Assembly: GCA_003223935.1 (NCBI GenBank)
Contig: QHXQ01000019.1
Location: forward strand, 145,847-209,846
Source of the DNA: Acidobacteriota bacterium
GTDB taxonomy: Bacteria; Acidobacteriota; Blastocatellia; Pyrinomonadales; Pyrinomonadaceae
Direction: 5' to 3'
DNA length: 64,000 nt
Every line of letters begins with the position of its first letter. Position 1 is the first letter of the stretch. Made by a program: the position numbers and the translations under genes. This document shows positions 1-64,000 of the stretch, in pieces. Under the pieces are notes generated by a model. It ran no database searches. It was given only the letters and a program-made list of their open reading frames with translations, and was not told where the DNA came from.

Positions 1-23
1 TCTTCGTTGAACTCATGTTGCTA

Positions 24-225
24 AATGATGAATGATGAACGATGAACGATGAGCTTCAAAACGCGAGCCATTGTAACATCGAACGCCCGAAACCGCGCTT
101 CGCGTTCTTTGCGTCTTTGCGTGAGGTTATTCATTCGTCTGTATCCTCCCCACGCAAAGACGCAAAGAGGGAACGCAAAGATAGCTTGCCTTTAGTTCAT
201 CATTCATCGCACATCGTTCATCGTT
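24..225. repeat. Heptad fold-back element: AATGATG/AACGATG x4 (24-51) facing CATCATT/CATCGTT x4 (198-225); a second nested inverted repeat of CTTTGCGT units lies inside (about 98-180)
   Basis: Direct reading: AATGATG AATGATG AACGATG AACGATG, then CATCATT CATCGCA CATCGTT CATCGTT. Internal CTTTGCGTCTTTGCGTG versus CACGCAAAGACGCAAAG. Confidence 0.85.
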
Positions 226-228
226 TTC

Positions 229-1053
229 TCACCCGATCATACGGCGGCGCAAACTTCGCATGGCCCATTCGGCGCAGGCGAGAGCAGTGATGATGAGGTA
301 GAGCAGTTCGAGCCAGTGCGTCCAACGCAGTTGCCCGATCAAGAGTGCGCGCGTCAGGTCAATCGCGCTGGTGATGGGGATGAGCCAAGCGATGGCCTGC
401 AAGGGCGTGGGCAGCACGCCCACGGGAAACCAGACGCCGCAGAGAAAGATGGCGGAGAAGAAGAGGGCGATGTAGAGGTTGTAAGAGTCTATGTCGTGTA
501 TGTGCGCGGTGACGCCGAGCGAGAGCGCGCCAGTGAAGAAGCTACCGGCGAGGAGCGGCAGCGGCACGAGCAAGGCCCACCAAGACTCGGCCGCGCCGAA
601 GCATGTGAGCACGAGCATGATGATGAGCGCGTCAATCAGAGATTTCGACGCGGCCCAACAGATTTCGGCGCAGGCGAGCGACTCGGCCTCGACCGGCGTG
701 GCGAGGATCGCGTCAAAGGTCGCTTGATAGACCATGCGAAAGTAAGAGCCGTAAGCCGTCTCAAACATGGCGCGCGAGAGACAAGCGAAACCGAGCACGC
801 CCGCGCCGACAAACGCGAGATAAGGCACGCCCGCGACACGCGCAGCAATGAGCGAGCCGACGCCCCAGCCGAACGCAAAGACCATAAAGACCGGCTCGAT
901 CAGAGGCGCAGCCAACTCCATCTTCCAGAGCCGCAGATAGACCTCTAAATGTCTCTGCCAGACGGCGAACGCATCGCGCAAGTGGACACGTGCGAACGCC
1001 GTCCGCAATGAAGCAGACCTGTTGCTAACGGTTGAATCAATCATTGCTGCCAA
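229..1053 (-). CDS. ABC-2 type transporter permease (NodJ/DrrB-like)
   Basis: About 6 hydrophobic segments; follows an ABC ATPase gene on the same strand; ABC-2 permease-like sequence (GVWFPVGVLPTPLQAIAWLIPITSAIDLTRALLIG). Confidence 0.85.
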   Translation of the reverse strand: MAAMIDSTVSNRSASLRTAFARVHLRDAFAVWQRHLEVYLRLWKMELAAPLIEPVFMVFAFGWGVGSLIAARVAGVPYLAFVGAGVLGFACLSRAMFETAYGSYFRMVYQATFDAILATPVEAESLACAEICWAASKSLIDALIIMLVLTCFGAAESWWALLVPLPLLAGSFFTGALSLGVTAHIHDIDSYNLYIALFFSAIFLCGVWFPVGVLPTPLQAIAWLIPITSAIDLTRALLIGQLRWTHWLELLYLIITALACAEWAMRSLRRRMIG

Positions 1054-1065
1054 CTGAATCCGCCA

Positions 1066-1572
1066 TCATTCATTAAAAGGAAACTCGCGGCGTTCGATGA
1101 GCGCAAGCAACTCTATGAGCGCGCGGCGGACTTGCGCGCGCAACTCTGTCGAATAGTTGAACTCTTCAGCGTGGCGTGCGAAATCGTCTTCATCAAGCAC
1201 GCGATAACTAAAATCAGGCGCGACGAGCACGTCAATGTCTAGGTCAATGAAACTTAACACTCGGCCGTCGAAGCGCGCGGGCTGATTGAGGTTGCAATAG
1301 TAGTTGCGCAAGCGCCCGTCCGGTTCGCGGAAACGAAAGACGCTGTACCAACGATCCGTCCAATAGTATTCGGTGCTGAGTGTGCCGCGCGCGATCAGTC
1401 CGAGCAGAGGGTGTTGCACCTCTTCGACAAAGACGCCGTCGAGGACGACGAGCGCGCCCGTCTGCTCAACCAGTCGCGCGTCCCAACGGCGATGCAGCCG
1501 ACCATCGAGTTTGCGCGCGTGGACGATGATAGGCACATCCGTCGTTGCTTGCGCATGCAGTTCACTCGTCAT
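1066..1572 (-). CDS. DUF402-like domain protein
   Basis: ORF with YYWTDRWYSVFRFREPDGRLRNYYCNLNQPARFDGRVLSFIDLDIDVLVAPDFSYRVLDEDDF, DUF402-like pattern; overlaps the upstream ATPase gene by 11 nt. Confidence 0.7.
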   Translation of the reverse strand: MTSELHAQATTDVPIIVHARKLDGRLHRRWDARLVEQTGALVVLDGVFVEEVQHPLLGLIARGTLSTEYYWTDRWYSVFRFREPDGRLRNYYCNLNQPARFDGRVLSFIDLDIDVLVAPDFSYRVLDEDDFARHAEEFNYSTELRAQVRRALIELLALIERREFPFNE

Positions 1573-2548
1573 GCGCCGTCAATCCTTCCTCCGGCGTGTC
1601 GCCGACGATGTCTAGGAAGACGTCTTCAAGATTGGCCGGGCGCAGGAAGGTGCGCGGGGCAGGGTAGTGCTTCATCAGAGGCATCAACGCATCTGGTGTT
1701 GCGGCAAAGTAGAGATGCGCGCCTGCGCGTGTGAGCGCGCGCACGTGTGCCGTGGTAGATAAGAGCGGCGCGGCACCCGCGTCGCGCACTTCAAGCGCGT
1801 AGTGTGCGAAGCGCGCGGCGATCAGTTCGCGCGGCGAACCGGCGGCGAGCACGCGCCCGCGCCCGATGATGAGCAGACGATCACAGAGCCGCTCGGCTTC
1901 GTCCATATAATGCGTGGAGATGATGAGCGTCAGCCCGGTCTGCCGGCGCAACTCTTCGAGGCGCTGCCAGATTTCCTGTCGCACTTGCGGATCGAGGCCC
2001 GTCGTCGGTTCATCAAGCACGAGCAGGCGCGGCTCATGCAAGAGCGCACGCGCGATCATCAGCCGCCGCTTCATGCCGCCCGATAACTCTTCGACGCGCG
2101 CGTCGGCGCGCTCGCTCATGCCGATGAAGGCGAGTAGTTCAACAGTCTTTGTGAGCGCACGGGCGCGCGGCAGATGAAAATAGCGCGCATAGACGAGCAG
2201 GTTCTGGCGGACTGAAAGATCAGGATCAAGATTGTTCTCTTGCGAAACGACGCCGAGCATTGAGCGAATCGCGCGCCCGGCGCGGCGCACGTCTAAGCCT
2301 TCGACCGAGAGCGCGCCCGCCGTCAGAGGCGTGCGGCAAGCGATCATGCGCATGGTCGTTGACTTGCCCGCACCGTTCGGCCCCAGCAGGCCGAACGCCT
2401 CACCGCGCGCGACCGTGAAATCAATCGCGTCAACGGCTCTGCGCATGCCATAGACTTTAGTGAGGCCCTGCGCCTCAACGACCGGTTCGGCCTTGACGGC
2501 AGGCTCTCGTGCACGTGGCGCAGGCGCAATTTCGATCTCTGTGCTCAT
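1562..2548 (-). CDS. ABC transporter ATP-binding protein (NodI/CcmA-like)
   Basis: Walker A GPNGAGKST, signature LSGGMKRRL, Walker B LLVLDEPTTGLD. ATG at 2548 preferred over the TTG at 2563 in the ORF track. Confidence 0.92.
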   Translation of the reverse strand: MSTEIEIAPAPRAREPAVKAEPVVEAQGLTKVYGMRRAVDAIDFTVARGEAFGLLGPNGAGKSTTMRMIACRTPLTAGALSVEGLDVRRAGRAIRSMLGVVSQENNLDPDLSVRQNLLVYARYFHLPRARALTKTVELLAFIGMSERADARVEELSGGMKRRLMIARALLHEPRLLVLDEPTTGLDPQVRQEIWQRLEELRRQTGLTLIISTHYMDEAERLCDRLLIIGRGRVLAAGSPRELIAARFAHYALEVRDAGAAPLLSTTAHVRALTRAGAHLYFAATPDALMPLMKHYPAPRTFLRPANLEDVFLDIVGDTPEEGLTAHDE

Positions 2549-2557
2549 CTCTGATGA

Positions 2558-2627
2558 GTTCAAAGTTTAAGGTTCAATGTTCAAGGTTGTCCAATCTTGA
2601 GCTTTGAACCTTAAACTTTGAACCTTG
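2558..2627. repeat. Heptad fold-back element GTTCAAA GTTTAAG GTTCAAT GTTCAAG / TTTGAAC CTTAAAC TTTGAAC CTTG
   Basis: Direct reading; the variant unit GTTTAAG is matched by CTTAAAC at the corresponding place in the opposite arm. Confidence 0.88.
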
Positions 2628-2645
2628 TGCTTTGCGCTTAACGAT

Positions 2646-3425
2646 TCAACGCGCGCGGACAAAATTGCGCAGCACGCCAACGCCTTCGACTTCGACTTCG
2701 ACCGTGTCACCGGCCGCAAGTGGCCCGACGCCTGCGGGTGTGCCGGTGGCGATCAGGTCGCCGGGTTCCATGGTCATGATGTTTGAGATGTAGCGGATGA
2801 GGAAGGGGATGGGGAAGGCCATCGCGCTGGTGCGCCCTTGTTGCCTGAGCTCTCTGTTGACGCGCGTGGTGACTGCGACGTCCAAGGGATCGAGTTCGGT
2901 TTCGATGTAAGGGCCGACGGGGCAGAAGGTGTCGAAAGATTTGGCGCGGGTGAACTGCACGTCTTTGCGTTGCAGGTCGCGCGCTGTCACGTCGTTGAGG
3001 CAGGTGTAGCCGAGCACGTAGTCGAGCGGATCGTCTGCCGCACTCAAACGCCGCGCTTGGCGTCCGATAACGACAGCGAGTTCGCCTTCATGTTCGACCC
3101 GCTCAGAAGCGGCGGGCAACTCGATGGTCGCGTCGGGGCCGATGAGCGCCGACGGAGCTTTGAGAAAGAGCAGCGGCTCGTCGGGCATCGGGTTGCCGAG
3201 TTCGGCCGCGTGCGCCAGATAGTTGCGCCCGACGCAGACGATCTTCGAGGGCGTGACGGGCACGATGAGCGTCGCTTCGTTGAGCGCACAGGCCGGCCCG
3301 GTCTCAGGCGGCGCAAACGTGAGACGGAAGATTTCATCAGCCGCGAGCGGGAAAATCTCCGCGCCGACGACGAACCCGTAGCGCGGCTCAACAGCCGAGC
3401 GTGTAGAGTAGCGGCAGAGTTTCAT
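2646..3425 (-). CDS. Fumarylacetoacetate hydrolase family protein
   Basis: Motifs KIVCVGRNYLAHAAELGN, FLKAPSALIGP, EGELAVVIGR, GYTCLNDVTARDLQ, GDLIATGTPAGVG. Confidence 0.92.
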   Translation of the reverse strand: MKLCRYSTRSAVEPRYGFVVGAEIFPLAADEIFRLTFAPPETGPACALNEATLIVPVTPSKIVCVGRNYLAHAAELGNPMPDEPLLFLKAPSALIGPDATIELPAASERVEHEGELAVVIGRQARRLSAADDPLDYVLGYTCLNDVTARDLQRKDVQFTRAKSFDTFCPVGPYIETELDPLDVAVTTRVNRELRQQGRTSAMAFPIPFLIRYISNIMTMEPGDLIATGTPAGVGPLAAGDTVEVEVEGVGVLRNFVRAR

Positions 3426-3492
3426 GTTGCTGCTCAGGCCGCGCGGGCGGCGCACTGAGCATCTATGCGAACCGCGCGGCCTGAGTTTATCT

Positions 3493-3849
3493 TCATCCTT
3501 TGAAGGCGAAAGGCGATAGCAGGATTCTGGAAAATTCTCCGTTCCCGCTCAGTTCGGCTTGGCCGAACTGGTTGATGTTGACGTGTATGTCCCCGCCGCC
3601 TTCATAGCGAAAGATAAGCTCCTCGCCTTGATAGCTGAGCAGCACGCCCCATGTCGCTTGACTGTGACCGCCGACTTTCTTGTCACCGATGTCAATGAAA
3701 TTGATGCTGCCAAAGCCGGGAACTTCGATGTAGCCGTTACCCAAGGCGTGCGGCACCTTATGTGGTCGCTTGTCGCCAGCATTAACGACCATGCCGAAGG
3801 CTCTGAGCGTTTCGTGATAATTGTTGGTGATGGTGATGTGCCAAGACAT
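3493..3849 (-). CDS. Small hypothetical protein, predicted beta-rich
   Basis: ORF MSWHITITNNYHETLRAFG...; GAGGAG-like Shine-Dalgarno upstream of the internal ATG at 3849; no family recognised. Confidence 0.6.
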   Translation of the reverse strand: MSWHITITNNYHETLRAFGMVVNAGDKRPHKVPHALGNGYIEVPGFGSINFIDIGDKKVGGHSQATWGVLLSYQGEELIFRYEGGGDIHVNINQFGQAELSGNGEFSRILLSPFAFKG

Positions 3850-4011
3850 TTGCGTCTCCTCTCTGCTTGGGGAAATCGAGCCAGCCTGCGCGGCCCTGTT
3901 AGCGCCGGCGCAGCTAATCAACTCACTTGAAGCCACTGTTACTCGCTACTGCTGTCGATCTGTTATGCGCGCAAACGAAGCACGAATAAATGATGCAGCG
4001 CCGGCCACAGA

Positions 4012-5139
4012 TCAAGGCACGACCTCGGACACAACCTCTGATGGCTGGCTCACGTTGCCCGACGTGTCAACAGCCGTCAGATAGTAGTAATAACGTGTGC
4101 CCGCCTCGACCGCTTCGTCCTGATAGGTAATGCGCTCGTAGAGCGCGCGGTTTAGTTTCGTCCAACGTTCCTTCGGTAAATTCGGATCGGTCGAGCGATA
4201 GATGTTGTAACCCGCGACATCGCGCTCAGGGTTTGCGGGCCAGAAGAGCGACAGACGACCGGGCGCGGCAGCGACTGTGATTGAAGTCGGCGCGGAGGGT
4301 GGAAAGACATCTTTGGGCGCGATGCTCTTCGCGTTCGAGTTCAAGCTCTCGACCTGCGCGGCAGCCGTGCCGAGTGAGACGGCGCGCGCAATGTAGGTGT
4401 ACTCCTCGCCGAAGCGGAAGGTTTGATCGGCGTAGGTCATCTCGTTGGGGCCGACCAGCGCTTTGTTGAGCGGCGTCTGCCCCGGCTCTTGTTGCGAGCG
4501 GTCTGTGCGATAGACGTTATAACCGAGCAGGTTGACGGGCGTCGAACCATCAACGTTCGCCGTCGGCGGCTGCCAGCGCACGACGATGGAAGATTCATTT
4601 GGGTTGGTGATGGACATGAGCGCAGGCGGCTGACTGACGCGCGCGGCCGGTTCGAGCAAAAGAAAGTTCGAGAAGGCTGCGCGCTGGCCTGCGGCATTGA
4701 CGTAGCGTATGGCGTAGCGCAGGCGCACAGGTTCGGTCAGCGTCAGAGTGTCCGTGTAGGTGAGCGACTCTTGCGCCTGTTTGATCTCTTCGTAAGGCAC
4801 AGAGCCGATCAAGGTCGCGCGCGTGCCGAACTGCTCTTCGGTCAGAGGCAGAGGCGCGTCGGTGCGCTCGGCGACGCGATAGACATCCACACGGCGGATT
4901 GATTGCACGCTCTCAGCCGACGCATTCCGGCGCGGCGCAGGCCAACTCAAGATCACCTGATTGCCACGCTGCACGCCCGACAACAACTCCGTGCGCTGCG
5001 GAATGCGCTCGACCGGCGGCAAAGGCGGCCGGCGTTTGCCGCAGGCTGCAAAAAAACAGATGAGGGGTAGCACAATACCCAGCGTGAAGCAGAATCGTTG
5101 CATGTAGGCCGTCGGACAGGCTGAATCCTGAGATAGCAT
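4012..5139 (-). CDS. Fibronectin type III domain lipoprotein
   Basis: Signal peptide ending in a lipobox-like LICFFAACGKR; repeated FN3-type modules (VILSWPAPRR, IVVRWQPPTAN, LSLFWPANPERDVAGYNIYRS). Confidence 0.8.
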   Translation of the reverse strand: MLSQDSACPTAYMQRFCFTLGIVLPLICFFAACGKRRPPLPPVERIPQRTELLSGVQRGNQVILSWPAPRRNASAESVQSIRRVDVYRVAERTDAPLPLTEEQFGTRATLIGSVPYEEIKQAQESLTYTDTLTLTEPVRLRYAIRYVNAAGQRAAFSNFLLLEPAARVSQPPALMSITNPNESSIVVRWQPPTANVDGSTPVNLLGYNVYRTDRSQQEPGQTPLNKALVGPNEMTYADQTFRFGEEYTYIARAVSLGTAAAQVESLNSNAKSIAPKDVFPPSAPTSITVAAAPGRLSLFWPANPERDVAGYNIYRSTDPNLPKERWTKLNRALYERITYQDEAVEAGTRYYYYLTAVDTSGNVSQPSEVVSEVVP

Positions 5140-5171
5140 CAGCTAGATATGCGTCTTACATAAAAACCGGC

Positions 5172-5199
5172 TTGATAATACTACAAATAAGTATATTAT
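5172..5199 (+). promoter_or_regulatory. Candidate sigma70 promoter TTGATA-N16-TATTAT
   Basis: AT-rich island in GC-rich DNA; near-consensus hexamers upstream of the 5254 operon. Confidence 0.4.
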
Positions 5200-5253
5200 C
5201 TCGAAGCTCTCGGCAAGGTTTTCAACAATTCGACACGGCATCGGTATCTCACA

Positions 5254-5808
5254 ATGTCTTGGCTTAGCTGGATCGTTTGGCTCGCCTTGGCGCTCAGCAC
5301 GGCGCTCGCCATCATGTCTGTCAGCCTGCGGCTGCACTTCCGCAGAGCCGTCGCTTCGTTCCTCGGGGCGGTCACGATGAGCGGCGTCCTCACCTCGCTA
5401 TTCCTTATTCGCCTTCACGTCCGACCTGCGCCTGTGCGGGTTGAAATCACAGCGCCTGGCAGTGCCCAGCATGTCACAGGAGAGCAGTTGGTGATCGAGG
5501 GGCGGGTCAGCCCGCCCGACGCGCGCGTGACCGTCGTGGTTCGCTCCGAAACCGATATACGTTGGTGGGTGCAACCGGTCGTTACGGCCGAACGCACAGA
5601 CGCGCTAACAGGTCATTGGTCTGTGCGCGCACACATCGGCACGCCAACGGAGGGGCGGCGCCAAAGCTTTGAGCTTGTCGCCTTAGCCTCAGCCGATAGC
5701 CGCCTATTCGATGCGCTCACTGGGCGCGCGTTCATGAGCGGGACGCCGCAGGACAACATCCCTTTGTGGACCCAGTCTGAGCCAGTGGTGATTTGGAGAG
5801 AAAAGTGA
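5254..5808 (+). CDS. Hypothetical membrane protein with Ig/FN3-like extracytoplasmic segment
   Basis: Two N-terminal TM segments, then VRVEITAPGSAQHVTGEQLVIEGRVSPPDARVTVVVRS. Confidence 0.65.
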   Translation: MSWLSWIVWLALALSTALAIMSVSLRLHFRRAVASFLGAVTMSGVLTSLFLIRLHVRPAPVRVEITAPGSAQHVTGEQLVIEGRVSPPDARVTVVVRSETDIRWWVQPVVTAERTDALTGHWSVRAHIGTPTEGRRQSFELVALASADSRLFDALTGRAFMSGTPQDNIPLWTQSEPVVIWREK

Positions 5809-7343
5809 CGAAGAGAAGCATCGCGGTGACGATGTTTTTGTGCTGTTACGGACTGTTGACCGGGCCTTGGATTTTCTGGCCGCCGAGCAGCAGCGCGTTG
5901 CAGCTCTTGGCGTTTGCGCTCTACTCATTGCTCGCAGTTGGCTTGGCTGTCGAGATCACGGAGTTGATCTTAGCGCTTGTCTGGTCGCCGCAGACGGCCC
6001 CGCTTATGGCTGGAGCAGTGCGCAGAGAAGGGACGGCGGTGTTGATGGTCGTTTGCGATGATGCCAGTGCAGCTTGTGTCGAATCGTTAGTGCCGTTGGC
6101 GGTTGCCGGTTACGACGTCTATCTCTTGGATGATTCGCACGCGCCTGTGGCCCTGTCGCAGAGGCAGGTGGAGTTGCTCGCGCACTTGCGCCGACCCGGA
6201 CGGTGCGGCGCGAAGGCCGGCAATCTTAATCATTGGCTGGCGCGACGCGGGGCGCGTTACGAGTCTGCGTTATTGCTCGATGCCGATAGCCAACTTACCG
6301 TCGAAGCTGCCGACACGTTGTTGCGCGCGGCCGGGCATCCGGCAAACGCCGACGTCGCGCTGTTTCAAGCTAAGATCGAGCCGCAGGCCGGCGCATGCTC
6401 GTTGATGGCGAAGATTCTCGCGACGGGCGCGCGTCCGCGCATGCGTGTGATGGAGCGCGTGCACGGGCCACTCGGACTGTTACTCTCGTTTGGTCATAAT
6501 CAACTGATAAGGTTACAACCTGTACGCGAGTTGGGTGGATTTGAAGAGAGGCTGACCAATGAAGATACGGTCTTGAGTCTGCGCCTCGCTGCGGCGGGGC
6601 AGCGGGCTGCGCTCGTAGATGTCTGGACGACAGATACAGAGCCGGCCACAGTTTCCGCCTATATCCGGCGGACGCTGCGCTGGGCGCGGCAGACGGTCGA
6701 GCTATTTCATGACCCTTGGCCCAAGGTCCCGCTGCGCCTCAAGCTCTTGCTCTGTCGTCAGCTATTGGCTTACTTGCTTCCGTTGGTCGGGCTGCTGCTG
6801 CTCGGTATCTCGCTCGGCGCAAGCTTTGAACGGCCGACGCGCTACTGGCAGTTTCTGGCCCACGCACTTGCCTTGCGGCCCGGCTATGAGTTGTACGGTT
6901 TAACTTTCTGGTCAACTTTCACAGCGTCTGCGCTCTTTATCGCGCTCCGCATTGTGTTGGCCCGCTTGACAGGAGTCGAGTGGCGCGCGCTCTTGCTGGC
7001 GGGTCTCTTGGGCAATGCGCCGGCTGCCGTGATGCTGTTACCACTGGCCGGCTCGATGCTCGCGTCGGCCAGCGGCCTCCAGACCAAGTTCATCCCCACA
7101 AATTCCGGCTACGCTAGACAGCAAGACGCGCAAATAGCCCGGCGCTTGACCCGTTGGCTCACGACAGGCGTGTTACTGAGCGGCATCATGGCGATAGTGT
7201 TGCGCCACCCGACAAATCTGCTGTTGGGTTTCAACCTACTTTGGGTCGCCTATCTGTTGCTATCTCCAGTCAGCCTATTCATCATTTCCATCTGGCAACG
7301 CGGAGCCGAGACACGCAGCCGGGTAAAGGTTGAGGCGGATTGA
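5805..7343 (+). CDS. Membrane glycosyltransferase family 2
   Basis: Motifs GNLNHWL, ALLLDADSQL, GGFEERLTNEDTVLSLRLAAAG, RRTLRWARQTVELF plus multiple TM segments; GTGA stop/start overlap with the upstream gene. Confidence 0.85.
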   Translation: MTKRSIAVTMFLCCYGLLTGPWIFWPPSSSALQLLAFALYSLLAVGLAVEITELILALVWSPQTAPLMAGAVRREGTAVLMVVCDDASAACVESLVPLAVAGYDVYLLDDSHAPVALSQRQVELLAHLRRPGRCGAKAGNLNHWLARRGARYESALLLDADSQLTVEAADTLLRAAGHPANADVALFQAKIEPQAGACSLMAKILATGARPRMRVMERVHGPLGLLLSFGHNQLIRLQPVRELGGFEERLTNEDTVLSLRLAAAGQRAALVDVWTTDTEPATVSAYIRRTLRWARQTVELFHDPWPKVPLRLKLLLCRQLLAYLLPLVGLLLLGISLGASFERPTRYWQFLAHALALRPGYELYGLTFWSTFTASALFIALRIVLARLTGVEWRALLLAGLLGNAPAAVMLLPLAGSMLASASGLQTKFIPTNSGYARQQDAQIARRLTRWLTTGVLLSGIMAIVLRHPTNLLLGFNLLWVAYLLLSPVSLFIISIWQRGAETRSRVKVEAD

Positions 7344-8320
7344 TGAGACTCTTTACCTTCGATGTGTTTATCTCATACAGCCACGTAGATAAAGAGTGGG
7401 TGTTGCAGCTAGCCAGCGCCTTGCAGGATGAGTTCCGGGTTTTCGTTGACGATTGGGAATTGGTGCCGGGGAGCGAATGGCGGACGCAGATTGAGGCAGC
7501 GCTCAAACAGAGTCAGTCAGGCATAGTCGTGCTCAGTCCGGATGCCATCGCGTCCGGTGTAGTCAATGCTGAATTGACGGCCTTGCTCAATCAATCTTGG
7601 AACGAGCAAGGCCGACCGCTGATTCCTGTGTTATACCGCGCCTGCGAAGTGCCCAAACTGTTGGAGAGTCATCAGTATGTAGATTTTCGCGATCAGACAC
7701 CCGCCGCTAGAAAAGCAGCGCTGGTAAAGCTGCGGCGCGCGTTACGCGGGACGCCGCCGGGGCCGCCGGGGCAACTATCTAAGGTGCCGCTCTGGAAATT
7801 CCCCCAAGTCCCGCTCGCTTTGGTGTTGTTCTTTGTCCTACTCTTTATCTTTGCCCCATTGATCATCAAAGGGCTGCGGGATTGGTTTGGTCGTGATAAT
7901 ACTTTTGCCTCGCTACGCCAGACACAGTTGCTAATTCAGAGCATTGAAACCAAAGCACTCAAAAGAGATTACGAACAGGTATTGGCCGGCGCAGAGCGCG
8001 AGTTTTTTGATCGGCCCACACATGAGCTTGTCATGCGGGACGTATGGCAGCAGGGACAAATGACTTGGCGCATGTTTTTCCATGAAGGCCACCTGATCGC
8101 ACGCGATTCGTTCCGCTATGCCGGGGGCGTCGTGGTGGAAAAACAGCGAACCTACTTAAACGACAACCAGCAGGTATTCTTATTAGATCGCTTTGCCCAA
8201 GATGGCCTACTGTTGGAGAAACGTTATTGCCCAGAAGGGCCGGAACGACCATGCGATATATATGAAGATTATATGCGCTCGCCACTTCCGCCGATGGCGC
8301 TACCGATTGCCTACCGATGA
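7343..8320 (+). CDS. TIR domain protein with single TM helix and C-terminal MORN-like region
   Basis: N-terminus FDVFISYSHVDKEWV...VFVDDWELVPGSEWRTQIEAALKQSQSGIVVLSP is TIR-like; TM LALVLFFVLLFIFAPLII; overlaps the stop of the glycosyltransferase gene (TGATG). Confidence 0.8.
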   Translation: MRLFTFDVFISYSHVDKEWVLQLASALQDEFRVFVDDWELVPGSEWRTQIEAALKQSQSGIVVLSPDAIASGVVNAELTALLNQSWNEQGRPLIPVLYRACEVPKLLESHQYVDFRDQTPAARKAALVKLRRALRGTPPGPPGQLSKVPLWKFPQVPLALVLFFVLLFIFAPLIIKGLRDWFGRDNTFASLRQTQLLIQSIETKALKRDYEQVLAGAEREFFDRPTHELVMRDVWQQGQMTWRMFFHEGHLIARDSFRYAGGVVVEKQRTYLNDNQQVFLLDRFAQDGLLLEKRYCPEGPERPCDIYEDYMRSPLPPMALPIAYR

Positions 8321-8378
8321 GCTTGAGACCGTTGCGCGCCTGATAACTTAATGTGACCTGTTTGCGACTTGCGGGGTG

Positions 8379-9806
8379 TCAGAGAATATATCGGCTCAAA
8401 TCTTGGTCTTTGACGATCTCTGCGAGCGTGCGTGTGACGTAGGCGGCGTCGATCACTTGGCGTTTGGCTTCGAGTTCGGGCGCGTTGAAGCTGATCTCGT
8501 CCAAGACCTTCTCCATGATCGTGTGCAGGCGGCGCGCGCCGATGTCTTCGGTCTGCTCGTTGACGCGGCCGGCAAATTGCGCGACCGAGTCGATTGCGTC
8601 CGCAGTGAACTCAAGCTCGACGCCTTCGGTCTCAAGCAGCGCCTTGTATTGTTTGACGAGCGAATTCTTCGGCTCGACAAGGATGCGTTTGAAATCTTCG
8701 ACCGTGAGCGATTCAAGCTCGACGCGGATGGGGAAGCGCCCTTGCAGTTCAGGGATCAGATCGGAAGGCTTGGAGACGTGGAACGCACCGGCGGCGATGA
8801 AGAGGATATGGTCTGTGCGCACCATGCCGTAGCGCGTGTTGACGGTCGTGCCTTCGACGATGGGCAAGATGTCGCGTTGCACGCCTTCGCGCGACACGTC
8901 GGGGCCGGCACCGGTTTCGCGCCCGGCGATCTTGTCCAACTCGTCAAGGAAGATGATCCCGGCCGATTCGACGCGCTCAAGGGCGGCGCGCGCGACCGCG
9001 TCCATGTCAATCAGGCGCTCCTCCTCTTCCTGCATCAGATATTCCAGCGCCTCGTCAACGCGCATGCGCTGGCGTTTGGTGCGCCCTTGGAAGAGATTGC
9101 CGAGCATGTCCTTCATGTTGATGCCCATCTCTTCGATGCCTTGGGGCCCGGCGACCTCTATGGTTGGAAAACTCTTCTCGTGGACCTCGATCTCGACGAT
9201 GCGGTTGGCGAGTTTGCCGGCCCGCAACTGTTCGCGCAGCTTCTCGCGCGTGCTTTGAAACTGTTCGTCGCGCGGCTCGTCCGTACGCGCAGGTGTCTCA
9301 GCGCTTGCTTCCGCCGCATCGAAATCGAAATAGTTGGCGGCGGCCGGGCGCGGCGGCAGGAGCAGATCGAGGATGCGCTCCTCTGCGTTCTGCTCGGCTT
9401 TGTCTGCGATCTCGTCTGTCTTTTCGACGCGCACCATGTCCACAGCGATCTCGCACAGGTCGCGGATCATGCTCTCGACATCGCGCCCGACATAACCGAC
9501 CTCCGTGAACTTCGACGCTTCGACCTTGAGGAAGGGCGAATTGGAGAGCCGCGCCAGCCGGCGCGCGATCTCGGTTTTACCGACGCCGGTCGAGCCGATC
9601 ATGATGATGTTTTTGGGCAACACATCGGCGGCCAGATCGGGCGCGAGCTTCTGCCGGCGCACGCGATTGCGCAGCGCGATAGCGACCGCGCGCTTCGCCG
9701 CGTGCTGCCCGACGACGTGCTTGTCCAATTCCGCCACGATCTGGCGCGGCGTCATCTCGTCCAAGCCTATGTGGTCGTCCACGTCACCTGAGAGATAGAT
9801 AACCAT
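8379..9806 (-). CDS. hslU: ATP-dependent protease ATPase subunit HslU
   Basis: [79 protein letters not shown]; next to hslV. Start MVIYLS at 9806 preferred. Confidence 0.97.
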
Positions 9807-9813
9807 GATGTCA

Positions 9814-9894
9814 ATGGTCAATGGTCAGTGGTCAGTGGTCAGTGATCGGTGCAATCAGTTTTTACTGACCACCGATCACTGACCACTGACCGCT
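9814..9894. repeat. Heptad fold-back element ATGGTCA x2, GTGGTCA x2, GTGATCG / TGACCAC CGATCAC TGACCAC TGACCGC
   Basis: Direct reading; fills the hslV-hslU spacer; variant GTGATCG matched by CGATCAC in the other arm. Confidence 0.92.
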
Positions 9895-9899
9895 GCTCT

Positions 9900-10457
9900 T
9901 CACACTTCTTCCACGATGATGTTCTGATTCGAGTAGATGCAGATGTCGCCGGCGATGCGCAGGGCTTCGCGGGCGATGTCGTGCGCGCTCAGTTCTGTGT
10001 GTTGCAAGAGGGCGCGGGCGGCGGCAAGCGCGTAGGGGCCGCCCGAGCCGATGGCGAGCGCGCCCTCACTTGCATCGGGCGCGATCACGTCGCCATTGCC
10101 GGAGAGCAGAAACGAACTGCGCTCGTCTGCCACCAGCAGCAACGCTTCGAGATGGCGCAGGACTTTATCCGTGCGCCACTCTTTGCTCAACTCGATGGCG
10201 GCGCGCTCTAGGTTGCCGTGATACTGTTCAAGTTTGGTCTCGAAGCGCGTGAGCAGAGAGAAAGCGTCTGCGGACGCGCCGGCGAAACCGGCGATGATCT
10301 TGTCATTGTAGAGCCGGCGCACCTTGCGCGCCGCCGCTTTCATCACGGTGTCGCCTATTGTGACCTGCCCATCGCCAGCCATGGCGACACGCCCGGCCCG
10401 ACGGACGAGCAGCACGGTCGTGCTGCGCAAACGCGGCATTGAATTCTTTCTTTTCAT
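9900..10457 (-). CDS. hslV: ATP-dependent protease subunit HslV
   Basis: [39 protein letters not shown]...[17 protein letters not shown]. Confidence 0.97.
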
Positions 10458-10723
10458 CTGTGCAAGGCGAGACTATAGGAACAGGGCGGAAGGGAAGTCA
10501 AGGAACGCGGGCCCCCAAGCCGCAGAGGAGAGACTGAAAAGGACAGGCCGAATTTCGAACCTTGCGCTGGCGTGTCGGCGGCGCGGGCGATTTGAGTTAT
10601 GATAAGACCGCTCCCGCAGATTGTTGTGGGCCCGGGCCCACGAAACCGCGCGCAGCTAGTTTGCGTAAGCCGGCAACGTCGGTAGTGGAGCGCGCGCGCA
10701 GAACTTGCAGCGAGACGAATGAG

Positions 10724-11494
10724 ATGATTGCAGGCCGACCGCTGATCGGGATCACGATGCGTCACGAGTTGGAGACGGAGCGTTTCTATCTGGCGCGCAC
10801 ATACGGCGAAGCAGTCGAAGCGGCGGGCGGCGTGCCCTTACACATCTCGCTCATTCCGCGCGCCGGATATATAGCAGCATTGATGGCGCAGCTTGACGGC
10901 ATCTTGTTGCCGGGCAGCGCCTCGGACGTTGACCCTCTGCGCTACGGACGCGAGCCGCACACACGTCTGGGCAGTGTGCATCCGCTCAAAGACGAGACGG
11001 ACGCGCTGGTCTTAGCGGAGTTAGAGAGGCGCGGGCTGCCGCTCTTAGCAATCTGTTTCGGGTTACAAATCTGGAACGTGACGCGCGGTGGGACGCTGAT
11101 TCAGGACATCGAGAGTCAACTGCCTGAAGCGATCAAGCACGAACAGGGCGCACCGCGTGAACGTCGCTCACATCAAGTGCGTCTGCTCGCGGGCAGCAAG
11201 CTGGCCCAACTGGCTTGCGCCGAGAGCGCTCTGGTGAACAGCCATCATCATCAAGCGATTGAGTGCGTCGGGCGAGGCTTGCGTGCGACGGCTTGGGCGA
11301 CGGATGGTTTGATCGAAGCGGTCGAGGACGAACGCACGGAACATTGGGCGGTCGGCGTGCAGTGGCATCCGGAGATCGCTTGGGCTAGCGACGAATTTTC
11401 CACGCGCCTCTTCGCGGCCTTTGTTGAGGCCGCCCGACGCCGCGCGGAAGAGCACAGACAAGAAACGCGCCCAGAGCTTGAAAGCGTCCGATAA
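10724..11494 (+). CDS. Gamma-glutamyl-gamma-aminobutyrate hydrolase family (class I glutamine amidotransferase-like)
   Basis: PLIGITMRHE, LDGILLPGSASDVDPLRYG, LLAICFGLQIWNVTRGGTLIQDI, VQWHPE. Confidence 0.88.
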   Translation: MIAGRPLIGITMRHELETERFYLARTYGEAVEAAGGVPLHISLIPRAGYIAALMAQLDGILLPGSASDVDPLRYGREPHTRLGSVHPLKDETDALVLAELERRGLPLLAICFGLQIWNVTRGGTLIQDIESQLPEAIKHEQGAPRERRSHQVRLLAGSKLAQLACAESALVNSHHHQAIECVGRGLRATAWATDGLIEAVEDERTEHWAVGVQWHPEIAWASDEFSTRLFAAFVEAARRRAEEHRQETRPELESVR

Positions 11495-11505
11495 CGACAG
11501 AGCTA

Positions 11506-12279
11506 ATGATTCCGGCTGAGAGCTTGAACTTACGCGGGCGTGTGGCGCTTGTGACGGGTGGAGCGCGTGGCATAGGGCGCGCGATAGTCTCGCGCTTGGC
11601 TGAGGCGGGCGTCCACGTATGCATCAACTATCTGCATGCGACAGAGGCAGCGGAAGAGGTCGCGCGGCAGGCGCGCGCGCAGGGCGTTGAGGCGTTGACG
11701 TTGCGCGCAGATGTGAGCCAGCCGCTTGAGGCTACGACGCTGGTACAGGCAATCGAAGAGAAGTTCGGGCGGCTCGACATAGTGGTCTGCAACGCGGGCG
11801 TGTGGGCGGGCGCACCCGTAGCAGAGATGGACGAAGCGCTGTGGGACGGCGTGTTGGACGCGAATCTCAAAGGGGCTTGGGCTGTGTGTCGTGCGGCTGC
11901 ACCATCGCTGACGCGACAGAGATTTGGGCGGATCGTCATCATCAGTTCGACTGCGGGCCAGCGTGGCGAAGCGAACTTCTCTAATTACGCGGCGGCGAAG
12001 GGCGGACAGATCGCTCTGGCCAAGTCACTCGCCATCGAGTTAGCGCCATACAGCATCACGGTCAACGCGGTCGCGCCCGGTTGGGTGGCGACGGAGATGA
12101 TCGCAGGGGTGACGGCTGATGCGGCGCGGCGCGCGGAGGTCGAGCGCACGATCCCGCTCGGCCATCTGGCGTCGCCGGACGATGTGGCTTGGCCCGTGCT
12201 TTTCCTGTGCAGCGAATGGGCGCGCCACATCACAGGCGCGGTGCTGAATGTGAACGGCGGCGCGGTGTTGTGCGGCTGA
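11506..12279 (+). CDS. Short-chain dehydrogenase/reductase (FabG-like)
   Basis: VALVTGGARGIGRAIV, NAGVW, SNYAAAKGGQIALAKSLA, GWVATEM. Confidence 0.93.
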   Translation: MIPAESLNLRGRVALVTGGARGIGRAIVSRLAEAGVHVCINYLHATEAAEEVARQARAQGVEALTLRADVSQPLEATTLVQAIEEKFGRLDIVVCNAGVWAGAPVAEMDEALWDGVLDANLKGAWAVCRAAAPSLTRQRFGRIVIISSTAGQRGEANFSNYAAAKGGQIALAKSLAIELAPYSITVNAVAPGWVATEMIAGVTADAARRAEVERTIPLGHLASPDDVAWPVLFLCSEWARHITGAVLNVNGGAVLCG

Positions 12280-12300
12280 GAACATTGGAGAGGGAAGAGA

Positions 12301-13542
12301 ATGGTGCAGATATTGGAGACGAAGGTGAGTGCGTCTGTGGCGGCAGGAGCGAAGAGACAAAGTCGTACGGGCCGGCGCACAGTGTTGGGCTTAGAGAAGC
12401 TTTTTAGTGAGAGACTCGATTTGGTGCGCGGCGCGCGCGTCGGCCTCGTCTGTAATCAAGCTTCTGTGAATCATGAACTGCGCCACGCAGCAGACCTGCT
12501 CCGCGAACAGACTGCCTGTAAACTGACAGCGCTCTTCGGCCCGCAGCACGGCATACGCGGCGAGGTGCAGGACAATATGGTCGAGACGGCGCACACATTT
12601 GACGCAGAGACAGGCGTGCCAGTCTATTCGCTCTACAGCGAGACGCGCGAGCCGACCGAAGAGATGCTGCGCGATGTGGACGTGCTCGTCTGCGACTTGC
12701 AAGACGTGGGCTGCCGCATCTATACATTCATCTATACGCTGGCGAACTGCATGCGCGCGGCGGCGCGCTACGGCAAGAAGGTTGTGGTGTGCGACCGGCC
12801 GAACCCGATCGGCGGTATGCAGGTGGCGGGCACAGTGCTTGAGCCTGAGTATGCCTCTTTCGTCGGGCAGTTTCCGCTAGCGACGCGCCACGGGATGACC
12901 GTGTGCGAATTGGCGCAGATGTTCAGAGGGGAATGGGGCTTGGATTGCGAACTGGAGTTGGTGCTGCTCGAAGGTTGGGCGCGCGAGCTATGGTTTGACG
13001 AGACAGACGCGCCTTGGGTCTTGCCTTCGCCGAATATGCCTACGCCAGATACGGCTGCGGTCTTTCCGGGGGCGGTGCATCTGGAAGGGACACAGCTGTC
13101 TGAGGGGCGTGGGACGACGCGCCCGTTCGAGTTGGTCGGCGCGCCCTACATAGAGGCTGCATGCTTTGCGCGTGCACTCGCGGCTTATGAGCTGCCGGGC
13201 GTCTATTTCCGCAGTTGTAATTTTCAGCCGACCTTCCAGAAGCATGCGGGGCGAAGTTGCGGCGGGGTGCAGATACACGTCACAGACCGAGAGCAGTTCG
13301 AGCCTGTGACGGCGGGCGTAGCCGTTGTGCGCGAGGCTTATGCGCTCTATCGTGAGCAGTTCCGCTGGAAGGAACCGCCTTACGAATACGTCTATGACAA
13401 GAATCCTTTCGATGTAATTGCGGGCACGGCTCGTCTGCGGACGGCGATTGAGCGAGGCGCTGCACTATCTGAGATAGTGGCGTCTTGGCGCGAGCCGCTC
13501 GAACGGTTCGCGGAAGCCCGAGCGCGGTATCTGCTGTATTGA
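12301..13542 (+). CDS. DUF1343 / exo-beta-N-acetylmuramidase NamZ-like protein
   Basis: ARVGLVCNQASV, LTALFGPQHGIRGEVQDN, VDVLVCDLQDVGCRIYTFIYTL, VVVCDRPNPIGG, SPNMPTPDTAAVFPGAVHLEGTQLSEGRGTTRPFE. Confidence 0.9.
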   Translation: MVQILETKVSASVAAGAKRQSRTGRRTVLGLEKLFSERLDLVRGARVGLVCNQASVNHELRHAADLLREQTACKLTALFGPQHGIRGEVQDNMVETAHTFDAETGVPVYSLYSETREPTEEMLRDVDVLVCDLQDVGCRIYTFIYTLANCMRAAARYGKKVVVCDRPNPIGGMQVAGTVLEPEYASFVGQFPLATRHGMTVCELAQMFRGEWGLDCELELVLLEGWARELWFDETDAPWVLPSPNMPTPDTAAVFPGAVHLEGTQLSEGRGTTRPFELVGAPYIEAACFARALAAYELPGVYFRSCNFQPTFQKHAGRSCGGVQIHVTDREQFEPVTAGVAVVREAYALYREQFRWKEPPYEYVYDKNPFDVIAGTARLRTAIERGAALSEIVASWREPLERFAEARARYLLY

Positions 13543-13652
13543 GTTTGAGACGTTTGGTTTGTTAAGTTTCGCCGTTCGTATCTGACCTATAGCTTTAAGT
13601 TCGGTCGCCGTGCCGACTCTTCGGAGTTGACTTGAGCTAACGCGGACGCTTA

Positions 13653-14111
13653 GTGATAAGAAGAGGCGAATTGGAAGGTTCAAGTAAGGGGGGCAGAGAG
13701 GTGGCAGAGACAGAAGCGGGTGCGGTGCAGGTAGGTGGGATGGCTTGGTTGGCCGGTTTGCTGGCGTGGCTTGTGCCCGGTGTTGGACATCTCTTGCTCG
13801 GGCGGGTCGGGCGCGGTCTATTGCTGGCTGGCGTGGTTTATGGGCTGTATTTCGTCGGGCTGTTGCTTGGCGGGCACTTGTACGGCTTGCATAATGTTGA
13901 CGAGGCGGGCTTGCTGGCTTACGTCTTCGGGTTTTGTGATCTCGGCACGGGGCTAGTCTATTTGGTCAGTCTTTGGGGCAACATCGGTATAGTTGAGCAA
14001 GCTAGTCGTGCGACCGCCGAGTACGGGAATGTCTTTTTGATGGTCGCCGGGTTGTTGAACTACCTACTGGCGTTAGACGCCTTCGACATTGCGGTGAGGA
14101 GGAAGATTTGA
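13653..14111 (+). CDS. Small multi-pass membrane protein (DUF6677-like)
   Basis: LVPGVGHLLLGRVGRGLLLAGVVYGLYFVGLLLGG; hydrophobic segments. The family name is from memory. Confidence 0.6.
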   Translation: MIRRGELEGSSKGGREVAETEAGAVQVGGMAWLAGLLAWLVPGVGHLLLGRVGRGLLLAGVVYGLYFVGLLLGGHLYGLHNVDEAGLLAYVFGFCDLGTGLVYLVSLWGNIGIVEQASRATAEYGNVFLMVAGLLNYLLALDAFDIAVRRKI

Positions 14112-14281
14112 ACCATTTTCTCTTAATGGTAGTGTTTGCCTTTGCCGTCTCGGTCGTCTTCGGTGTCACTGGGCGCGAGACAACGCGCGCCCGAATCTTC
14201 TACGGGCTAAAGGTCTTCGCCGAGTTTGTTGGTATAGGGCTGGCGCTTGGCTGGTTGCTTTACTGGCTCCCACTTCGCTAA
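14108..14281 (+). CDS. 57-aa membrane protein, TTG start, coupled to the upstream gene; absent from the ORF track
   Basis: TTGA overlap with the previous stop; translation (L/M)NHFLLMVVFAFAVSVVFGVTGRETTRARIFYGLKVFAEFVGIGLALGWLLYWLPLR*. Confidence 0.6.
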   Translation: MNHFLLMVVFAFAVSVVFGVTGRETTRARIFYGLKVFAEFVGIGLALGWLLYWLPLR

Positions 14282-14359
14282 GCGAACACCCCGCGTCCGA
14301 TAAAAACTGACAACACACACAGCCGGTCTAACGGTCCAACCGATTCACCTAAAAGCCAA

Positions 14360-15097
14360 ATGGGTCTGAACGAAACCGAAGCCTTCGTGTTACGCACCTA
14401 CAAGCTAGCAGAGGCAGACAAGATCATCCTGCTGTTAACGCGGAAAGCTGGGCTGCTGCGTGGCGTAGCACATGGGGCACGCAAACTGAAGAGCCGATTC
14501 GGGGCCAGCTTCGAACTGTTCACACTCGTGTCGCTCAGCTACTATGAGAAAGAGACACGCGAGTTAGTTTCAATCAGGCAAGCGGAGATATTACGCTCCT
14601 ACTTCCATCTAGCCAATAAAGCTGAAATAGTATCCGCCCTAAATTACCTCAGCGAACTGATAGTTGAGTTCGTCCCACCACACGACCCAAACGAGAAACT
14701 ATTTCGCATGATCCGCGCCTGTCTGGACACCGTCGCCGAAGCACCCGCAGCCGCAGGCGAGGTCGTGCGCTATTTTGAAGTCTGGCTGCTTAAACTTTCG
14801 GGCTTCCTGCCGGACGTGCGCGCTTGCGCGATTTGCCGACGACAACTACAGGCAGAGGCCTTCTTAAGCACCGACAGCACCCTGCAATGCAACGAATGCG
14901 CGCAGGGCGTAGGGCTAAAACTAGATGCCGAAGCCCAAGCGCGTCTGCGCACACTACTGAGTATGCCCCCCGACGCTTGGGCACAAGCAGGGCGCAACTC
15001 ATCAAAGGAGACGCAGCAGCAGTTGGCACAATTGGCACACAGGCTGATCGCAAAGGCCTTGGAGCGCACGCCGCGCAGCCAACGCACCGAAGGATGA
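14360..15097 (+). CDS. recO: DNA repair protein RecO
   Basis: ETEAFVLRTYKLAEADKIILLLTRKAGLLRGVAHGARKLKSRFG...; CAIC...CNEC zinc motif. Confidence 0.92.
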   Translation: MGLNETEAFVLRTYKLAEADKIILLLTRKAGLLRGVAHGARKLKSRFGASFELFTLVSLSYYEKETRELVSIRQAEILRSYFHLANKAEIVSALNYLSELIVEFVPPHDPNEKLFRMIRACLDTVAEAPAAAGEVVRYFEVWLLKLSGFLPDVRACAICRRQLQAEAFLSTDSTLQCNECAQGVGLKLDAEAQARLRTLLSMPPDAWAQAGRNSSKETQQQLAQLAHRLIAKALERTPRSQRTEG

Positions 15098-15167
15098 GGC
15101 CGAGACTCAAAGCCGTATGCGCCGCCGCGTTTGCAGTCTCGACGCAACATGCGCTAGTTTACAAGCC

Positions 15168-17465
15168 ATGCGCCTCAACAGCCGTCTGATCGAGAGATAC
15201 GTCATTGCGGCCATCCTACCTTACCTGTTTTTGTCTCTGGCCCTACTAACAGTCATGCTGCTGGCGCAGCAATCCACACGCTTCGCCGAAATTCTGGGCA
15301 GCACGCGCACCCCTTTCAATCTGGCAGCCGAGGTCTTGCTGGAATTGTTGCCCAACATACTGTTATTTACCCTGCCAATGGCCGTATTGGTCGGAACGGC
15401 CACGGGCTTCAGCCGGCTCGGCAGTGATAGTGAGTTAGTGGCCATGAAGGCCGCAGGGGTCGGGCACGTACGGATCATCATGCCCGTACTGCTGTTGGGC
15501 CTGCTGACGACTCTGTTGACACTCTATAACGGGCTGGTGCTCGCACCCGAGGCGGCACACCAGTTATACCAATCTGCCTTGCGTGCGGCGCTCTATAAGC
15601 TCGAATCGCCAGTTGAGCCGAACACCTTTAACACGGACCTACCGGACAAGGTGATCTATGTGCGCGAAGGCGACGTGGCACAAGGGCATTGGGGGCGCGT
15701 CTTCATACATTGGCAAGAGGGAACAGAGCCAACACGCATCGTCACAGCAAGGACAGGTCGGATCGACACATCGGGCGGACAGTCGGAACTGGTGTTGAGC
15801 GACGCGATGGTGGTAACCACATTGGAGGCACGCGCGGGACAGAGCACGGTCCCGGGTCAGGTCGTGATCGAACGTTCGGCGCAACTGCGCGTGCGCTTGA
15901 ACACCGGACGAGATGCGCTGATCAAAAAACTGGAATCCGCACCGAACGAACTAGAGCAGATGAACTGGCATGAACTGTTGGCGCGCAGCCGCAACGGGCC
16001 GGGCGAAGCACGGCGCACCGCGCTCCAAGCATTACATAAGCGGCTGGCCCTATGTTGCGCGCCGTTAGCCTTAGCGCTGCTTGGGTCCGGCATAGGCGTG
16101 CGTGTCCGGCGGGGCGGACGCGCGTCGGGTATGCTGCTATCGCTCGCCTCCTTATTGGCTTATTACCTGCTCCTGCTTGGGGGCGACCAACTAGGTCGCA
16201 GCGGTAGAGTGCCCCTACAACTGGGGACTTGGTTGGCAACCGGACTCTCCATATTGGTCGGCACGCTGTTATTACTGTCAACCCGTCATGGTCTGCCGAG
16301 GGGTTGGCACCGTGTGTTTCGGCTGCCGCGCACGCACCTACGTTCGGCTGGGAAACCCGCAGCCAGACAGCATGGGCAATATGCGCTCTTGGGTCTGCTT
16401 GATCGCAGCCTGCTGCGCGCGTTGTTGCTGAATTTCGCCTTTGCACTTGCCACGATGGTCTGCATCTTTTTGATCTTTACCCTGTTCGAGATGCTACGTT
16501 ATATGAACGGGGGGAGGTGGAGCCTATTGAGCCGCTATCTATTCTTCTTAATCCCGATGGCAGGCGTTAGCATCGCGCCGATTAGTATGCTGGTGGCGGT
16601 TTTGATCACTTACGCTCTACTGGCACGGCGGAGCGAGGCGGTGGCTTGGTGGGCTGCGGGACAGAGTGTCTATCGCATGGCCTTACCTTGCCTCCTCTGT
16701 GCTGTTTTGGTATCCGGCGGCGTCTGGTTATGCCAAGAACACATTTTGCCAGAGGCCAACCGTCGGCAGGAAATGTTGCGGGCGCAGATCCGCGGTGGGG
16801 CAGCACAGGTTGTGACATCCATAGGGCAGCACTGGCTAGCTCTACCGTCGTCGTCGAATATTTTCACTTACAGCTATAATAGCAGGACAGAAACGCTCGA
16901 AACGCCCACAGTGTTCGAGTTTGATGATGAAAATGTACACGTTCGGCGTATCATCACAGGCGGGCAGGGCGTTTGGCTGGGCCCGGACAAGTTAGAGTTT
17001 GAGCAAGCACGGGTGTTTGAGTTGCCCCGGCCGTCGGCGGGCTGGCGAAAAGTGGGCACGCTGCAATTAACAGCACCTATGCCCCACGACTTGTTTAAGC
17101 CACTGCTTAGCAAGCCGCTGGAGCTTAATACTAATGCTTTAAGCGCCTACATAAAAACACTTAAACTGCAGCGGGGGGTTGATGTGCGGTCGTTCGAAGT
17201 GGCATTGGCGGAGCGTTGGGTCACCCCCCTAGCTCCTCTAGTCATGGCCCTACTGGGGCTGCCCCTCGCTCTTGCCGTTGGCCGCCATACGGCCTTGGCG
17301 GCGCTAAGTGCCGCGGTCACAGTGGGCTTGGCCTTCTGGGGTAGTGTCAGCGGTTTTCAGCAGCTAAGTCAGTATCAATTACTGCCACCACCTGTCGCTG
17401 CTTGGGTGCCGCTGCTACTCTTCTCGGCCGTGGGGGCTTACTTGCTATCAAAAGCAAAAACCTAA
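15168..17465 (+). CDS. Fused LptF-LptG family permease (two YjgP/YjgQ-type modules in one ORF)
   Basis: First module LIERYVIAAILPYLFLSLALLTVMLLAQQ...ELVAMKAAGVG; second module LLDRSLLRALLLNFAFALATMVCIFLIFTLFEMLRYM...EAVAWWAAGQSVYRM. Confidence 0.88.
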   Translation: MRLNSRLIERYVIAAILPYLFLSLALLTVMLLAQQSTRFAEILGSTRTPFNLAAEVLLELLPNILLFTLPMAVLVGTATGFSRLGSDSELVAMKAAGVGHVRIIMPVLLLGLLTTLLTLYNGLVLAPEAAHQLYQSALRAALYKLESPVEPNTFNTDLPDKVIYVREGDVAQGHWGRVFIHWQEGTEPTRIVTARTGRIDTSGGQSELVLSDAMVVTTLEARAGQSTVPGQVVIERSAQLRVRLNTGRDALIKKLESAPNELEQMNWHELLARSRNGPGEARRTALQALHKRLALCCAPLALALLGSGIGVRVRRGGRASGMLLSLASLLAYYLLLLGGDQLGRSGRVPLQLGTWLATGLSILVGTLLLLSTRHGLPRGWHRVFRLPRTHLRSAGKPAARQHGQYALLGLLDRSLLRALLLNFAFALATMVCIFLIFTLFEMLRYMNGGRWSLLSRYLFFLIPMAGVSIAPISMLVAVLITYALLARRSEAVAWWAAGQSVYRMALPCLLCAVLVSGGVWLCQEHILPEANRRQEMLRAQIRGGAAQVVTSIGQHWLALPSSSNIFTYSYNSRTETLETPTVFEFDDENVHVRRIITGGQGVWLGPDKLEFEQARVFELPRPSAGWRKVGTLQLTAPMPHDLFKPLLSKPLELNTNALSAYIKTLKLQRGVDVRSFEVALAERWVTPLAPLVMALLGLPLALAVGRHTALAALSAAVTVGLAFWGSVSGFQQLSQYQLLPPPVAAWVPLLLFSAVGAYLLSKAKT

Positions 17466-17503
17466 ACTCTGCGATAGCCCCAACATAGCTATGACTGGCT
17501 GCT

Positions 17504-18829
<1,326 letters not shown>

Positions 18830-18843
18830 TCACGGTCGCGTCC

Positions 18844-19995
18844 TTATATACCTGCGGCTGTGCGTAGGACTTCAGCCTTATCGACCTGTTCCCATGTAAA
18901 GCCCGCTTGTGCTCGTCCGAAGTGCCCGTAAGCGGCGGTTTGTCTATAGATTGGCCTGCGTAAGTGAAGGTGTTGGATAATGCCTTTAGGGGTTAAGTTA
19001 AAGTGTTCACGGATCAACTCCGCCAAGACCGCTTCGCTGACCCGCCCCGTGCCAGAGGTCTCCACTAAGACAGACACAGGCTCGGCCACTCCGATAGCGT
19101 ACGCTAGTTGCACCAAGCAGCGATCCGCCAAGCCTGCGGCCACAATATTTTTGGCGATATAGCGGGCCATGTAGGCTGCGGATCTATCAACCTTGGTCGG
19201 GTCTTTACCTGAGAATGCGCCGCCGCCATGTGGTGCATATCCGCCATAAGTATCCACAATAATCTTGCGCCCAGTTAGCCCAGCATCTCCCTGCGGCCCA
19301 CCGGTAACGAAACGTCCGGTCGGGTTAATATGATATTTGGTCTTCTGGTCAAGCAGTTCCGGTGAGATGGTGTGCTGTATGACATGTCTGGTGACCTCTT
19401 CGGTTAACGTCGGCCTATCTACCTGAGCATCGTGTTGGGTAGATACGACAACCGCATCTATCCTGTGCGGATGTCCATCACGATATTCCACAGTCACTTG
19501 CGACTTACCGTCAGGTCTGAGAAAGGGCAACGTCTGGTTACGTCTTACTTCCGCCAGCCTTTGCGAGAGCCTGTGGGCCAACTGGATCGGTAGGGGCATT
19601 AATTCGGGGGTTTCATTGCAGGCGAAGCCAAACATTAGCCCTTGATCACCCGCACCGCCGGTATCCACGCCCATGGCGATGTCTGGAGATTGCCGATCTA
19701 TCGCAGTCAGCACGCTACATGTATCGCAGTCGAAACCGTACTTAGCGCGTGTATAACCTATCTCTCGAATGGTTTCACGTGCCACCTGCGAAAAGTCTAC
19801 GTGCGCGGTGGTAGTGATTTCGCCAGCGATTACTACCAGCCCCGTGGTGACGAGTGTTTCACAGGCTACGCGCCCGCATTCATCCTGCCTTAGCACTTCG
19901 TCTAGAACTGCGTCTGAAATTTGATCCGCGATCTTGTCTGGGTGTCCTTCCGTCACGGACTCGGAGGTGAACAGATAGCTTCCGGTTTGGCTCAA
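18844..19995 (-). CDS. metK: S-adenosylmethionine synthetase
   Basis: [83 protein letters not shown] start with AAGGAG upstream. Confidence 0.97.
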
Positions 19996-20066
19996 AACTT
20001 CAGTGCTCCTTAATCATGGTAAGTTCAAGGGTTGACATCTTGAAGGGTCTAGTAAAAAGACCGCGT

Positions 20067-20095
20067 ACTGTAGCAGTTGATATGATCGCTGTCAA
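20067..20095 (-). promoter_or_regulatory. Candidate sigma70 promoter TTGACA-N17-TACAGT upstream of metK-ahcY
   Basis: Minus-strand reading TTGACAgcgatcatatcaactgcTACAGT. Confidence 0.6.
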
Positions 20096-20227
20096 GCCAT
20101 TATGAAGTGTGACGGAGGATGGAGTAAACGGTGGAAGAGGTCGGCTAATACAGATTCATTCCTGTATGTTGGAACCGGCGCGGTACATAACGTCTATTAT
20201 CGGACGCCACAAATGCACCAGCGCTTC

Positions 20228-21154
20228 TTAATCCTTGTGTGAGTCGGCATCTCTGCTTCCCTTGATCGCCCTGATCTTGGCTCTTGGGTGGTGTAGATCA
20301 TAGGCGCTACGTAGGTGCTGCACGGTCATGTGCGTATATAGCTGCGTTGTCGCGAGATCACTATGCCCAAGCAAAGTTTGAACAGAGCGCGAATCCGCCC
20401 CTCGCTGCATCAAGTGTGTGGCAAACGTATGGCGTAAGGTGTGCGGCGAGATACTCTGGAGGCCGACGCGCGACGAGTAGCGCTTTAATAGCCGCCAGAT
20501 CGCCTGTCGTGACATGGCTCTCCCTCCGCGGGAGATGAATAGAAAGATTGTCGGGTACCCTTCGGCCAATGCCACGCGCGCCTGATCATAACGCTGTAAC
20601 CAAAGCAAAGCACTCCGGCCGATTGGTAAGCAACGCTGTTTACTGCCCTTTCCTTGACAAAATAACAGCCCACGTTCGCGGTCAATGTCCCCGAGTTTTA
20701 GCTTGATTAGTTCCGAGACACGCAATCCGCTCGCATAAAACAGTTCCAGGATTGCTCTATCACGCACGCTCTCAGGCGTGTCAACATCAGCCGCTGCCAG
20801 CAGTCTTTCGAGCTCTTCACAGGTCAAGTGCACAGGTAGGGTGCAGACTCTCTGTGGTGTGCCGACGCCCGCCATCGGATCGTTCTTAATGAAACCGTCG
20901 CGTAAAAGATAGTTAAAGAAGCCGCGCGCAGTTGAGATGGCGCGTGCGACCGTGCGTGCCGACAATCCTGCTTGCAAAAGCCACTTGCTCCAGCCAGCCA
21001 TCTCGACCCGGCTCAAATCCTGTAGCTCTTTCCCATGCACACTTGCCCAGCTTGTCAACTTCTCCAAATCTCGCACATAACTCGCCAGAGAGTTTGTCGC
21101 CAACCCTTTTTCAACTCGCAAAAACGAGATATATTCACGTATTAGATCGCGCAT
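20228..21154 (-). CDS. Tyrosine recombinase XerC/XerD
   Basis: FLRVEKGLATNSLASYVRDL, RAILELFYASGLRVSELIKL, SPHTLRHTFATHLMQRGADSRSVQTLLGHSDLATTQLYTH. Confidence 0.95.
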   Translation of the reverse strand: MRDLIREYISFLRVEKGLATNSLASYVRDLEKLTSWASVHGKELQDLSRVEMAGWSKWLLQAGLSARTVARAISTARGFFNYLLRDGFIKNDPMAGVGTPQRVCTLPVHLTCEELERLLAAADVDTPESVRDRAILELFYASGLRVSELIKLKLGDIDRERGLLFCQGKGSKQRCLPIGRSALLWLQRYDQARVALAEGYPTIFLFISRGGRAMSRQAIWRLLKRYSSRVGLQSISPHTLRHTFATHLMQRGADSRSVQTLLGHSDLATTQLYTHMTVQHLRSAYDLHHPRAKIRAIKGSRDADSHKD

Positions 21155-21233
21155 GATTTGGCCACATAAGTCGGCAATTCTCAGCCCTTGACGACGTTTG
21201 GCTTTTCGCCTTACAGTGCCTAAATATCATCCA

Positions 21234-21785
21234 ATGGCTATCAAAATAGAAAATCTCTCGCAAACTAAGCTGCCGCGTCAGACCGAGCAGCGGCTAAGCA
21301 AAATGTTGGAATGTGTGCCGCGCGAGCACCTGCGCGGGATTGAGCGCGTGCGACTCGTAGAGACGATCTCCGACCCGCGTGTGCGCGCGTTACAATCTAA
21401 CCAATTGCCCGGTCTGTATCATCCGCGACAGGGTCATCAGCCGGCTTGGCTAGAAATTTCCACAAAAGCGCTGCTGCCAAGCGATCGTCCTTTCTTTAAG
21501 CGCCTGCTCCCGCGCCTCTCCTTCAAGGGGCAACTGGCCAGCGTGGTCTTCATGCTGATCGGCCAACACTATCACTTGACCCTGCGCCATTCTATGAAAA
21601 AAGATCGGCTTGAGCCGGCCGTGCGCGCTTATACAGAGAAATATCTACGCATCTGGGGCGAACGCGAGCATAATCTACGCGCGCGTCTCTTCAAGCCCTT
21701 ACAACCTACTTTTGAACGTTGGGCGCGCACGCTGCAGCGCCGGGCTGCTGCAGAGCGAAAGAAGAGCACGCCCAAGCCGTCTTAA
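21234..21785 (+). CDS. Conserved-looking hypothetical protein
   Basis: Intact ORF MAIKIENLSQTKLPRQTEQRLSKMLECVPREHLRGIERVRLV... Confidence 0.65.
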   Translation: MAIKIENLSQTKLPRQTEQRLSKMLECVPREHLRGIERVRLVETISDPRVRALQSNQLPGLYHPRQGHQPAWLEISTKALLPSDRPFFKRLLPRLSFKGQLASVVFMLIGQHYHLTLRHSMKKDRLEPAVRAYTEKYLRIWGEREHNLRARLFKPLQPTFERWARTLQRRAAAERKKSTPKPS

Positions 21786-21800
21786 ACTAATAAGAAAGAC

Positions 21801-22685
21801 CTAAGATCGTTCGCCGTCGTTATCAGACCCAAGCGCTGTCAGCGCCGAGGTGAGGTTAGCAATTACCGTTTGCAATGCGGCGATCAGTTCGGTTCTTTGC
21901 ACCTGCTGGCGGCGAAAGCGAACCTCAAGCTTATATGCGCGGTCTGGGGCCGTATAGCTATATGTGTAAGGTCGCGCCGCTTGCGACGCAGCTCCGCTCG
22001 CGCCGTTATTAACAATGGCCCGGCGCACCGCGCGTGCCCCATCGCGCGTCAGACCGCGATTCGTGATCTCATCCAACATGTGCTGCATGGACTCTTCGTC
22101 GGGCTGGCGCACGACCTGCAAAAGGAGCGATTTCGAGCTGATGTCGGCGCGCCGACACTGTCCCCTGATTCGCTCCGGTAACGTGGCAATCGAGAGCGCC
22201 TCCGTCACGGTGCTCCGGCTCTTCCCTACTTTGCGCGCCACCTCTTCATGTGTGTAGCCGAAACGTTCGCATAGGGCTGCCAGCCCGTCCGCCTCCTCCC
22301 AAGGGGTCAAATCCTTGCGCTGCATGTTCTCGATCAAAGCGATCTCGGCTACAGCCCGATCATCTACGTCCATCTCTATACAAGGGACTTCGCGCAAGCC
22401 CGCCGCTTTCGAAGCGCGCCAGCGCCGTTCGCCTGCAATGATCATCCAACGCCCCGGCTCGCGCGCAGGCTTCACCAGCAGCGGCTCCAACACCCCCTTC
22501 TCTCTAATCGAGGCGGTCAACTCTGTCAGATCGCCTATCTCTACGCGCGGCTGATCTGGATTTGGATCAAGCTGCTCAAGCGCAATCAAGCGCCCGACGG
22601 GCGTCGGGCGCTGCCCCGAAAGCTCTTCGACGTAGTGCGCGTCATGCCGCATACGCACGCCCGATGGCAAGCCTCTCTTAGACAC
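21801..22685 (-). CDS. parB: Chromosome partitioning protein ParB
   Basis: [69 protein letters not shown]; adjacent to parA. Confidence 0.95.
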
Positions 22686-23439
22686 GTGCGATTACCTCTT
22701 CACAAAGTTTAGCGTACTCGGCCGCGCCCGAAGACTGTGGCGCGAACGTGAAGATAGACTCTTTATAGGCCGGCGCTTCTTCCAGACGCACACTCTTGGT
22801 GATGACAGTCTCAAACAGTTGGGCACCAAACACGCGACGAATCTGCTCATACACCTCGCGCGCCAGTGTCGTGCGCCGGTCGTGCAGCGTCACCACGACT
22901 CCCAATACTCGTAGGTTCGGGTTGGGCCGCGCCCTGACCTTCTCAATCGTCTCAAGCAGATCATCAGTCCCCTCCAAGGCGAAGTAGGAAGATTGTATGG
23001 GAATCAAAACGTGTGTGGCCGCCACCAGCGCGTTGACCGTGATCAGCCCCAGCGTGGGCGGGGTGTCTATGATGATCACATCATATTTGGAGCGCAAAGG
23101 CTCCATGCGATCTTTCAAGCGGAAAGGTGCGTCGAAATCACCAACCAACTTCGATTCAAGCTTGGCTAGATTGATGCGCGCTGGGATCATTTCCAGCCCT
23201 TCGACCGGGGTCGTATAGACGTAGCCGTTCCAAATCCCCTGCCCGTCTAACAACATGTCATAGGCTGAACGCTCGACTTGCGCCGCATCGAGAAAAGAGA
23301 TTGAGCTATTGCCTTGCGGGTCTAAATCTAAGAGTAGCGTGCGCCGGCCGCAGCGTGCGAAAGCAGCCGCCAAGTTGATGGCCGTGGTGGTCTTGCCCAC
23401 CCCGCCTTTCTGATTAGCTATCGCGATAACGGCGTTCAA
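22678..23439 (-). CDS. parA: Chromosome partitioning ATPase ParA/Soj
   Basis: [56 protein letters not shown]. Confidence 0.96.
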
Positions 23440-23508
23440 GGGTTGTCAGCCTCAAACTCTCCTCGCGGCCCGACTCAAAATTTACGCGAATCGTGCGCAA
23501 GGTTGAAA

Positions 23509-23994
23509 CTACATCGGTAGATCACCAGCCTCCCCTATGACATCCGGCCACTCTTCGTCTTCTGCGCCGCCAACCCCTTCCTCTTCACGTCCAGAGACGC
23601 TCTGCGACGCACGTATGACCTCGTCATTTACATAGATCGGGCAGTCCGCGCGCAACGCCAGCGCAATCGCATCCGACGGGCGCGAATCGAGCAGGACCTT
23701 CTCTCCTTCATGATTACGCATCTCTATGATGGCGAAAAAAGTGTTATCACGCAGTTCCGTCACGACCACACGTTCGACCTGCGCACCCATTTCAACTATC
23801 AAATTGCGCAACAGATCATGTGTCATCGGTCGCTGCGGCGCGATCTTCTCAATCTCCAGAGCGATGGCATTAGCCTCATATGCGCCGACCCAGATCGGTA
23901 GCATGGTGTCGCTGTTCACGTCTTTAAGGATAACGATTGGCGTCCCACTATTCGGGTCCATCATCAGACCCCTTATTTTGACCTCTATTTCCAT
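23509..23994 (-). CDS. Bifunctional nuclease family protein (DUF151)
   Basis: MEIEVKIRGLMMDPNSGTPIVILKDVNSDTMLPIWVGAYEANAIALEIE, DSRPSDAIALALRADCPIYV. Confidence 0.92.
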   Translation of the reverse strand: MEIEVKIRGLMMDPNSGTPIVILKDVNSDTMLPIWVGAYEANAIALEIEKIAPQRPMTHDLLRNLIVEMGAQVERVVVTELRDNTFFAIIEMRNHEGEKVLLDSRPSDAIALALRADCPIYVNDEVIRASQSVSGREEEGVGGAEDEEWPDVIGEAGDLPM

Positions 23995-24031
23995 GCCTAC
24001 ACCTCACACCCTGCTTGCTGTCCGCAGCCGC

Positions 24032-25366
24032 TCAAATCTCGCAGCGTTCACCATATAGACTATGTGCCTTAGCTCCCGTCACTCTAATAGGAGCTATTCG
24101 CCCTATGAGCGATACGTCGCCCGGAAAGTTTACAACCTTATTACAGGTAGTGTGCCCAGTCACATCCACAGTACTCCTAGTGCTCTCCCCTGCAACTAAG
24201 ACAGAGACAGTCTGCCCAACATAAGCACTAAAAATTTGAGCCTGAATCTCCTTCTGAAGCGCTTCAAGCTCAACGAAGCGCGCCGCCATTTCGTTATCGG
24301 ACACAATGTCGGCCAATTTGGCCGCAGGCGTCCCCCGCCTCTTGGAGTACTTGAAGATATAAAGGCTATCGAATTGACATTGCTCGACTAATCGCATTGT
24401 GTCTTTGAACTCTTTCCGCGTCTCGCCGGGAAAGCCTATGATGATATCGCTAGTTAGAGCATAACGTCGTTTTGCGCCTCTGATCGCCTCGACCCGGGCC
24501 AGGTAATCCGATACCTTGTAGCCTCTGCGCATTGAACGCAATACGCGGTCACTGCCTGACTGCACGGGCAAGTGTATCCAGTTACAGAGATTCTCGTGCT
24601 CGTCCATAGCCTGCACGATGTCCGTGTGGAAATCTCTGGGGAACGATGTGGTGTACTTGATCCGTGGTATGCCGGTCGCGGCAACAGCGCGCAATAAGCG
24701 CGCAAAGGGGGTTGCGCCTGTGTGCCCCTCTAATCCGCTTTCGGTCTTCGGTCGGTAGCTGTTGACGTTCTGCCCGATCAGATGCACCTCGCTATAGCCA
24801 AGTTCTCGCAGACGTTCGATCTCGGCCACGATCTCAACCGCGGGTCGGCTCCGCTCACGCCCGCGTGAGTAAGGCACTATGCAGTAGGTACAGAATTTAT
24901 TACACCCTTCGATGATCGGCACAAATGCTACATGCTTTGAGCGCCGCTCTGCAGGCGAGACAGCCCACTCTTCGCCCGCCTGCCGCTCGCCCAAATCTAT
25001 CACGCGTCTCGCGCCGGCACGCGCCTGCTCAATCAACGTCGGCAGGCGGTCTGTCGCCCTCGTGCCGACAAGCAGACGGACGCTGGGCGCTTGAGCAAAA
25101 ATAGTCTCGCCCTCAAGTTGTGCGACACAGCCCATCACTCCAATTAGGGGCTCTTTTGCGCCGCGTCGAACTTCGCCGATGCGTGTGAATACCTTTTGCT
25201 CCGCACGCGCACGCACAGAGCAAGTGTTAAAGAGCACGACATCGGCATCCTCGGCCTGTTGCGTCAACTGATAGCCGGCCGCACGCAATCCCGTCGCCGC
25301 TCGCTCCGTATCGGCTGTGTTCATCTGACAGCCAAATGTTTCAATGTAGATGCTCCCTTTATACAT
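24032..25366 (-). CDS. miaB: tRNA-2-methylthio-N6-dimethylallyladenosine synthase MiaB
   Basis: IETFGCQMNTADTE, FVPIIEGCNKFCTYCIVPYSRGRERSRP, EVHLIGQNVNSY, HLPVQSGSDRVLRSMRRGY; C-terminal TRAM-like region. Confidence 0.96.
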   Translation of the reverse strand: MYKGSIYIETFGCQMNTADTERAATGLRAAGYQLTQQAEDADVVLFNTCSVRARAEQKVFTRIGEVRRGAKEPLIGVMGCVAQLEGETIFAQAPSVRLLVGTRATDRLPTLIEQARAGARRVIDLGERQAGEEWAVSPAERRSKHVAFVPIIEGCNKFCTYCIVPYSRGRERSRPAVEIVAEIERLRELGYSEVHLIGQNVNSYRPKTESGLEGHTGATPFARLLRAVAATGIPRIKYTTSFPRDFHTDIVQAMDEHENLCNWIHLPVQSGSDRVLRSMRRGYKVSDYLARVEAIRGAKRRYALTSDIIIGFPGETRKEFKDTMRLVEQCQFDSLYIFKYSKRRGTPAAKLADIVSDNEMAARFVELEALQKEIQAQIFSAYVGQTVSVLVAGESTRSTVDVTGHTTCNKVVNFPGDVSLIGRIAPIRVTGAKAHSLYGERCEI

Positions 25367-25428
25367 AAACGACCGATACCCATTCGCGCACGAGTGTAAC
25401 AGAATCCGCCAGGCCGCGCGAGATACTT

Positions 25429-27258
25429 TTAGGCCGAACGACCTGCACGGCCGCCTTTACGACTCTTTACTCTGCTCTGTGTCGCCACCTCGGCGCGGGT
25501 CTGCGCGCCCGCAGCGCTTTCGATTAACCAACGCGCTGTCTCGCGTGTCGTCGCTACATCCTCTGTGCCGCCGATCATACGTGCTAGTTCACCGACACGC
25601 GCTTCACCTCTGACTTCTCTCACCGAAGCCATAGTGCGCCCCTCCACCTCTCCCTTCTCGACCAAGTAATGATGATCTGCAAAGCGCGCGATCTGTGGTT
25701 GGTGCGTCACGCATAAAACCTGCTGTGCTTCGGCCAAAGTCTTAAGTCGCAGCCCAACCGTCTCAGCGACGCGCCCGCCAATGCCCACGTCTATCTCGTC
25801 AAAGACGAGGGTCGCGCCTTGCGTCCGGCCGCTTGCTTTGGCCGAATTCCCTTGCACGACCGCATGCAATGTAAGCATCAGACGCGAAAGCTCACCGCCA
25901 GACGCGACCCGATTCAAAGGCTTCGCCTCTTCACCGACGTTGGCCGTCAGTAGAAACTCAATTCGATCAGCCCCATGCTGTGTCCAATAGACACACGCCT
26001 CGTCATCTCCATCTGCCCGCGACCTTTCAAGGCCGCGATTATGCGCCTGCGCGGTCTCGACTTGGACGATAAAGCGTGCCCGCTCTAAAGCCACATGCCG
26101 CAAGCCTGCTTCAACAAGCTGGGCCAATAAGGGTGCAGCTGCCCGCCGGCAAACGGACAGCCGCTCTGCTGCTGCCGCATACTCTTGTTCAGCCGCAAGC
26201 AACTGCGCATGCAATTCTTGCTCACGCTCCGCCCAATTCTCCAATTCGTTGACCTTCGCCTGCAGCACCGTGCACACCTGTTGCAGTCCCTCGAGACCGC
26301 AGCCATATTTTCGTTTCAGCCGCTCCAACTCCGCCAACCTAGCTTCAATCTCTGCCAAGCGCACCGGCGAGAAATCTAGGCCCGTACCGTATCGGCGCAA
26401 TTCATCGGCCACATCCGCCAGTTGGCTCACCGCCGCCTCGATGGTTTCGCTCGCGCCAGCGACTCGTCCATCTAACGCCTGCAAATCCTGCACCCAACGC
26501 TTCACGGAAGCGAGTTGCGCCAAGACACTGTCATCGCTCTCATAGAGCGCCGCATAGGCTCTCGCGTTCAACTCCAATACCTGCTCCGCATGAGACAAAC
26601 GGGCCCGCTCGGCCAAGAGCGCATCCTCTTCGTCTGCCTGCGGATTGATGCGCTCAAGTTCCGTCAATTGATAACGCACCAGATCAAGCGTGCGCGCACG
26701 CTCAATCTCGTCGCTGACAGACGAACGCAAAGCTTCCGTCACGCTCTTCCAGCGCGCGTAAGCTTCAGACACTCTGCGTTGCAGCCCTTCGCAACTGCCA
26801 AAGGCGTCGAGCAGGCGTAGTTGTCCGCGTGTGGCCAACAGAGATTGCTGTTGCCCCTGCCCGTGTATTTCAACCAAGAAAGGTTGCAGTATTTTGAGCG
26901 TTGCAGCCGACACGTTTCGGTCGTTGATAAAGACTCGGCTGCGCCCGCCAGCTTGCAACTCTCGACGGATAGTTAAATCCTCGTCCGTCTCAAGCGTGAT
27001 CCCCACAACGCTCAGTAGCTCCTGAAGCTTCAGCCGACGCTCGCTACTCAACTCGAACGCGCCTTCGACAAATGATACGCGCTCGCCAGTTCTAATGACC
27101 TCGGCCGAGGCGCGCGTTCCAAGCAGCAAGCTGAGCGCATCAACGATGATTGATTTTCCGGCCCCAGTCTCTCCAGTCAAAAGGTTAAGCCCCTCATGGA
27201 ACTCGACCCGCAACTTCGAGATGATGGCAAAATTGACGATACTGAGGAACTTCAACAT
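25429..27258 (-). CDS. recN: DNA repair protein RecN
   Basis: GLNLLTGETGAGKSIIVDALSLLLG, VASGGELSRLMLTLHAVV, TLVFDEIDVGIGGRVAETVG, VLCVTHQPQIARFADHHYLVEK. Confidence 0.95.
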   Translation of the reverse strand: MLKFLSIVNFAIISKLRVEFHEGLNLLTGETGAGKSIIVDALSLLLGTRASAEVIRTGERVSFVEGAFELSSERRLKLQELLSVVGITLETDEDLTIRRELQAGGRSRVFINDRNVSAATLKILQPFLVEIHGQGQQQSLLATRGQLRLLDAFGSCEGLQRRVSEAYARWKSVTEALRSSVSDEIERARTLDLVRYQLTELERINPQADEEDALLAERARLSHAEQVLELNARAYAALYESDDSVLAQLASVKRWVQDLQALDGRVAGASETIEAAVSQLADVADELRRYGTGLDFSPVRLAEIEARLAELERLKRKYGCGLEGLQQVCTVLQAKVNELENWAEREQELHAQLLAAEQEYAAAAERLSVCRRAAAPLLAQLVEAGLRHVALERARFIVQVETAQAHNRGLERSRADGDDEACVYWTQHGADRIEFLLTANVGEEAKPLNRVASGGELSRLMLTLHAVVQGNSAKASGRTQGATLVFDEIDVGIGGRVAETVGLRLKTLAEAQQVLCVTHQPQIARFADHHYLVEKGEVEGRTMASVREVRGEARVGELARMIGGTEDVATTRETARWLIESAAGAQTRAEVATQSRVKSRKGGRAGRSA

Positions 27259-27406
27259 AAACCAATCTCTATTGTTCAGGTTTCACCTTAAAAGTAATGC
27301 ACGAACCATTCAACGATCTGCAATCTTGCCTCTTGACCGTAAATTGTTGCGGCATGTAGTATGTTATCCGTTCTAACATCAAATTAGTGGCAAAAGGAAT
27401 CTCACC

Positions 27407-27826
27407 ATGTCGTTTAATAAGATCATTCTCGTCGGCAACCTCGGGCGCGATCCCGAACTCCGCTACACACCGCAAGGCACGCCAGTATGCAGTTTTACTT
27501 TGGCGACGAACGAGCGGCGTAAAGATCGCGCAGGTGAGACTCAAGACGTAACGACATGGTTCAAAATCACACTCTGGGGCCGACAGGCAGAAACCGCCTC
27601 GCAATATCTAACCAAGGGGCGGCCCGTCTATATAGAAGGCCGGCTGCGCGTAGAGGAATGGACGGATCGGGACGGGCGCCAACGTCACACGCTCGAGGTC
27701 CACGCCACCGACATGCAGTTCATCGGCGGCCGCGGCGAAGAGACATCACCGCGCACCGAACCCAGCACACCCAATAAAGCGGAGCCGATTGAAGCCGACA
27801 TTTCGGATGATGATATTCCCTTCTAG
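27407..27826 (+). CDS. ssb: Single-stranded DNA-binding protein
   Basis: SFNKIILVGNLGRDPELRYTPQGTPVCSFTLATNER, acidic tip DISDDDIPF. Confidence 0.97.
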   Translation: MSFNKIILVGNLGRDPELRYTPQGTPVCSFTLATNERRKDRAGETQDVTTWFKITLWGRQAETASQYLTKGRPVYIEGRLRVEEWTDRDGRQRHTLEVHATDMQFIGGRGEETSPRTEPSTPNKAEPIEADISDDDIPF

Positions 27827-27828
27827 CC

Positions 27829-27846
27829 ATGTCGGCGCGCCGACAT
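27829..27846. terminator. 18-bp perfect palindrome ATGTCGGCGCGCCGACAT between convergent ssb and accA
   Basis: Direct reading; position fits a bidirectional terminator but there is no long U-tract; the core 16-mer also occurs inside parB at 22142-22157. Confidence 0.4.
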
Positions 27847-27895
27847 TATTGGCGACTGTGTGAAACCGGCGCAACCGCTTAGAGCCTTTCTTGCT

Positions 27896-28720
27896 CTATC
27901 CGCCTAATGCCCGCAACTTTTCATACCGACGGGATTTGCGCTCGTGTGGCGACCACTTCACCACAGCCGCCAAACCCTCGCTGAGACTCTCTTTTAATAA
28001 GCGTGCGGCCTCGTCAGCATCTGTATGCGCTCCCGCCGATGGCTCCGGCACAATCTGATCAACCATGCCCAGCCGCTTCAGGTCGTTCGCCGTCAAACGC
28101 AGCGCCTGTGCGGCTTGTGCGGCTTGTGCGGCGTCTTTCCACAGAATCGCAGCGCAGCCTTCAGGCGAGATAACAGAATAAATGGCATTCTCAAGCATCA
28201 GCACCCAATCCCCTATGCCAATGGCCAGCGCACCGCCGGAGCCACCCTCACCGATCACAGTTACAATAATGGGTACCTCAAGCTTGGCCATTTCCATCAG
28301 ATTTCGGGCGATTGCTTCAGCTTGGCCGCGCTCTTCAGCATCTATCCCCGGATATGCTCCCGGCGTATCAATGAAGGTGAAGACCGGGCGTTGAAACTTT
28401 TCCGCCAGTTGCATTATGCGCAGAGCTTTGCGATACCCCTCTGGCTTGGGCATACCAAAGTTTCTGTGGCGGCGCTGCTTTGTATCTCGCCCTTTCTGAT
28501 GGGCAATCACCGCAACCAGCTCACCTTGAAATGTGGCAAAACCGCAAATCAGTGCGGGATCATCGGCAAAACGACGGTCGCCGCGCAATTCTGTAAAATC
28601 ACTAAAGAGCCGCTGTATAAAATCAAGCGCGTAAGGACGGTCGGTATGCCTTGCCAGCTTAACGCGCTCAAAAGCTGGCAGAGGCTCATCTCTATCGCGA
28701 ACATTAGCATCATCGGACAC
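27896..28720 (-). CDS. accA: Acetyl-CoA carboxylase carboxyltransferase subunit alpha
   Basis: [83 protein letters not shown]. Confidence 0.97.
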
Positions 28721-28782
28721 AGTTCATCTTCCTCTAGCGGCTGAATGGAACGGGGCGCAACATCACAGTAACCATCTGCTGT

Positions 28783-31700
28783 CTAGGATAGCACAGCGCG
28801 CTCCCCACTTAACCACTCGACGGTACAGCCCAATTCTCGTACCGCAGCCTCCATCTGGAGACTACCCTCAACCCTCAGCGCACCATGCGCACGCGTGCGA
28901 ACTAGCACGCCGCCTTCAAGGTACATCTCAATAAATACTTCACAATCGCCCCTGAAACGATCCAGCACTCCGAATAGACCATCTAATATAACGTCTGGAG
29001 TCATATCCGCAGGTGTCCGAAGCAACACCGCACGAGCTTTGCGCTGCAAAACATCCTCAAGCCGCTCAACCTCATCTGCAATCATCGAACCGCTGCCATC
29101 ATCACTCAAATCCCATTTACCGCCGATGAGCACAGCTGCGTCGTCCACGAGCAGATGAGTACATTTATTAAAAGTATCCGGCCAGATAACGCATTTGACG
29201 CCGCCTGTTTGATCCTCCAGACGCAGTAGGGCAAAGCGGTCACCCTTCTTAGTGGTGCGCAACTGTAAGGCCGTCACGATCCCGCCCATGCGAACCTGTG
29301 ACCCATGCTCAAGGCCATTGAGTTTCATACTGTTTAAGCACTTGAGTTCATTCAATACTTCAACGTAATTTTCAAGCGGATGGCCCGTGATATAAAAACC
29401 GATTGCGTTTTTCTCAGCCGCCAAAATGGCCGCGTGATTCCACACCTCAACCTCCGGTAGCGGTTCGACCCAAACTTGAGTAGAGATTGATTCCGTCCCG
29501 CCGAACAGCCCGCTCTGGCCGCTTAGTTTATCATTTTGTGCCCGTGCGCCCCGTGCTAAGGACGTATCCACAGCGGCGAACAGTCGCGCACGCCAAACAT
29601 GCCGACCATACTGCCCGTCTAGGTCGAGGGAATCAAATGCGCCCGCGCATACAAGACTCTCAAGCACTCTCTTATTAATCGCGCGCTGCTCGACCCTTTC
29701 AGCAAAATTATAAATAGATGCGAAGGGGCCATCCCTGCGCGCCGCTAAGATAGCATCAACGCTTGCTTGCCCGACGCCTTTGATTGCGGCTAAACCATAC
29801 CTGATCGCTCCTTTAAGTGGTGTAAATCCCCCCTGACTTTCATTCACGTCAGGGGGCAATAGTTGAATGCCCTGCCCTTTTAGTTCGTTAGAGTATTTAA
29901 ATACTTTCGTCGTGTCTTCAAGTTCATTCGACAGCACAGCAGCATAAAAATGCTCTGGATAATGTGCCTTTAAGTAAGCGGTCTGGAAGGCCAGATAGGC
30001 GTAGGCGACGCTGTGACTTCGATTGAATCCATAGTCGGCGAATTGCGCCATCAGCGAGAAGATCTGTTCCGCTTTCTCCCTTTTAATCCCGCGCCCCACC
30101 GCGCCTGTCACAAATTTTTTCTCATGCAAGGCCATCTCTTCACGCTTTTTCTTACCCATAGCGCGGCGCATCAAATCGGCTTCGCCGAGACTATAGCCGG
30201 CGAGCTTTTGCGCAAGTTGCATGATCTGTTCCTGATAGACGATGATACCGTATGTATTGGCCAGAATATCCTTCATCTCCGGCACAATGTAGCGCACGGA
30301 TTTATGGCCATGATGCCGTTCGATAAAATCGTCAACCATGCCGCCGTCGAGCGGCCCCGGGCGATAGAGTGCATTGAGGGCCGCCAAATCCTCCAATCCT
30401 TTGGGCTTCAGGCGACGGCAGATTTCCTGCATTCCCTGCGATTCAAACTGGAAGATAGCCTCGGTGCGCCCTTCGGCAAATAGCTCCATTGCTTTTCGGT
30501 CATCCAGCGGAATTTGAGACCACCCAACCTCAATACCAAGCAACTGCTTAATTGTGCTTAAACAATCGCTTATAATAGTTAAAGCGGTTAAGGCCAAGAA
30601 GTCCATCTTCAGCATGCCGGTCTTTTCTAAATCCGTCATGGCATACTGCGTCGTTAGCTCCTGTCTGGAAGAAACAGCCACAGGTACGAGTTCGTCTAGC
30701 GGGGCCGGCGAAATCACCACGCCGGCTGCGTGCACAGAGGCATGTCTTGAACAGCCCTCAAGCCGTTGTGCAATGTCGATCAATTCTTTAACCTGCGGGC
30801 TTCCTTCAACTGCTTTACGCAGCTCAGGCACTTGCTCTAAAGCTTGTGCAATTGAGACGTTCCGGCCGCGTACTGGCGGCGGGATCAATTTAGCGATCCG
30901 CTCCACTTCCGCGTAAGGCATGTTAAGCGCCCGTCCGACATCTTTAATTGCAGCCTTTGAAGCTAAGGTGCCAAAAGTGATGATTTGGCACACGGAGTCG
31001 CGCCCGTAGAGTTGGGTTACATGTTGAATGACTTCATCTCGCCCGCGTACACAAAAATCCACGTCTATATCTGGCATGGAGACACGTTCCGGGTTCAAAA
31101 ACCTTTCGAACAGCAGATCATATTGAATCGGATCAATGTCGGTGATTTCCAAACAATAGGCGACGAGCGAACCGGCCGCAGACCCACGCCCTGGGCCAAC
31201 AGGGATCGAGCGCTCCTTCGCATATCGAATAAAATCCCATACGATGAGAAAGTAGCTAGCGAATCCCATCTGCTTGATCATTGCGATCTCACGTGAGATG
31301 CGCTCTTGATACTCAGCCAACGAATAGCGCAGTTCGCCTCTTTGCTGCGCTGGCTCCCAAACCTGCGCACGACGGTGCTCATACCCTTCCCTAACTATCT
31401 TCTCGAAATACTCTTCAATCGTCAGTTCCGCATGCCCGGGTGGAATTGGATAGACGGGCACGTGATTGACGCCCGTCGGAAACTTAACCTCGCACATCTC
31501 CGCAATCTCGACCGTTCTGTGCAATACTTCAGGCAATTCGGCTCCGAAAATGCGCCACATCTCCTCGGCCGAACGTACATAAAAGTTTGGCGAGCCATAG
31601 CGGAGACGGTTCGGGTCTTGCACGGTCTTGCCCGAACCGATGCAGAGCAAAATGTCGTGTGCCCGTGCATCGTCGGGCATAAGATAATGTGCATCGTTGG

Positions 31701-32328
31701 TCGCTACGAGCGGCACACCTGTCCTTTGTGAAAGGGCCACCAAGTCCTTCCGTATGCGCTTCTGCGCATCCAGATCATGCTCTTGGATTTCCAAGAAATA
31801 ATTACCTTTTCCCAGAATCTCTTGAAACTCATGCGCGGCCGCGGCCGCTTCATCGCATGCGCCGCGTGCCAGTAGAGCCGAAGGCACGCCGGACATGCAC
31901 GCGGATAGGCCAATCAGGCCCTCGCTATTTTTGGCCAGCAACTCCAGATCGATTCGCGGCTTATAATAGAACCCCTCCGTGTATCCTCTAGACGTCAGCC
32001 GGACAAGGTTATGATAGCCCGCCAGATTCTTTGCCAGTAGGATCAGATGGAAGTTGGCCTTCTCGCCGGGTTTGGCGTTCGCCGGCGCGCGGTCAAATCG
32101 GCTGCCTCGCGTAATATAGACCTCACAACCAAGGATCGGCTTGACCCCTTGAGCCTTCATGGCATTGTAGAAAGAGATCGCTCCGAACATATTGCCATGA
32201 TCCGTGACGGCGCAAGCCGTCATGCCCAGTTCAGCGACGCGCTTGGCCAAGGGTTTGACCTGAATCGCGCCGTCTAACAGACTATAGTCCGTATGTAAAT
32301 GCAGATGGGCGAAATTATGTTTTGCCAT
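28783..32328 (-). CDS. dnaE: DNA polymerase III subunit alpha
   Basis: NFAHLHLHTDYSLLDGAI, VGPGRGSAAGSLVAYCLEITDIDP, PDIDVDFCVRGRDEVI, FNRSHSVAYAYLAFQTAYLKAHYPEHFYAA. Start MAKHNF near 32328 preferred over 32385. Confidence 0.97.
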   Translation of the reverse strand: MAKHNFAHLHLHTDYSLLDGAIQVKPLAKRVAELGMTACAVTDHGNMFGAISFYNAMKAQGVKPILGCEVYITRGSRFDRAPANAKPGEKANFHLILLAKNLAGYHNLVRLTSRGYTEGFYYKPRIDLELLAKNSEGLIGLSACMSGVPSALLARGACDEAAAAAHEFQEILGKGNYFLEIQEHDLDAQKRIRKDLVALSQRTGVPLVATNDAHYLMPDDARAHDILLCIGSGKTVQDPNRLRYGSPNFYVRSAEEMWRIFGAELPEVLHRTVEIAEMCEVKFPTGVNHVPVYPIPPGHAELTIEEYFEKIVREGYEHRRAQVWEPAQQRGELRYSLAEYQERISREIAMIKQMGFASYFLIVWDFIRYAKERSIPVGPGRGSAAGSLVAYCLEITDIDPIQYDLLFERFLNPERVSMPDIDVDFCVRGRDEVIQHVTQLYGRDSVCQIITFGTLASKAAIKDVGRALNMPYAEVERIAKLIPPPVRGRNVSIAQALEQVPELRKAVEGSPQVKELIDIAQRLEGCSRHASVHAAGVVISPAPLDELVPVAVSSRQELTTQYAMTDLEKTGMLKMDFLALTALTIISDCLSTIKQLLGIEVGWSQIPLDDRKAMELFAEGRTEAIFQFESQGMQEICRRLKPKGLEDLAALNALYRPGPLDGGMVDDFIERHHGHKSVRYIVPEMKDILANTYGIIVYQEQIMQLAQKLAGYSLGEADLMRRAMGKKKREEMALHEKKFVTGAVGRGIKREKAEQIFSLMAQFADYGFNRSHSVAYAYLAFQTAYLKAHYPEHFYAAVLSNELEDTTKVFKYSNELKGQGIQLLPPDVNESQGGFTPLKGAIRYGLAAIKGVGQASVDAILAARRDGPFASIYNFAERVEQRAINKRVLESLVCAGAFDSLDLDGQYGRHVWRARLFAAVDTSLARGARAQNDKLSGQSGLFGGTESISTQVWVEPLPEVEVWNHAAILAAEKNAIGFYITGHPLENYVEVLNELKCLNSMKLNGLEHGSQVRMGGIVTALQLRTTKKGDRFALLRLEDQTGGVKCVIWPDTFNKCTHLLVDDAAVLIGGKWDLSDDGSGSMIADEVERLEDVLQRKARAVLLRTPADMTPDVILDGLFGVLDRFRGDCEVFIEMYLEGGVLVRTRAHGALRVEGSLQMEAAVRELGCTVEWLSGERAVLS

Positions 32329-32540
32329 GTCAACTCGATATAAGAATGAGATCGTAGAACGGAAGTCGTGCGCTTCTTCGAACAAACGCTGCGCACTATA
32401 TCACGTATGAACCGGCTCTGATCACCTCAAGATATTGAAGCGAGATTGGAAGGATGAATAAAACCCTTGCCCTATGAGCGCTTTCATGTTGCGCGTGTGA
32501 GAAAATGCTTTAGAAGCTCGGCGCAGCCGAACAGATCGGC

Positions 32541-34091
32541 TTACTCCCACTCGATGGTACTCGGAGGTTTGGAACTGATGTCATAAACTACACGGTTGAT
32601 GCCGCGCACTTCTGACACGATCCGCGTCGAGATGCGGGCCAGCGTATCATGCGGCAGGCGCGCCCAGTCGGCCGTCATTCCGTCCACGCTCGTCACGGCT
32701 CGGATCGCTACGACGCGCTCGTATGTCCGAAAGTCGCCCATCACCCCCACAGATGAAACAGGCAGCAGCACCGGAAAGGACTGCCATACTGCGTCGTACA
32801 GATTAGCCAAACGCAGTTCCTCTTCAAGTATGCGGTCAGCGGCCCTTAGCAAGCGCAGATTATCGTCTGTAATTTCGCCTAGAATGCGAACCGCAAGGCC
32901 GGGCCCCGGAAATGGATGGCGGCGCAGAATCTCTTCGGGCACTTGCAGGTCGCGCCCGATCTGTCGCACCTCGTCTTTGAACAACTCGCGCAAGGGTTCA
33001 ATTAAACGCAGGCGCATCTGCGCGGGCAGACCGCCAACGTTGTGGTGACTCTTAATCACGGCTGAGGGGCCGCGGACGGAGACCGACTCGATCACATCTG
33101 GATATAAAGTGCCCTGCACTAGAAAATCCACGCCCCCGATCTGTTGCGCCTCAGCTTCGAAGACCTCGATGAAGACGCGCCCGATGATGCGCCGCTTCTC
33201 TTCCGGGTCAGTGACGCCGCGCAAGGCTAGTAGGAAACGCTCGCCGGCCTCGACGCCGCGCACATTCAAGTGCATCTGCTGTTGGAACAGCCGCAGCGTC
33301 GCCTCAAACTCACCCTCTCTTAATAGCCCCGTATTTACGAAGAGGCATGTCTGACGCTCACCTATCGCTTCATGCACGAGGGCCGCGGCGACGGTCGAGT
33401 CCACGCCACCTGACAGACCGCAGACGGCGCGACCATCGCCGATCTGGTCGCGTATGTGCGCGATCTGTTCGATGATAATTGAGCGCGCAGACCAGTCGCC
33501 GCGCGCATGGCAAACCTCAAAGACAAAATTGCGCAGGACTTCCGCGCCCAGCGGCGTGTGTGCCACCTCAGGATGGAATTGAACGCCATATATGCGACTG
33601 CTTAAAGCTTCAAACGCATTAAGCGCTTCGTCGGTATGCGCGGTAATGCGGAAGCCGGGCGGCACATGTGTCACATAGTCACCGTGGCTCAGCCAAACGT
33701 CCAAAGCCTCCGGCAGTCCTTTGAACAGCAGACTGTCGGGTGCCGTCACGCTCAAGCGAGCATAGCCATATTCACGACTGCGTGATGGTTTGACTTCCCC
33801 GCCCAAAGCTGCCGCCAAAAGTTGCAGCCCATAGCAGATTCCGAGCACTGGGCAGTCTAGGTTGTCCAGCAAGCCGGGGGGTAGTTGCGGCGCATCTTTG
33901 TCGTAAACTGAAGAAGGTCCGCCGGAAAGGATCAGACCGCACGGACGCACCGCTTGTATTTTAGCGGCAGGCGTGTGATAGGGCCAGATTTCGCAATAGA
34001 CGCCTGACTCGCGTATACGGCGGGCGATCAGTTGCGTGTATTGTGAGCCGAAATCAAGAATGATAATCGTGGCGTGGGGCTGCTCGGTCAA
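32541..34091 (-). CDS. guaA: GMP synthase (glutamine-hydrolysing)
   Basis: [56 protein letters not shown]-terminus [18 protein letters not shown]. Confidence 0.97.
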
Positions 34092-34195
34092 TTTTAGTCA
34101 ACCTCCGTGGTCGTTGATACGTCTGACACGAATGCAGATTCCGCAGAGTTAAGTTATGCTCAAGGCATAGCGGGCATCCATGAGTTGCTCATTTT

Positions 34196-35377
34196 ATGTG
34201 GAAGTTCAAAGAAAAGTATAGTTACCAGTTGAAGAGACCAAGCGGGGGCGGAGCATTCGCGGCTCGAACTCTGAGGCTGAGCCTCGCCAGCGCTTTAATC
34301 TCTCTACTCTGCCATGGAATAAGCTTCGGGCAACGATTGGTATTTTCTCAACCATTGACCGCTCGCTGGCAGTATGCGACGGCGGACACGACTAACTTAA
34401 CCCCGGCGACCTTTGATGGACACGTCTATCTGCCTCTGGCAGCGGGCCGACTCGTCGCGCTAAGGGCCGCCGATGGTCAGTTACTCTGGCAGACTGATTT
34501 GGGTGGAGAGTTCTCAGCCGCGCCTGAGGGCGACGAGCGGGGCGTTTATATTGCGACTGAGACAGCCGCGCACGAAAGCGCGCAAACCTACTATCGCGCT
34601 ACGGGCGCGCTCCGGGCGCTGAGCGGCAAGAGCGGAGTGACGCTTTGGATGCGCACGCTGCCCCGCCCCTTTAGTAGTGCATTGACTTCTAACGCGACGA
34701 CTTTATACGGGGGCACGACCGATGGCCGAATTTATGCCATCAATAAAACGACCGGCGAAGTTAAATGGCAGGCACAGTACACAGCGCCTTTCGCCTCCCA
34801 ACCCACACTGCATGGCGGCCGCCTCTATCTCGGCAGCGAGGACGGCGCACTGCTTGTCTTTGACGAACAGCAAGGCAACATCCTCTGGCGTTATCAGACT
34901 CACGGCCCGCTTCGCGGCCCAGTTGTGGTGGCGAACCAACTTGTCCTCTTTGGCTCTACTGACGGATACGTCTATGCCCTTGATGAAGTGACCGGACGAC
35001 TGCGCTGGCGCGCGCGCACAGGGGCGGGCGTGCAAGCCGTCGCAGCGACGGGCGAAGGGTTGATCGTCGCCTCGCTCGATAATTTTGTTTATCTGCTCTC
35101 TTACCGACACGGGCAGCGCGTCTGGAAGCGACAGCTTGCGGGCCGGATCGCGGCGCAGCCGCTAACGAGTGCGGACAGCGCTCTGTTCGTTCCTTTAGGT
35201 GGCGATGCGTGCGTCGTGCTTGCGTTGCATGATGGGAAGACTCTCAATACGCTTGAGGTCGGCCCGGACGGCAACACCTCAGCTTCGCCAATCGTCGCGG
35301 CAGATGTGCTGCTGATCACAACCAGACATGGACTGATGGCTTTCGCAGTGCCTGCTACTTCAGCACAGCAGCCTTAA
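34196..35377 (+). CDS. PQQ-like beta-propeller repeat protein (secreted, BamB-like)
   Basis: Repeated blades: ALRAADGQLLWQTDLGG, AINKTTGEVKWQAQYTAPFASQPTLHGGRLYLGSEDGALLVFDEQQGNILWRYQTHGPL, ALDEVTGRLRWRARTG. Confidence 0.85.
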   Translation: MWKFKEKYSYQLKRPSGGGAFAARTLRLSLASALISLLCHGISFGQRLVFSQPLTARWQYATADTTNLTPATFDGHVYLPLAAGRLVALRAADGQLLWQTDLGGEFSAAPEGDERGVYIATETAAHESAQTYYRATGALRALSGKSGVTLWMRTLPRPFSSALTSNATTLYGGTTDGRIYAINKTTGEVKWQAQYTAPFASQPTLHGGRLYLGSEDGALLVFDEQQGNILWRYQTHGPLRGPVVVANQLVLFGSTDGYVYALDEVTGRLRWRARTGAGVQAVAATGEGLIVASLDNFVYLLSYRHGQRVWKRQLAGRIAAQPLTSADSALFVPLGGDACVVLALHDGKTLNTLEVGPDGNTSASPIVAADVLLITTRHGLMAFAVPATSAQQP

Positions 35378-35396
35378 AGCACCTGATGTCTAAAGA

Positions 35397-36284
35397 TTAT
35401 TTGGTGCGCGTAGTGCGGAAGAGTGAAGCGAGGCGCAAGACGATGCCGTGCAAGACATAGAGCGAAACCAGCGCGAGCACGACGTAGCGCGAGTAGAGCC
35501 AGACCAGCATGCCGATGGCAGCGATGACTAAAATCGCGATGCGGGTACTGCGCCCATCAGCGCCGACCGTCTTGAAACTGGTATACCGAACGGTGCTGAC
35601 CATCAAGGCGGCGAGTAGCGCCACAAGCCCCATCAACAAGCCGCTGTAGAGCGCGCCCAACTCAGGGCCGTAGCGTGAGAGCGGCTGCGGCGCGAAGTGC
35701 ACGAGCGCCGCGATCAAGCCGCCGGCCATAGGGATCGGCAGACCGACGAAGTTTTTCTTATCAACCTTGGCCGCGCCTTCTGCGAGCACGCGCGGGCGCG
35801 TGGCCTGCACGTTGAAGCGTGCGAGGCGGAATGCGCCGCAGATGAGGAACATGAAAGAGAGAAACCAACCGAGTTTGTGCGCGGCGCTGCCGTCGGCCAG
35901 CGCCGAGCCGAACCCCCAAGCGTAAACCAGCACGGCCGGTGCGATGCCGAAGGTGAGCACGTCGGCCAGTGAATCTAGCTGGACGCCGATCTCTGTCGTC
36001 GTCTTGGTCAGGCGCGCGATCCGCCCGTCGAGCGTGTCGAAGACCCAAGCCCAGCCGATGGCGTGTGCGGCGCTGTCGAAAAGCAATGCGGCGCGATTGA
36101 GTTCGATATCCGTCCCGCCTTGCAATAGCTGGAAACCGCGTAGCGCGCTCATAACGGCGAAGTAGCCCATGCCTATGTTAGCGGCCGTGAAAGCTGAGGG
36201 GATGAGATAGAGACCTTTGCGCAGCCCTTTGCGTTCGGGCCGCGCCGGCTGCGTCTCTTCGGCTTGCAGGCTCGTCGCACTCAT
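35397..36284 (-). CDS. pssA: CDP-diacylglycerol-serine O-phosphatidyltransferase
   Basis: IPSAFTAANIGMGYFAV, AWVFDTLDGRIARLTKTTTEIGVQLDSLADVLTFGIAPAVLVY; ATGA overlap with psd. Confidence 0.95.
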   Translation of the reverse strand: MSATSLQAEETQPARPERKGLRKGLYLIPSAFTAANIGMGYFAVMSALRGFQLLQGGTDIELNRAALLFDSAAHAIGWAWVFDTLDGRIARLTKTTTEIGVQLDSLADVLTFGIAPAVLVYAWGFGSALADGSAAHKLGWFLSFMFLICGAFRLARFNVQATRPRVLAEGAAKVDKKNFVGLPIPMAGGLIAALVHFAPQPLSRYGPELGALYSGLLMGLVALLAALMVSTVRYTSFKTVGADGRSTRIAILVIAAIGMLVWLYSRYVVLALVSLYVLHGIVLRLASLFRTTRTK

Positions 36285-36997
36285 GCGCGTAACCTCCCGA
36301 TGATGCTCACGCCGCCACGCACGCGCTCGCCGACGCTCACTGTCAACTCAACCTCTGGCGGCAGCACCACATCCGTGCGTGAACTGAACTTGATCAAGCC
36401 GAAGCGTTCGCCAAGACTGACGTGGTCGCCTGCGCGTTTCCAACAGACGATGCGGCGCGCGAGTATGCCTGCGATCTGCCGGCACACGACCGTGATGCGC
36501 TCACCGCGTATAGTCAAAGCGTTCTGCTCGTTGACGAGGCTCGCTTCGGCGCGCGTCGCCATCAGAAAGCGTCCGCGTGTGTGCGTCACGTCTATGATCT
36601 CACCGGCGATGGGCGCGCGGTTGATGTGCACATCGAAGGGGCTGAGGAAGATGCTGACGACGTTTGGCGAGTCGGGTTGAGCGGGCACGATGGGGCCGAC
36701 GCGCGTCACGCGCCCGTCGGCCGGCGCGACGACGATGTTCGCTTCGCCCGGCACTGTGCGCTGTGGATCGCGGAAGAAAAATGCCATGAAGGCCGCGAGC
36801 AGAATCAGCGGCAAGGCCAGCCACCAGTAACCGAAGGCCGTGGCCAAGAAGGCACAGCCAAGCGGGATCAATACAAACGGCAGACCGTCTCGCACCATAG
36901 AATGAAAATGATAAATACGCTTGCGCCAACTCCGCTTGTCTGTGCCGGCGGCTTCAGCGCTGAACAAAGACGGGGACGCACATCTGTTGGGTGGCAT
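36281..36997 (-). CDS. psd: Phosphatidylserine decarboxylase (short form)
   Basis: FFRDPQRTVPGEANIVVAPADGRVTRV, FLSPFDVHINRAPIAGEI, RFGLIKFSSRTDVVLPPEV. Confidence 0.92.
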   Translation of the reverse strand: MPPNRCASPSLFSAEAAGTDKRSWRKRIYHFHSMVRDGLPFVLIPLGCAFLATAFGYWWLALPLILLAAFMAFFFRDPQRTVPGEANIVVAPADGRVTRVGPIVPAQPDSPNVVSIFLSPFDVHINRAPIAGEIIDVTHTRGRFLMATRAEASLVNEQNALTIRGERITVVCRQIAGILARRIVCWKRAGDHVSLGERFGLIKFSSRTDVVLPPEVELTVSVGERVRGGVSIIGRLRA

Positions 36998-37058
36998 CCC
37001 CGTCTGTTAAGAATTGCCTGTCAGTTGTAGTTTCGCATGCCGGTTGCGCGCCGGCTCA

Positions 37059-37301
37059 TCAGTGAGTCACGCTCGCCTGCTTCTGATAGCGCAGCATGAT
37101 CTCGTGCATCTGATCTTTCACGGCCAGCTTCTTCTTCTTCAAAGTGATCTCTTCCAACTGCTCTTCGTCGTTCGGGTACGCGAGCGCCGAGAGTTCGCGT
37201 AAGCGCGCGTCGTACTTGCCGTGCTCGCGCGCCAGTTCACGAAACTCCGGGTCGGTCGTGATCAGGTGTTCCTTCAAGCTGTCCGTGTTGGTCATTTCCA
37301 T
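37059..37301 (-). CDS. DUF465 / YdcH family protein
   Basis: LKEHLITTDPEFRELAREHGKYDARLRELSALAYPNDEEQLEEITLKKKKLAVKDQMHEIMLRYQ. Confidence 0.88.
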   Translation of the reverse strand: MEMTNTDSLKEHLITTDPEFRELAREHGKYDARLRELSALAYPNDEEQLEEITLKKKKLAVKDQMHEIMLRYQKQASVTH

Positions 37302-37458
37302 TGCTTGGAAGCCTCCTTTGCAGATGCATCTTTGAGCGGTGTGCCGAAAAACCTCTGACGCGCAGCAGGTCGGGCTTTAAACTGCTCGGCGCGCCCTTCG
37401 CACAATTGATGTGAAAATGGTAGCCCAACTGCGCTGCGCGAATCAAGTCCGTTAGCTG

Positions 37459-37965
37459 TCACCTGCGCACTAAGGTGACGCTCATAAGTAGCGCATCCTC
37501 GGTTGGCCCGTGATAATAGTTGCGTCGCCGGCCCGTCACCTCGAAGCCGAAGCGCCGGTAGAGCGCCTGCGCTTCAAGGTTGCCGGCGCGCACTTCAAGC
37601 AGTGCAGTGTGCGCGCCGAGCCGTCGCCCTGTGGCGAGCGCCGCGCGCAGCAACGCACTGCCGATGCCGCGCCCGCGCGCCGATGTACGCACGCCGATGT
37701 TGTTGATATGCAACTCTTCCGCCGTGACCCGCGCGGCGATGAAGCCATAGAGCGATTTGCCTGTCTGCCAATCGGGGGTGCTGCGCCGCGCCACGAGCAT
37801 GATCGCTTCGGGCCTAGCCAGTTCGCCGTGGTACGCATCCCAGCCCCAAGCACTCAACTGACACGCATCCTCAATCTCGACGACCTCCAACAGATCGTGG
37901 CGCGTCGCCAGATCGACGCGATAATCCCTGCGCTCGTTCACCTGCGCTCGTCCTACACGCGACAT
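37459..37965 (-). CDS. rimI: Ribosomal-protein-alanine N-acetyltransferase-like GNAT
   Basis: VVEIEDACQLSAWGWDAY, LHINNIGVRTSARGRGIGSALLRAAL, LEVRAGNLEAQALYRRFGFEVTGRRRNYY; adjacent to tsaB. Start MSRVGR at 37965 preferred. Confidence 0.9.
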   Translation of the reverse strand: MSRVGRAQVNERRDYRVDLATRHDLLEVVEIEDACQLSAWGWDAYHGELARPEAIMLVARRSTPDWQTGKSLYGFIAARVTAEELHINNIGVRTSARGRGIGSALLRAALATGRRLGAHTALLEVRAGNLEAQALYRRFGFEVTGRRRNYYHGPTEDALLMSVTLVRR

Positions 37966-38759
37966 CGCTCGTTCAACTCCGCATCGGACAGACGCACGTA
38001 GAGCGCGCGCAACTCCTCCGCTTGCAACGTGCGCCCGGCTTGATACTCGCGCAAAGCCAGCGCCGCGATCTCTGTAGCATACGTGGCCGCAGGCCGCGCC
38101 AGCGTCCACACACGCGCGCCAGCCATCTTGCCACTTCTCTGCCCTGAGTTTCTTTCCTCCGAGCCGGACTGATCAACCTCTGCGTGCCATTCGATGCCGA
38201 TGCGTTTCGCTGTCTCAGCGAGCAACTCGGCGCGCGTTTGCGCTCCGTTCCCGACCCACTTGAGCGGCGTCGGCCAATTGAGCGCACGTTCAACGAGCAC
38301 ATGCGGCGGCAGATGCGCAGGCTCACTTAGTTCTATGATCATGCCATCGGCTTCGCATGCGAGCAACTGCGCGAAGAGTTCGCCGCGACCGGCGGGCAAC
38401 GCGGCGACGATGTGCGGCGCAACGCCCACGCTGCATGCGACAGCATGCAGCGTGGGCACACCGACGAGCGGCTTGTTGAGTGTGGCCGCAAATGCTTTCA
38501 TCGTTGCCAACCCTGCGCGCAAGCCCGTGAAGCTGCCCGGCCCACGCGCGACCGCGAGCAGTTCGATCTCAGCGAGTCGCAGGCCGGCCTTTGTGAGCGT
38601 AGCATCAATGTCACCGAGCAGATTCGCCGACTGTGCGCTGCGCAGATTGCCTGCCGCCTGCGCTAAGACGCGCGCACCCGCGCAGATGGCGACGCTGCGC
38701 GCATCGGTCGTTGTGTCAACGCTCAAGATGTATGGCTCGTGCTCCGTCTGTGCCGTCAT
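37953..38759 (-). CDS. tsaB: tRNA threonylcarbamoyladenosine biosynthesis protein TsaB
   Basis: YILSVDTTTDARSVAICAG, AVARGPGSFTGLRAGLATMKAFAATLNKPLVGVPTL. Start MTAQTE at 38759 preferred. Confidence 0.93.
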   Translation of the reverse strand: MTAQTEHEPYILSVDTTTDARSVAICAGARVLAQAAGNLRSAQSANLLGDIDATLTKAGLRLAEIELLAVARGPGSFTGLRAGLATMKAFAATLNKPLVGVPTLHAVACSVGVAPHIVAALPAGRGELFAQLLACEADGMIIELSEPAHLPPHVLVERALNWPTPLKWVGNGAQTRAELLAETAKRIGIEWHAEVDQSGSEERNSGQRSGKMAGARVWTLARPAATYATEIAALALREYQAGRTLQAEELRALYVRLSDAELNERCRV

Positions 38760-38910
38760 AAATAGGCCCGTAACTGATCGTCGCTCGCACGCGCGCACGT
38801 CGCTTTCGCGCCTCAAGTTTGACAGGTTAAGGGAGGTCGCGCGATTATAGGCGCGGCAAATAAAGCAACGCAAACTGAAGCTCGAAATTCAAGCGGCTCG
38901 TTTTGTACAC

Positions 38911-39948
38911 ATGAGCGTGCGCATAGGGATTCTGACCGCAGGCGGCGACTGCCCCGGTCTCAACGCTGTCATCCGCGCCGTCGTCCGGCGCGCAACCAAT
39001 GAGGCGGCCGAAGTGCTCGGCGTCCGCAACGGCTGGCGCGGTCTTGTCGAAGATGACATCGAACCGCTCACACGCGCCTCAGTCACCGGCATCCTCCCGC
39101 GCGGCGGCACGATCCTCGGCACCTCTCGCATCAATCCATTCGACGAGCCTGATTATCTCATCCGCATTAGTCGCAACTGGGCCAAGTACAAACTCAATGC
39201 GCTGATCGTAGTTGGCGGCGACGGCTCACTGCGCACGGCGCGCGACCTGTGGCGCTCAGAGCACATGCCAGTCGTCGGCGTGCCTAAGACAATTGACAAT
39301 GATGTGGGCGGCACGGATTTCACCTTCGGCTTCGACACGGCCGTGAATATCGTGAGCGAGGCGGTTGATCGTCTGCACTCGACGGCCGAGTCGCATCATC
39401 GCGTCATGGTCGTCGAAGTGATGGGCCGGCACACAGGCTGGATTGCAGCCTACGGCGGCATCGCCGGCGGCGCAGACATCGTGCTCGTCCCCGAACATCC
39501 GTTCCGCCTCTCGCGCATCTGCGATTTCATTCTTCATCGCGCAGCGCAAGGGAGACCGTTCTCAATCATTGTCGTCTCCGAGTACGCGCACCCGCGCGCG
39601 GACGAGAATTTTATTACCGAAGAGGTCGCCGCAGAGATTTACCGCAAAGGTCAGTTCGGCGGCATCGGCAACGTCTTGGCGCGCGAGATCGAGGCGCGCA
39701 CAGGCATGCAGGCGCGCGTCACCAAACTCGGCTACGTGCAGCGCGGCGGGTCGCCTTCGGCTTTTGATCGCGTGCTGGCGACGCGCTTCGGCGTCAAAGC
39801 TTATGAGATGGTGCGCGCAAACGAGTGGGGGCATATGGCCGCGCTGCAAGGCAATCGCATAGTCAGCATCTCGTTCGACGAGGCACTTAAAGAGGTCAAG
39901 CGACTCGACGAAGAGATTTACAACGTCGCCGAAATCTTCTTCGGCTGA
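38911..39948 (+). CDS. pfkA: 6-phosphofructokinase
   Basis: IGILTAGGDCPGLNAVIRAVV, GGTILGTSRINPF, VVGGDGSL, VVGVPKTIDNDVGGTDFTFGFDTAV, RVTKLGYVQRGGSPSAFDRVLATRFG. Confidence 0.96.
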   Translation: MSVRIGILTAGGDCPGLNAVIRAVVRRATNEAAEVLGVRNGWRGLVEDDIEPLTRASVTGILPRGGTILGTSRINPFDEPDYLIRISRNWAKYKLNALIVVGGDGSLRTARDLWRSEHMPVVGVPKTIDNDVGGTDFTFGFDTAVNIVSEAVDRLHSTAESHHRVMVVEVMGRHTGWIAAYGGIAGGADIVLVPEHPFRLSRICDFILHRAAQGRPFSIIVVSEYAHPRADENFITEEVAAEIYRKGQFGGIGNVLAREIEARTGMQARVTKLGYVQRGGSPSAFDRVLATRFGVKAYEMVRANEWGHMAALQGNRIVSISFDEALKEVKRLDEEIYNVAEIFFG

Positions 39949-40265
39949 AATCCGCCTTGTATATTCAGGCTTTGTGTTAAGCTCCGGCGGCTATCTCGTT
40001 GTCCATCAACCAACTTGCTTTCTCTCCCATTTTCTTCTTCCATCAGCTCGTGCTCGATCTTTTCGCCCTTGCTGTCGAGCCGCAGACGATTGTACAGGCT
40101 CATGTATTGGTTGGCGACCCAGATTAGTGCGAAGCCTGCGATGACGAACCACGCCGGTCTGCGTAGAGCAGTTTGAACCGTGCGAGGGAGCAGGAAACTA
40201 AATGCGATATAGCGGCTGAAGCAATACTCGCAGATGAAGAGATAGAAAAATTTTCGCACCAGCAA
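39918..40265 (-). CDS. Small membrane protein with CxxC motif
   Basis: MLVRKFFYLFICEYCFSRYIAFSFLL...AWFVIAGFALIWVANQYMSLY; 3' end overlaps pfkA by 31 nt on the opposite strand. Confidence 0.45.
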   Translation of the reverse strand: MLVRKFFYLFICEYCFSRYIAFSFLLPRTVQTALRRPAWFVIAGFALIWVANQYMSLYNRLRLDSKGEKIEHELMEEENGRESKLVDGQRDSRRSLTQSLNIQGGFQPKKISATL

Positions 40266-40512
40266 GCGGCGACAAGTTCTGCTTCGCTCAACGCAATCTC
40301 AATTAGCGCTGCCTTCGTTGGACTTTAATAGTTAACTTCAACAGTCGGCACGACGACGAAGTTAAAGCATTACTTGAACCTTGCATGAGCGCGTCTAGCG
40401 CGCAATCGCGAAGGCGAAATTATTTTGCTCAATTTTGCGAGTTGGCCTTGCCCTTCAATGGCTTTTCACTACAATAGGCTTTCGCTCAGAGACGCCTCAT
40501 GCCGGATTGATC

Positions 40513-43329
40513 ATGACTGAAATCACACTTACCCCAATGCTGCGGCAGTATCAAGAACTGAAGCAACAGCATCCGGGCACGCTGCTCTTCTTTCGCCTCG
40601 GCGACTTCTACGAACTCTTCTTCGACGACGCCATCACAGGCGCACGCGAACTTGAGATCACTCTGACCGCGCGCCACAAAGAGCGCGGCACACCAATCCC
40701 CATGTGCGGCGTGCCGCATCACGCGGTCGCGGGCTACGTCGCGCGTCTGATCCGTAAAGGCTATCGCGTCGCGATCTGCGAGCAGACCGAAGACCCTGCG
40801 AAGACCAAGAAGCTTGTGCGGCGCGAGGTCGTGCGCGTCATCACGCCGGGCACGGCCGTCGATCCGCAGTTGGTTGATGCACGCGAGTCTGTCTATCTCG
40901 TCGCGGTCTGTGGCGCAGGCGATAGCTTCGGCGCAGCCTTTCTCGATCTTTCAACCGGCGAGTTTCGCGCCACACAGGCTACAGGCCCAGACGCTTGGGC
41001 GCGCGTACGTGCCGACATCGAATCCTACGCCCCGCGCGAACTACTCTTCCCCACCTCGCTCGCGCCGCTCATCAGAGATAGCTATGCCGGCCGCGCGCGC
41101 ACTACGCCGCTGCCGCTTACGACTGACAGCACACAGCACGACGCGGCTGCAAATAGTGGTCAGTCAGCACCGCTTGCGCGCATCACGCCTGCGGGTAACG
41201 CTGCTTTCGGTTCACAACTAATGGCGCTCACGCCGCTCGATGATTGGCTGTGGGAGCCGGTTAATTGCGCCATGCTGCTGCTCGAACAGTTTCGCGCACG
41301 CACGCTCGAAGGTTATGGCTTGCAGCAACAGACCGAAGCCATCGCGGCCGCGGGCGCGTGTCTGCGCTACGCACGCGAGACCCAACGCGAACAGGTCGCG
41401 CACGTTAACGACATCACTTACTTCGAGGCGCAGGATCATCTCTTACTTGACGCCGTGACCGTGCGCAATCTCGAACTGACGGAGGCACAGAACGCTGGCC
41501 GCGCACACACGCTGCTCGGCGTGATTGACGCAACCGTGACCGGCATGGGCGCGCGGCTCTTGCGGGCGTGGCTGCTCCGCCCTTCGATTAAACGCGGCGA
41601 GATCGAAGCGCGTCTGGCTGCGGTCGAACATTTTCATCGCTCACAACTCAAACGCGATCGCGTGCAGACGTTACTCAAAGATGTGGCCGATCTCGAACGC
41701 CTCTGCGCACGCATCAACATGAACACCGCGACGCCCCGCGACCTCGCCGCCCTGCGTCGCTCGCTCGAACAAGTCCCAATAATCCGCCAGACGTTATCGG
41801 ACGCGGAGGCGTCGTTGCTGCAAGTGTTGTATGAAAGCGCGGATGAGTTGCCGGATGTGCGCGAGTTGATCGCGCATGCGATCAGCGACGACCCGCCGCT
41901 CGCGCTCTCAGACACGGGCGCGATCCGCGCTAGCTACTCAGAAGAGTTGGACCAACTGCGCGTCGTCAGCCGCGACGCCAAGCAGACCATCGCCGCGCTT
42001 GAAGCGCGCGAGCGTGCGCGTTCCGGCATCGCTTCGCTGCGCGTGCGTTTCAATAACGTCTTCGGCTATTTCATCGAAGTCTCGAAAGCCAGCGCCGCGC
42101 GTGTGCCGCCGGATTACGAGCGGCGGCAGACGCTCGCCAATGCGGAACGCTATACGACGCCGGAGTTAAAAGATTGGGAGCAGCGCGTGCGCGGCGCAGA
42201 GGAGCGCATACGCGAACTTGAAGCGCAACTTTTCGCAGATGTGCGCGCACGTGTTGCCGCCGAGACGAAGCGCCTGCAAACGACCGCGCGGGCGCTTGCG
42301 ATGCTCGACGTATTGGCTGCACTTGCGACGACCGCCGTGCGCCAACGCTATCAACGACCCATCCTCCACGACGGCGATGAGATCGAGATCGGCGGCGGCC
42401 GTCATCCTGTGATCGAAGCGACGAGCAGCGCGCCGTTTGTGCCGAATGATCTCTACATGAACAACTCGACGGATCGTCTGCTGATCATCACGGGGCCGAA
42501 TATGGGCGGCAAGTCCACGCTGCTCAGACAGACCGCGTTGATCGCAATCCTCGCGCAGATGGGTTCGTTCGTGCCGGCCGAGCGCGCGCGTCTGCCTCTG
42601 CTTGATCGCATCTGGACGCGCGTCGGCGCATCGGACGATCTGTCGCGCGGGCGCTCGACCTTCATGGTTGAGATGACGGAGACGGCCGCGATTCTGCACA
42701 ACGCCAGTCCGCGCTCGCTCGTCCTGCTCGACGAGATCGGGCGCGGCACGGCGACCTTCGATGGCTTATCAATCGCTTGGGCTGTAGCTGAACACTTGCA
42801 CGATTCGCCAGAACATGCGGCCAAGACGCTCTTCGCTACGCACTATCACGAGTTGACCGAATTGGCCGAGCGTCTGCCCGGCGCGCAGAATTATCAGATT
42901 CGTGTAGCCGAACGCGAGGGCGAAGTGATCTTCTTGTACAAGCTTGAGCGCGGGCGCGCGTCGAAGTCTTACGGCATCGAGGTCGCGCGTTTGGCGGGCT
43001 TGCCGCCCGCAGTGCTGGCGCGGGCGCGCGAAGTCTTGCAGCGGCTTGAACGTTATGAGTTGGACGTGTTCGCAGACCAGATTGAATCGGCGACACAGAC
43101 AAACGAGGCTGCTAGCACGAGTGCGACTCCGTCACAGCCGCACGATGGCAGTGGCGCGCTCGCGCAGGCCGCACGGCGCGCGCGCAGGCAAGCATTGGCA
43201 GCGCAGGCCACACTCTTCGATGTGGTTAATCAAAGCTTGCTTGACGAGCTTCGCGCGGTTGAGGTAGAAAAACTTTCGCACGAAGAAGTGCGCGCGCTCC
43301 TGTTGGACATACGCAAGCGAATCGTTTGA
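40513..43329 (+). CDS. mutS: DNA mismatch repair protein MutS
   Basis: TPMLRQYQELKQQHPGTLLFFRLGDFYELFFDDA, LLIITGPNMGGKSTLLRQTALIAILAQMGSFVPA, LVLLDEIGRGTATFDGLSIAWAV, FATHYHELTELAE. Confidence 0.97.
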   Translation: MTEITLTPMLRQYQELKQQHPGTLLFFRLGDFYELFFDDAITGARELEITLTARHKERGTPIPMCGVPHHAVAGYVARLIRKGYRVAICEQTEDPAKTKKLVRREVVRVITPGTAVDPQLVDARESVYLVAVCGAGDSFGAAFLDLSTGEFRATQATGPDAWARVRADIESYAPRELLFPTSLAPLIRDSYAGRARTTPLPLTTDSTQHDAAANSGQSAPLARITPAGNAAFGSQLMALTPLDDWLWEPVNCAMLLLEQFRARTLEGYGLQQQTEAIAAAGACLRYARETQREQVAHVNDITYFEAQDHLLLDAVTVRNLELTEAQNAGRAHTLLGVIDATVTGMGARLLRAWLLRPSIKRGEIEARLAAVEHFHRSQLKRDRVQTLLKDVADLERLCARINMNTATPRDLAALRRSLEQVPIIRQTLSDAEASLLQVLYESADELPDVRELIAHAISDDPPLALSDTGAIRASYSEELDQLRVVSRDAKQTIAALEARERARSGIASLRVRFNNVFGYFIEVSKASAARVPPDYERRQTLANAERYTTPELKDWEQRVRGAEERIRELEAQLFADVRARVAAETKRLQTTARALAMLDVLAALATTAVRQRYQRPILHDGDEIEIGGGRHPVIEATSSAPFVPNDLYMNNSTDRLLIITGPNMGGKSTLLRQTALIAILAQMGSFVPAERARLPLLDRIWTRVGASDDLSRGRSTFMVEMTETAAILHNASPRSLVLLDEIGRGTATFDGLSIAWAVAEHLHDSPEHAAKTLFATHYHELTELAERLPGAQNYQIRVAEREGEVIFLYKLERGRASKSYGIEVARLAGLPPAVLARAREVLQRLERYELDVFADQIESATQTNEAASTSATPSQPHDGSGALAQAARRARRQALAAQATLFDVVNQSLLDELRAVEVEKLSHEEVRALLLDIRKRIV

Positions 43330-43425
43330 ACAGACAGTTCAGCCATAAACGCTCTCCTCTAACCGTCGCCAGTCTTTCGTCGGGGTCGGGCTTGTCCCTG
43401 CCCCTTTCGTCTTTTTGAAGCCAGC

Positions 43426-44610
43426 ATGCAAGCACTCAACCGCCCCGACCTAGAGACGACGCAAGCGCGCCTGACCGAGACGCTGCTCGCGCTCCCGCTT
43501 GAACAGCAGATCGGCCAACTGCTCTACATTGGGCTGCCCGGCACTGAGTTTGACGAAGAGACGCGCGCGCTCGTCACGGAGATCATGCCCGGCGGCGTGA
43601 TCATCTTCGGGCGCAACGTGGCCGCGCCCGCGCAGTTGCGCGGACTGCTCGACAGCGTGCGCGAAGTTGTGCCGACCGAGCCTCTGTTCGGCGTAGATCA
43701 AGAGGGCGGTCTCGTTGATCGCCTGCGCAAAATCTGCACGCCGATGCCGTCGGCGCGCACGATCAGACAGCACGGCGACTTGGCCGCCGCGCGCATGCTC
43801 GGTCAGATCACCGGCGAAGTCTTGCGCATGCTCGGCTTCAACATGAACTTCGCGCCGGTCATGTCCATCATGACCGACGACCGCGACCTGCTCTCGAACG
43901 GACTCTACTCTCGTTCTTACGGTCGCTCGCCCGGCGAAGTGCTTGGCTACACAATGGTCTATCTGCGGGGCTTGCAGGGCACGGGCTTGCTCGGCTGCGC
44001 CAAACATTTTCCCGGCATCGGCGCAGGTGAAATTGATTCGCACGACGAGATGCCGATCATTCAACTTACGCACGACGATCTGATCGCGCAAGACCTCGCG
44101 CCCTACATCGAACTGTTCCAACGCGAAGACAACATGGTGCGCGCCCTCATGGTCAGTCACGGCGGTTTCCCGAACATAGACATACATCGCGGCACGGCGG
44201 GCGGCAGACTCGTGCCCGCTTCGATCAATCAAGAGATCGTCACGCACCTCTTGCGCGAAGAACTCGGCTACGAAGGTCTCGTCCTCACAGACGACATGGA
44301 GATGGGCGCGATTGCGAAGCATTACCAGATCGAAGACGCCGTGCGGCTCGCCATCGAAGCGGGCGAAGACATGCTGCTCATCTGCGCACGCCCTGAATTG
44401 ATCCGGCGCGGCTATCAGTCGCTCCTGCAAGCCGCGCGCGCCGGCGTGTTGACAGCAGAACGCATCGGCGTATCGCTGCGGCGCATCACCGCGTACAAGG
44501 CTCTGGCGCGCCCGCCGCTTCCCTTCGATGCCGCGCGCTTCGGCCAACTCTGCGAAGAGACCGCCGCGCTCAACCGGAAACTGAATTACACCTACGGAGG
44601 CAAAATATGA
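43426..44610 (+). CDS. nagZ: Beta-N-acetylhexosaminidase, GH3 (NagZ-like)
   Basis: PGGVIIFGRNVAAPAQLRGLL, PLFGVDQEGGLVDRL, CAKHFPGIGAGEIDSHDEMP, ALMVSHGGFPNID, LVLTDDMEMGAI. Confidence 0.9.
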   Translation: MQALNRPDLETTQARLTETLLALPLEQQIGQLLYIGLPGTEFDEETRALVTEIMPGGVIIFGRNVAAPAQLRGLLDSVREVVPTEPLFGVDQEGGLVDRLRKICTPMPSARTIRQHGDLAAARMLGQITGEVLRMLGFNMNFAPVMSIMTDDRDLLSNGLYSRSYGRSPGEVLGYTMVYLRGLQGTGLLGCAKHFPGIGAGEIDSHDEMPIIQLTHDDLIAQDLAPYIELFQREDNMVRALMVSHGGFPNIDIHRGTAGGRLVPASINQEIVTHLLREELGYEGLVLTDDMEMGAIAKHYQIEDAVRLAIEAGEDMLLICARPELIRRGYQSLLQAARAGVLTAERIGVSLRRITAYKALARPPLPFDAARFGQLCEETAALNRKLNYTYGGKI

Positions 44611-46286
44611 AGACAGTAGGCCGAAGGCCGAAGGCCGAAGACAGTAAGAAACAAGCAGGCAATAATCATTCGCTGCTTGCGGCGCAGAGGCCGGCACGTG
44701 TTCGCCATCGCCCACGACGCATTAACTACCTTCTGCCTTCGGCCTTCGGCCTTCTGCTTTCTGCTTTCTGCCTTCTGCCCGCTTGCAGCCCGCGCAGCAG
44801 CGCGTTCGTGCTGGCGTTGGAGTCAAGTCCGAAGACGCTCGATCCATTGAAAGGCTTCGATGCGTCGAGCGAGCGCATGCGCCAGTTGATGTTCAATACG
44901 CTGATGCGTAAGAACGAGCAACTTGATTACGTGCCCGAACTCGCCACGCCGCAAGTCTCATCTGACGGCTTAACTGTCACGTTCACGCTGCAAGACAATG
45001 TGAAGTTTCACAACGGCAAGCCGCTCACGGCTGCGGATTGCAAGTACACTTTCGAGCAGTTGATCTACAAACATGCTGCCGACTACACGAAGGCCGCTTC
45101 GTTCTACGAAGGCGCAGTCAAAGATAATCAACCCTACATCACTTCGATTGATGCGCCCGACGCGCGCACGCTCGTCTTTCATCTGCGCAAACCTTGGCTA
45201 GAGCTGTACGCCAATCTGATCCCGATCCCGATCATTCCTGAAGGCACGTTCGAGCAACAGGCAACACATCCAATCGGCTCCGGCCCGTTCAAGTTCGTCA
45301 ATTGGAACGAGTCGCAGCAGGTCGTGGACATGGAGGCGAACAACGACTATTGGCAGGGCGCGCCGAACATCAAACAACTGCGCGTGCGCGTCATCCTCGA
45401 CGCAAACACGCAGCAGGCCGAACTGCGCAGCGGGCGCGTTGACCTCGCCATCAACACTTCGCTTTCGCCCGACGCATATGTGGCGCTCGCCAAAGACCCG
45501 AACCTGCAAGTCACGCAAAGTCCGGGCACGAACGTCCAATGGCTCGGCTTCAACACGCAGAGCGCGCCATTAACTGATGCGCGCGTCCGGCAAGCCATCG
45601 CTTATGCGATTGATCGCGAGAGCATCGTAAAGAACTTGCTGCTAGGCCAAGCGCGCGTCGCACACTCGATGATCCCGCCTGAATCTTGGGCCTACGCGCA
45701 AGGACAGGTTTACACATACGATCCGGCGCACGCCAAACAGTTGCTCGACGAAGCGGGCTTGCGCGACCCGGACGGCGACGGCCCACGCATGCGGCTCGAC
45801 AAACCGCTTTCATTTGAAATCTCCGGGAGTAATGTGGTTGTGCGCGGGTATGCGCAGGTGATTCAGAATCAATTAAAGGAAGTGGGCCTGCCTGTCTCTA
45901 TCGAGACGCTCGAAGACAACACTTTGCGCGAGGCGCAGGTGAATGGTCAGTTTCAGTTGACGGCCGGGCGTTGGGTCGGCGGCAATCAAGACCCGATCTT
46001 TTTGCGCGACCTGTTCACACACTTGAAAGGCGGCAACTTCAACCGCAGTCGTTACGACAACTCTGAACTCGACAAGATTCTCAGCGAAGCCGTCAGCACA
46101 GCCGACCGCGCGCGCGCCAAACAACTCTACGCGCAGGCGCAGGAACTGATCAGCCGCGAGATGCCTGCGCTGCCACTCTGGTACGCCAACAACATCGTCA
46201 TCGCGCGCAAGTCGGTCGGCAACATACAAGTCCCGCCCGGCGGCGACTGGACGTTCGTGCGCAACTTAACTGTCGCGCAGAAATAA
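44607..46286 (+). CDS. ABC transporter substrate-binding lipoprotein, family 5 (oligopeptide type)
   Basis: Lipobox LLPAC; ALESSPKTLDPLKGFDASSERMRQLMFNTLM, VTFTLQDNVKFHNGKPLTAADCKYTFEQL, QAIAYAIDRESIVKNLLLGQA; ATGA overlap with nagZ. Confidence 0.9.
   Translation: MKTVGRRPKAEDSKKQAGNNHSLLAAQRPARVRHRPRRINYLLPSAFGLLLSAFCLLPACSPRSSAFVLALESSPKTLDPLKGFDASSERMRQLMFNTLMRKNEQLDYVPELATPQVSSDGLTVTFTLQDNVKFHNGKPLTAADCKYTFEQLIYKHAADYTKAASFYEGAVKDNQPYITSIDAPDARTLVFHLRKPWLELYANLIPIPIIPEGTFEQQATHPIGSGPFKFVNWNESQQVVDMEANNDYWQGAPNIKQLRVRVILDANTQQAELRSGRVDLAINTSLSPDAYVALAKDPNLQVTQSPGTNVQWLGFNTQSAPLTDARVRQAIAYAIDRESIVKNLLLGQARVAHSMIPPESWAYAQGQVYTYDPAHAKQLLDEAGLRDPDGDGPRMRLDKPLSFEISGSNVVVRGYAQVIQNQLKEVGLPVSIETLEDNTLREAQVNGQFQLTAGRWVGGNQDPIFLRDLFTHLKGGNFNRSRYDNSELDKILSEAVSTADRARAKQLYAQAQELISREMPALPLWYANNIVIARKSVGNIQVPPGGDWTFVRNLTVAQK
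44618..44778 (+). repeat. Heptad fold-back element AGGCCGA x3 (44618-44638) / CTTCTGC-CTTCGGC-TTTCTGC x7 (44730-44778), translated as the N-terminus of the substrate-binding protein
   Basis: Direct reading; seven 7-bp units encode LLPSAFG LLLSAFC LLPAC. Confidence 0.9.
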
Positions 46287-46922
46287 TCATTGCTCTAATT
46301 CCCAGTTAACGCTTTTTTGTATTTCGCGCCAAGCGACGACGCCTTCACGTATTAGTCGCGCTTCGTGGCCCGTGACATCAACCACAGTCGAAGGCTGCTC
46401 CGTCCGTGCCGTGCCGCCGTCAATGATAAGATCGAGTCCTGTCGGGAAAGCGCGCGCGACTTCGGCGGCGGTGCGAGCGGGCGGTTGCCCTGCGAGGTTT
46501 GCGCTCGTCGCGGTCAACACGCCCCCACACGCACGCACGAACGCGCGCACCGCTTCATCTGCTGGCAGACGCACGCCAATCGTGCCAGTGTTCGCAGTCA
46601 ACTCCGTTGGCACTTCAACGCGCGCCGCGACAACCAATGTCAAAGCGCCGGGCCAGAATCGCGCGCTCAGCCTGTCGAATAATTTTGATCTGCTGACCAT
46701 GAAACGCGCTGCTTCGCCAACGTCGCCTATGACGACGAGCAACGGCTTGTCCTCTTCTCTGCCCTTCAAGTTTCGCAGCGCAAGCAACGCCGCGCGCTTG
46801 AACGGGTCTGCACCGAGACCATAGAACGTGTCCGTGCGAAAAGCGACAATGCCGCCCGCCGCCACAATTTTGGCGGCACGCGCGTGCGTCTCAGTATTAT
46901 CAGGCAGAATCACCGCCGCCAT
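46287..46922 (-). CDS. L-threonylcarbamoyladenylate synthase (Sua5/YrdC/YwlC)
   Basis: AAKIVAAGGIVAFRTDTFYGLGADPFKRAALLALRNLKGREEDKPLLVVIGD, TIGVRLPADEAVRAFVRACGGVLTATSANLAGQP. Confidence 0.93.
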   Translation of the reverse strand: MAAVILPDNTETHARAAKIVAAGGIVAFRTDTFYGLGADPFKRAALLALRNLKGREEDKPLLVVIGDVGEAARFMVSRSKLFDRLSARFWPGALTLVVAARVEVPTELTANTGTIGVRLPADEAVRAFVRACGGVLTATSANLAGQPPARTAAEVARAFPTGLDLIIDGGTARTEQPSTVVDVTGHEARLIREGVVAWREIQKSVNWELEQ

Positions 46923-46959
46923 TATGCGCTCACAACTAAATTGGATGAAACCAGTCAGT

Positions 46960-47019
46960 ACCGCCTGCGATAGCGGGCGGATGCTGCTAACGATAGACCC
47001 GTCCGCTACCGCAGGCGGT
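46960..47019. repeat. REP-like inverted repeat: 21-nt arms ACCGCCTGCGATAGCGGGCGG / CCGTCCGCTACCGCAGGCGGT
   Basis: Arms pair at 19 of 21 positions around an 18-nt loop; not heptad-based; located in a divergent intergenic region. Confidence 0.75.
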
Positions 47020-47089
47020 GCGGCCCCGGATTAACACAATCGCTGTTTCTTTACCTGCGTCTCAATGCTTCATCGTGTAAGATACGCGC

Positions 47090-47983
47090 ATGCCAGCCGC
47101 CGCGAAGAAGCGCGAGTTTGATCTGAGCGAGTTTCCGCCGGGCACGGTCGTCGAGTATACGCGCCTGCTCTGCCTCGCGTGCATCTTCGATCTCTTCACC
47201 AAGCAGATGCGCCTTGCGCCGCGTACAGCTTACTCAGAGATCAAGCGGCACGAGCCGACCATCGCTGAGTTGACCGCGCGCACACCCGTGCGTCCCTACT
47301 TCGATAGCGACGAGAAGCACCCGCGCTGCCCTTACTGCGACGCCGCCAAACGCTGGCACGCGCGTTTCGACACGTATCGCATCGAAGGCAGCAAGGCGAC
47401 CGATGCTTCCCGCCGTGCGCTCGTTAAGTCTCTGCCCAAAGCGGAAGATCAGTTTTTAATGATCGAAGTGCGCTCGACTCGGCGCGCAGTATTTTTCGAG
47501 TGGCTCGACGGCTTGGGCCGTCAACTCGATTTCACGGACGACGCATGGTTGATTCAAGCGACGCGCGCTTATCTCGAACGTATCGAACCTAAGACTGTCT
47601 GGGCAGAAGTGTTCAAAGACTTGCGCGCCGTGCGTCGTTCGCAACGACTGGAGGCGGGTTGGGAGCGCGATGGCGCGCGCCTCTTCCTCACGCCGTCGCT
47701 CTATCACGATGCGCTGCTCGTACAATATCTCGTCAGCCGCTCGCACGCGCACGGCGGGTTGACGATGGAAGGGCGGCTGACGCTGCATGAACTAATGCGG
47801 CGCTTGCGCTATGTGGGCTATCTCGATGCACATGGCGTGAGCGAAGGCGATCAGTTTGAAGCGTTGGAAAAATTGATTGAAGACCTGACCGGCGGCGACG
47901 CGGCGGTCAAGCTCTACTACATCGTGGATCGCCGCGACTTTCTGGATAAAGTCAAGACGGTTTACGCGCACTACGCCACATAA
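47090..47983 (+). CDS. Hypothetical protein with a CPYC zinc-ribbon-like motif
   Basis: Intact 297-aa ORF including HPRCPYCDAAKRWHARF; stop one nt before the DUF3179 start. Confidence 0.65.
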   Translation: MPAAAKKREFDLSEFPPGTVVEYTRLLCLACIFDLFTKQMRLAPRTAYSEIKRHEPTIAELTARTPVRPYFDSDEKHPRCPYCDAAKRWHARFDTYRIEGSKATDASRRALVKSLPKAEDQFLMIEVRSTRRAVFFEWLDGLGRQLDFTDDAWLIQATRAYLERIEPKTVWAEVFKDLRAVRRSQRLEAGWERDGARLFLTPSLYHDALLVQYLVSRSHAHGGLTMEGRLTLHELMRRLRYVGYLDAHGVSEGDQFEALEKLIEDLTGGDAAVKLYYIVDRRDFLDKVKTVYAHYAT

Positions 47984-47984
47984 C

Positions 47985-49253
47985 ATGACGACCACAATTC
48001 AGGCAGACAACCGCACCGCTACATTCAAACGAAACAACCTGCGCCGCATAGCTTGGCTAGCTTTGCTGCTCCTTGTCATCTCGGCTTTAATCTTAGTGCT
48101 CATGCCCGCTTGGTTGATTCAACCGTTCCGCCCGCAGACGCCGAGCGCGCTCGTGCGTTCATACGCACTGCGCCATTGGTCGCCAATCGTAACGCTCGTC
48201 TTCGCTGTAACGGCATTTCTTCTGTGCGGCTGGCTCTGGCGCGGCGCGCGTTGGTGGCGTAAGACGGCACTCGTCTGTGCGCTCGCGCTCGTCTGCGGCG
48301 CGGCGTGGCTGGCGCGGCAGAACCATTTCGAGTGGATGTTTCATCCGCTACCTAACCCGGCTTACGCGCGCGCACGCGAGGCGAACTTTGTGGGTGATTC
48401 AGATATGGTGTTGACGGTGCGCGTAAACGGCGAGGCCGTCGCTTATCCAATCCGGCAGATGGCTTATCATCACGTCATCGCGGACACGGTCGGCGGCGTG
48501 CCGCTTGTGGCCACTTATTGAACGCTCTGTCACACCGGTCTGGTGTGGGCGACAACAGTCAACGGGCAGCAACTACACTTTCATCTCACGGGCATCAACA
48601 ATCAGAACTTCATCATGCGCGATGAAGAGACAGGCTCTTGGTGGCAACAGGTGACGGGCGCGGCCATCCTCGGCCCGCTCAAAGGTGCGCGCTTACAACC
48701 AATCCTCCAAGACGAGTTGACCTTAGCCACTTGGCGACAGGAACAACCTGATGGTCGCGTCCTGCGGCCAGACCCGCGCATTCAACAGGCGGGACTTTAT
48801 GAATCGGCGGATTGGGAAACGCGCATGCAGAGCGTGCGCGTCGCCACGACCGACACGGACAAGACGACGAAACAACGCACACTCGTCGCCGGCTTAGACA
48901 TCAACGGTGCGGCGCAGGCTTATCCGATGGACTTGCTCAGCGCGCAGAGTCCCATCAACGATTCAGTCGGCGGCACGCCCGTGCTCCTCGTCGTTGATTC
49001 AGACAGACGTTCTGTGCGCGCCTTCGAGCGCACGATTGACGGGCGCGCCGTCGAGTTCTTCTTGCAAGCAGACGCGACGCCTTTGCGTTTGACCGACGCA
49101 GCGACCGGCAGCGTGTGGGATTTTACGGGCCATGCAATGAGCGGCCCTCTGGTCGGGCGGCAACTAAAGCAACTGCCTATCTTGAACGATTACTGGTTCG
49201 ACTGGCACAGCTATCATCCGAATACGACGCTCTACAACGCAGGCGCGCATTAG
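47985..49253 (+). CDS. DUF3179-family membrane-anchored protein, candidate selenoprotein (TGA at 48519-48521 read as Sec, codon 179)
   Basis: Both ORF-track segments (47985-48521 and 48543-49253) are in one frame separated only by TGA; reading through gives VGGVPLVATY-U-TLCHTGLVWATTVNGQQLHFHLTGINNQNFIMRDEETGSWWQQVTG, DUF3179-like. Confidence 0.8.
48523..48551 (+). promoter_or_regulatory. Candidate bacterial SECIS hairpin: CGC-tctgt-CACACC-[GGTCT]-GGTGTG-g-GCG
   Basis: 6-bp perfect stem 531-536/542-547 (offset 48000) plus 3-bp outer stem; apical loop starts with GG 16 nt after the TGA. Confidence 0.65.
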
Positions 49254-49263
49254 CATGGGGCCA

Positions 49264-50028
49264 TCAACCAGCAACCTGTAAGACGCGCTCCGCGAAAGCG
49301 AGCGCGAACGCTAAAGGTTTTGTTGGGCCGTAAGCATTGAAGACCATGCCGTCGAGCGGCCACTGCTTGAGCATGTTAAAGAGCGGCGCGCCGTCGTAAC
49401 TCACGACCTCTATCCCTTGCTGGCCGCGCGCGGCCAGCAAGGCGTCAACCGCGTCTTCGGCTGTGAATAGGAGAGCAAGCTTACGCCCCTTGTCATCAGG
49501 CGCGAGCAGCAAATAGCGCCCCTGTTCGTCCTTCCCGAAAGCTATGTAGTACTCATCGAACGCCTTGATCACGTCGTAGCCACTATCAGTCGTCAAGACG
49601 TTGGCGAGCGCGCGCTCGACTTTGATCACTTGCGCCCAATAACGCAGGTTCGGCATCTGCTCCCGCTTGTAATGAATTTCCTGCTCCGAGTTGGGATTGA
49701 TATTGACGATGCTCACATCGTCGGCCAGACTGCCCCAGACGCCCACGCCTGTCGTCTCAATGTAATGCTCGCCCAGCGTTTGCGCGCCTAGTTTCGCCCG
49801 GCAGGCGTCGTAGGCTTTTGTGTCCGTGAACGTGAAAAGATTCAACTGCCCCGCGCCATCTCTGAGATAGATAAAACTCGGCTGGCCTTGCGCGAAGCTC
49901 GCGGGCACGAGCCAATGATCATGACTGGCGAGGATGCGTAGCAACTGTATGCCCCTAAGCTGCTGTGCCAAGAATTGCGCGATGGCTTCGCGCGGGTTTA
50001 ACGTCGTCTCACCCACAGGCTCGCTCAT
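49264..50028 (-). CDS. Hypothetical protein (weakly SseB-like)
   Basis: HDHWLVPASFAQGQPSFIYLRDGAGQLNLFTFTDTKAYDACRAKLG; family assignment tentative. Confidence 0.55.
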   Translation of the reverse strand: MSEPVGETTLNPREAIAQFLAQQLRGIQLLRILASHDHWLVPASFAQGQPSFIYLRDGAGQLNLFTFTDTKAYDACRAKLGAQTLGEHYIETTGVGVWGSLADDVSIVNINPNSEQEIHYKREQMPNLRYWAQVIKVERALANVLTTDSGYDVIKAFDEYYIAFGKDEQGRYLLLAPDDKGRKLALLFTAEDAVDALLAARGQQGIEVVSYDGAPLFNMLKQWPLDGMVFNAYGPTKPLAFALAFAERVLQVAG

Positions 50029-50093
50029 ACGGGTTACCCCTTTCTTTTGCAGTAGAGTTTCCCCTTGTGCAGTTTGCGCGTGCTTGCCCGTTG

Positions 50094-51227
50094 TCAGAGA
50101 CTTGTCTGATTGCGCGTCTTGTCTTGGTGGCGTTCGCGGGCGAGTTCGATCAGCCGATCAATCACCTGTGGGAACGGCAATCCGGAAGCGGCCCACATCT
50201 TCGGGAAGCCGGACACGTCGGTCAGGCCCGGGCACGTGTTGATCTCGTTGATGAGCAACGCGCCGTTGTCGCGGCGCAGAAAGAAGTCAACGCGCGCGAA
50301 GCCCGCGCCGTCAACCGCTTTGAAGGCTTGACGGGCCATACGCCGAATGCGTGTCGTGAGACTTTTATTGATCGGCGCGGGCACGACAAATTCGACATGC
50401 CCCGTGTTGCTGTACTTCTCCGTGTAATCAAGAAACGCCCCGCGCTCATCATGCACGACGTACTCGCCCGGCAGACTCGCCTCCGGTTCATCGTTGCCCA
50501 TCACGGCGCATTCAATCTCGCGCGCGTCGAGTCCTTCTTCCACGATCACTTTGCGGTCGTAACGCGCAGCCAGATCAATCGCTTTAACGAGCGTCCGCTT
50601 ATCTGTCGCCTTCGAGACGCCGACCGACGAACCGAGATTGGCCGGTTTCACAAAGCAGGGAAAGCCAAGCTTGCGCATGATGCGCCGCAGCACAGCGTCG
50701 CGTTCGTGCTCCCACTCCGAGCGCAAGAACCAGACGTAAGCGCACAAAGGCAGACCGGCGTCGCGGAAGAGCGCCTTCATCGTCACCTTGTCCATGCCGC
50801 AGGCCGAAGCGAGCACGCCGCAGCCGACGTAAGGCACGCCCGCCATTTCGAGCAGGCCCTGAATCGTGCCGTCCTCGCCGTATGTGCCGTGCAGTACCGG
50901 AAAGATCAGATCGAGCGCGGGCGCAGGCGTATGTCGGTCTTGCGCATCGAAGGCGACAAGCCCAGAGCGCGACGGATCGCCGACCACTGCGACTGCGTCT
51001 GTCTTATGTTCAATCGTTGCGGACAGACGCTTCGTCGCTTTTTCAGGCAACAAGCCCGCCGACTCGGCCGGCGACAGCCAACGTCCCGCCCGCGTGATCG
51101 CAATCGGCACGACCTCATACTTTCTTTCATCCATCGCCGCAATCACAGACCCGGCCGAGCGCACAGACACCTCATGCTCACCCGACCGACCGCCAAACAC
51201 CACGCCAACGCGAAGCTTGTTCTTCAT
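50094..51227 (-). CDS. ddl: D-alanine--D-alanine ligase
   Basis: [97 protein letters not shown]. Start MKNKLRV at 51227 preferred. Confidence 0.96.
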
Positions 51228-51233
51228 AAAGAC

Positions 51234-51308
51234 AGTGACGAGTGACGAGTGACGAGTGACGAGCAAGCACAAGTTTTTAACTCGTCGCTCGTCACATGTC
51301 ACTCATCA
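51234..51308. repeat. Heptad fold-back element AGTGACG x4 / CTCGTCG CTCGTCA CATGTCA CTCATCA
   Basis: Direct reading; occupies the spacer between the ddl start (51227) and the arginase stop (51315); loop contains AAGTTTTTAACTC. Confidence 0.9.
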
Positions 51309-51314
51309 CTACTT

Positions 51315-52280
51315 TTACAGAATCGTCTTGCCCAAGGCCGATAAGATCAGTTCGACGCCGAGTTCGGCGGTGCGATTGTTGCTGTCGAGCGCGGTGTTGA
51401 TCTCGACGACTTCGAGCGCGAGCATGCCGCCTGCTTCGGCGATCTTCTCCATGCCTAAGTGCGCTTCGCGATAGGTGAGGCCGCCGCGCACGACTGTGCC
51501 TGAGCCGGGCGCATCGCCCGGATCGAGCGCATCAACGTCGAGCGTGACGTGGAAGCCAGCGGGCGCACGCTTGGCAATCGCAATCGCTTCGTCCATGCAG
51601 GCGCTCATGCCGCGCTCGTCAATTTCGCGCATCGTGAAGAAGCGCAGGCCCGTCTGTCTGATCAACTCGCGCTCTGGCGGGTCTATGTCGCGCCCGCCGA
51701 CGTGCGCGCAGTAGCGTGGATCGAGTTTGGGCGCGAAGCCCGCGACGTCAGTCAACTCCTTTGGGCCGTAGCCGAGCAGAGCGGCGAGCGGCATGCCGTG
51801 TATGTTGCCGCTCACGGTCGTCTCCGGCGTGTTCATGTCGGCGTGCGCGTCGAACCAGATGAGACCGACGGGCTGTTGCTGTGCGCGGAACATCGAAGTG
51901 ACGCCTGCGACTGAGCCGACGGCGATGGAATGATCGCCGCCGAGTATGATCGGCAACTCGCCCGCGTGCATCACGTTCTGCACCTCGACGGCCAACGCCT
52001 CGCATGCGGCGCTGATCTCAAGCAGGTACTTCGCCTTCTCTTGCGGCGGCGGAGTCGTCTGCGGCCGTTCGATCCGCATGTCGCCGAGGTCGCGCACTTC
52101 ATAGCCGAGTTGCGCGATGCGTTGATTGAGGCGCGCGATCCGCATCGCCGCCGGCCCCAAGTCAACGCCCGCCAAGCTGCTACCGAAACCGAGCGGCACA
52201 CCGATGATGCTCACGCGCCGGCCGCCGTCCGGCAGTCGCGTCGTCAAAGGCGCGCTCGGTTGTTCAGCTAGAGTTGACAT
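51315..52280 (-). CDS. rocF: Arginase (ureohydrolase family)
   Basis: IILGGDHSIAVGSVAGV, IWFDAHADMNTPETTVSGNIHGMPLAALLG, FHVTLDVDALDPGDAPGSGTVVRGGLTYREAH. Confidence 0.92.
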   Translation of the reverse strand: MSTLAEQPSAPLTTRLPDGGRRVSIIGVPLGFGSSLAGVDLGPAAMRIARLNQRIAQLGYEVRDLGDMRIERPQTTPPPQEKAKYLLEISAACEALAVEVQNVMHAGELPIILGGDHSIAVGSVAGVTSMFRAQQQPVGLIWFDAHADMNTPETTVSGNIHGMPLAALLGYGPKELTDVAGFAPKLDPRYCAHVGGRDIDPPERELIRQTGLRFFTMREIDERGMSACMDEAIAIAKRAPAGFHVTLDVDALDPGDAPGSGTVVRGGLTYREAHLGMEKIAEAGGMLALEVVEINTALDSNNRTAELGVELILSALGKTIL

Positions 52281-52305
52281 GATGCTCCCCCCTCGCTCGT
52301 CTCGC

Positions 52306-53262
52306 TCAACCGCCTAAATTGATATTGAACCCGCCACCACCACCGCCTGATTGCGTCGGGAAGAAAGGCTTCATCAGGCCGGCGAACGCGGCGAGGTTGC
52401 GTGTCTGGATCAGTATCTCGCCGGGGCCTGTAAACTCCGCGACGATGCCTTCGCCGCTAACCATGCTGCGGAAGAAACCGGCGGCGGCTTTGCGCAACGT
52501 GTACTGCGTCGTCCCTTCCCAAGCGACTAGGTGGCCTGTGTCAACGACGTAACGCTCGCCTGCTCCCAGACGCTTGCGATGTACCGCGCCAAACGAAGAG
52601 ACGAGCAACAGCCCCGCGCCCGTCACAGACAAGACGAACAGGCCCTCACCCGCGAAGAAACTTTTCGCGCCGCCCCACTTCGTATCAACGACGAGGTTCG
52701 CATCGCCCGCGAGATACGAACTCGATTGGACGAAGAACTGTTGATTGGTCATCTCAATCGCCGCGATGTCGCCGGGGCCGCCCGGCGCGAGCGTGACTTC
52801 GCCGGGAGCGCCGCGCGCCGTGAACGTCGAGACGAACGCAGACTCGCCGCCGACCGCGCGTTTCAAAGCGCCCATCAAGCCACCCTTCATCTGCGATTGC
52901 AGTTCCACGTTCGCACTCATCGAAACCATCGCGCCCGCTTCAGCAAGGATGGACTGTTCGGCTTGCAGTTGCACGACGGCGAGCGAGTAAGAAGGCTGAT
53001 GCAAGATTTCGTAACTGTAACCGCGCCCCTCGCCTGTGCCGTCCGTATCAATGTTGATGCCTTGACCTGTGGGCTGATTGACATCAACGCCGGTCGGCTG
53101 CGGTTGACTCGCGCTGCTTTGCGCCTGCGCTTGCTCATACCAAGTACCGGCCGCGGCCGGTTGCGGCTCGCCACTGCTGCTCTGCGCGCCGACGCGCATG
53201 CCGCACGAGCCGCAGAACTGCGCGCCCTCAATCAACGATGCGCCACAATTAGTGCAATTCAT
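52306..53262 (-). CDS. AIM24 family protein with N-terminal zinc ribbon
   Basis: MNCTNCGASLIEGAQFCGSCGMRVG then YEILHQPSYSLAVVQLQAEQSILAEAGAMVSMSANVELQSQMKGGLMGALKRAVGGESAFVSTF. Confidence 0.9.
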   Translation of the reverse strand: MNCTNCGASLIEGAQFCGSCGMRVGAQSSSGEPQPAAAGTWYEQAQAQSSASQPQPTGVDVNQPTGQGINIDTDGTGEGRGYSYEILHQPSYSLAVVQLQAEQSILAEAGAMVSMSANVELQSQMKGGLMGALKRAVGGESAFVSTFTARGAPGEVTLAPGGPGDIAAIEMTNQQFFVQSSSYLAGDANLVVDTKWGGAKSFFAGEGLFVLSVTGAGLLLVSSFGAVHRKRLGAGERYVVDTGHLVAWEGTTQYTLRKAAAGFFRSMVSGEGIVAEFTGPGEILIQTRNLAAFAGLMKPFFPTQSGGGGGGFNINLGG

Positions 53263-53801
53263 AAGATCACTCCTTTAGATTTCTCGCAAATGATCTGCAC
53301 CGCCTCTTCCGGCGTGCGCGCGTAGTTGAGCAACGACACATCCTGCTCGCTCACGACGAGATGTTTGCGCCAACACTCAACCACAGGCGGCCAACAATCG
53401 CCCAACAAGACGAGCGGGCGTGGCTCAATCACGCGCGTCATCAATTTATTCCACACGAGCGACAATTCCGTCACCGTGCCCATCCCGCCGCGTATGGCGA
53501 TGAAACCCACAGAGCGCATGATCAGATTCTGCAAGCGTTCATAAAAATGTGCGCTCGCCACCTTGTCCGTGAGATAACGATTCGGCTCAGCCTTGAACTG
53601 ATTCATCACAATCCCCAGCACACGTCCGCCCCGCTCATGCGCCCCACGACTCGCCGCCTCCATCACACCCAGATATCCGCCCGTGCAAATGGTGAAGCCC
53701 GCCTCAGCCAACAACTGCCCGACGCGCCGCGCCTGCGCATACTCCTCAGAATCCTCGCCGCACTTCGAGCCGCCGAATATCGTTACGATGCGTTCGTTCA
53801 T
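53259..53801 (-). CDS. TIGR00725/LOG-like Rossmann-fold protein
   Basis: VTIFGGSKCGEDSEEYAQARRVGQLLAEAGFTICTGGYLGVMEAASRGAHERGGRVLGI, GGMGTVTELSLVWNKL. Start MNERIV at 53801. Confidence 0.85.
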   Translation of the reverse strand: MNERIVTIFGGSKCGEDSEEYAQARRVGQLLAEAGFTICTGGYLGVMEAASRGAHERGGRVLGIVMNQFKAEPNRYLTDKVASAHFYERLQNLIMRSVGFIAIRGGMGTVTELSLVWNKLMTRVIEPRPLVLLGDCWPPVVECWRKHLVVSEQDVSLLNYARTPEEAVQIICEKSKGVIL

Positions 53802-53805
53802 AATT

Positions 53806-53877
53806 GACGATGGCTGATGGACAATGGACGATGGCAAGCCCAATTTAGTCATCGTCCATCATCTATCGTCTATGGTC
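53806..53877. repeat. Heptad fold-back element GACGATG GCTGATG GACAATG GACGATG / CATCGTC CATCATC TATCGTC TATGGTC
   Basis: Direct reading; overlaps the asnS stop codon (53870-53872). Confidence 0.88.
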
Positions 53878-55228
53878 TAAGCCTATAGAGCATGCGCGGG
53901 AACGGGATGGTTTCGCGGACGTGTTCGATGCCGCACATCCAAGCGGTGCAGCGTTCGATGCCCATGCCGAAGCCTGCGTGCGGGACGCTGCCGTAGCGGC
54001 GCAGGTCGAGATACCACTCGAAGGATTCGCGCGGCAACTCCTCTGCTTTGATCTGCGCTTCCAAGTATTCGAGCGAGGTTGCGCGCTCGCCGCCGCCGAT
54101 CACTTCGCCGTAGCCTTCCGAGGCGAGTACGTCAACGCCGAGCGCGAGTTCATCGCGCTCCGGGTCGCGCTTCATGTAGAAGGCTTTGACGGCCGCCGGA
54201 TAGCGATGCACCATCACGGGCCGGTCGAACTGCTGTGAGATATACGTCTCATCGGGCGCGCCGAAGTCGCCGCCCCACTCGAAACGGTTTTCCAACTCAC
54301 CGCGCGTGTGTCCTTCGTGCAGTAATTTCACCGCATCGTCGTAGTGCAGACGCGGAAACGGCGGCACGATGGCTTCGAGTTTCGATGTATCGCGCTCTAA
54401 AACTTTTAACTCCTCTTTGCGTTCGTCGAGCACGCGCGCGGCAATATATGAAATGAATCGCTCGCAGAGGTTCATCACGTCGTCGAGCGTGGCATAGGCC
54501 ATTTCAGGTTCGACCATCCAGAACTCGGTCAAGTGGCGGCGCGTCTTGGAACGTTCGGCGCGGAAGGTCGGGCCGAAGCAATAGACTTTGCCGAAGGCGG
54601 CGGCGGTCGCTTCGTTGTAGAGTTGACCGGACTGCGTGAGATAAGCCTTCTCATCTTCAAAGTAATCAACCTCGAAGAGCGTAGTCGTGCCTTCGCAAGC
54701 GGCGGGCGTTAGGATCGGCGCATCGGCGAGCGTAAAGCCGTCGTTGTCGAGAAAATCGCGGACGGCGCGGATGACCGTGTGGCGCACCTTGAGGATCGCG
54801 TGCTGGCGGCGCGAACGTAGCCACAGATGACGATGATCCATCAAGAACTCTGTGCCGTGTTCCTTCAAAGTGATCGGGTAGCCTTCGACCGCTTGCACGA
54901 CTTCGGCGTCAAGCACGTCAATCTCAAACCCGCCCGGCGCGCGTTCGTCTGCTCGGACGCTGCCACGCACGATCAAAGCTGATTCCTGTCCGAGATGTTT
55001 GAGCGCGTCCCACACGGCTTCCGATACGTTCTTCTTGAAGACGACACATTGGACGACGCCTGTGCCGTCGCGCAGTTGCGGGAACAGGAGCTTGCCGCTC
55101 GAACGCAAGTTGTAAAGCCAACCGTGCAAGGTCACTGTCGTGCCGACGTGCGCGGCGAGTTGGTCGATGTAAACGGGCGGCGCAGCCGCGCTGGTCGGTG
55201 TGTGTGTTTCGGTTTCCGGTGTCGTCAT
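53870..55228 (-). CDS. asnS: Asparaginyl-tRNA synthetase
   Basis: [123 protein letters not shown]. Confidence 0.96.
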
Positions 55229-55279
55229 AACTGATAAAACTGCTGCGCTGAGATGTGCTGATTAAACGTCTGCGCTCGC

Positions 55280-56326
55280 CTACTTACCAAGCACGCGCGT
55301 GCTGATCGCCGCTTGCAGCGCGGGGAAACGGTTGAGCCATTGTGCCGCTTGCAAGACGATGAGCAGGATCGGCTCGATGTATTGTGCATAGACTTCGCCG
55401 CGCCCGAAGACGGCCGTTTGACAGGCAAACGTGCCGCACGCCTTCAAACAACGCTGCACCGTCATCAAACGGAACTCGCGCGCGAACTCGTCCGGGTCGA
55501 GCGCAGACAAGCCGCGCTGTTCGCGGTCGGCGAGAAAGTGCAGGCGGCGGACGCGCACCTCTGCGAGCGACGGCGACTCGGTCACACGGTCGAGTAACAG
55601 TGAGACCAGATCATAACTTGCCGGCCCCATCCGCGCATCTTGATGATCAATGATCCGCAGCTTGTCGTCTTTGTCAACGATCAGATTTGCCGCGTGATAG
55701 TCGCGGTGACAGAGCACGCGCGGGCGCGCGGCGAGTTCTGAGGCGACGTCGCGGAGTTCGGCGCGCAGTTGGGCTTCTTCGCCGTGTTTGAGCGTCTCGC
55801 CGCGCAGGCGCTTGAAGTAATGCTCAAAAAAGAAATCGAGTTCCCAAGAGAGCTTAGCTTCATCGAAGGCGAGGCGACTGGCGATTGAGTCGCGTTCGTA
55901 GGCGAGCGCGGTGGCCGCTTGGATGTCTGCGATTAGCGCGATGGCTTGTTCGATGTAAGTGTCGCGCTCGTCCTCTGTGGCACTCTCAAAGATGCGGCGC
56001 AGTTGGCGGTCGCCCAAATCCTCTTGCACGATGATGCCCTGCTGCCCGTCAACGTCGAAGACTTCGGGCACGGGCAGGCGGGCGGCGACGAACAGGCGTG
56101 TCACGTCTAGGTACGGATGTATGTCTGGATCGAACGGTTCGGGATAGACGGCGGCGACGGCCGTAGCTTTGTGCCAAGGGATGCGAAAGTATTCGCGCGT
56201 CGAAGCGTCGGGCGTGAGCGCGACGACTTGAGCGGCGGGCAGACCTTTGCGCGCGAGATAGTCCTGCAACCGCTGGCGTGCGGAGGAGGCGAAAGCGTTG
56301 GCCGTGATCCCGGTCGGATGGCTCAT
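55280..56326 (-). CDS. Aminoglycoside phosphotransferase family; AmgK-like (anomeric MurNAc/GlcNAc kinase) candidate
   Basis: DASTREYFRI, IVQEDLGDRQLRRIFE, RPRVLCHRDYHAANLIVDKDDKLRIIDHQDARMGPASYDLVSLLLDR; adjacent to a sugar nucleotidyltransferase. Confidence 0.82.
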   Translation of the reverse strand: MSHPTGITANAFASSARQRLQDYLARKGLPAAQVVALTPDASTREYFRIPWHKATAVAAVYPEPFDPDIHPYLDVTRLFVAARLPVPEVFDVDGQQGIIVQEDLGDRQLRRIFESATEDERDTYIEQAIALIADIQAATALAYERDSIASRLAFDEAKLSWELDFFFEHYFKRLRGETLKHGEEAQLRAELRDVASELAARPRVLCHRDYHAANLIVDKDDKLRIIDHQDARMGPASYDLVSLLLDRVTESPSLAEVRVRRLHFLADREQRGLSALDPDEFAREFRLMTVQRCLKACGTFACQTAVFGRGEVYAQYIEPILLIVLQAAQWLNRFPALQAAISTRVLGK

Positions 56327-56340
56327 CGGACAGAAAAACA

Positions 56341-56418
56341 GTGGTCAGTGGTCAGTGGTCAATGGTCAGTGATAGACAGTTTCTTAACTGACCACCGACC
56401 ACTGACCACTGACCACTG
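56341..56418. repeat. Heptad fold-back element GTGGTCA x3 ATGGTCA GTGATAG / TGACCAC CGACCAC TGACCAC TGACCAC
   Basis: Direct reading; loop ACAGTTTCTTAACTG. Confidence 0.92.
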
Positions 56419-56440
56419 TTACGAAGCGTGTGGGATTGTA

Positions 56441-57523
56441 TCACTGCGCCAGTGGCGCGACAAAATTCTCGCCTCGAATCGTGCCCGTGAGACCTTTGGC
56501 TGGTCGCGCCACAGCGCGCACAAGCTCTGCGCGGACGACGGCTGCGTCTTCAATCGTCTCGCCCGCGAGGATGCACACGCCTGCGCCGAGCACAGCCCGA
56601 CGCACACGCGCGCCTGCGGCGATGTGTACGTCTTCCCAGAGCACCGCATCACGCACGTCTGCGCCCGGTTCGATGACTGAGCCGGGGCCGAGTTCTACGT
56701 CGCGCCCTGCGCGGCGCATGAGGGCGATGCTTGTGTCGAGGTAGCGGCGCACGGTGGAAAGTTCGTACCAGTAGCCCGTGGCGATGTGGGCGACGAGGCG
56801 CTCGCCCGTGCGCATGGCTTGCGGATAGATATCCGTGACCGTATCGGAGAAGGCGGCGCGCGGGATAAAGTCGAAGATGCGCGGCTCAAGAATGTGAATC
56901 CCTGTGAACATCAAAGGCGGTTCGATCGCGGACTGCGGATCGCGGATCGCGGATCGCTGTTCGCCGAGCGCAGATCGCTGATCGTTGATCGCTGCTCCGC
57001 TCTCACTTGATGGAGGGACGCTGTTCGCGTCCCTGACCTTATCGGACGCGGGGAAGTGACCGAAGCGTTCGAGCAGGTTATCGCGCACGTGCACGATGCT
57101 GTAACGCTCGCGCTCGACGTTGCGGCGCAGGACGAGCGTTGCCAATGCGCGCTCGCGCCGGTGTGTGGCGAGGGCTTCGTGCAGGTTGATATTGGTGGCG
57201 ATCTTGCCGTTGACGACGATGAAGGTGTCGCCTGATAAAAATTCGCGCGCGTTATCGAGCGCGCCGCTCGTGCCGAGAATTGTCGGCTCATCAAAGTAGC
57301 GCAGACGCACACCGAAGCTCGTGCCGTCACCCAAAGCCGCGCGCACGGACTCAGGTTGATGATGCAGATTAACTGCGATCTCTCGGCAGCCAAACTGCGC
57401 GAGATATTCTGCGACATAACCGACCAGCGGCCGGCCCATAAATGGGAGCGCCGGCTTCGCGCGGTCAATCGTCAGAGGCCAGAGACGTGTGCCGTAGCCC
57501 GCGGCCAAGATCATCGCACGCAT
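56441..57523 (-). CDS. NDP-sugar nucleotidyltransferase (MurU / mannose-1-phosphate guanylyltransferase-like) with beta-helix tail
   Basis: RAMILAAGYGTRLWPLTIDRAKPALPFMGRPLVGYVAEYLAQFG; tail GPGSVIEPGADVRDAVLWEDVHIAAGARVRRAVLGAGVCI. Confidence 0.85.
   Translation of the reverse strand: MRAMILAAGYGTRLWPLTIDRAKPALPFMGRPLVGYVAEYLAQFGCREIAVNLHHQPESVRAALGDGTSFGVRLRYFDEPTILGTSGALDNAREFLSGDTFIVVNGKIATNINLHEALATHRRERALATLVLRRNVERERYSIVHVRDNLLERFGHFPASDKVRDANSVPPSSESGAAINDQRSALGEQRSAIRDPQSAIEPPLMFTGIHILEPRIFDFIPRAAFSDTVTDIYPQAMRTGERLVAHIATGYWYELSTVRRYLDTSIALMRRAGRDVELGPGSVIEPGADVRDAVLWEDVHIAAGARVRRAVLGAGVCILAGETIEDAAVVRAELVRAVARPAKGLTGTIRGENFVAPLAQ
56923..56992 (-). repeat. In-CDS heptad array, about ten NGATCGC-type units
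   Basis: CGATCGC GGACTGC GGATCGC x3 TGTTCGC CGAGCGC AGATCGC TGATCGT TGATCGC; encodes INDQRSA-LGEQRSA-IRDPQSA on the minus strand. Confidence 0.88.
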
Positions 57524-57530
57524 AAGAACA

Positions 57531-57593
57531 ATGGTCGGTGGTCAGTGGTCAGCGACCGCCAGGTTTTAACTGATCACTGACCACTGACCACTG
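57531..57593. repeat. Heptad fold-back element ATGGTCG GTGGTCA GTGGTCA / TGATCAC TGACCAC TGACCAC
   Basis: Direct reading; loop contains GGTTTTAACTG. Confidence 0.9.
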
Positions 57594-57597
57594 CTTT

Positions 57598-58203
57598 TCA
57601 AGATGCTTGGGCCGCGTCGCGGATCATGAGGTCGAATGTGCCGGGGGCGACTTTGCGAAAGCGGCGATTGCGGTTGAGCGAGACGGCGATGCTGATGGTC
57701 GGATGCTGACCCGTGAATTGAAAGCCGCCCTCTTTGAGCCGATTATAAATCTCGTTGACGTGGAGCGGCACGCCCGCTTCGCGCAGGATCATGGATGTAG
57801 CCTGCGGGATCGTGCGGTCGTAGAAACGATCATCCTTGATCTCTATGTCGGCGCGTACGGGCGGGATGTGATGCGGCACTGCGGGCGTGCGCGGCTGAGG
57901 CGCAAAACCCGGCGGCGCGTTGTAGCCGGTGGCGACCGGGGCAGCTTTCGCTTCGTCGCGGCGGAGCGCGCTTTCGATCTCGGCATCGGACGGCGGGGCC
58001 GGCGCGGGGTTGATGACGGACGACAGGATGCGCAGCATCGCGGCTTCGGTCTGACCGGCGATGGCGTCCATCTCTGCGAGTTCCGTGCGCAGCTTCTCGG
58101 CTTCGAGTTCGAGGTCGGCGAGCCGTGCGGCCAAGCGATTGCGCGTGGCCCGCGTCTGGCGCAGACTCTGTTCGAGCGTGGCTAAGAGATTTTCATCGGG
58201 CAT
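57598..58203 (-). CDS. Coiled-coil protein with HARE-HTH-like C-terminal domain
   Basis: ATSMILREAGVPLHVNEIYNRLKEGGFQFTGQHPTISIAVSLNRNRRFRKVAPGTFDL. Confidence 0.7.
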   Translation of the reverse strand: MPDENLLATLEQSLRQTRATRNRLAARLADLELEAEKLRTELAEMDAIAGQTEAAMLRILSSVINPAPAPPSDAEIESALRRDEAKAAPVATGYNAPPGFAPQPRTPAVPHHIPPVRADIEIKDDRFYDRTIPQATSMILREAGVPLHVNEIYNRLKEGGFQFTGQHPTISIAVSLNRNRRFRKVAPGTFDLMIRDAAQAS

Positions 58204-58217
58204 AAATGTTAGCGGGG

Positions 58218-58270
58218 GGATGAAGGATGTGGGATGAACAGAGCGCGAATTATTGTTTCATCTCTCATCC
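58218..58270. repeat. Degraded heptad fold-back GGATGAA GGATGTG GGATGAA / TTTCATC TCTCATC
   Basis: Direct reading; fewer and less regular units. Confidence 0.6.
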
Positions 58271-58283
58271 GCAGTTCACTCCA

Positions 58284-59300
58284 TTAACTCTCGCGCTCAA
58301 GGATGTAAGTCGGAATTGAGCGCAGAGCGTCGCGGTATGGCGAATCGGGTAGCACGTCGAGCGTCGAACGCGCGGCTTCGGCGTACTCGACGGCGCGTCG
58401 GCGTGCGCGGGCCAACGCGCCGGTCTGTTCGGCGGCGGCGATGAGCGCAGCGCGCGGACTGTGGTCGTAATCGCCTGTGCGCATCACCGATAATACGGCG
58501 GCGCGCTGCTGTGGGTCGGCTGCGAGCAGATAGATGAGCGGGAGCGTCAACTTGCCTTCGAGCAGATCGACGCCGGCCGCTTTGCCGAGCGCATCTTCGG
58601 TCGCGGTGAAATCCAACAGATCATCAACAAGTTGAAAGGCCGTGCCGAGATGTAGGCCGTAATCGCGCAAGGCGCGCTGCGCATGCTCATCTGCGCCGCC
58701 CAAGAGCGCGCCGATCTCGCAGCAAGCGCTGAATAAGTATGCGGTCTTGCGCATGAGGATGTCGAAGTATTGCTCCTCTTCGAGGTCTGCGCGACCGAGC
58801 GTGGTCAGTTGCAGCAGTTCACCTTCGGTCATCTTGCGCGTGACGGCGGTCAGGATGTCGAGCACGGGCAGCGAACGCTCCGCGAGGCTCGTCTCGAAGG
58901 CCGACATGTAAAGCCAATCTCCCATCAGGACGGCCGTCTGATTGCCGAAGCGACTGTTGATCGAAGGCCGGTTGCGGCGCGTCTCTGCGTTGTCAATGAT
59001 GTCGTCATGCACGAGCGTCGCCGTGTGCAGGAACTCCATCACGGTTGCCATGCGGATGACATTGGGGCGCGCGGCCTCGCCGCCGACGGCGTAAGTCGAG
59101 AGCAGCGTCAGCGCGGGCCGGACGCGCTTGCCGCCCGAGGCGCGCAGGTAGTCGCCGATGTACGCGATGACTTGAATGTTCGAGCGCGCTTGGCGCTCAA
59201 ACTCTGCTTCGACCAGTTGCAACTCCGGCGCGATCAGGCTGAAGATGCGCGCCGCAGTCAGTTGCGGCTCTTCCAGTGTGGCGAGATGACCTGTGTTCAT
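58284..59300 (-). CDS. Polyprenyl diphosphate synthase
   Basis: GKRVRPALTLLSTYAVGG, ATLVHDDIIDNAETRRNRPSINSRFGNQTAVLMGDWLYM, FQLVDDLLDFTATEDALGKAAGVDLLEGKLTLPLIYLL. Confidence 0.94.
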   Translation of the reverse strand: MNTGHLATLEEPQLTAARIFSLIAPELQLVEAEFERQARSNIQVIAYIGDYLRASGGKRVRPALTLLSTYAVGGEAARPNVIRMATVMEFLHTATLVHDDIIDNAETRRNRPSINSRFGNQTAVLMGDWLYMSAFETSLAERSLPVLDILTAVTRKMTEGELLQLTTLGRADLEEEQYFDILMRKTAYLFSACCEIGALLGGADEHAQRALRDYGLHLGTAFQLVDDLLDFTATEDALGKAAGVDLLEGKLTLPLIYLLAADPQQRAAVLSVMRTGDYDHSPRAALIAAAEQTGALARARRRAVEYAEAARSTLDVLPDSPYRDALRSIPTYILERES

Positions 59301-59413
59301 AGGGTGACGTGTGACGGGTTGCAGTTTGCAGAGGTTACAGCCTTGCCCTGCTCACGCATTCAACCGTCTCGGTTCTTTATAGCATTAACCGACGAATGGC
59401 GAAAGCTTGAAGA

Positions 59414-59461
59414 CAGTTTTCAGTTTTCAGTGATCGGCGCAAAGCTGAAAACTGAAAACTG
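59414..59461. repeat. Short heptad fold-back CAGTTTT CAGTTTT CAGTGAT / CTGAAAA CTGAAAA CTG
   Basis: Direct reading. Confidence 0.85.
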
Positions 59462-59466
59462 TTTTT

Positions 59467-60252
59467 TCATAGTTGCAGTTTGAAGAGACGCGCAAAGTTG
59501 GCGCTTGTGCTGCGGCCAAACTCGGCTAGATCGAGGTCATACAAGTCGGCGACGACGCGAGCCGTTTCAACCACGCGCGCCGGTTCGTTGCGCCGGCCGC
59601 GAAATGGGACTGGCGTGAGAAACGGGCAATCGGTTTCAACGAGCAGCCAGTCGAGCGGTATGCGGCGCGCGATGGCGCGCAACGCCTCGGCGTTCTTAAA
59701 CGTGACGTTGCCGGCAAAAGAGATCAGCAAACCGAGTTCGAGGGCCGCTTCGGCCAACGCCCAACTGCCGCCGAAGCAGTGCATGATGCCGCCAAGTTTC
59801 GCCCCGCTCCATTCAGCGCGCAGGATCGCCGCCGTGTCTTCGTCAGCTTCGCGCGAGTGAATGATCACGGGCAACTGCGCCGCACGCGCCAAACGCAACT
59901 GCCACGCGAAGACTTCGCGCTGCGCTTCGCGCGGCGAGTTGTCGTAATGATAATCGAGGCCAATCTCGCCCCAAGCCAACACGCGCGGACTGCTGCGCAT
60001 GATCTGTTGCAGACGCTCCGCCGCCCGTTCATCAAACAAACGCGCGTCGTGCGGATGCACACCGGCTGCCGCATAGACGCCTTCATAGCGTTCAGCAATC
60101 TCAAGCGCACGCTCCAATGATCCACTGTGCGGATCGCCCGTACCCACATTCAAAATCGCAACGACACCGGCCGCACGCGCACGCGCCACGACCTCATCGC
60201 GATCCGCGTCGTACTCCGGCCCGTCTATATGCGCGTGTGAATCAACAAACAT
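59467..60252 (-). CDS. tatD: TatD family metal-dependent hydrolase
   Basis: MFVDSHAHIDGPEYDADRDEVVARARAAGV, AAAGVHPHDARLF, WGEIGLDYHYDNSPREAQREVFAWQLRLARAAQLPVIIHSREADEDT. Start at 60252. Confidence 0.93.
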   Translation of the reverse strand: MFVDSHAHIDGPEYDADRDEVVARARAAGVVAILNVGTGDPHSGSLERALEIAERYEGVYAAAGVHPHDARLFDERAAERLQQIMRSSPRVLAWGEIGLDYHYDNSPREAQREVFAWQLRLARAAQLPVIIHSREADEDTAAILRAEWSGAKLGGIMHCFGGSWALAEAALELGLLISFAGNVTFKNAEALRAIARRIPLDWLLVETDCPFLTPVPFRGRRNEPARVVETARVVADLYDLDLAEFGRSTSANFARLFKLQL

Positions 60253-60259
60253 GAGCAGA

Positions 60260-60329
60260 AATGATGAAAGATGAATGCGGAACGACGAATACAGAAGATT
60301 ATTCATCGTTCATCGTTCTACATTCATCA
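60260..60329. repeat. Heptad fold-back AATGATG AAAGATG AATGCGG AACGACG AATACAG / TTCATCG TTCATCG TTCTACA TTCATCA
   Basis: Direct reading; overlaps the metG stop codon at 60327-60329. Confidence 0.82.
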
Positions 60330-62528
60330 TTTCAATCGTGCGCCATTCGGCACGTCTTCTGTGAAGGTGGCGAGGATGGGCTTGCCTTCGTCGCCGACCG
60401 AAGCGGCGAGCACCATGCCTTGCGATTCGAGACCGCGTAGCTTACGCGGCTTTAGGTTGGCGACGAAGATCAACTTGCGGCCGACGAGCGTCTCCGGTTC
60501 ATAGTGTTCGGCGATGCCGGCGAGAATCTGGCGCGGTTGCGCTTCGCCTAAGTCCACAGTGAAGCGCAACAACTTATCTGATTTCGGAATGCGCTCGGCG
60601 GTCAGCACTTCGCCGACGCGCAACTCGACTTTGGCGAAGTCACCGATTTCGATCTGATTGACGACGCCTTCGGGTGCAGCAGACGACGGCACCGCGTCAG
60701 CTTCGGTTGCGCCGAGCATCGGTGGCTGAGGGCTAGTCTCTGCGTTTGAAGGCGCGCTGGGCACGGCGTCCGCTTCAGTCGCGTGCGCGCCAGAGGTCGC
60801 GGGCGTTTGTGCGTTCGTCGCCGCAGTTTGCTGTCCTGCTGTCGGCGCAAGTTCTTTTTCTATCTCTGCCATCTTCTTCGCTCTGTCGAGGCGCGGAAAG
60901 AGCGGCGCGACTGCGCCGACGCTTGTGCCCGCGGCCAAGCCTCCCCATGTTAGTTTTGCTGGATCGTTTGCTTCGATCTCTGTGGTCTGGTCCAAATGCT
61001 GCCAGATGGCGCGCGCCGAGTCGGGCATGAACGGATAGAGCATGACGGCGAGCCAGCGTAGCGTCTCGGCCGCGCGATAGAGCACGGCGTTAAGCGTCTG
61101 GCGCTGCGCTTTGTCCTTCGCCAATTCCCAAGGCTTCGCGTCCGAGATCAACTTATCCACGCGCGCAATGATCGTCCAAGCTGTTTCGAGCGCGCGACTG
61201 AAAGCGTGCTCGTCCAGCAAGCGCACAAACTGATCGCGCGCCAATTCAACCGCGCTCGCCAACCCTTGCGCGTCCGCATCAACACCCGCGCGTTTGGCGT
61301 GCAAGCGTTGCGCTTCGCCGATGTCGTCCGACGGCACGCGACCGTCACAATAACGCTCGATCATCGTCAGCGTGCGACTCACAAGATTGCCCAGCCCGCT
61401 CGCCAGATCGCTGTTCGTGCGCGCGATCAGAGCTTCATAACTGAAATTACTATCCTGCCCGAAGACCATCTCGCGCAGCAGGAAATAGCGCACAGGGTCA
61501 ATGCCGAACTGCCGGCGCAGCAGATTAATGTCAATCGAATTGCCGAGCGTCTTCGACAACTTGCGCGCCGCTTGATCAACCCAAGTGCCGTGCGCGATGA
61601 CTGCGGTCGGTTGCTCTATCCCCGCAGCCATCAAGAACGCGGGCCAATAGATCGCGTGCTGGCGCAAGATGTCTTTGCCGATGAAATGAAACGCGGTGTG
61701 CTCATCATCTTGCGTGTGCGGCCAGAATTTTTGAAACAGTGTGTCGTCCGCGCTGCTCCAGCCGAGCGCGGTGATGTAGTTCGTGAGTGCGTCGAGCCAG
61801 ATATAGACCGTGTGCGCCGGATCGTCCGGCACAGGGATCGCCCAACTGACCGAAGACTTCAGACGGCTGATCGACAAATCTTGCAGCCCGCGCTTGACGA
61901 AGCTAATGACCTCGTTGCGGCGCACGTCGGGCCGGACGAAATCGGGGCGCGCATCGTAGAGCGCAAGCAGCGCCTCGTCGTAATCTGACAGACGAAAGAA
62001 GTAGCTCTCTTCCGACACGCGGTCGAGCGGCGTCTCATGAATCAGACACGTCGGCGGCTCGCCCTCGCGCGCAGGCTTCGCGTACTCATCCTCCGTCTTA
62101 AACGTCGCACACGGCGCACAGAACCAGCCTTCATAAAAACCTTTGTAGATCGCCTCGCGCCCCTTCGGCGTCTGAGCGCGCGCGCACGCACGCCAGAACT
62201 CTGCGACCGCCCGATAATGAAACGGCTCGGTCGTGCGCATGAAGATGTCGTAGCCGCCGTGCGCGCCGTCGAGTTGAAACGCGGCGAACATCTTCTGCAA
62301 CTCGCCGACGATGTAATCAACATGCTCCTTCGGCGTCTTGCCCGTGCGCGCGGCGGCGCGCTGCACGTTCGTGCCGTGCTCGTCCGTGCCAGTCAGAAAA
62401 TAGGTCTCAGCACCACGCTGCCGACGCGCGCGCACGACGCAGTCCACGACGACAGTCGTGTACAAGTGCCCGACGTGCGGCAGGCTGTTCGCGTAATAGA
62501 TCGGCGTGGTGGCGTAGAAAGTATTCAT
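60327..62528 (-). CDS. metG: Methionyl-tRNA synthetase with C-terminal tRNA-binding (Trbp111-like) domain
   Basis: YATTPIYYANSLPHVGHLYTTVVVDCVVRARRQRG, GTDEHGTNVQRAAA, KTLGNSIDINLLRRQFGIDPVRYFLLRE; VNQIEIGDFAKVELRVGEVLTAERIPKSDKLLRFTVDLG. Confidence 0.96.
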   Translation of the reverse strand: MNTFYATTPIYYANSLPHVGHLYTTVVVDCVVRARRQRGAETYFLTGTDEHGTNVQRAAARTGKTPKEHVDYIVGELQKMFAAFQLDGAHGGYDIFMRTTEPFHYRAVAEFWRACARAQTPKGREAIYKGFYEGWFCAPCATFKTEDEYAKPAREGEPPTCLIHETPLDRVSEESYFFRLSDYDEALLALYDARPDFVRPDVRRNEVISFVKRGLQDLSISRLKSSVSWAIPVPDDPAHTVYIWLDALTNYITALGWSSADDTLFQKFWPHTQDDEHTAFHFIGKDILRQHAIYWPAFLMAAGIEQPTAVIAHGTWVDQAARKLSKTLGNSIDINLLRRQFGIDPVRYFLLREMVFGQDSNFSYEALIARTNSDLASGLGNLVSRTLTMIERYCDGRVPSDDIGEAQRLHAKRAGVDADAQGLASAVELARDQFVRLLDEHAFSRALETAWTIIARVDKLISDAKPWELAKDKAQRQTLNAVLYRAAETLRWLAVMLYPFMPDSARAIWQHLDQTTEIEANDPAKLTWGGLAAGTSVGAVAPLFPRLDRAKKMAEIEKELAPTAGQQTAATNAQTPATSGAHATEADAVPSAPSNAETSPQPPMLGATEADAVPSSAAPEGVVNQIEIGDFAKVELRVGEVLTAERIPKSDKLLRFTVDLGEAQPRQILAGIAEHYEPETLVGRKLIFVANLKPRKLRGLESQGMVLAASVGDEGKPILATFTEDVPNGARLK

Positions 62529-62530
62529 CA

Positions 62531-62590
62531 GTGGTCAGTGGTCAGTGGTCAGTGGTCAGTGCAGACAGTTTTTAACTGATCGCTGACCAC
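62531..62590. repeat. Heptad fold-back GTGGTCA x4 / TGATCGC TGACCAC
   Basis: Direct reading; fills the entire 62-nt spacer between the metG start (62528) and the upstream stop (62591). Confidence 0.9.
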
Positions 62591-63976
62591 TTATCTCCTC
62601 TGCGCTTTCGCAAATTCATCGTTCGGATTGAAGCGCGGCAACTCTGGCGCGTCGGCAATGTGGCGGCCAATGGCGAGCGCGATTTCGGCCTCTTGGATCA
62701 TGCCTTGAAAATTCCAAGTGTCGCTGTACTCGTCCGACGGTTGATGATAGTGCGCGTTGTTGTAAGCCTCGAACTGTTTTTGCCCCCAACCTTTGGGCCG
62801 GCCGATGAAATCATCGCCCGGTTCCAGATTGATCGAAGGCACGCCGACCTTGGCAAATGGGAAATGATCGGAACGATAGAACAGGCCCTGTTCCGGGCGG
62901 GCGTCGGGTTTCACTTCCATGCCGCGTTCACGCGCGACCGCTTCGACCACCGCTTGCAACGTCGAACGATTCGCGCCGAGCGGGATGAAATCGCGCGTCA
63001 GCCCCAGCACGTTCATCGAATCGAGATTAACGTCCGCCGCAGTCTTGGCCAAAGGCGCGAGCGGATGGCGCGCATACCATTCTGAACCGAGTAAGCCCTG
63101 CTCTTCGGCTGTCGTAAATAGAAATAGGATCGAGCGGCGCGGGCGTTCACTCTCAGGCAGATTAACGAGCGCCTGTGCGATGCCGAGCACAGACGCCACG
63201 CCCGATGCGTTATCAACTGCACCGTTGTAAATCTTATCGCCCGTCTTATCCGGTGCGCCTATGCCGAAGTGATCCCAATGCGCGCTGAAGACGACATACT
63301 CATCGCGCAGCCGCGCATCGCGGCCCGGCAAGATGCCGACGACGTTCGGCGCGGCCACGCGCTTTACCTCACTGTGCAGATCAATCGCGCCTTCGAGATT
63401 TAACGGCACGGGTTTGAAGTCGCGCGAGGCAGCCGCACGGCGGAGCGCATCGAGGTCTTGCCCCGCGAGTTTCATCAGGCGATGCCCGGCGGCGTCAGTC
63501 ATCCATGCACGCATCTTGAGGTACGGCGTTTTGTCGCCTGCGCCGCGTGCGATGTCGAAACGCCAAGAACCGTTCGACGTGCGCACGACGCTCCAAGGAT
63601 AGCCGGCCGACTCGTCCGTGTGCAGCAGGATCACGCCGGCCGCGCCACGTCGCGCGCCCTCTTCGTACTTGTACGTCCAACGACCGTAGTAAGTCAGCGC
63701 GCGCGCACCGAACAGGTTCGGCTCTTGCGGCGTCGCAGGCGGATCGTTGACGAGCATGACGAGAATCTTGCCGCGATAGTCGTCCGGTGTGCCCTTGTAG
63801 TCGTTCCAATGCTGCTCCGGCGCGTCAATGCCGTAACCGACAAACACAAGCGGCGCTTTGATCGCCACGTCCGCCTCTTGCGCGCCCGTGAACGCGACGT
63901 AATCGTCCGCGAACTTGAACGACTCCGAGCCGCTATTGCCGCTCACGTTCAACATCGTCGCCGGATCGGCCTTCAC
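62591..63976 (-). CDS. M28 family metallopeptidase (PA-domain aminopeptidase-like), N-terminus probably continues beyond the window
   Basis: VVFSAHWDHFGIG, YNGAVDNASGVASVLGIAQAL, LFLFTTAEEQGLLGSEWYARHP, DHFPFAKVGVPSINLEPG. Confidence 0.9.
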   Translation of the reverse strand: MKADPATMLNVSGNSGSESFKFADDYVAFTGAQEADVAIKAPLVFVGYGIDAPEQHWNDYKGTPDDYRGKILVMLVNDPPATPQEPNLFGARALTYYGRWTYKYEEGARRGAAGVILLHTDESAGYPWSVVRTSNGSWRFDIARGAGDKTPYLKMRAWMTDAAGHRLMKLAGQDLDALRRAAASRDFKPVPLNLEGAIDLHSEVKRVAAPNVVGILPGRDARLRDEYVVFSAHWDHFGIGAPDKTGDKIYNGAVDNASGVASVLGIAQALVNLPESERPRRSILFLFTTAEEQGLLGSEWYARHPLAPLAKTAADVNLDSMNVLGLTRDFIPLGANRSTLQAVVEAVARERGMEVKPDARPEQGLFYRSDHFPFAKVGVPSINLEPGDDFIGRPKGWGQKQFEAYNNAHYHQPSDEYSDTWNFQGMIQEAEIALAIGRHIADAPELPRFNPNDEFAKAQRR

Positions 63977-64000
63977 GCCGACGAGCGCGACAGGTTGAAA

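What the first reader, a model, noticed from the sequence alone, without database searches (positions are those of the whole stretch)
2558..2627. Variant heptads are mirrored between the two arms (2.6 kb)
Left arm GTTCAAA GTTTAAG GTTCAAT; the reverse complement of the right arm reads GTTCAAA GTTTAAG GTTCAAA. The odd unit GTTTAAG occurs in both arms at matching positions. Independent slippage in each arm would not give this; it suggests one arm was copied from the other (template switching or fold-back synthesis) or compensatory selection on the stem.
Basis: seen in the sequence. Interest (0 to 1): 0.6.

Follow-up and report, generated by a model that had tools for sequence, protein, structure and literature searches.

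The report
Mirror-matched heptad hairpins after stop codons
The odd repeat unit really is mirrored in both arms of this hairpin; it belongs to a large class of 7-base-repeat hairpins that sit just after genes in a soil-bacterium family, whose two arms stay matched to each other and whose sequence has been swapped at the same site in related species.

Summary
In detail: arms 2558-2585 and 2596-2623 match at 26 of 28 positions, and GTTTAAG (2565-2571, 2610-2616) is mirrored in register. The locus is one of 121 fold-back heptad loci found in 1.6 Mb of a Pyrinomonadaceae (Acidobacteriota) genome. Within-locus mirroring exceeds cross-locus pairings (z=9.7, 0/20,000) and unit-order shuffles (z=3.5), and replicates in three further samples. 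By itself this locus is weak (p=0.18), because GTTTAAG is a family-wide variant (26 copies, 19 loci, 6 with both arms), so its mirroring may be inherited.

Best reading: dispersed palindromic elements (arms up to about 32 bp, heptad-built) lie directly after stop codons (88 of 104 within 15 nt), and one arm is recopied from the other. An orthologous pair shows six substitutions mirrored in both arms. Mismatches show no G-U excess on the transcript strand, which disfavours RNA compensation. New observation: in two congeneric species, 9 of 66 orthologous spacers carry a hairpin in both (Fisher 5e-8), yet five of the nine have a different heptad family. No REP transposase was found in the copy-rich genomes. 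How copies move is unknown.

The parts
2558..2585 (+). left arm, four heptads GTTCAAA GTTTAAG GTTCAAT GTTCAAG
   Evidence: sequence; tandem array
2596..2623 (-). right arm; its reverse complement reads GTTCAAA GTTTAAG GTTCAAA GCTCAAG
   Evidence: sequence; 26/28 identical to the left arm; folds with it
2565..2571 (+). odd unit GTTTAAG in the left arm
   Evidence: genome-wide census of the unit, 26 copies at 19 loci
2610..2616 (-). odd unit GTTTAAG in the right arm, paired in register with the left one
2586..2595 (.). loop between the arms
   Evidence: unpaired in the fold
2646..3455 (-). upstream gene in the transcript: fumarylacetoacetate-hydrolase-like protein, stop codon at 2646-2648
   Evidence: open reading frame; relatives at 61-69% identity in many Pyrinomonadaceae
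1562..2548 (-). downstream gene in the transcript: ABC transporter ATP-binding protein, probable ATG at 2548-2546
   Evidence: open reading frame; the same gene follows the FAH gene more distantly in L189, L201-L203

Best explanation
The feature is one copy of a dispersed class of small palindromic elements ('fold-back heptads') of Pyrinomonadaceae: two inverted arms of up to about 32 bp built of 7-bp units around a short, mostly A/T-rich loop, lodged between a stop codon and the next gene. Shown: dispersal, fixed arm polarity, stop-codon position, arm-to-arm matching beyond chance, and concerted change of both arms at an orthologous locus. Inferred: when DNA polymerase passes the hairpin, the nascent strand folds back and copies one arm from the other (quasipalindrome template switching). 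This rewrites a variant unit into both arms, and mirrored copies then spread to other sites. At this locus the mirrored GTTTAAG is either such a copy event or inherited from an already mirrored founder; the data do not say which.
For: Within-locus mirroring over cross-locus pairings z = 9.65, 0/20,000, unit order z = 3.54, 0/400, replicated in relatives. Departures from a tight family consensus are mirrored 8 times vs 1.15 expected, p = 5e-5; two variants censused genome-wide in G034 and G055 give 8 vs 3.4, 4 vs 1.2, 7 vs 1.5 and 4 vs 0.6 mirrored pairs. An orthologous spacer has GGTTTTGGGTGTTAGGCGTTGGGTGTTGGGT in G034 and GGTTCTGGGTGCTAGGTGCTGGGTTCTGGGT in G055, each matched 31/31 to its own right arm: six paired substitutions and no unpaired one. 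No G-U excess. Dispersal: 216 and 377 copies of one 32-nt arm. Position next to stop codons.
Against: Most copies of a censused variant are still in one arm only (for example 35 of 51 GCAGACG arms in G055), so copying is partial or rare. Arm identity does not fall with loop length (0.07 mismatches per bp in all bins), whereas template switching is reported to favour short spacers (PMC8604942). In the GTCAGTG family the loop has a preferred orientation relative to transcription, 12 vs 2, which argues against frequent spacer inversion. No machinery for dispersal was found.
Confidence: 0.6

Rival explanations
1. Compensatory selection on an RNA stem: the hairpin in the mRNA between stop and start codon is functional, so a change in one arm is followed by the matching change in the other.
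For: Stop-codon position and near absence from divergent spacers; hairpin slots conserved between species while their sequence changes; strong folding.
Against: No excess of G-U over A-C mismatches on the transcribed strand: 49 vs 71 in the window genome, 76 vs 97 over all genomes. Six paired and no unpaired substitutions at one orthologous site would need twelve separate substitutions.
Confidence: 0.2
2. Inheritance only: each family began as a mirrored palindrome and was dispersed; arms are not corrected afterwards.
For: Family consensus arms are already mirrored: CGGTGGT in the GTCAGTG family, GCAGATG in the GCAGTAG family, the recurrent GTTCAAA-GTTTAAG block. Mirrored variants recur with the same arm spacing (97-99, 57-58, 44-45 nt) at several loci, as expected of dispersed subfamilies.
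Against: Without later correction, left and right arm of one locus should be no closer than arms of different loci of the family; they are much closer. Every distinct mirrored variant needs at least one copying event.
Confidence: 0.12
3. Independent slippage plus chance: mirrored units reflect few unit types and free choice of register.
For: For this locus alone p = 0.18; in the sampled GTTCAAG family the 2x2 table for GTTTAAG is not significant (4 both, 6 one, 8 none; p = 0.15).
Against: Rejected across loci in four sample sets.
Confidence: 0.05

Closest known systems
Heptameric GGGAATC repeats of Xanthomonas and GGGGA(C/T)T of Nostoc (PMC4692102)
   Same: heptad tandem repeats, intergenic, closer to the upstream ORF end, 70-75 inverted pairs per Xanthomonas genome in convergent orientation, repeats between the same genes vary between species
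   Different: one G-rich unit per genome there, many unit families here; nearly all loci here are inverted pairs; mirrored variant units and family replacement at a site were not reported in the parts read
P6b stem of the cyanobacterial tRNA-Leu group I intron (PMC4476775)
   Same: hairpin stem built of heptanucleotide repeats; two unrelated repeat classes replace each other repeatedly at the same site while the secondary structure stays alike
   Different: a single intron locus there; hundreds of dispersed intergenic loci here
Quasipalindrome-associated template switching (PMC8604942, PMC7202029)
   Same: homogenises the arms of inverted repeats by copying one from the other
   Different: a mutation process known from reporters and yeast coding sequence; here invoked for a dispersed repeat class, with no effect of loop length seen
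REP/BIME elements and RAYT transposases (PMC3733652, PMC12306157)
   Same: high-copy palindromes, extragenic, often touching stop codons
   Different: heptad-periodic arms up to about 32 bp; no Y1 transposase in G034, G055 or G010

Membership tests
REP/RAYT system | REP-associated tyrosine (Y1) transposase in the genome | tested here: not met
   PF01797 absent from G034, G055 and G010 although G034 and G055 carry hundreds of arm copies, present in G021 where no element was seen in 60 kb; the strong window-genome hit looks like an ordinary IS200-type gene with no heptads in the stretch read
REP/RAYT system | GTAG- or CGTC-tagged 20-40 bp palindrome | tested here: not met
   by reading: arms are heptad tandem arrays of about 30 bp with no common GTAG or CGTC tag
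MITE | terminal inverted repeats with target-site duplication and a parent transposon | tested here: inconclusive
   inverted arms are present; filled/empty comparisons show no clear target duplication by eye; no parent element was sought beyond PF01797
Intrinsic transcription terminator | stem followed by a U-tract on the transcribed side | tested here: not met
   TTTT within 10 nt after the stem in 14%, AAAA within 10 nt before it in 13%: symmetric, no U-tract bias
Quasipalindrome template switching | arms more alike than independent evolution allows, changes copied without wobble intermediates | tested here: met
Quasipalindrome template switching | preference for short spacers and occasional spacer inversion | tested here: not met
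   no dependence of arm identity on loop length; loop orientation biased 12 to 2 in one family. These may be limits of the statistic, since one old event suffices
Xanthomonas/Nostoc-type heptameric repeats | excess of 7-nt tandem repeats over other periods, mostly intergenic | tested here: met
   170 period-7 arrays vs at most 21 for other base periods (period 14 is its double); 2 of 121 loci inside called genes

The most novel reading that the evidence does not exclude
Many spacers after genes in Pyrinomonadaceae are conserved 'hairpin slots': site, size and stem-loop form persist between species while the heptad family filling them is repeatedly replaced, and each new stem is written in both arms by fold-back copying. 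The stem sequence would be free and only its self-complementarity and position kept.
Probability: 0.35. Interest if true: 0.8.

Novelty: new variant of a known kind. Interest (0 to 1): 0.6.

Why it matters
Hundreds of dispersed hairpins per genome, each with a built-in record (mirrored or unmirrored variants), make arm-to-arm copying in inverted repeats measurable in nature. The conserved slots with swapped heptad families pose a testable question: is the hairpin selected for its shape, or is it a parasite with a very narrow target beside stop codons? It would also give a wider setting to the class swaps in the Nostoc P6b stem and to the heptamer excess noted in several bacteria.

Tried and rejected
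A first score test gave a weak overall signal and none for the GTTCAAG family; it was replaced by a likelihood test that weights variable positions. RAYT/REP mobilisation: no transposase in copy-rich genomes, and the IS200-like gene of the window genome is unaccompanied by heptads in the stretch read. Intrinsic terminators: no U-tract asymmetry. Distance-dependent copying: no loop-length effect. Arm-length coupling: lengths of the two arms are uncorrelated (rho = 0.04), but arm ends are set by a detection threshold, so nothing was concluded. Rfam: no hit. Some first stretches were chosen at GTTCAAG hits, which biases density but not the permutation tests. Genes were called with a simple codon-score script, so stop and start distances are approximate.

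Full report
OBSERVATION. The sequence is as described. The element fills the spacer between two genes on the minus strand: a fumarylacetoacetate-hydrolase-like gene (FAH) ending at 2646 and an ABC ATPase gene with probable start at 2548. The transcribed strand folds into one stable hairpin (-37.2 kcal/mol, z = -7.05). There is no Rfam match in the window.

SETTING. The window lies in contig C76 of a 5.27-Mb draft. Its nearest named relatives by the FAH protein are Pyrinomonadaceae MAGs (Acidobacteriota). In 1.24 Mb of this genome, period-7 arrays number 170, against 0 to 21 for other base periods from 3 to 15; the 83 at period 14 are the double of 7. Neighbouring arrays are inverted in 120 cases and direct in 3; the G-rich arm is on the left in 107 of 120. 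Many unit families coexist: GTTCAAG, GTCAGTG, GTCAGAG, GTGACGA, GATGAAC, CAGTTTT, GGCAGTA and others. Of 112 loci placed between called genes, 94 are between co-directional genes, 10 convergent and 8 divergent, against 517, 82 and 119 for all spacers of 60 nt or more. Between co-directional genes the element begins a median 3.5 nt after the stop codon and ends a median 12 nt before the next start; 88 of 104 tandem or convergent loci lie within 15 nt of a stop.

Loci were defined by adjacent arrays with compatible consensus units only, without using arm alignment. The best mirrored pairing of left and right arm was scored against pairings of arms from different loci of the same family: z = 9.65, 0 of 20,000 permutations; GTTCAAG family alone z = 2.74, p = 0.006. 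Shuffling the order of whole units inside one arm, which keeps locus composition, gives z = 3.54, 0 of 400. The two tests repeat in G034 (z = 6.20 and 2.35), G055 (5.07 and 3.31) and G015+G019 (3.56 and 3.00). So variant units are mirrored more than chance. For the finding's locus alone the shuffle p is 0.18.

WHY THIS LOCUS IS WEAK EVIDENCE. GTTTAAG followed by GTT occurs 26 times in the whole genome, at 19 loci; six have it in both arms (C14, C46, C57, C73, C76 = this one, C113). The four of these that fall in the analysed sample pair in register. With 25 variant arms among an assumed 50 loci about 3 mirrored loci are expected and six or more has p = 0.03; the number of loci is an estimate and p runs from 0.10 to 0.004 for 40 to 75 loci. 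The block GTTCAAA-GTTTAAG-GTTCAA recurs, while loops differ between loci. Stronger cases are L121 (GTGCAAG GTGCAAA GTTTAAG mirrored) and L132 (GTTTAAG GTTCAAG GTTGCAG mirrored across a longer loop).

DISPERSAL. The GTCAGTG family has a consensus element with mirrored CGGTGGT and a recognisable loop. In G034 and G055 (one genus) the arm CAGTAGGCAGTAGGCAGATGGCAGTAGGCAGT occurs 216 and 377 times with up to three mismatches. Mirroring in a family consensus is thus inherited by copies. But changes that depart from the consensus are also mirrored: 8 at inner positions vs 1.15 expected in 15 loci (p = 5e-5). Genome-wide counts of two variants also exceed expectation: GCAGACG 8 vs 3.4 pairs in G055 and 4 vs 1.2 in G034; GGCGGT 7 vs 1.5 and 4 vs 0.6 (arm totals taken). 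Recurrent spacings show that some of these pairs are copies of mirrored subfamilies.

COPYING OR COMPENSATION. Oriented by transcription, transition mismatches are 76 G-U and 97 A-C (p = 0.13; window genome alone 49 vs 71). Selection on an RNA stem should tolerate G-U and so leave an excess. Together with the six mirrored substitutions and no single-arm ones between the G034 and G055 copies at one orthologous spacer, this favours one-step arm copying, as described for inverted repeats in general (PMC8604942). Arm identity is independent of loop length, which speaks against the simplest form of that model.

SLOTS CONSERVED, SEQUENCE SWAPPED. G034:C137 and G055:C92 are syntenic over most of 97 kb (main blocks about 81-92% identical). 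Of 66 orthologous spacers, 9 hold a fold-back heptad hairpin in both species, 0 only in G034, 5 only in G055, 52 in neither (Fisher p = 5e-8). By my reading five of the nine pairs are different heptad families at the same site, for example GTGATGA vs GTGAATA, CAGTTTT vs GGTGAAT, CCGTGAA vs GTGATAA. In a four-species comparison one spacer holds GGGTTTT, GGGTTCT, GATGTCG-like and AAGGCAA stems; another holds CAGTTTT (G034), GGTGAAT (G055), GTAGTCG and GTAGTCA stems. The GATGTCG-like stem in G048 was recognised by eye in the alignment and not by the detector. Empty sites exist too, for example a 7-nt spacer facing a 71-nt element. In at least one swap the new copy carries a family-type long loop (about 59 nt), so the whole element was replaced. 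Whether slots persist by selection for a hairpin or by narrow target choice is open. In the FAH-bearing records of other phyla no fold-back locus was seen.

FUNCTION. Inference only: a stop-proximal hairpin could slow ribosomes or shape mRNA ends (E. coli REPs within 15 nt of a stop are reported to do so, PMC12306157), or the elements may be tolerated passengers. No expression data were available.

STATUS OF STEPS. Shown: mirroring, dispersal, stop-codon position, conserved slots, swapped families. Inferred: template switching as the copying step, direction of copying, and the way copies reach new sites.

Noticed in passing
G034:C137 and G055:C92, loci L269-L272 and L298-L301: Orthologous spacers keep a heptad hairpin between congeneric species but its heptad family is often different at the same site.
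   Followed up: partly
window 1-260: GATGAAT-type heptad arms (27-52 and 195-225) bracket a second inverted pair of 8-mer repeats (TCTTTGCG at 106-122, ACGCAAAG at 152-168): nested fold-backs with different period.
   Followed up: no
L156:4864, L157:6470, L170:4355: Long loops between heptad arms contain a separate GC-rich palindrome, as if the arms bracket another hairpin.
   Followed up: no
loops of fold-back loci in five genomes: Loops of different heptad families share A-rich motifs such as AAAGC and AAGAC well above shuffled loops, hinting at a common core; in the GTCAGTG family the loop has a preferred orientation to transcription, 12 vs 2.
   Followed up: partly
L189:11255-11345: In another Pyrinomonadaceae genome the spacer before the homologous ABC gene also holds a heptad hairpin, of the unit GATTTTA, with the order of variant units largely mirrored.
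   Followed up: partly
left arms of fold-back loci: Arm polarity is fixed: the G-rich arm is on the left in 107 of 120 loci. The Xanthomonas GGGAATC pairs are also described as always convergent (PMC4692102).
   Followed up: no
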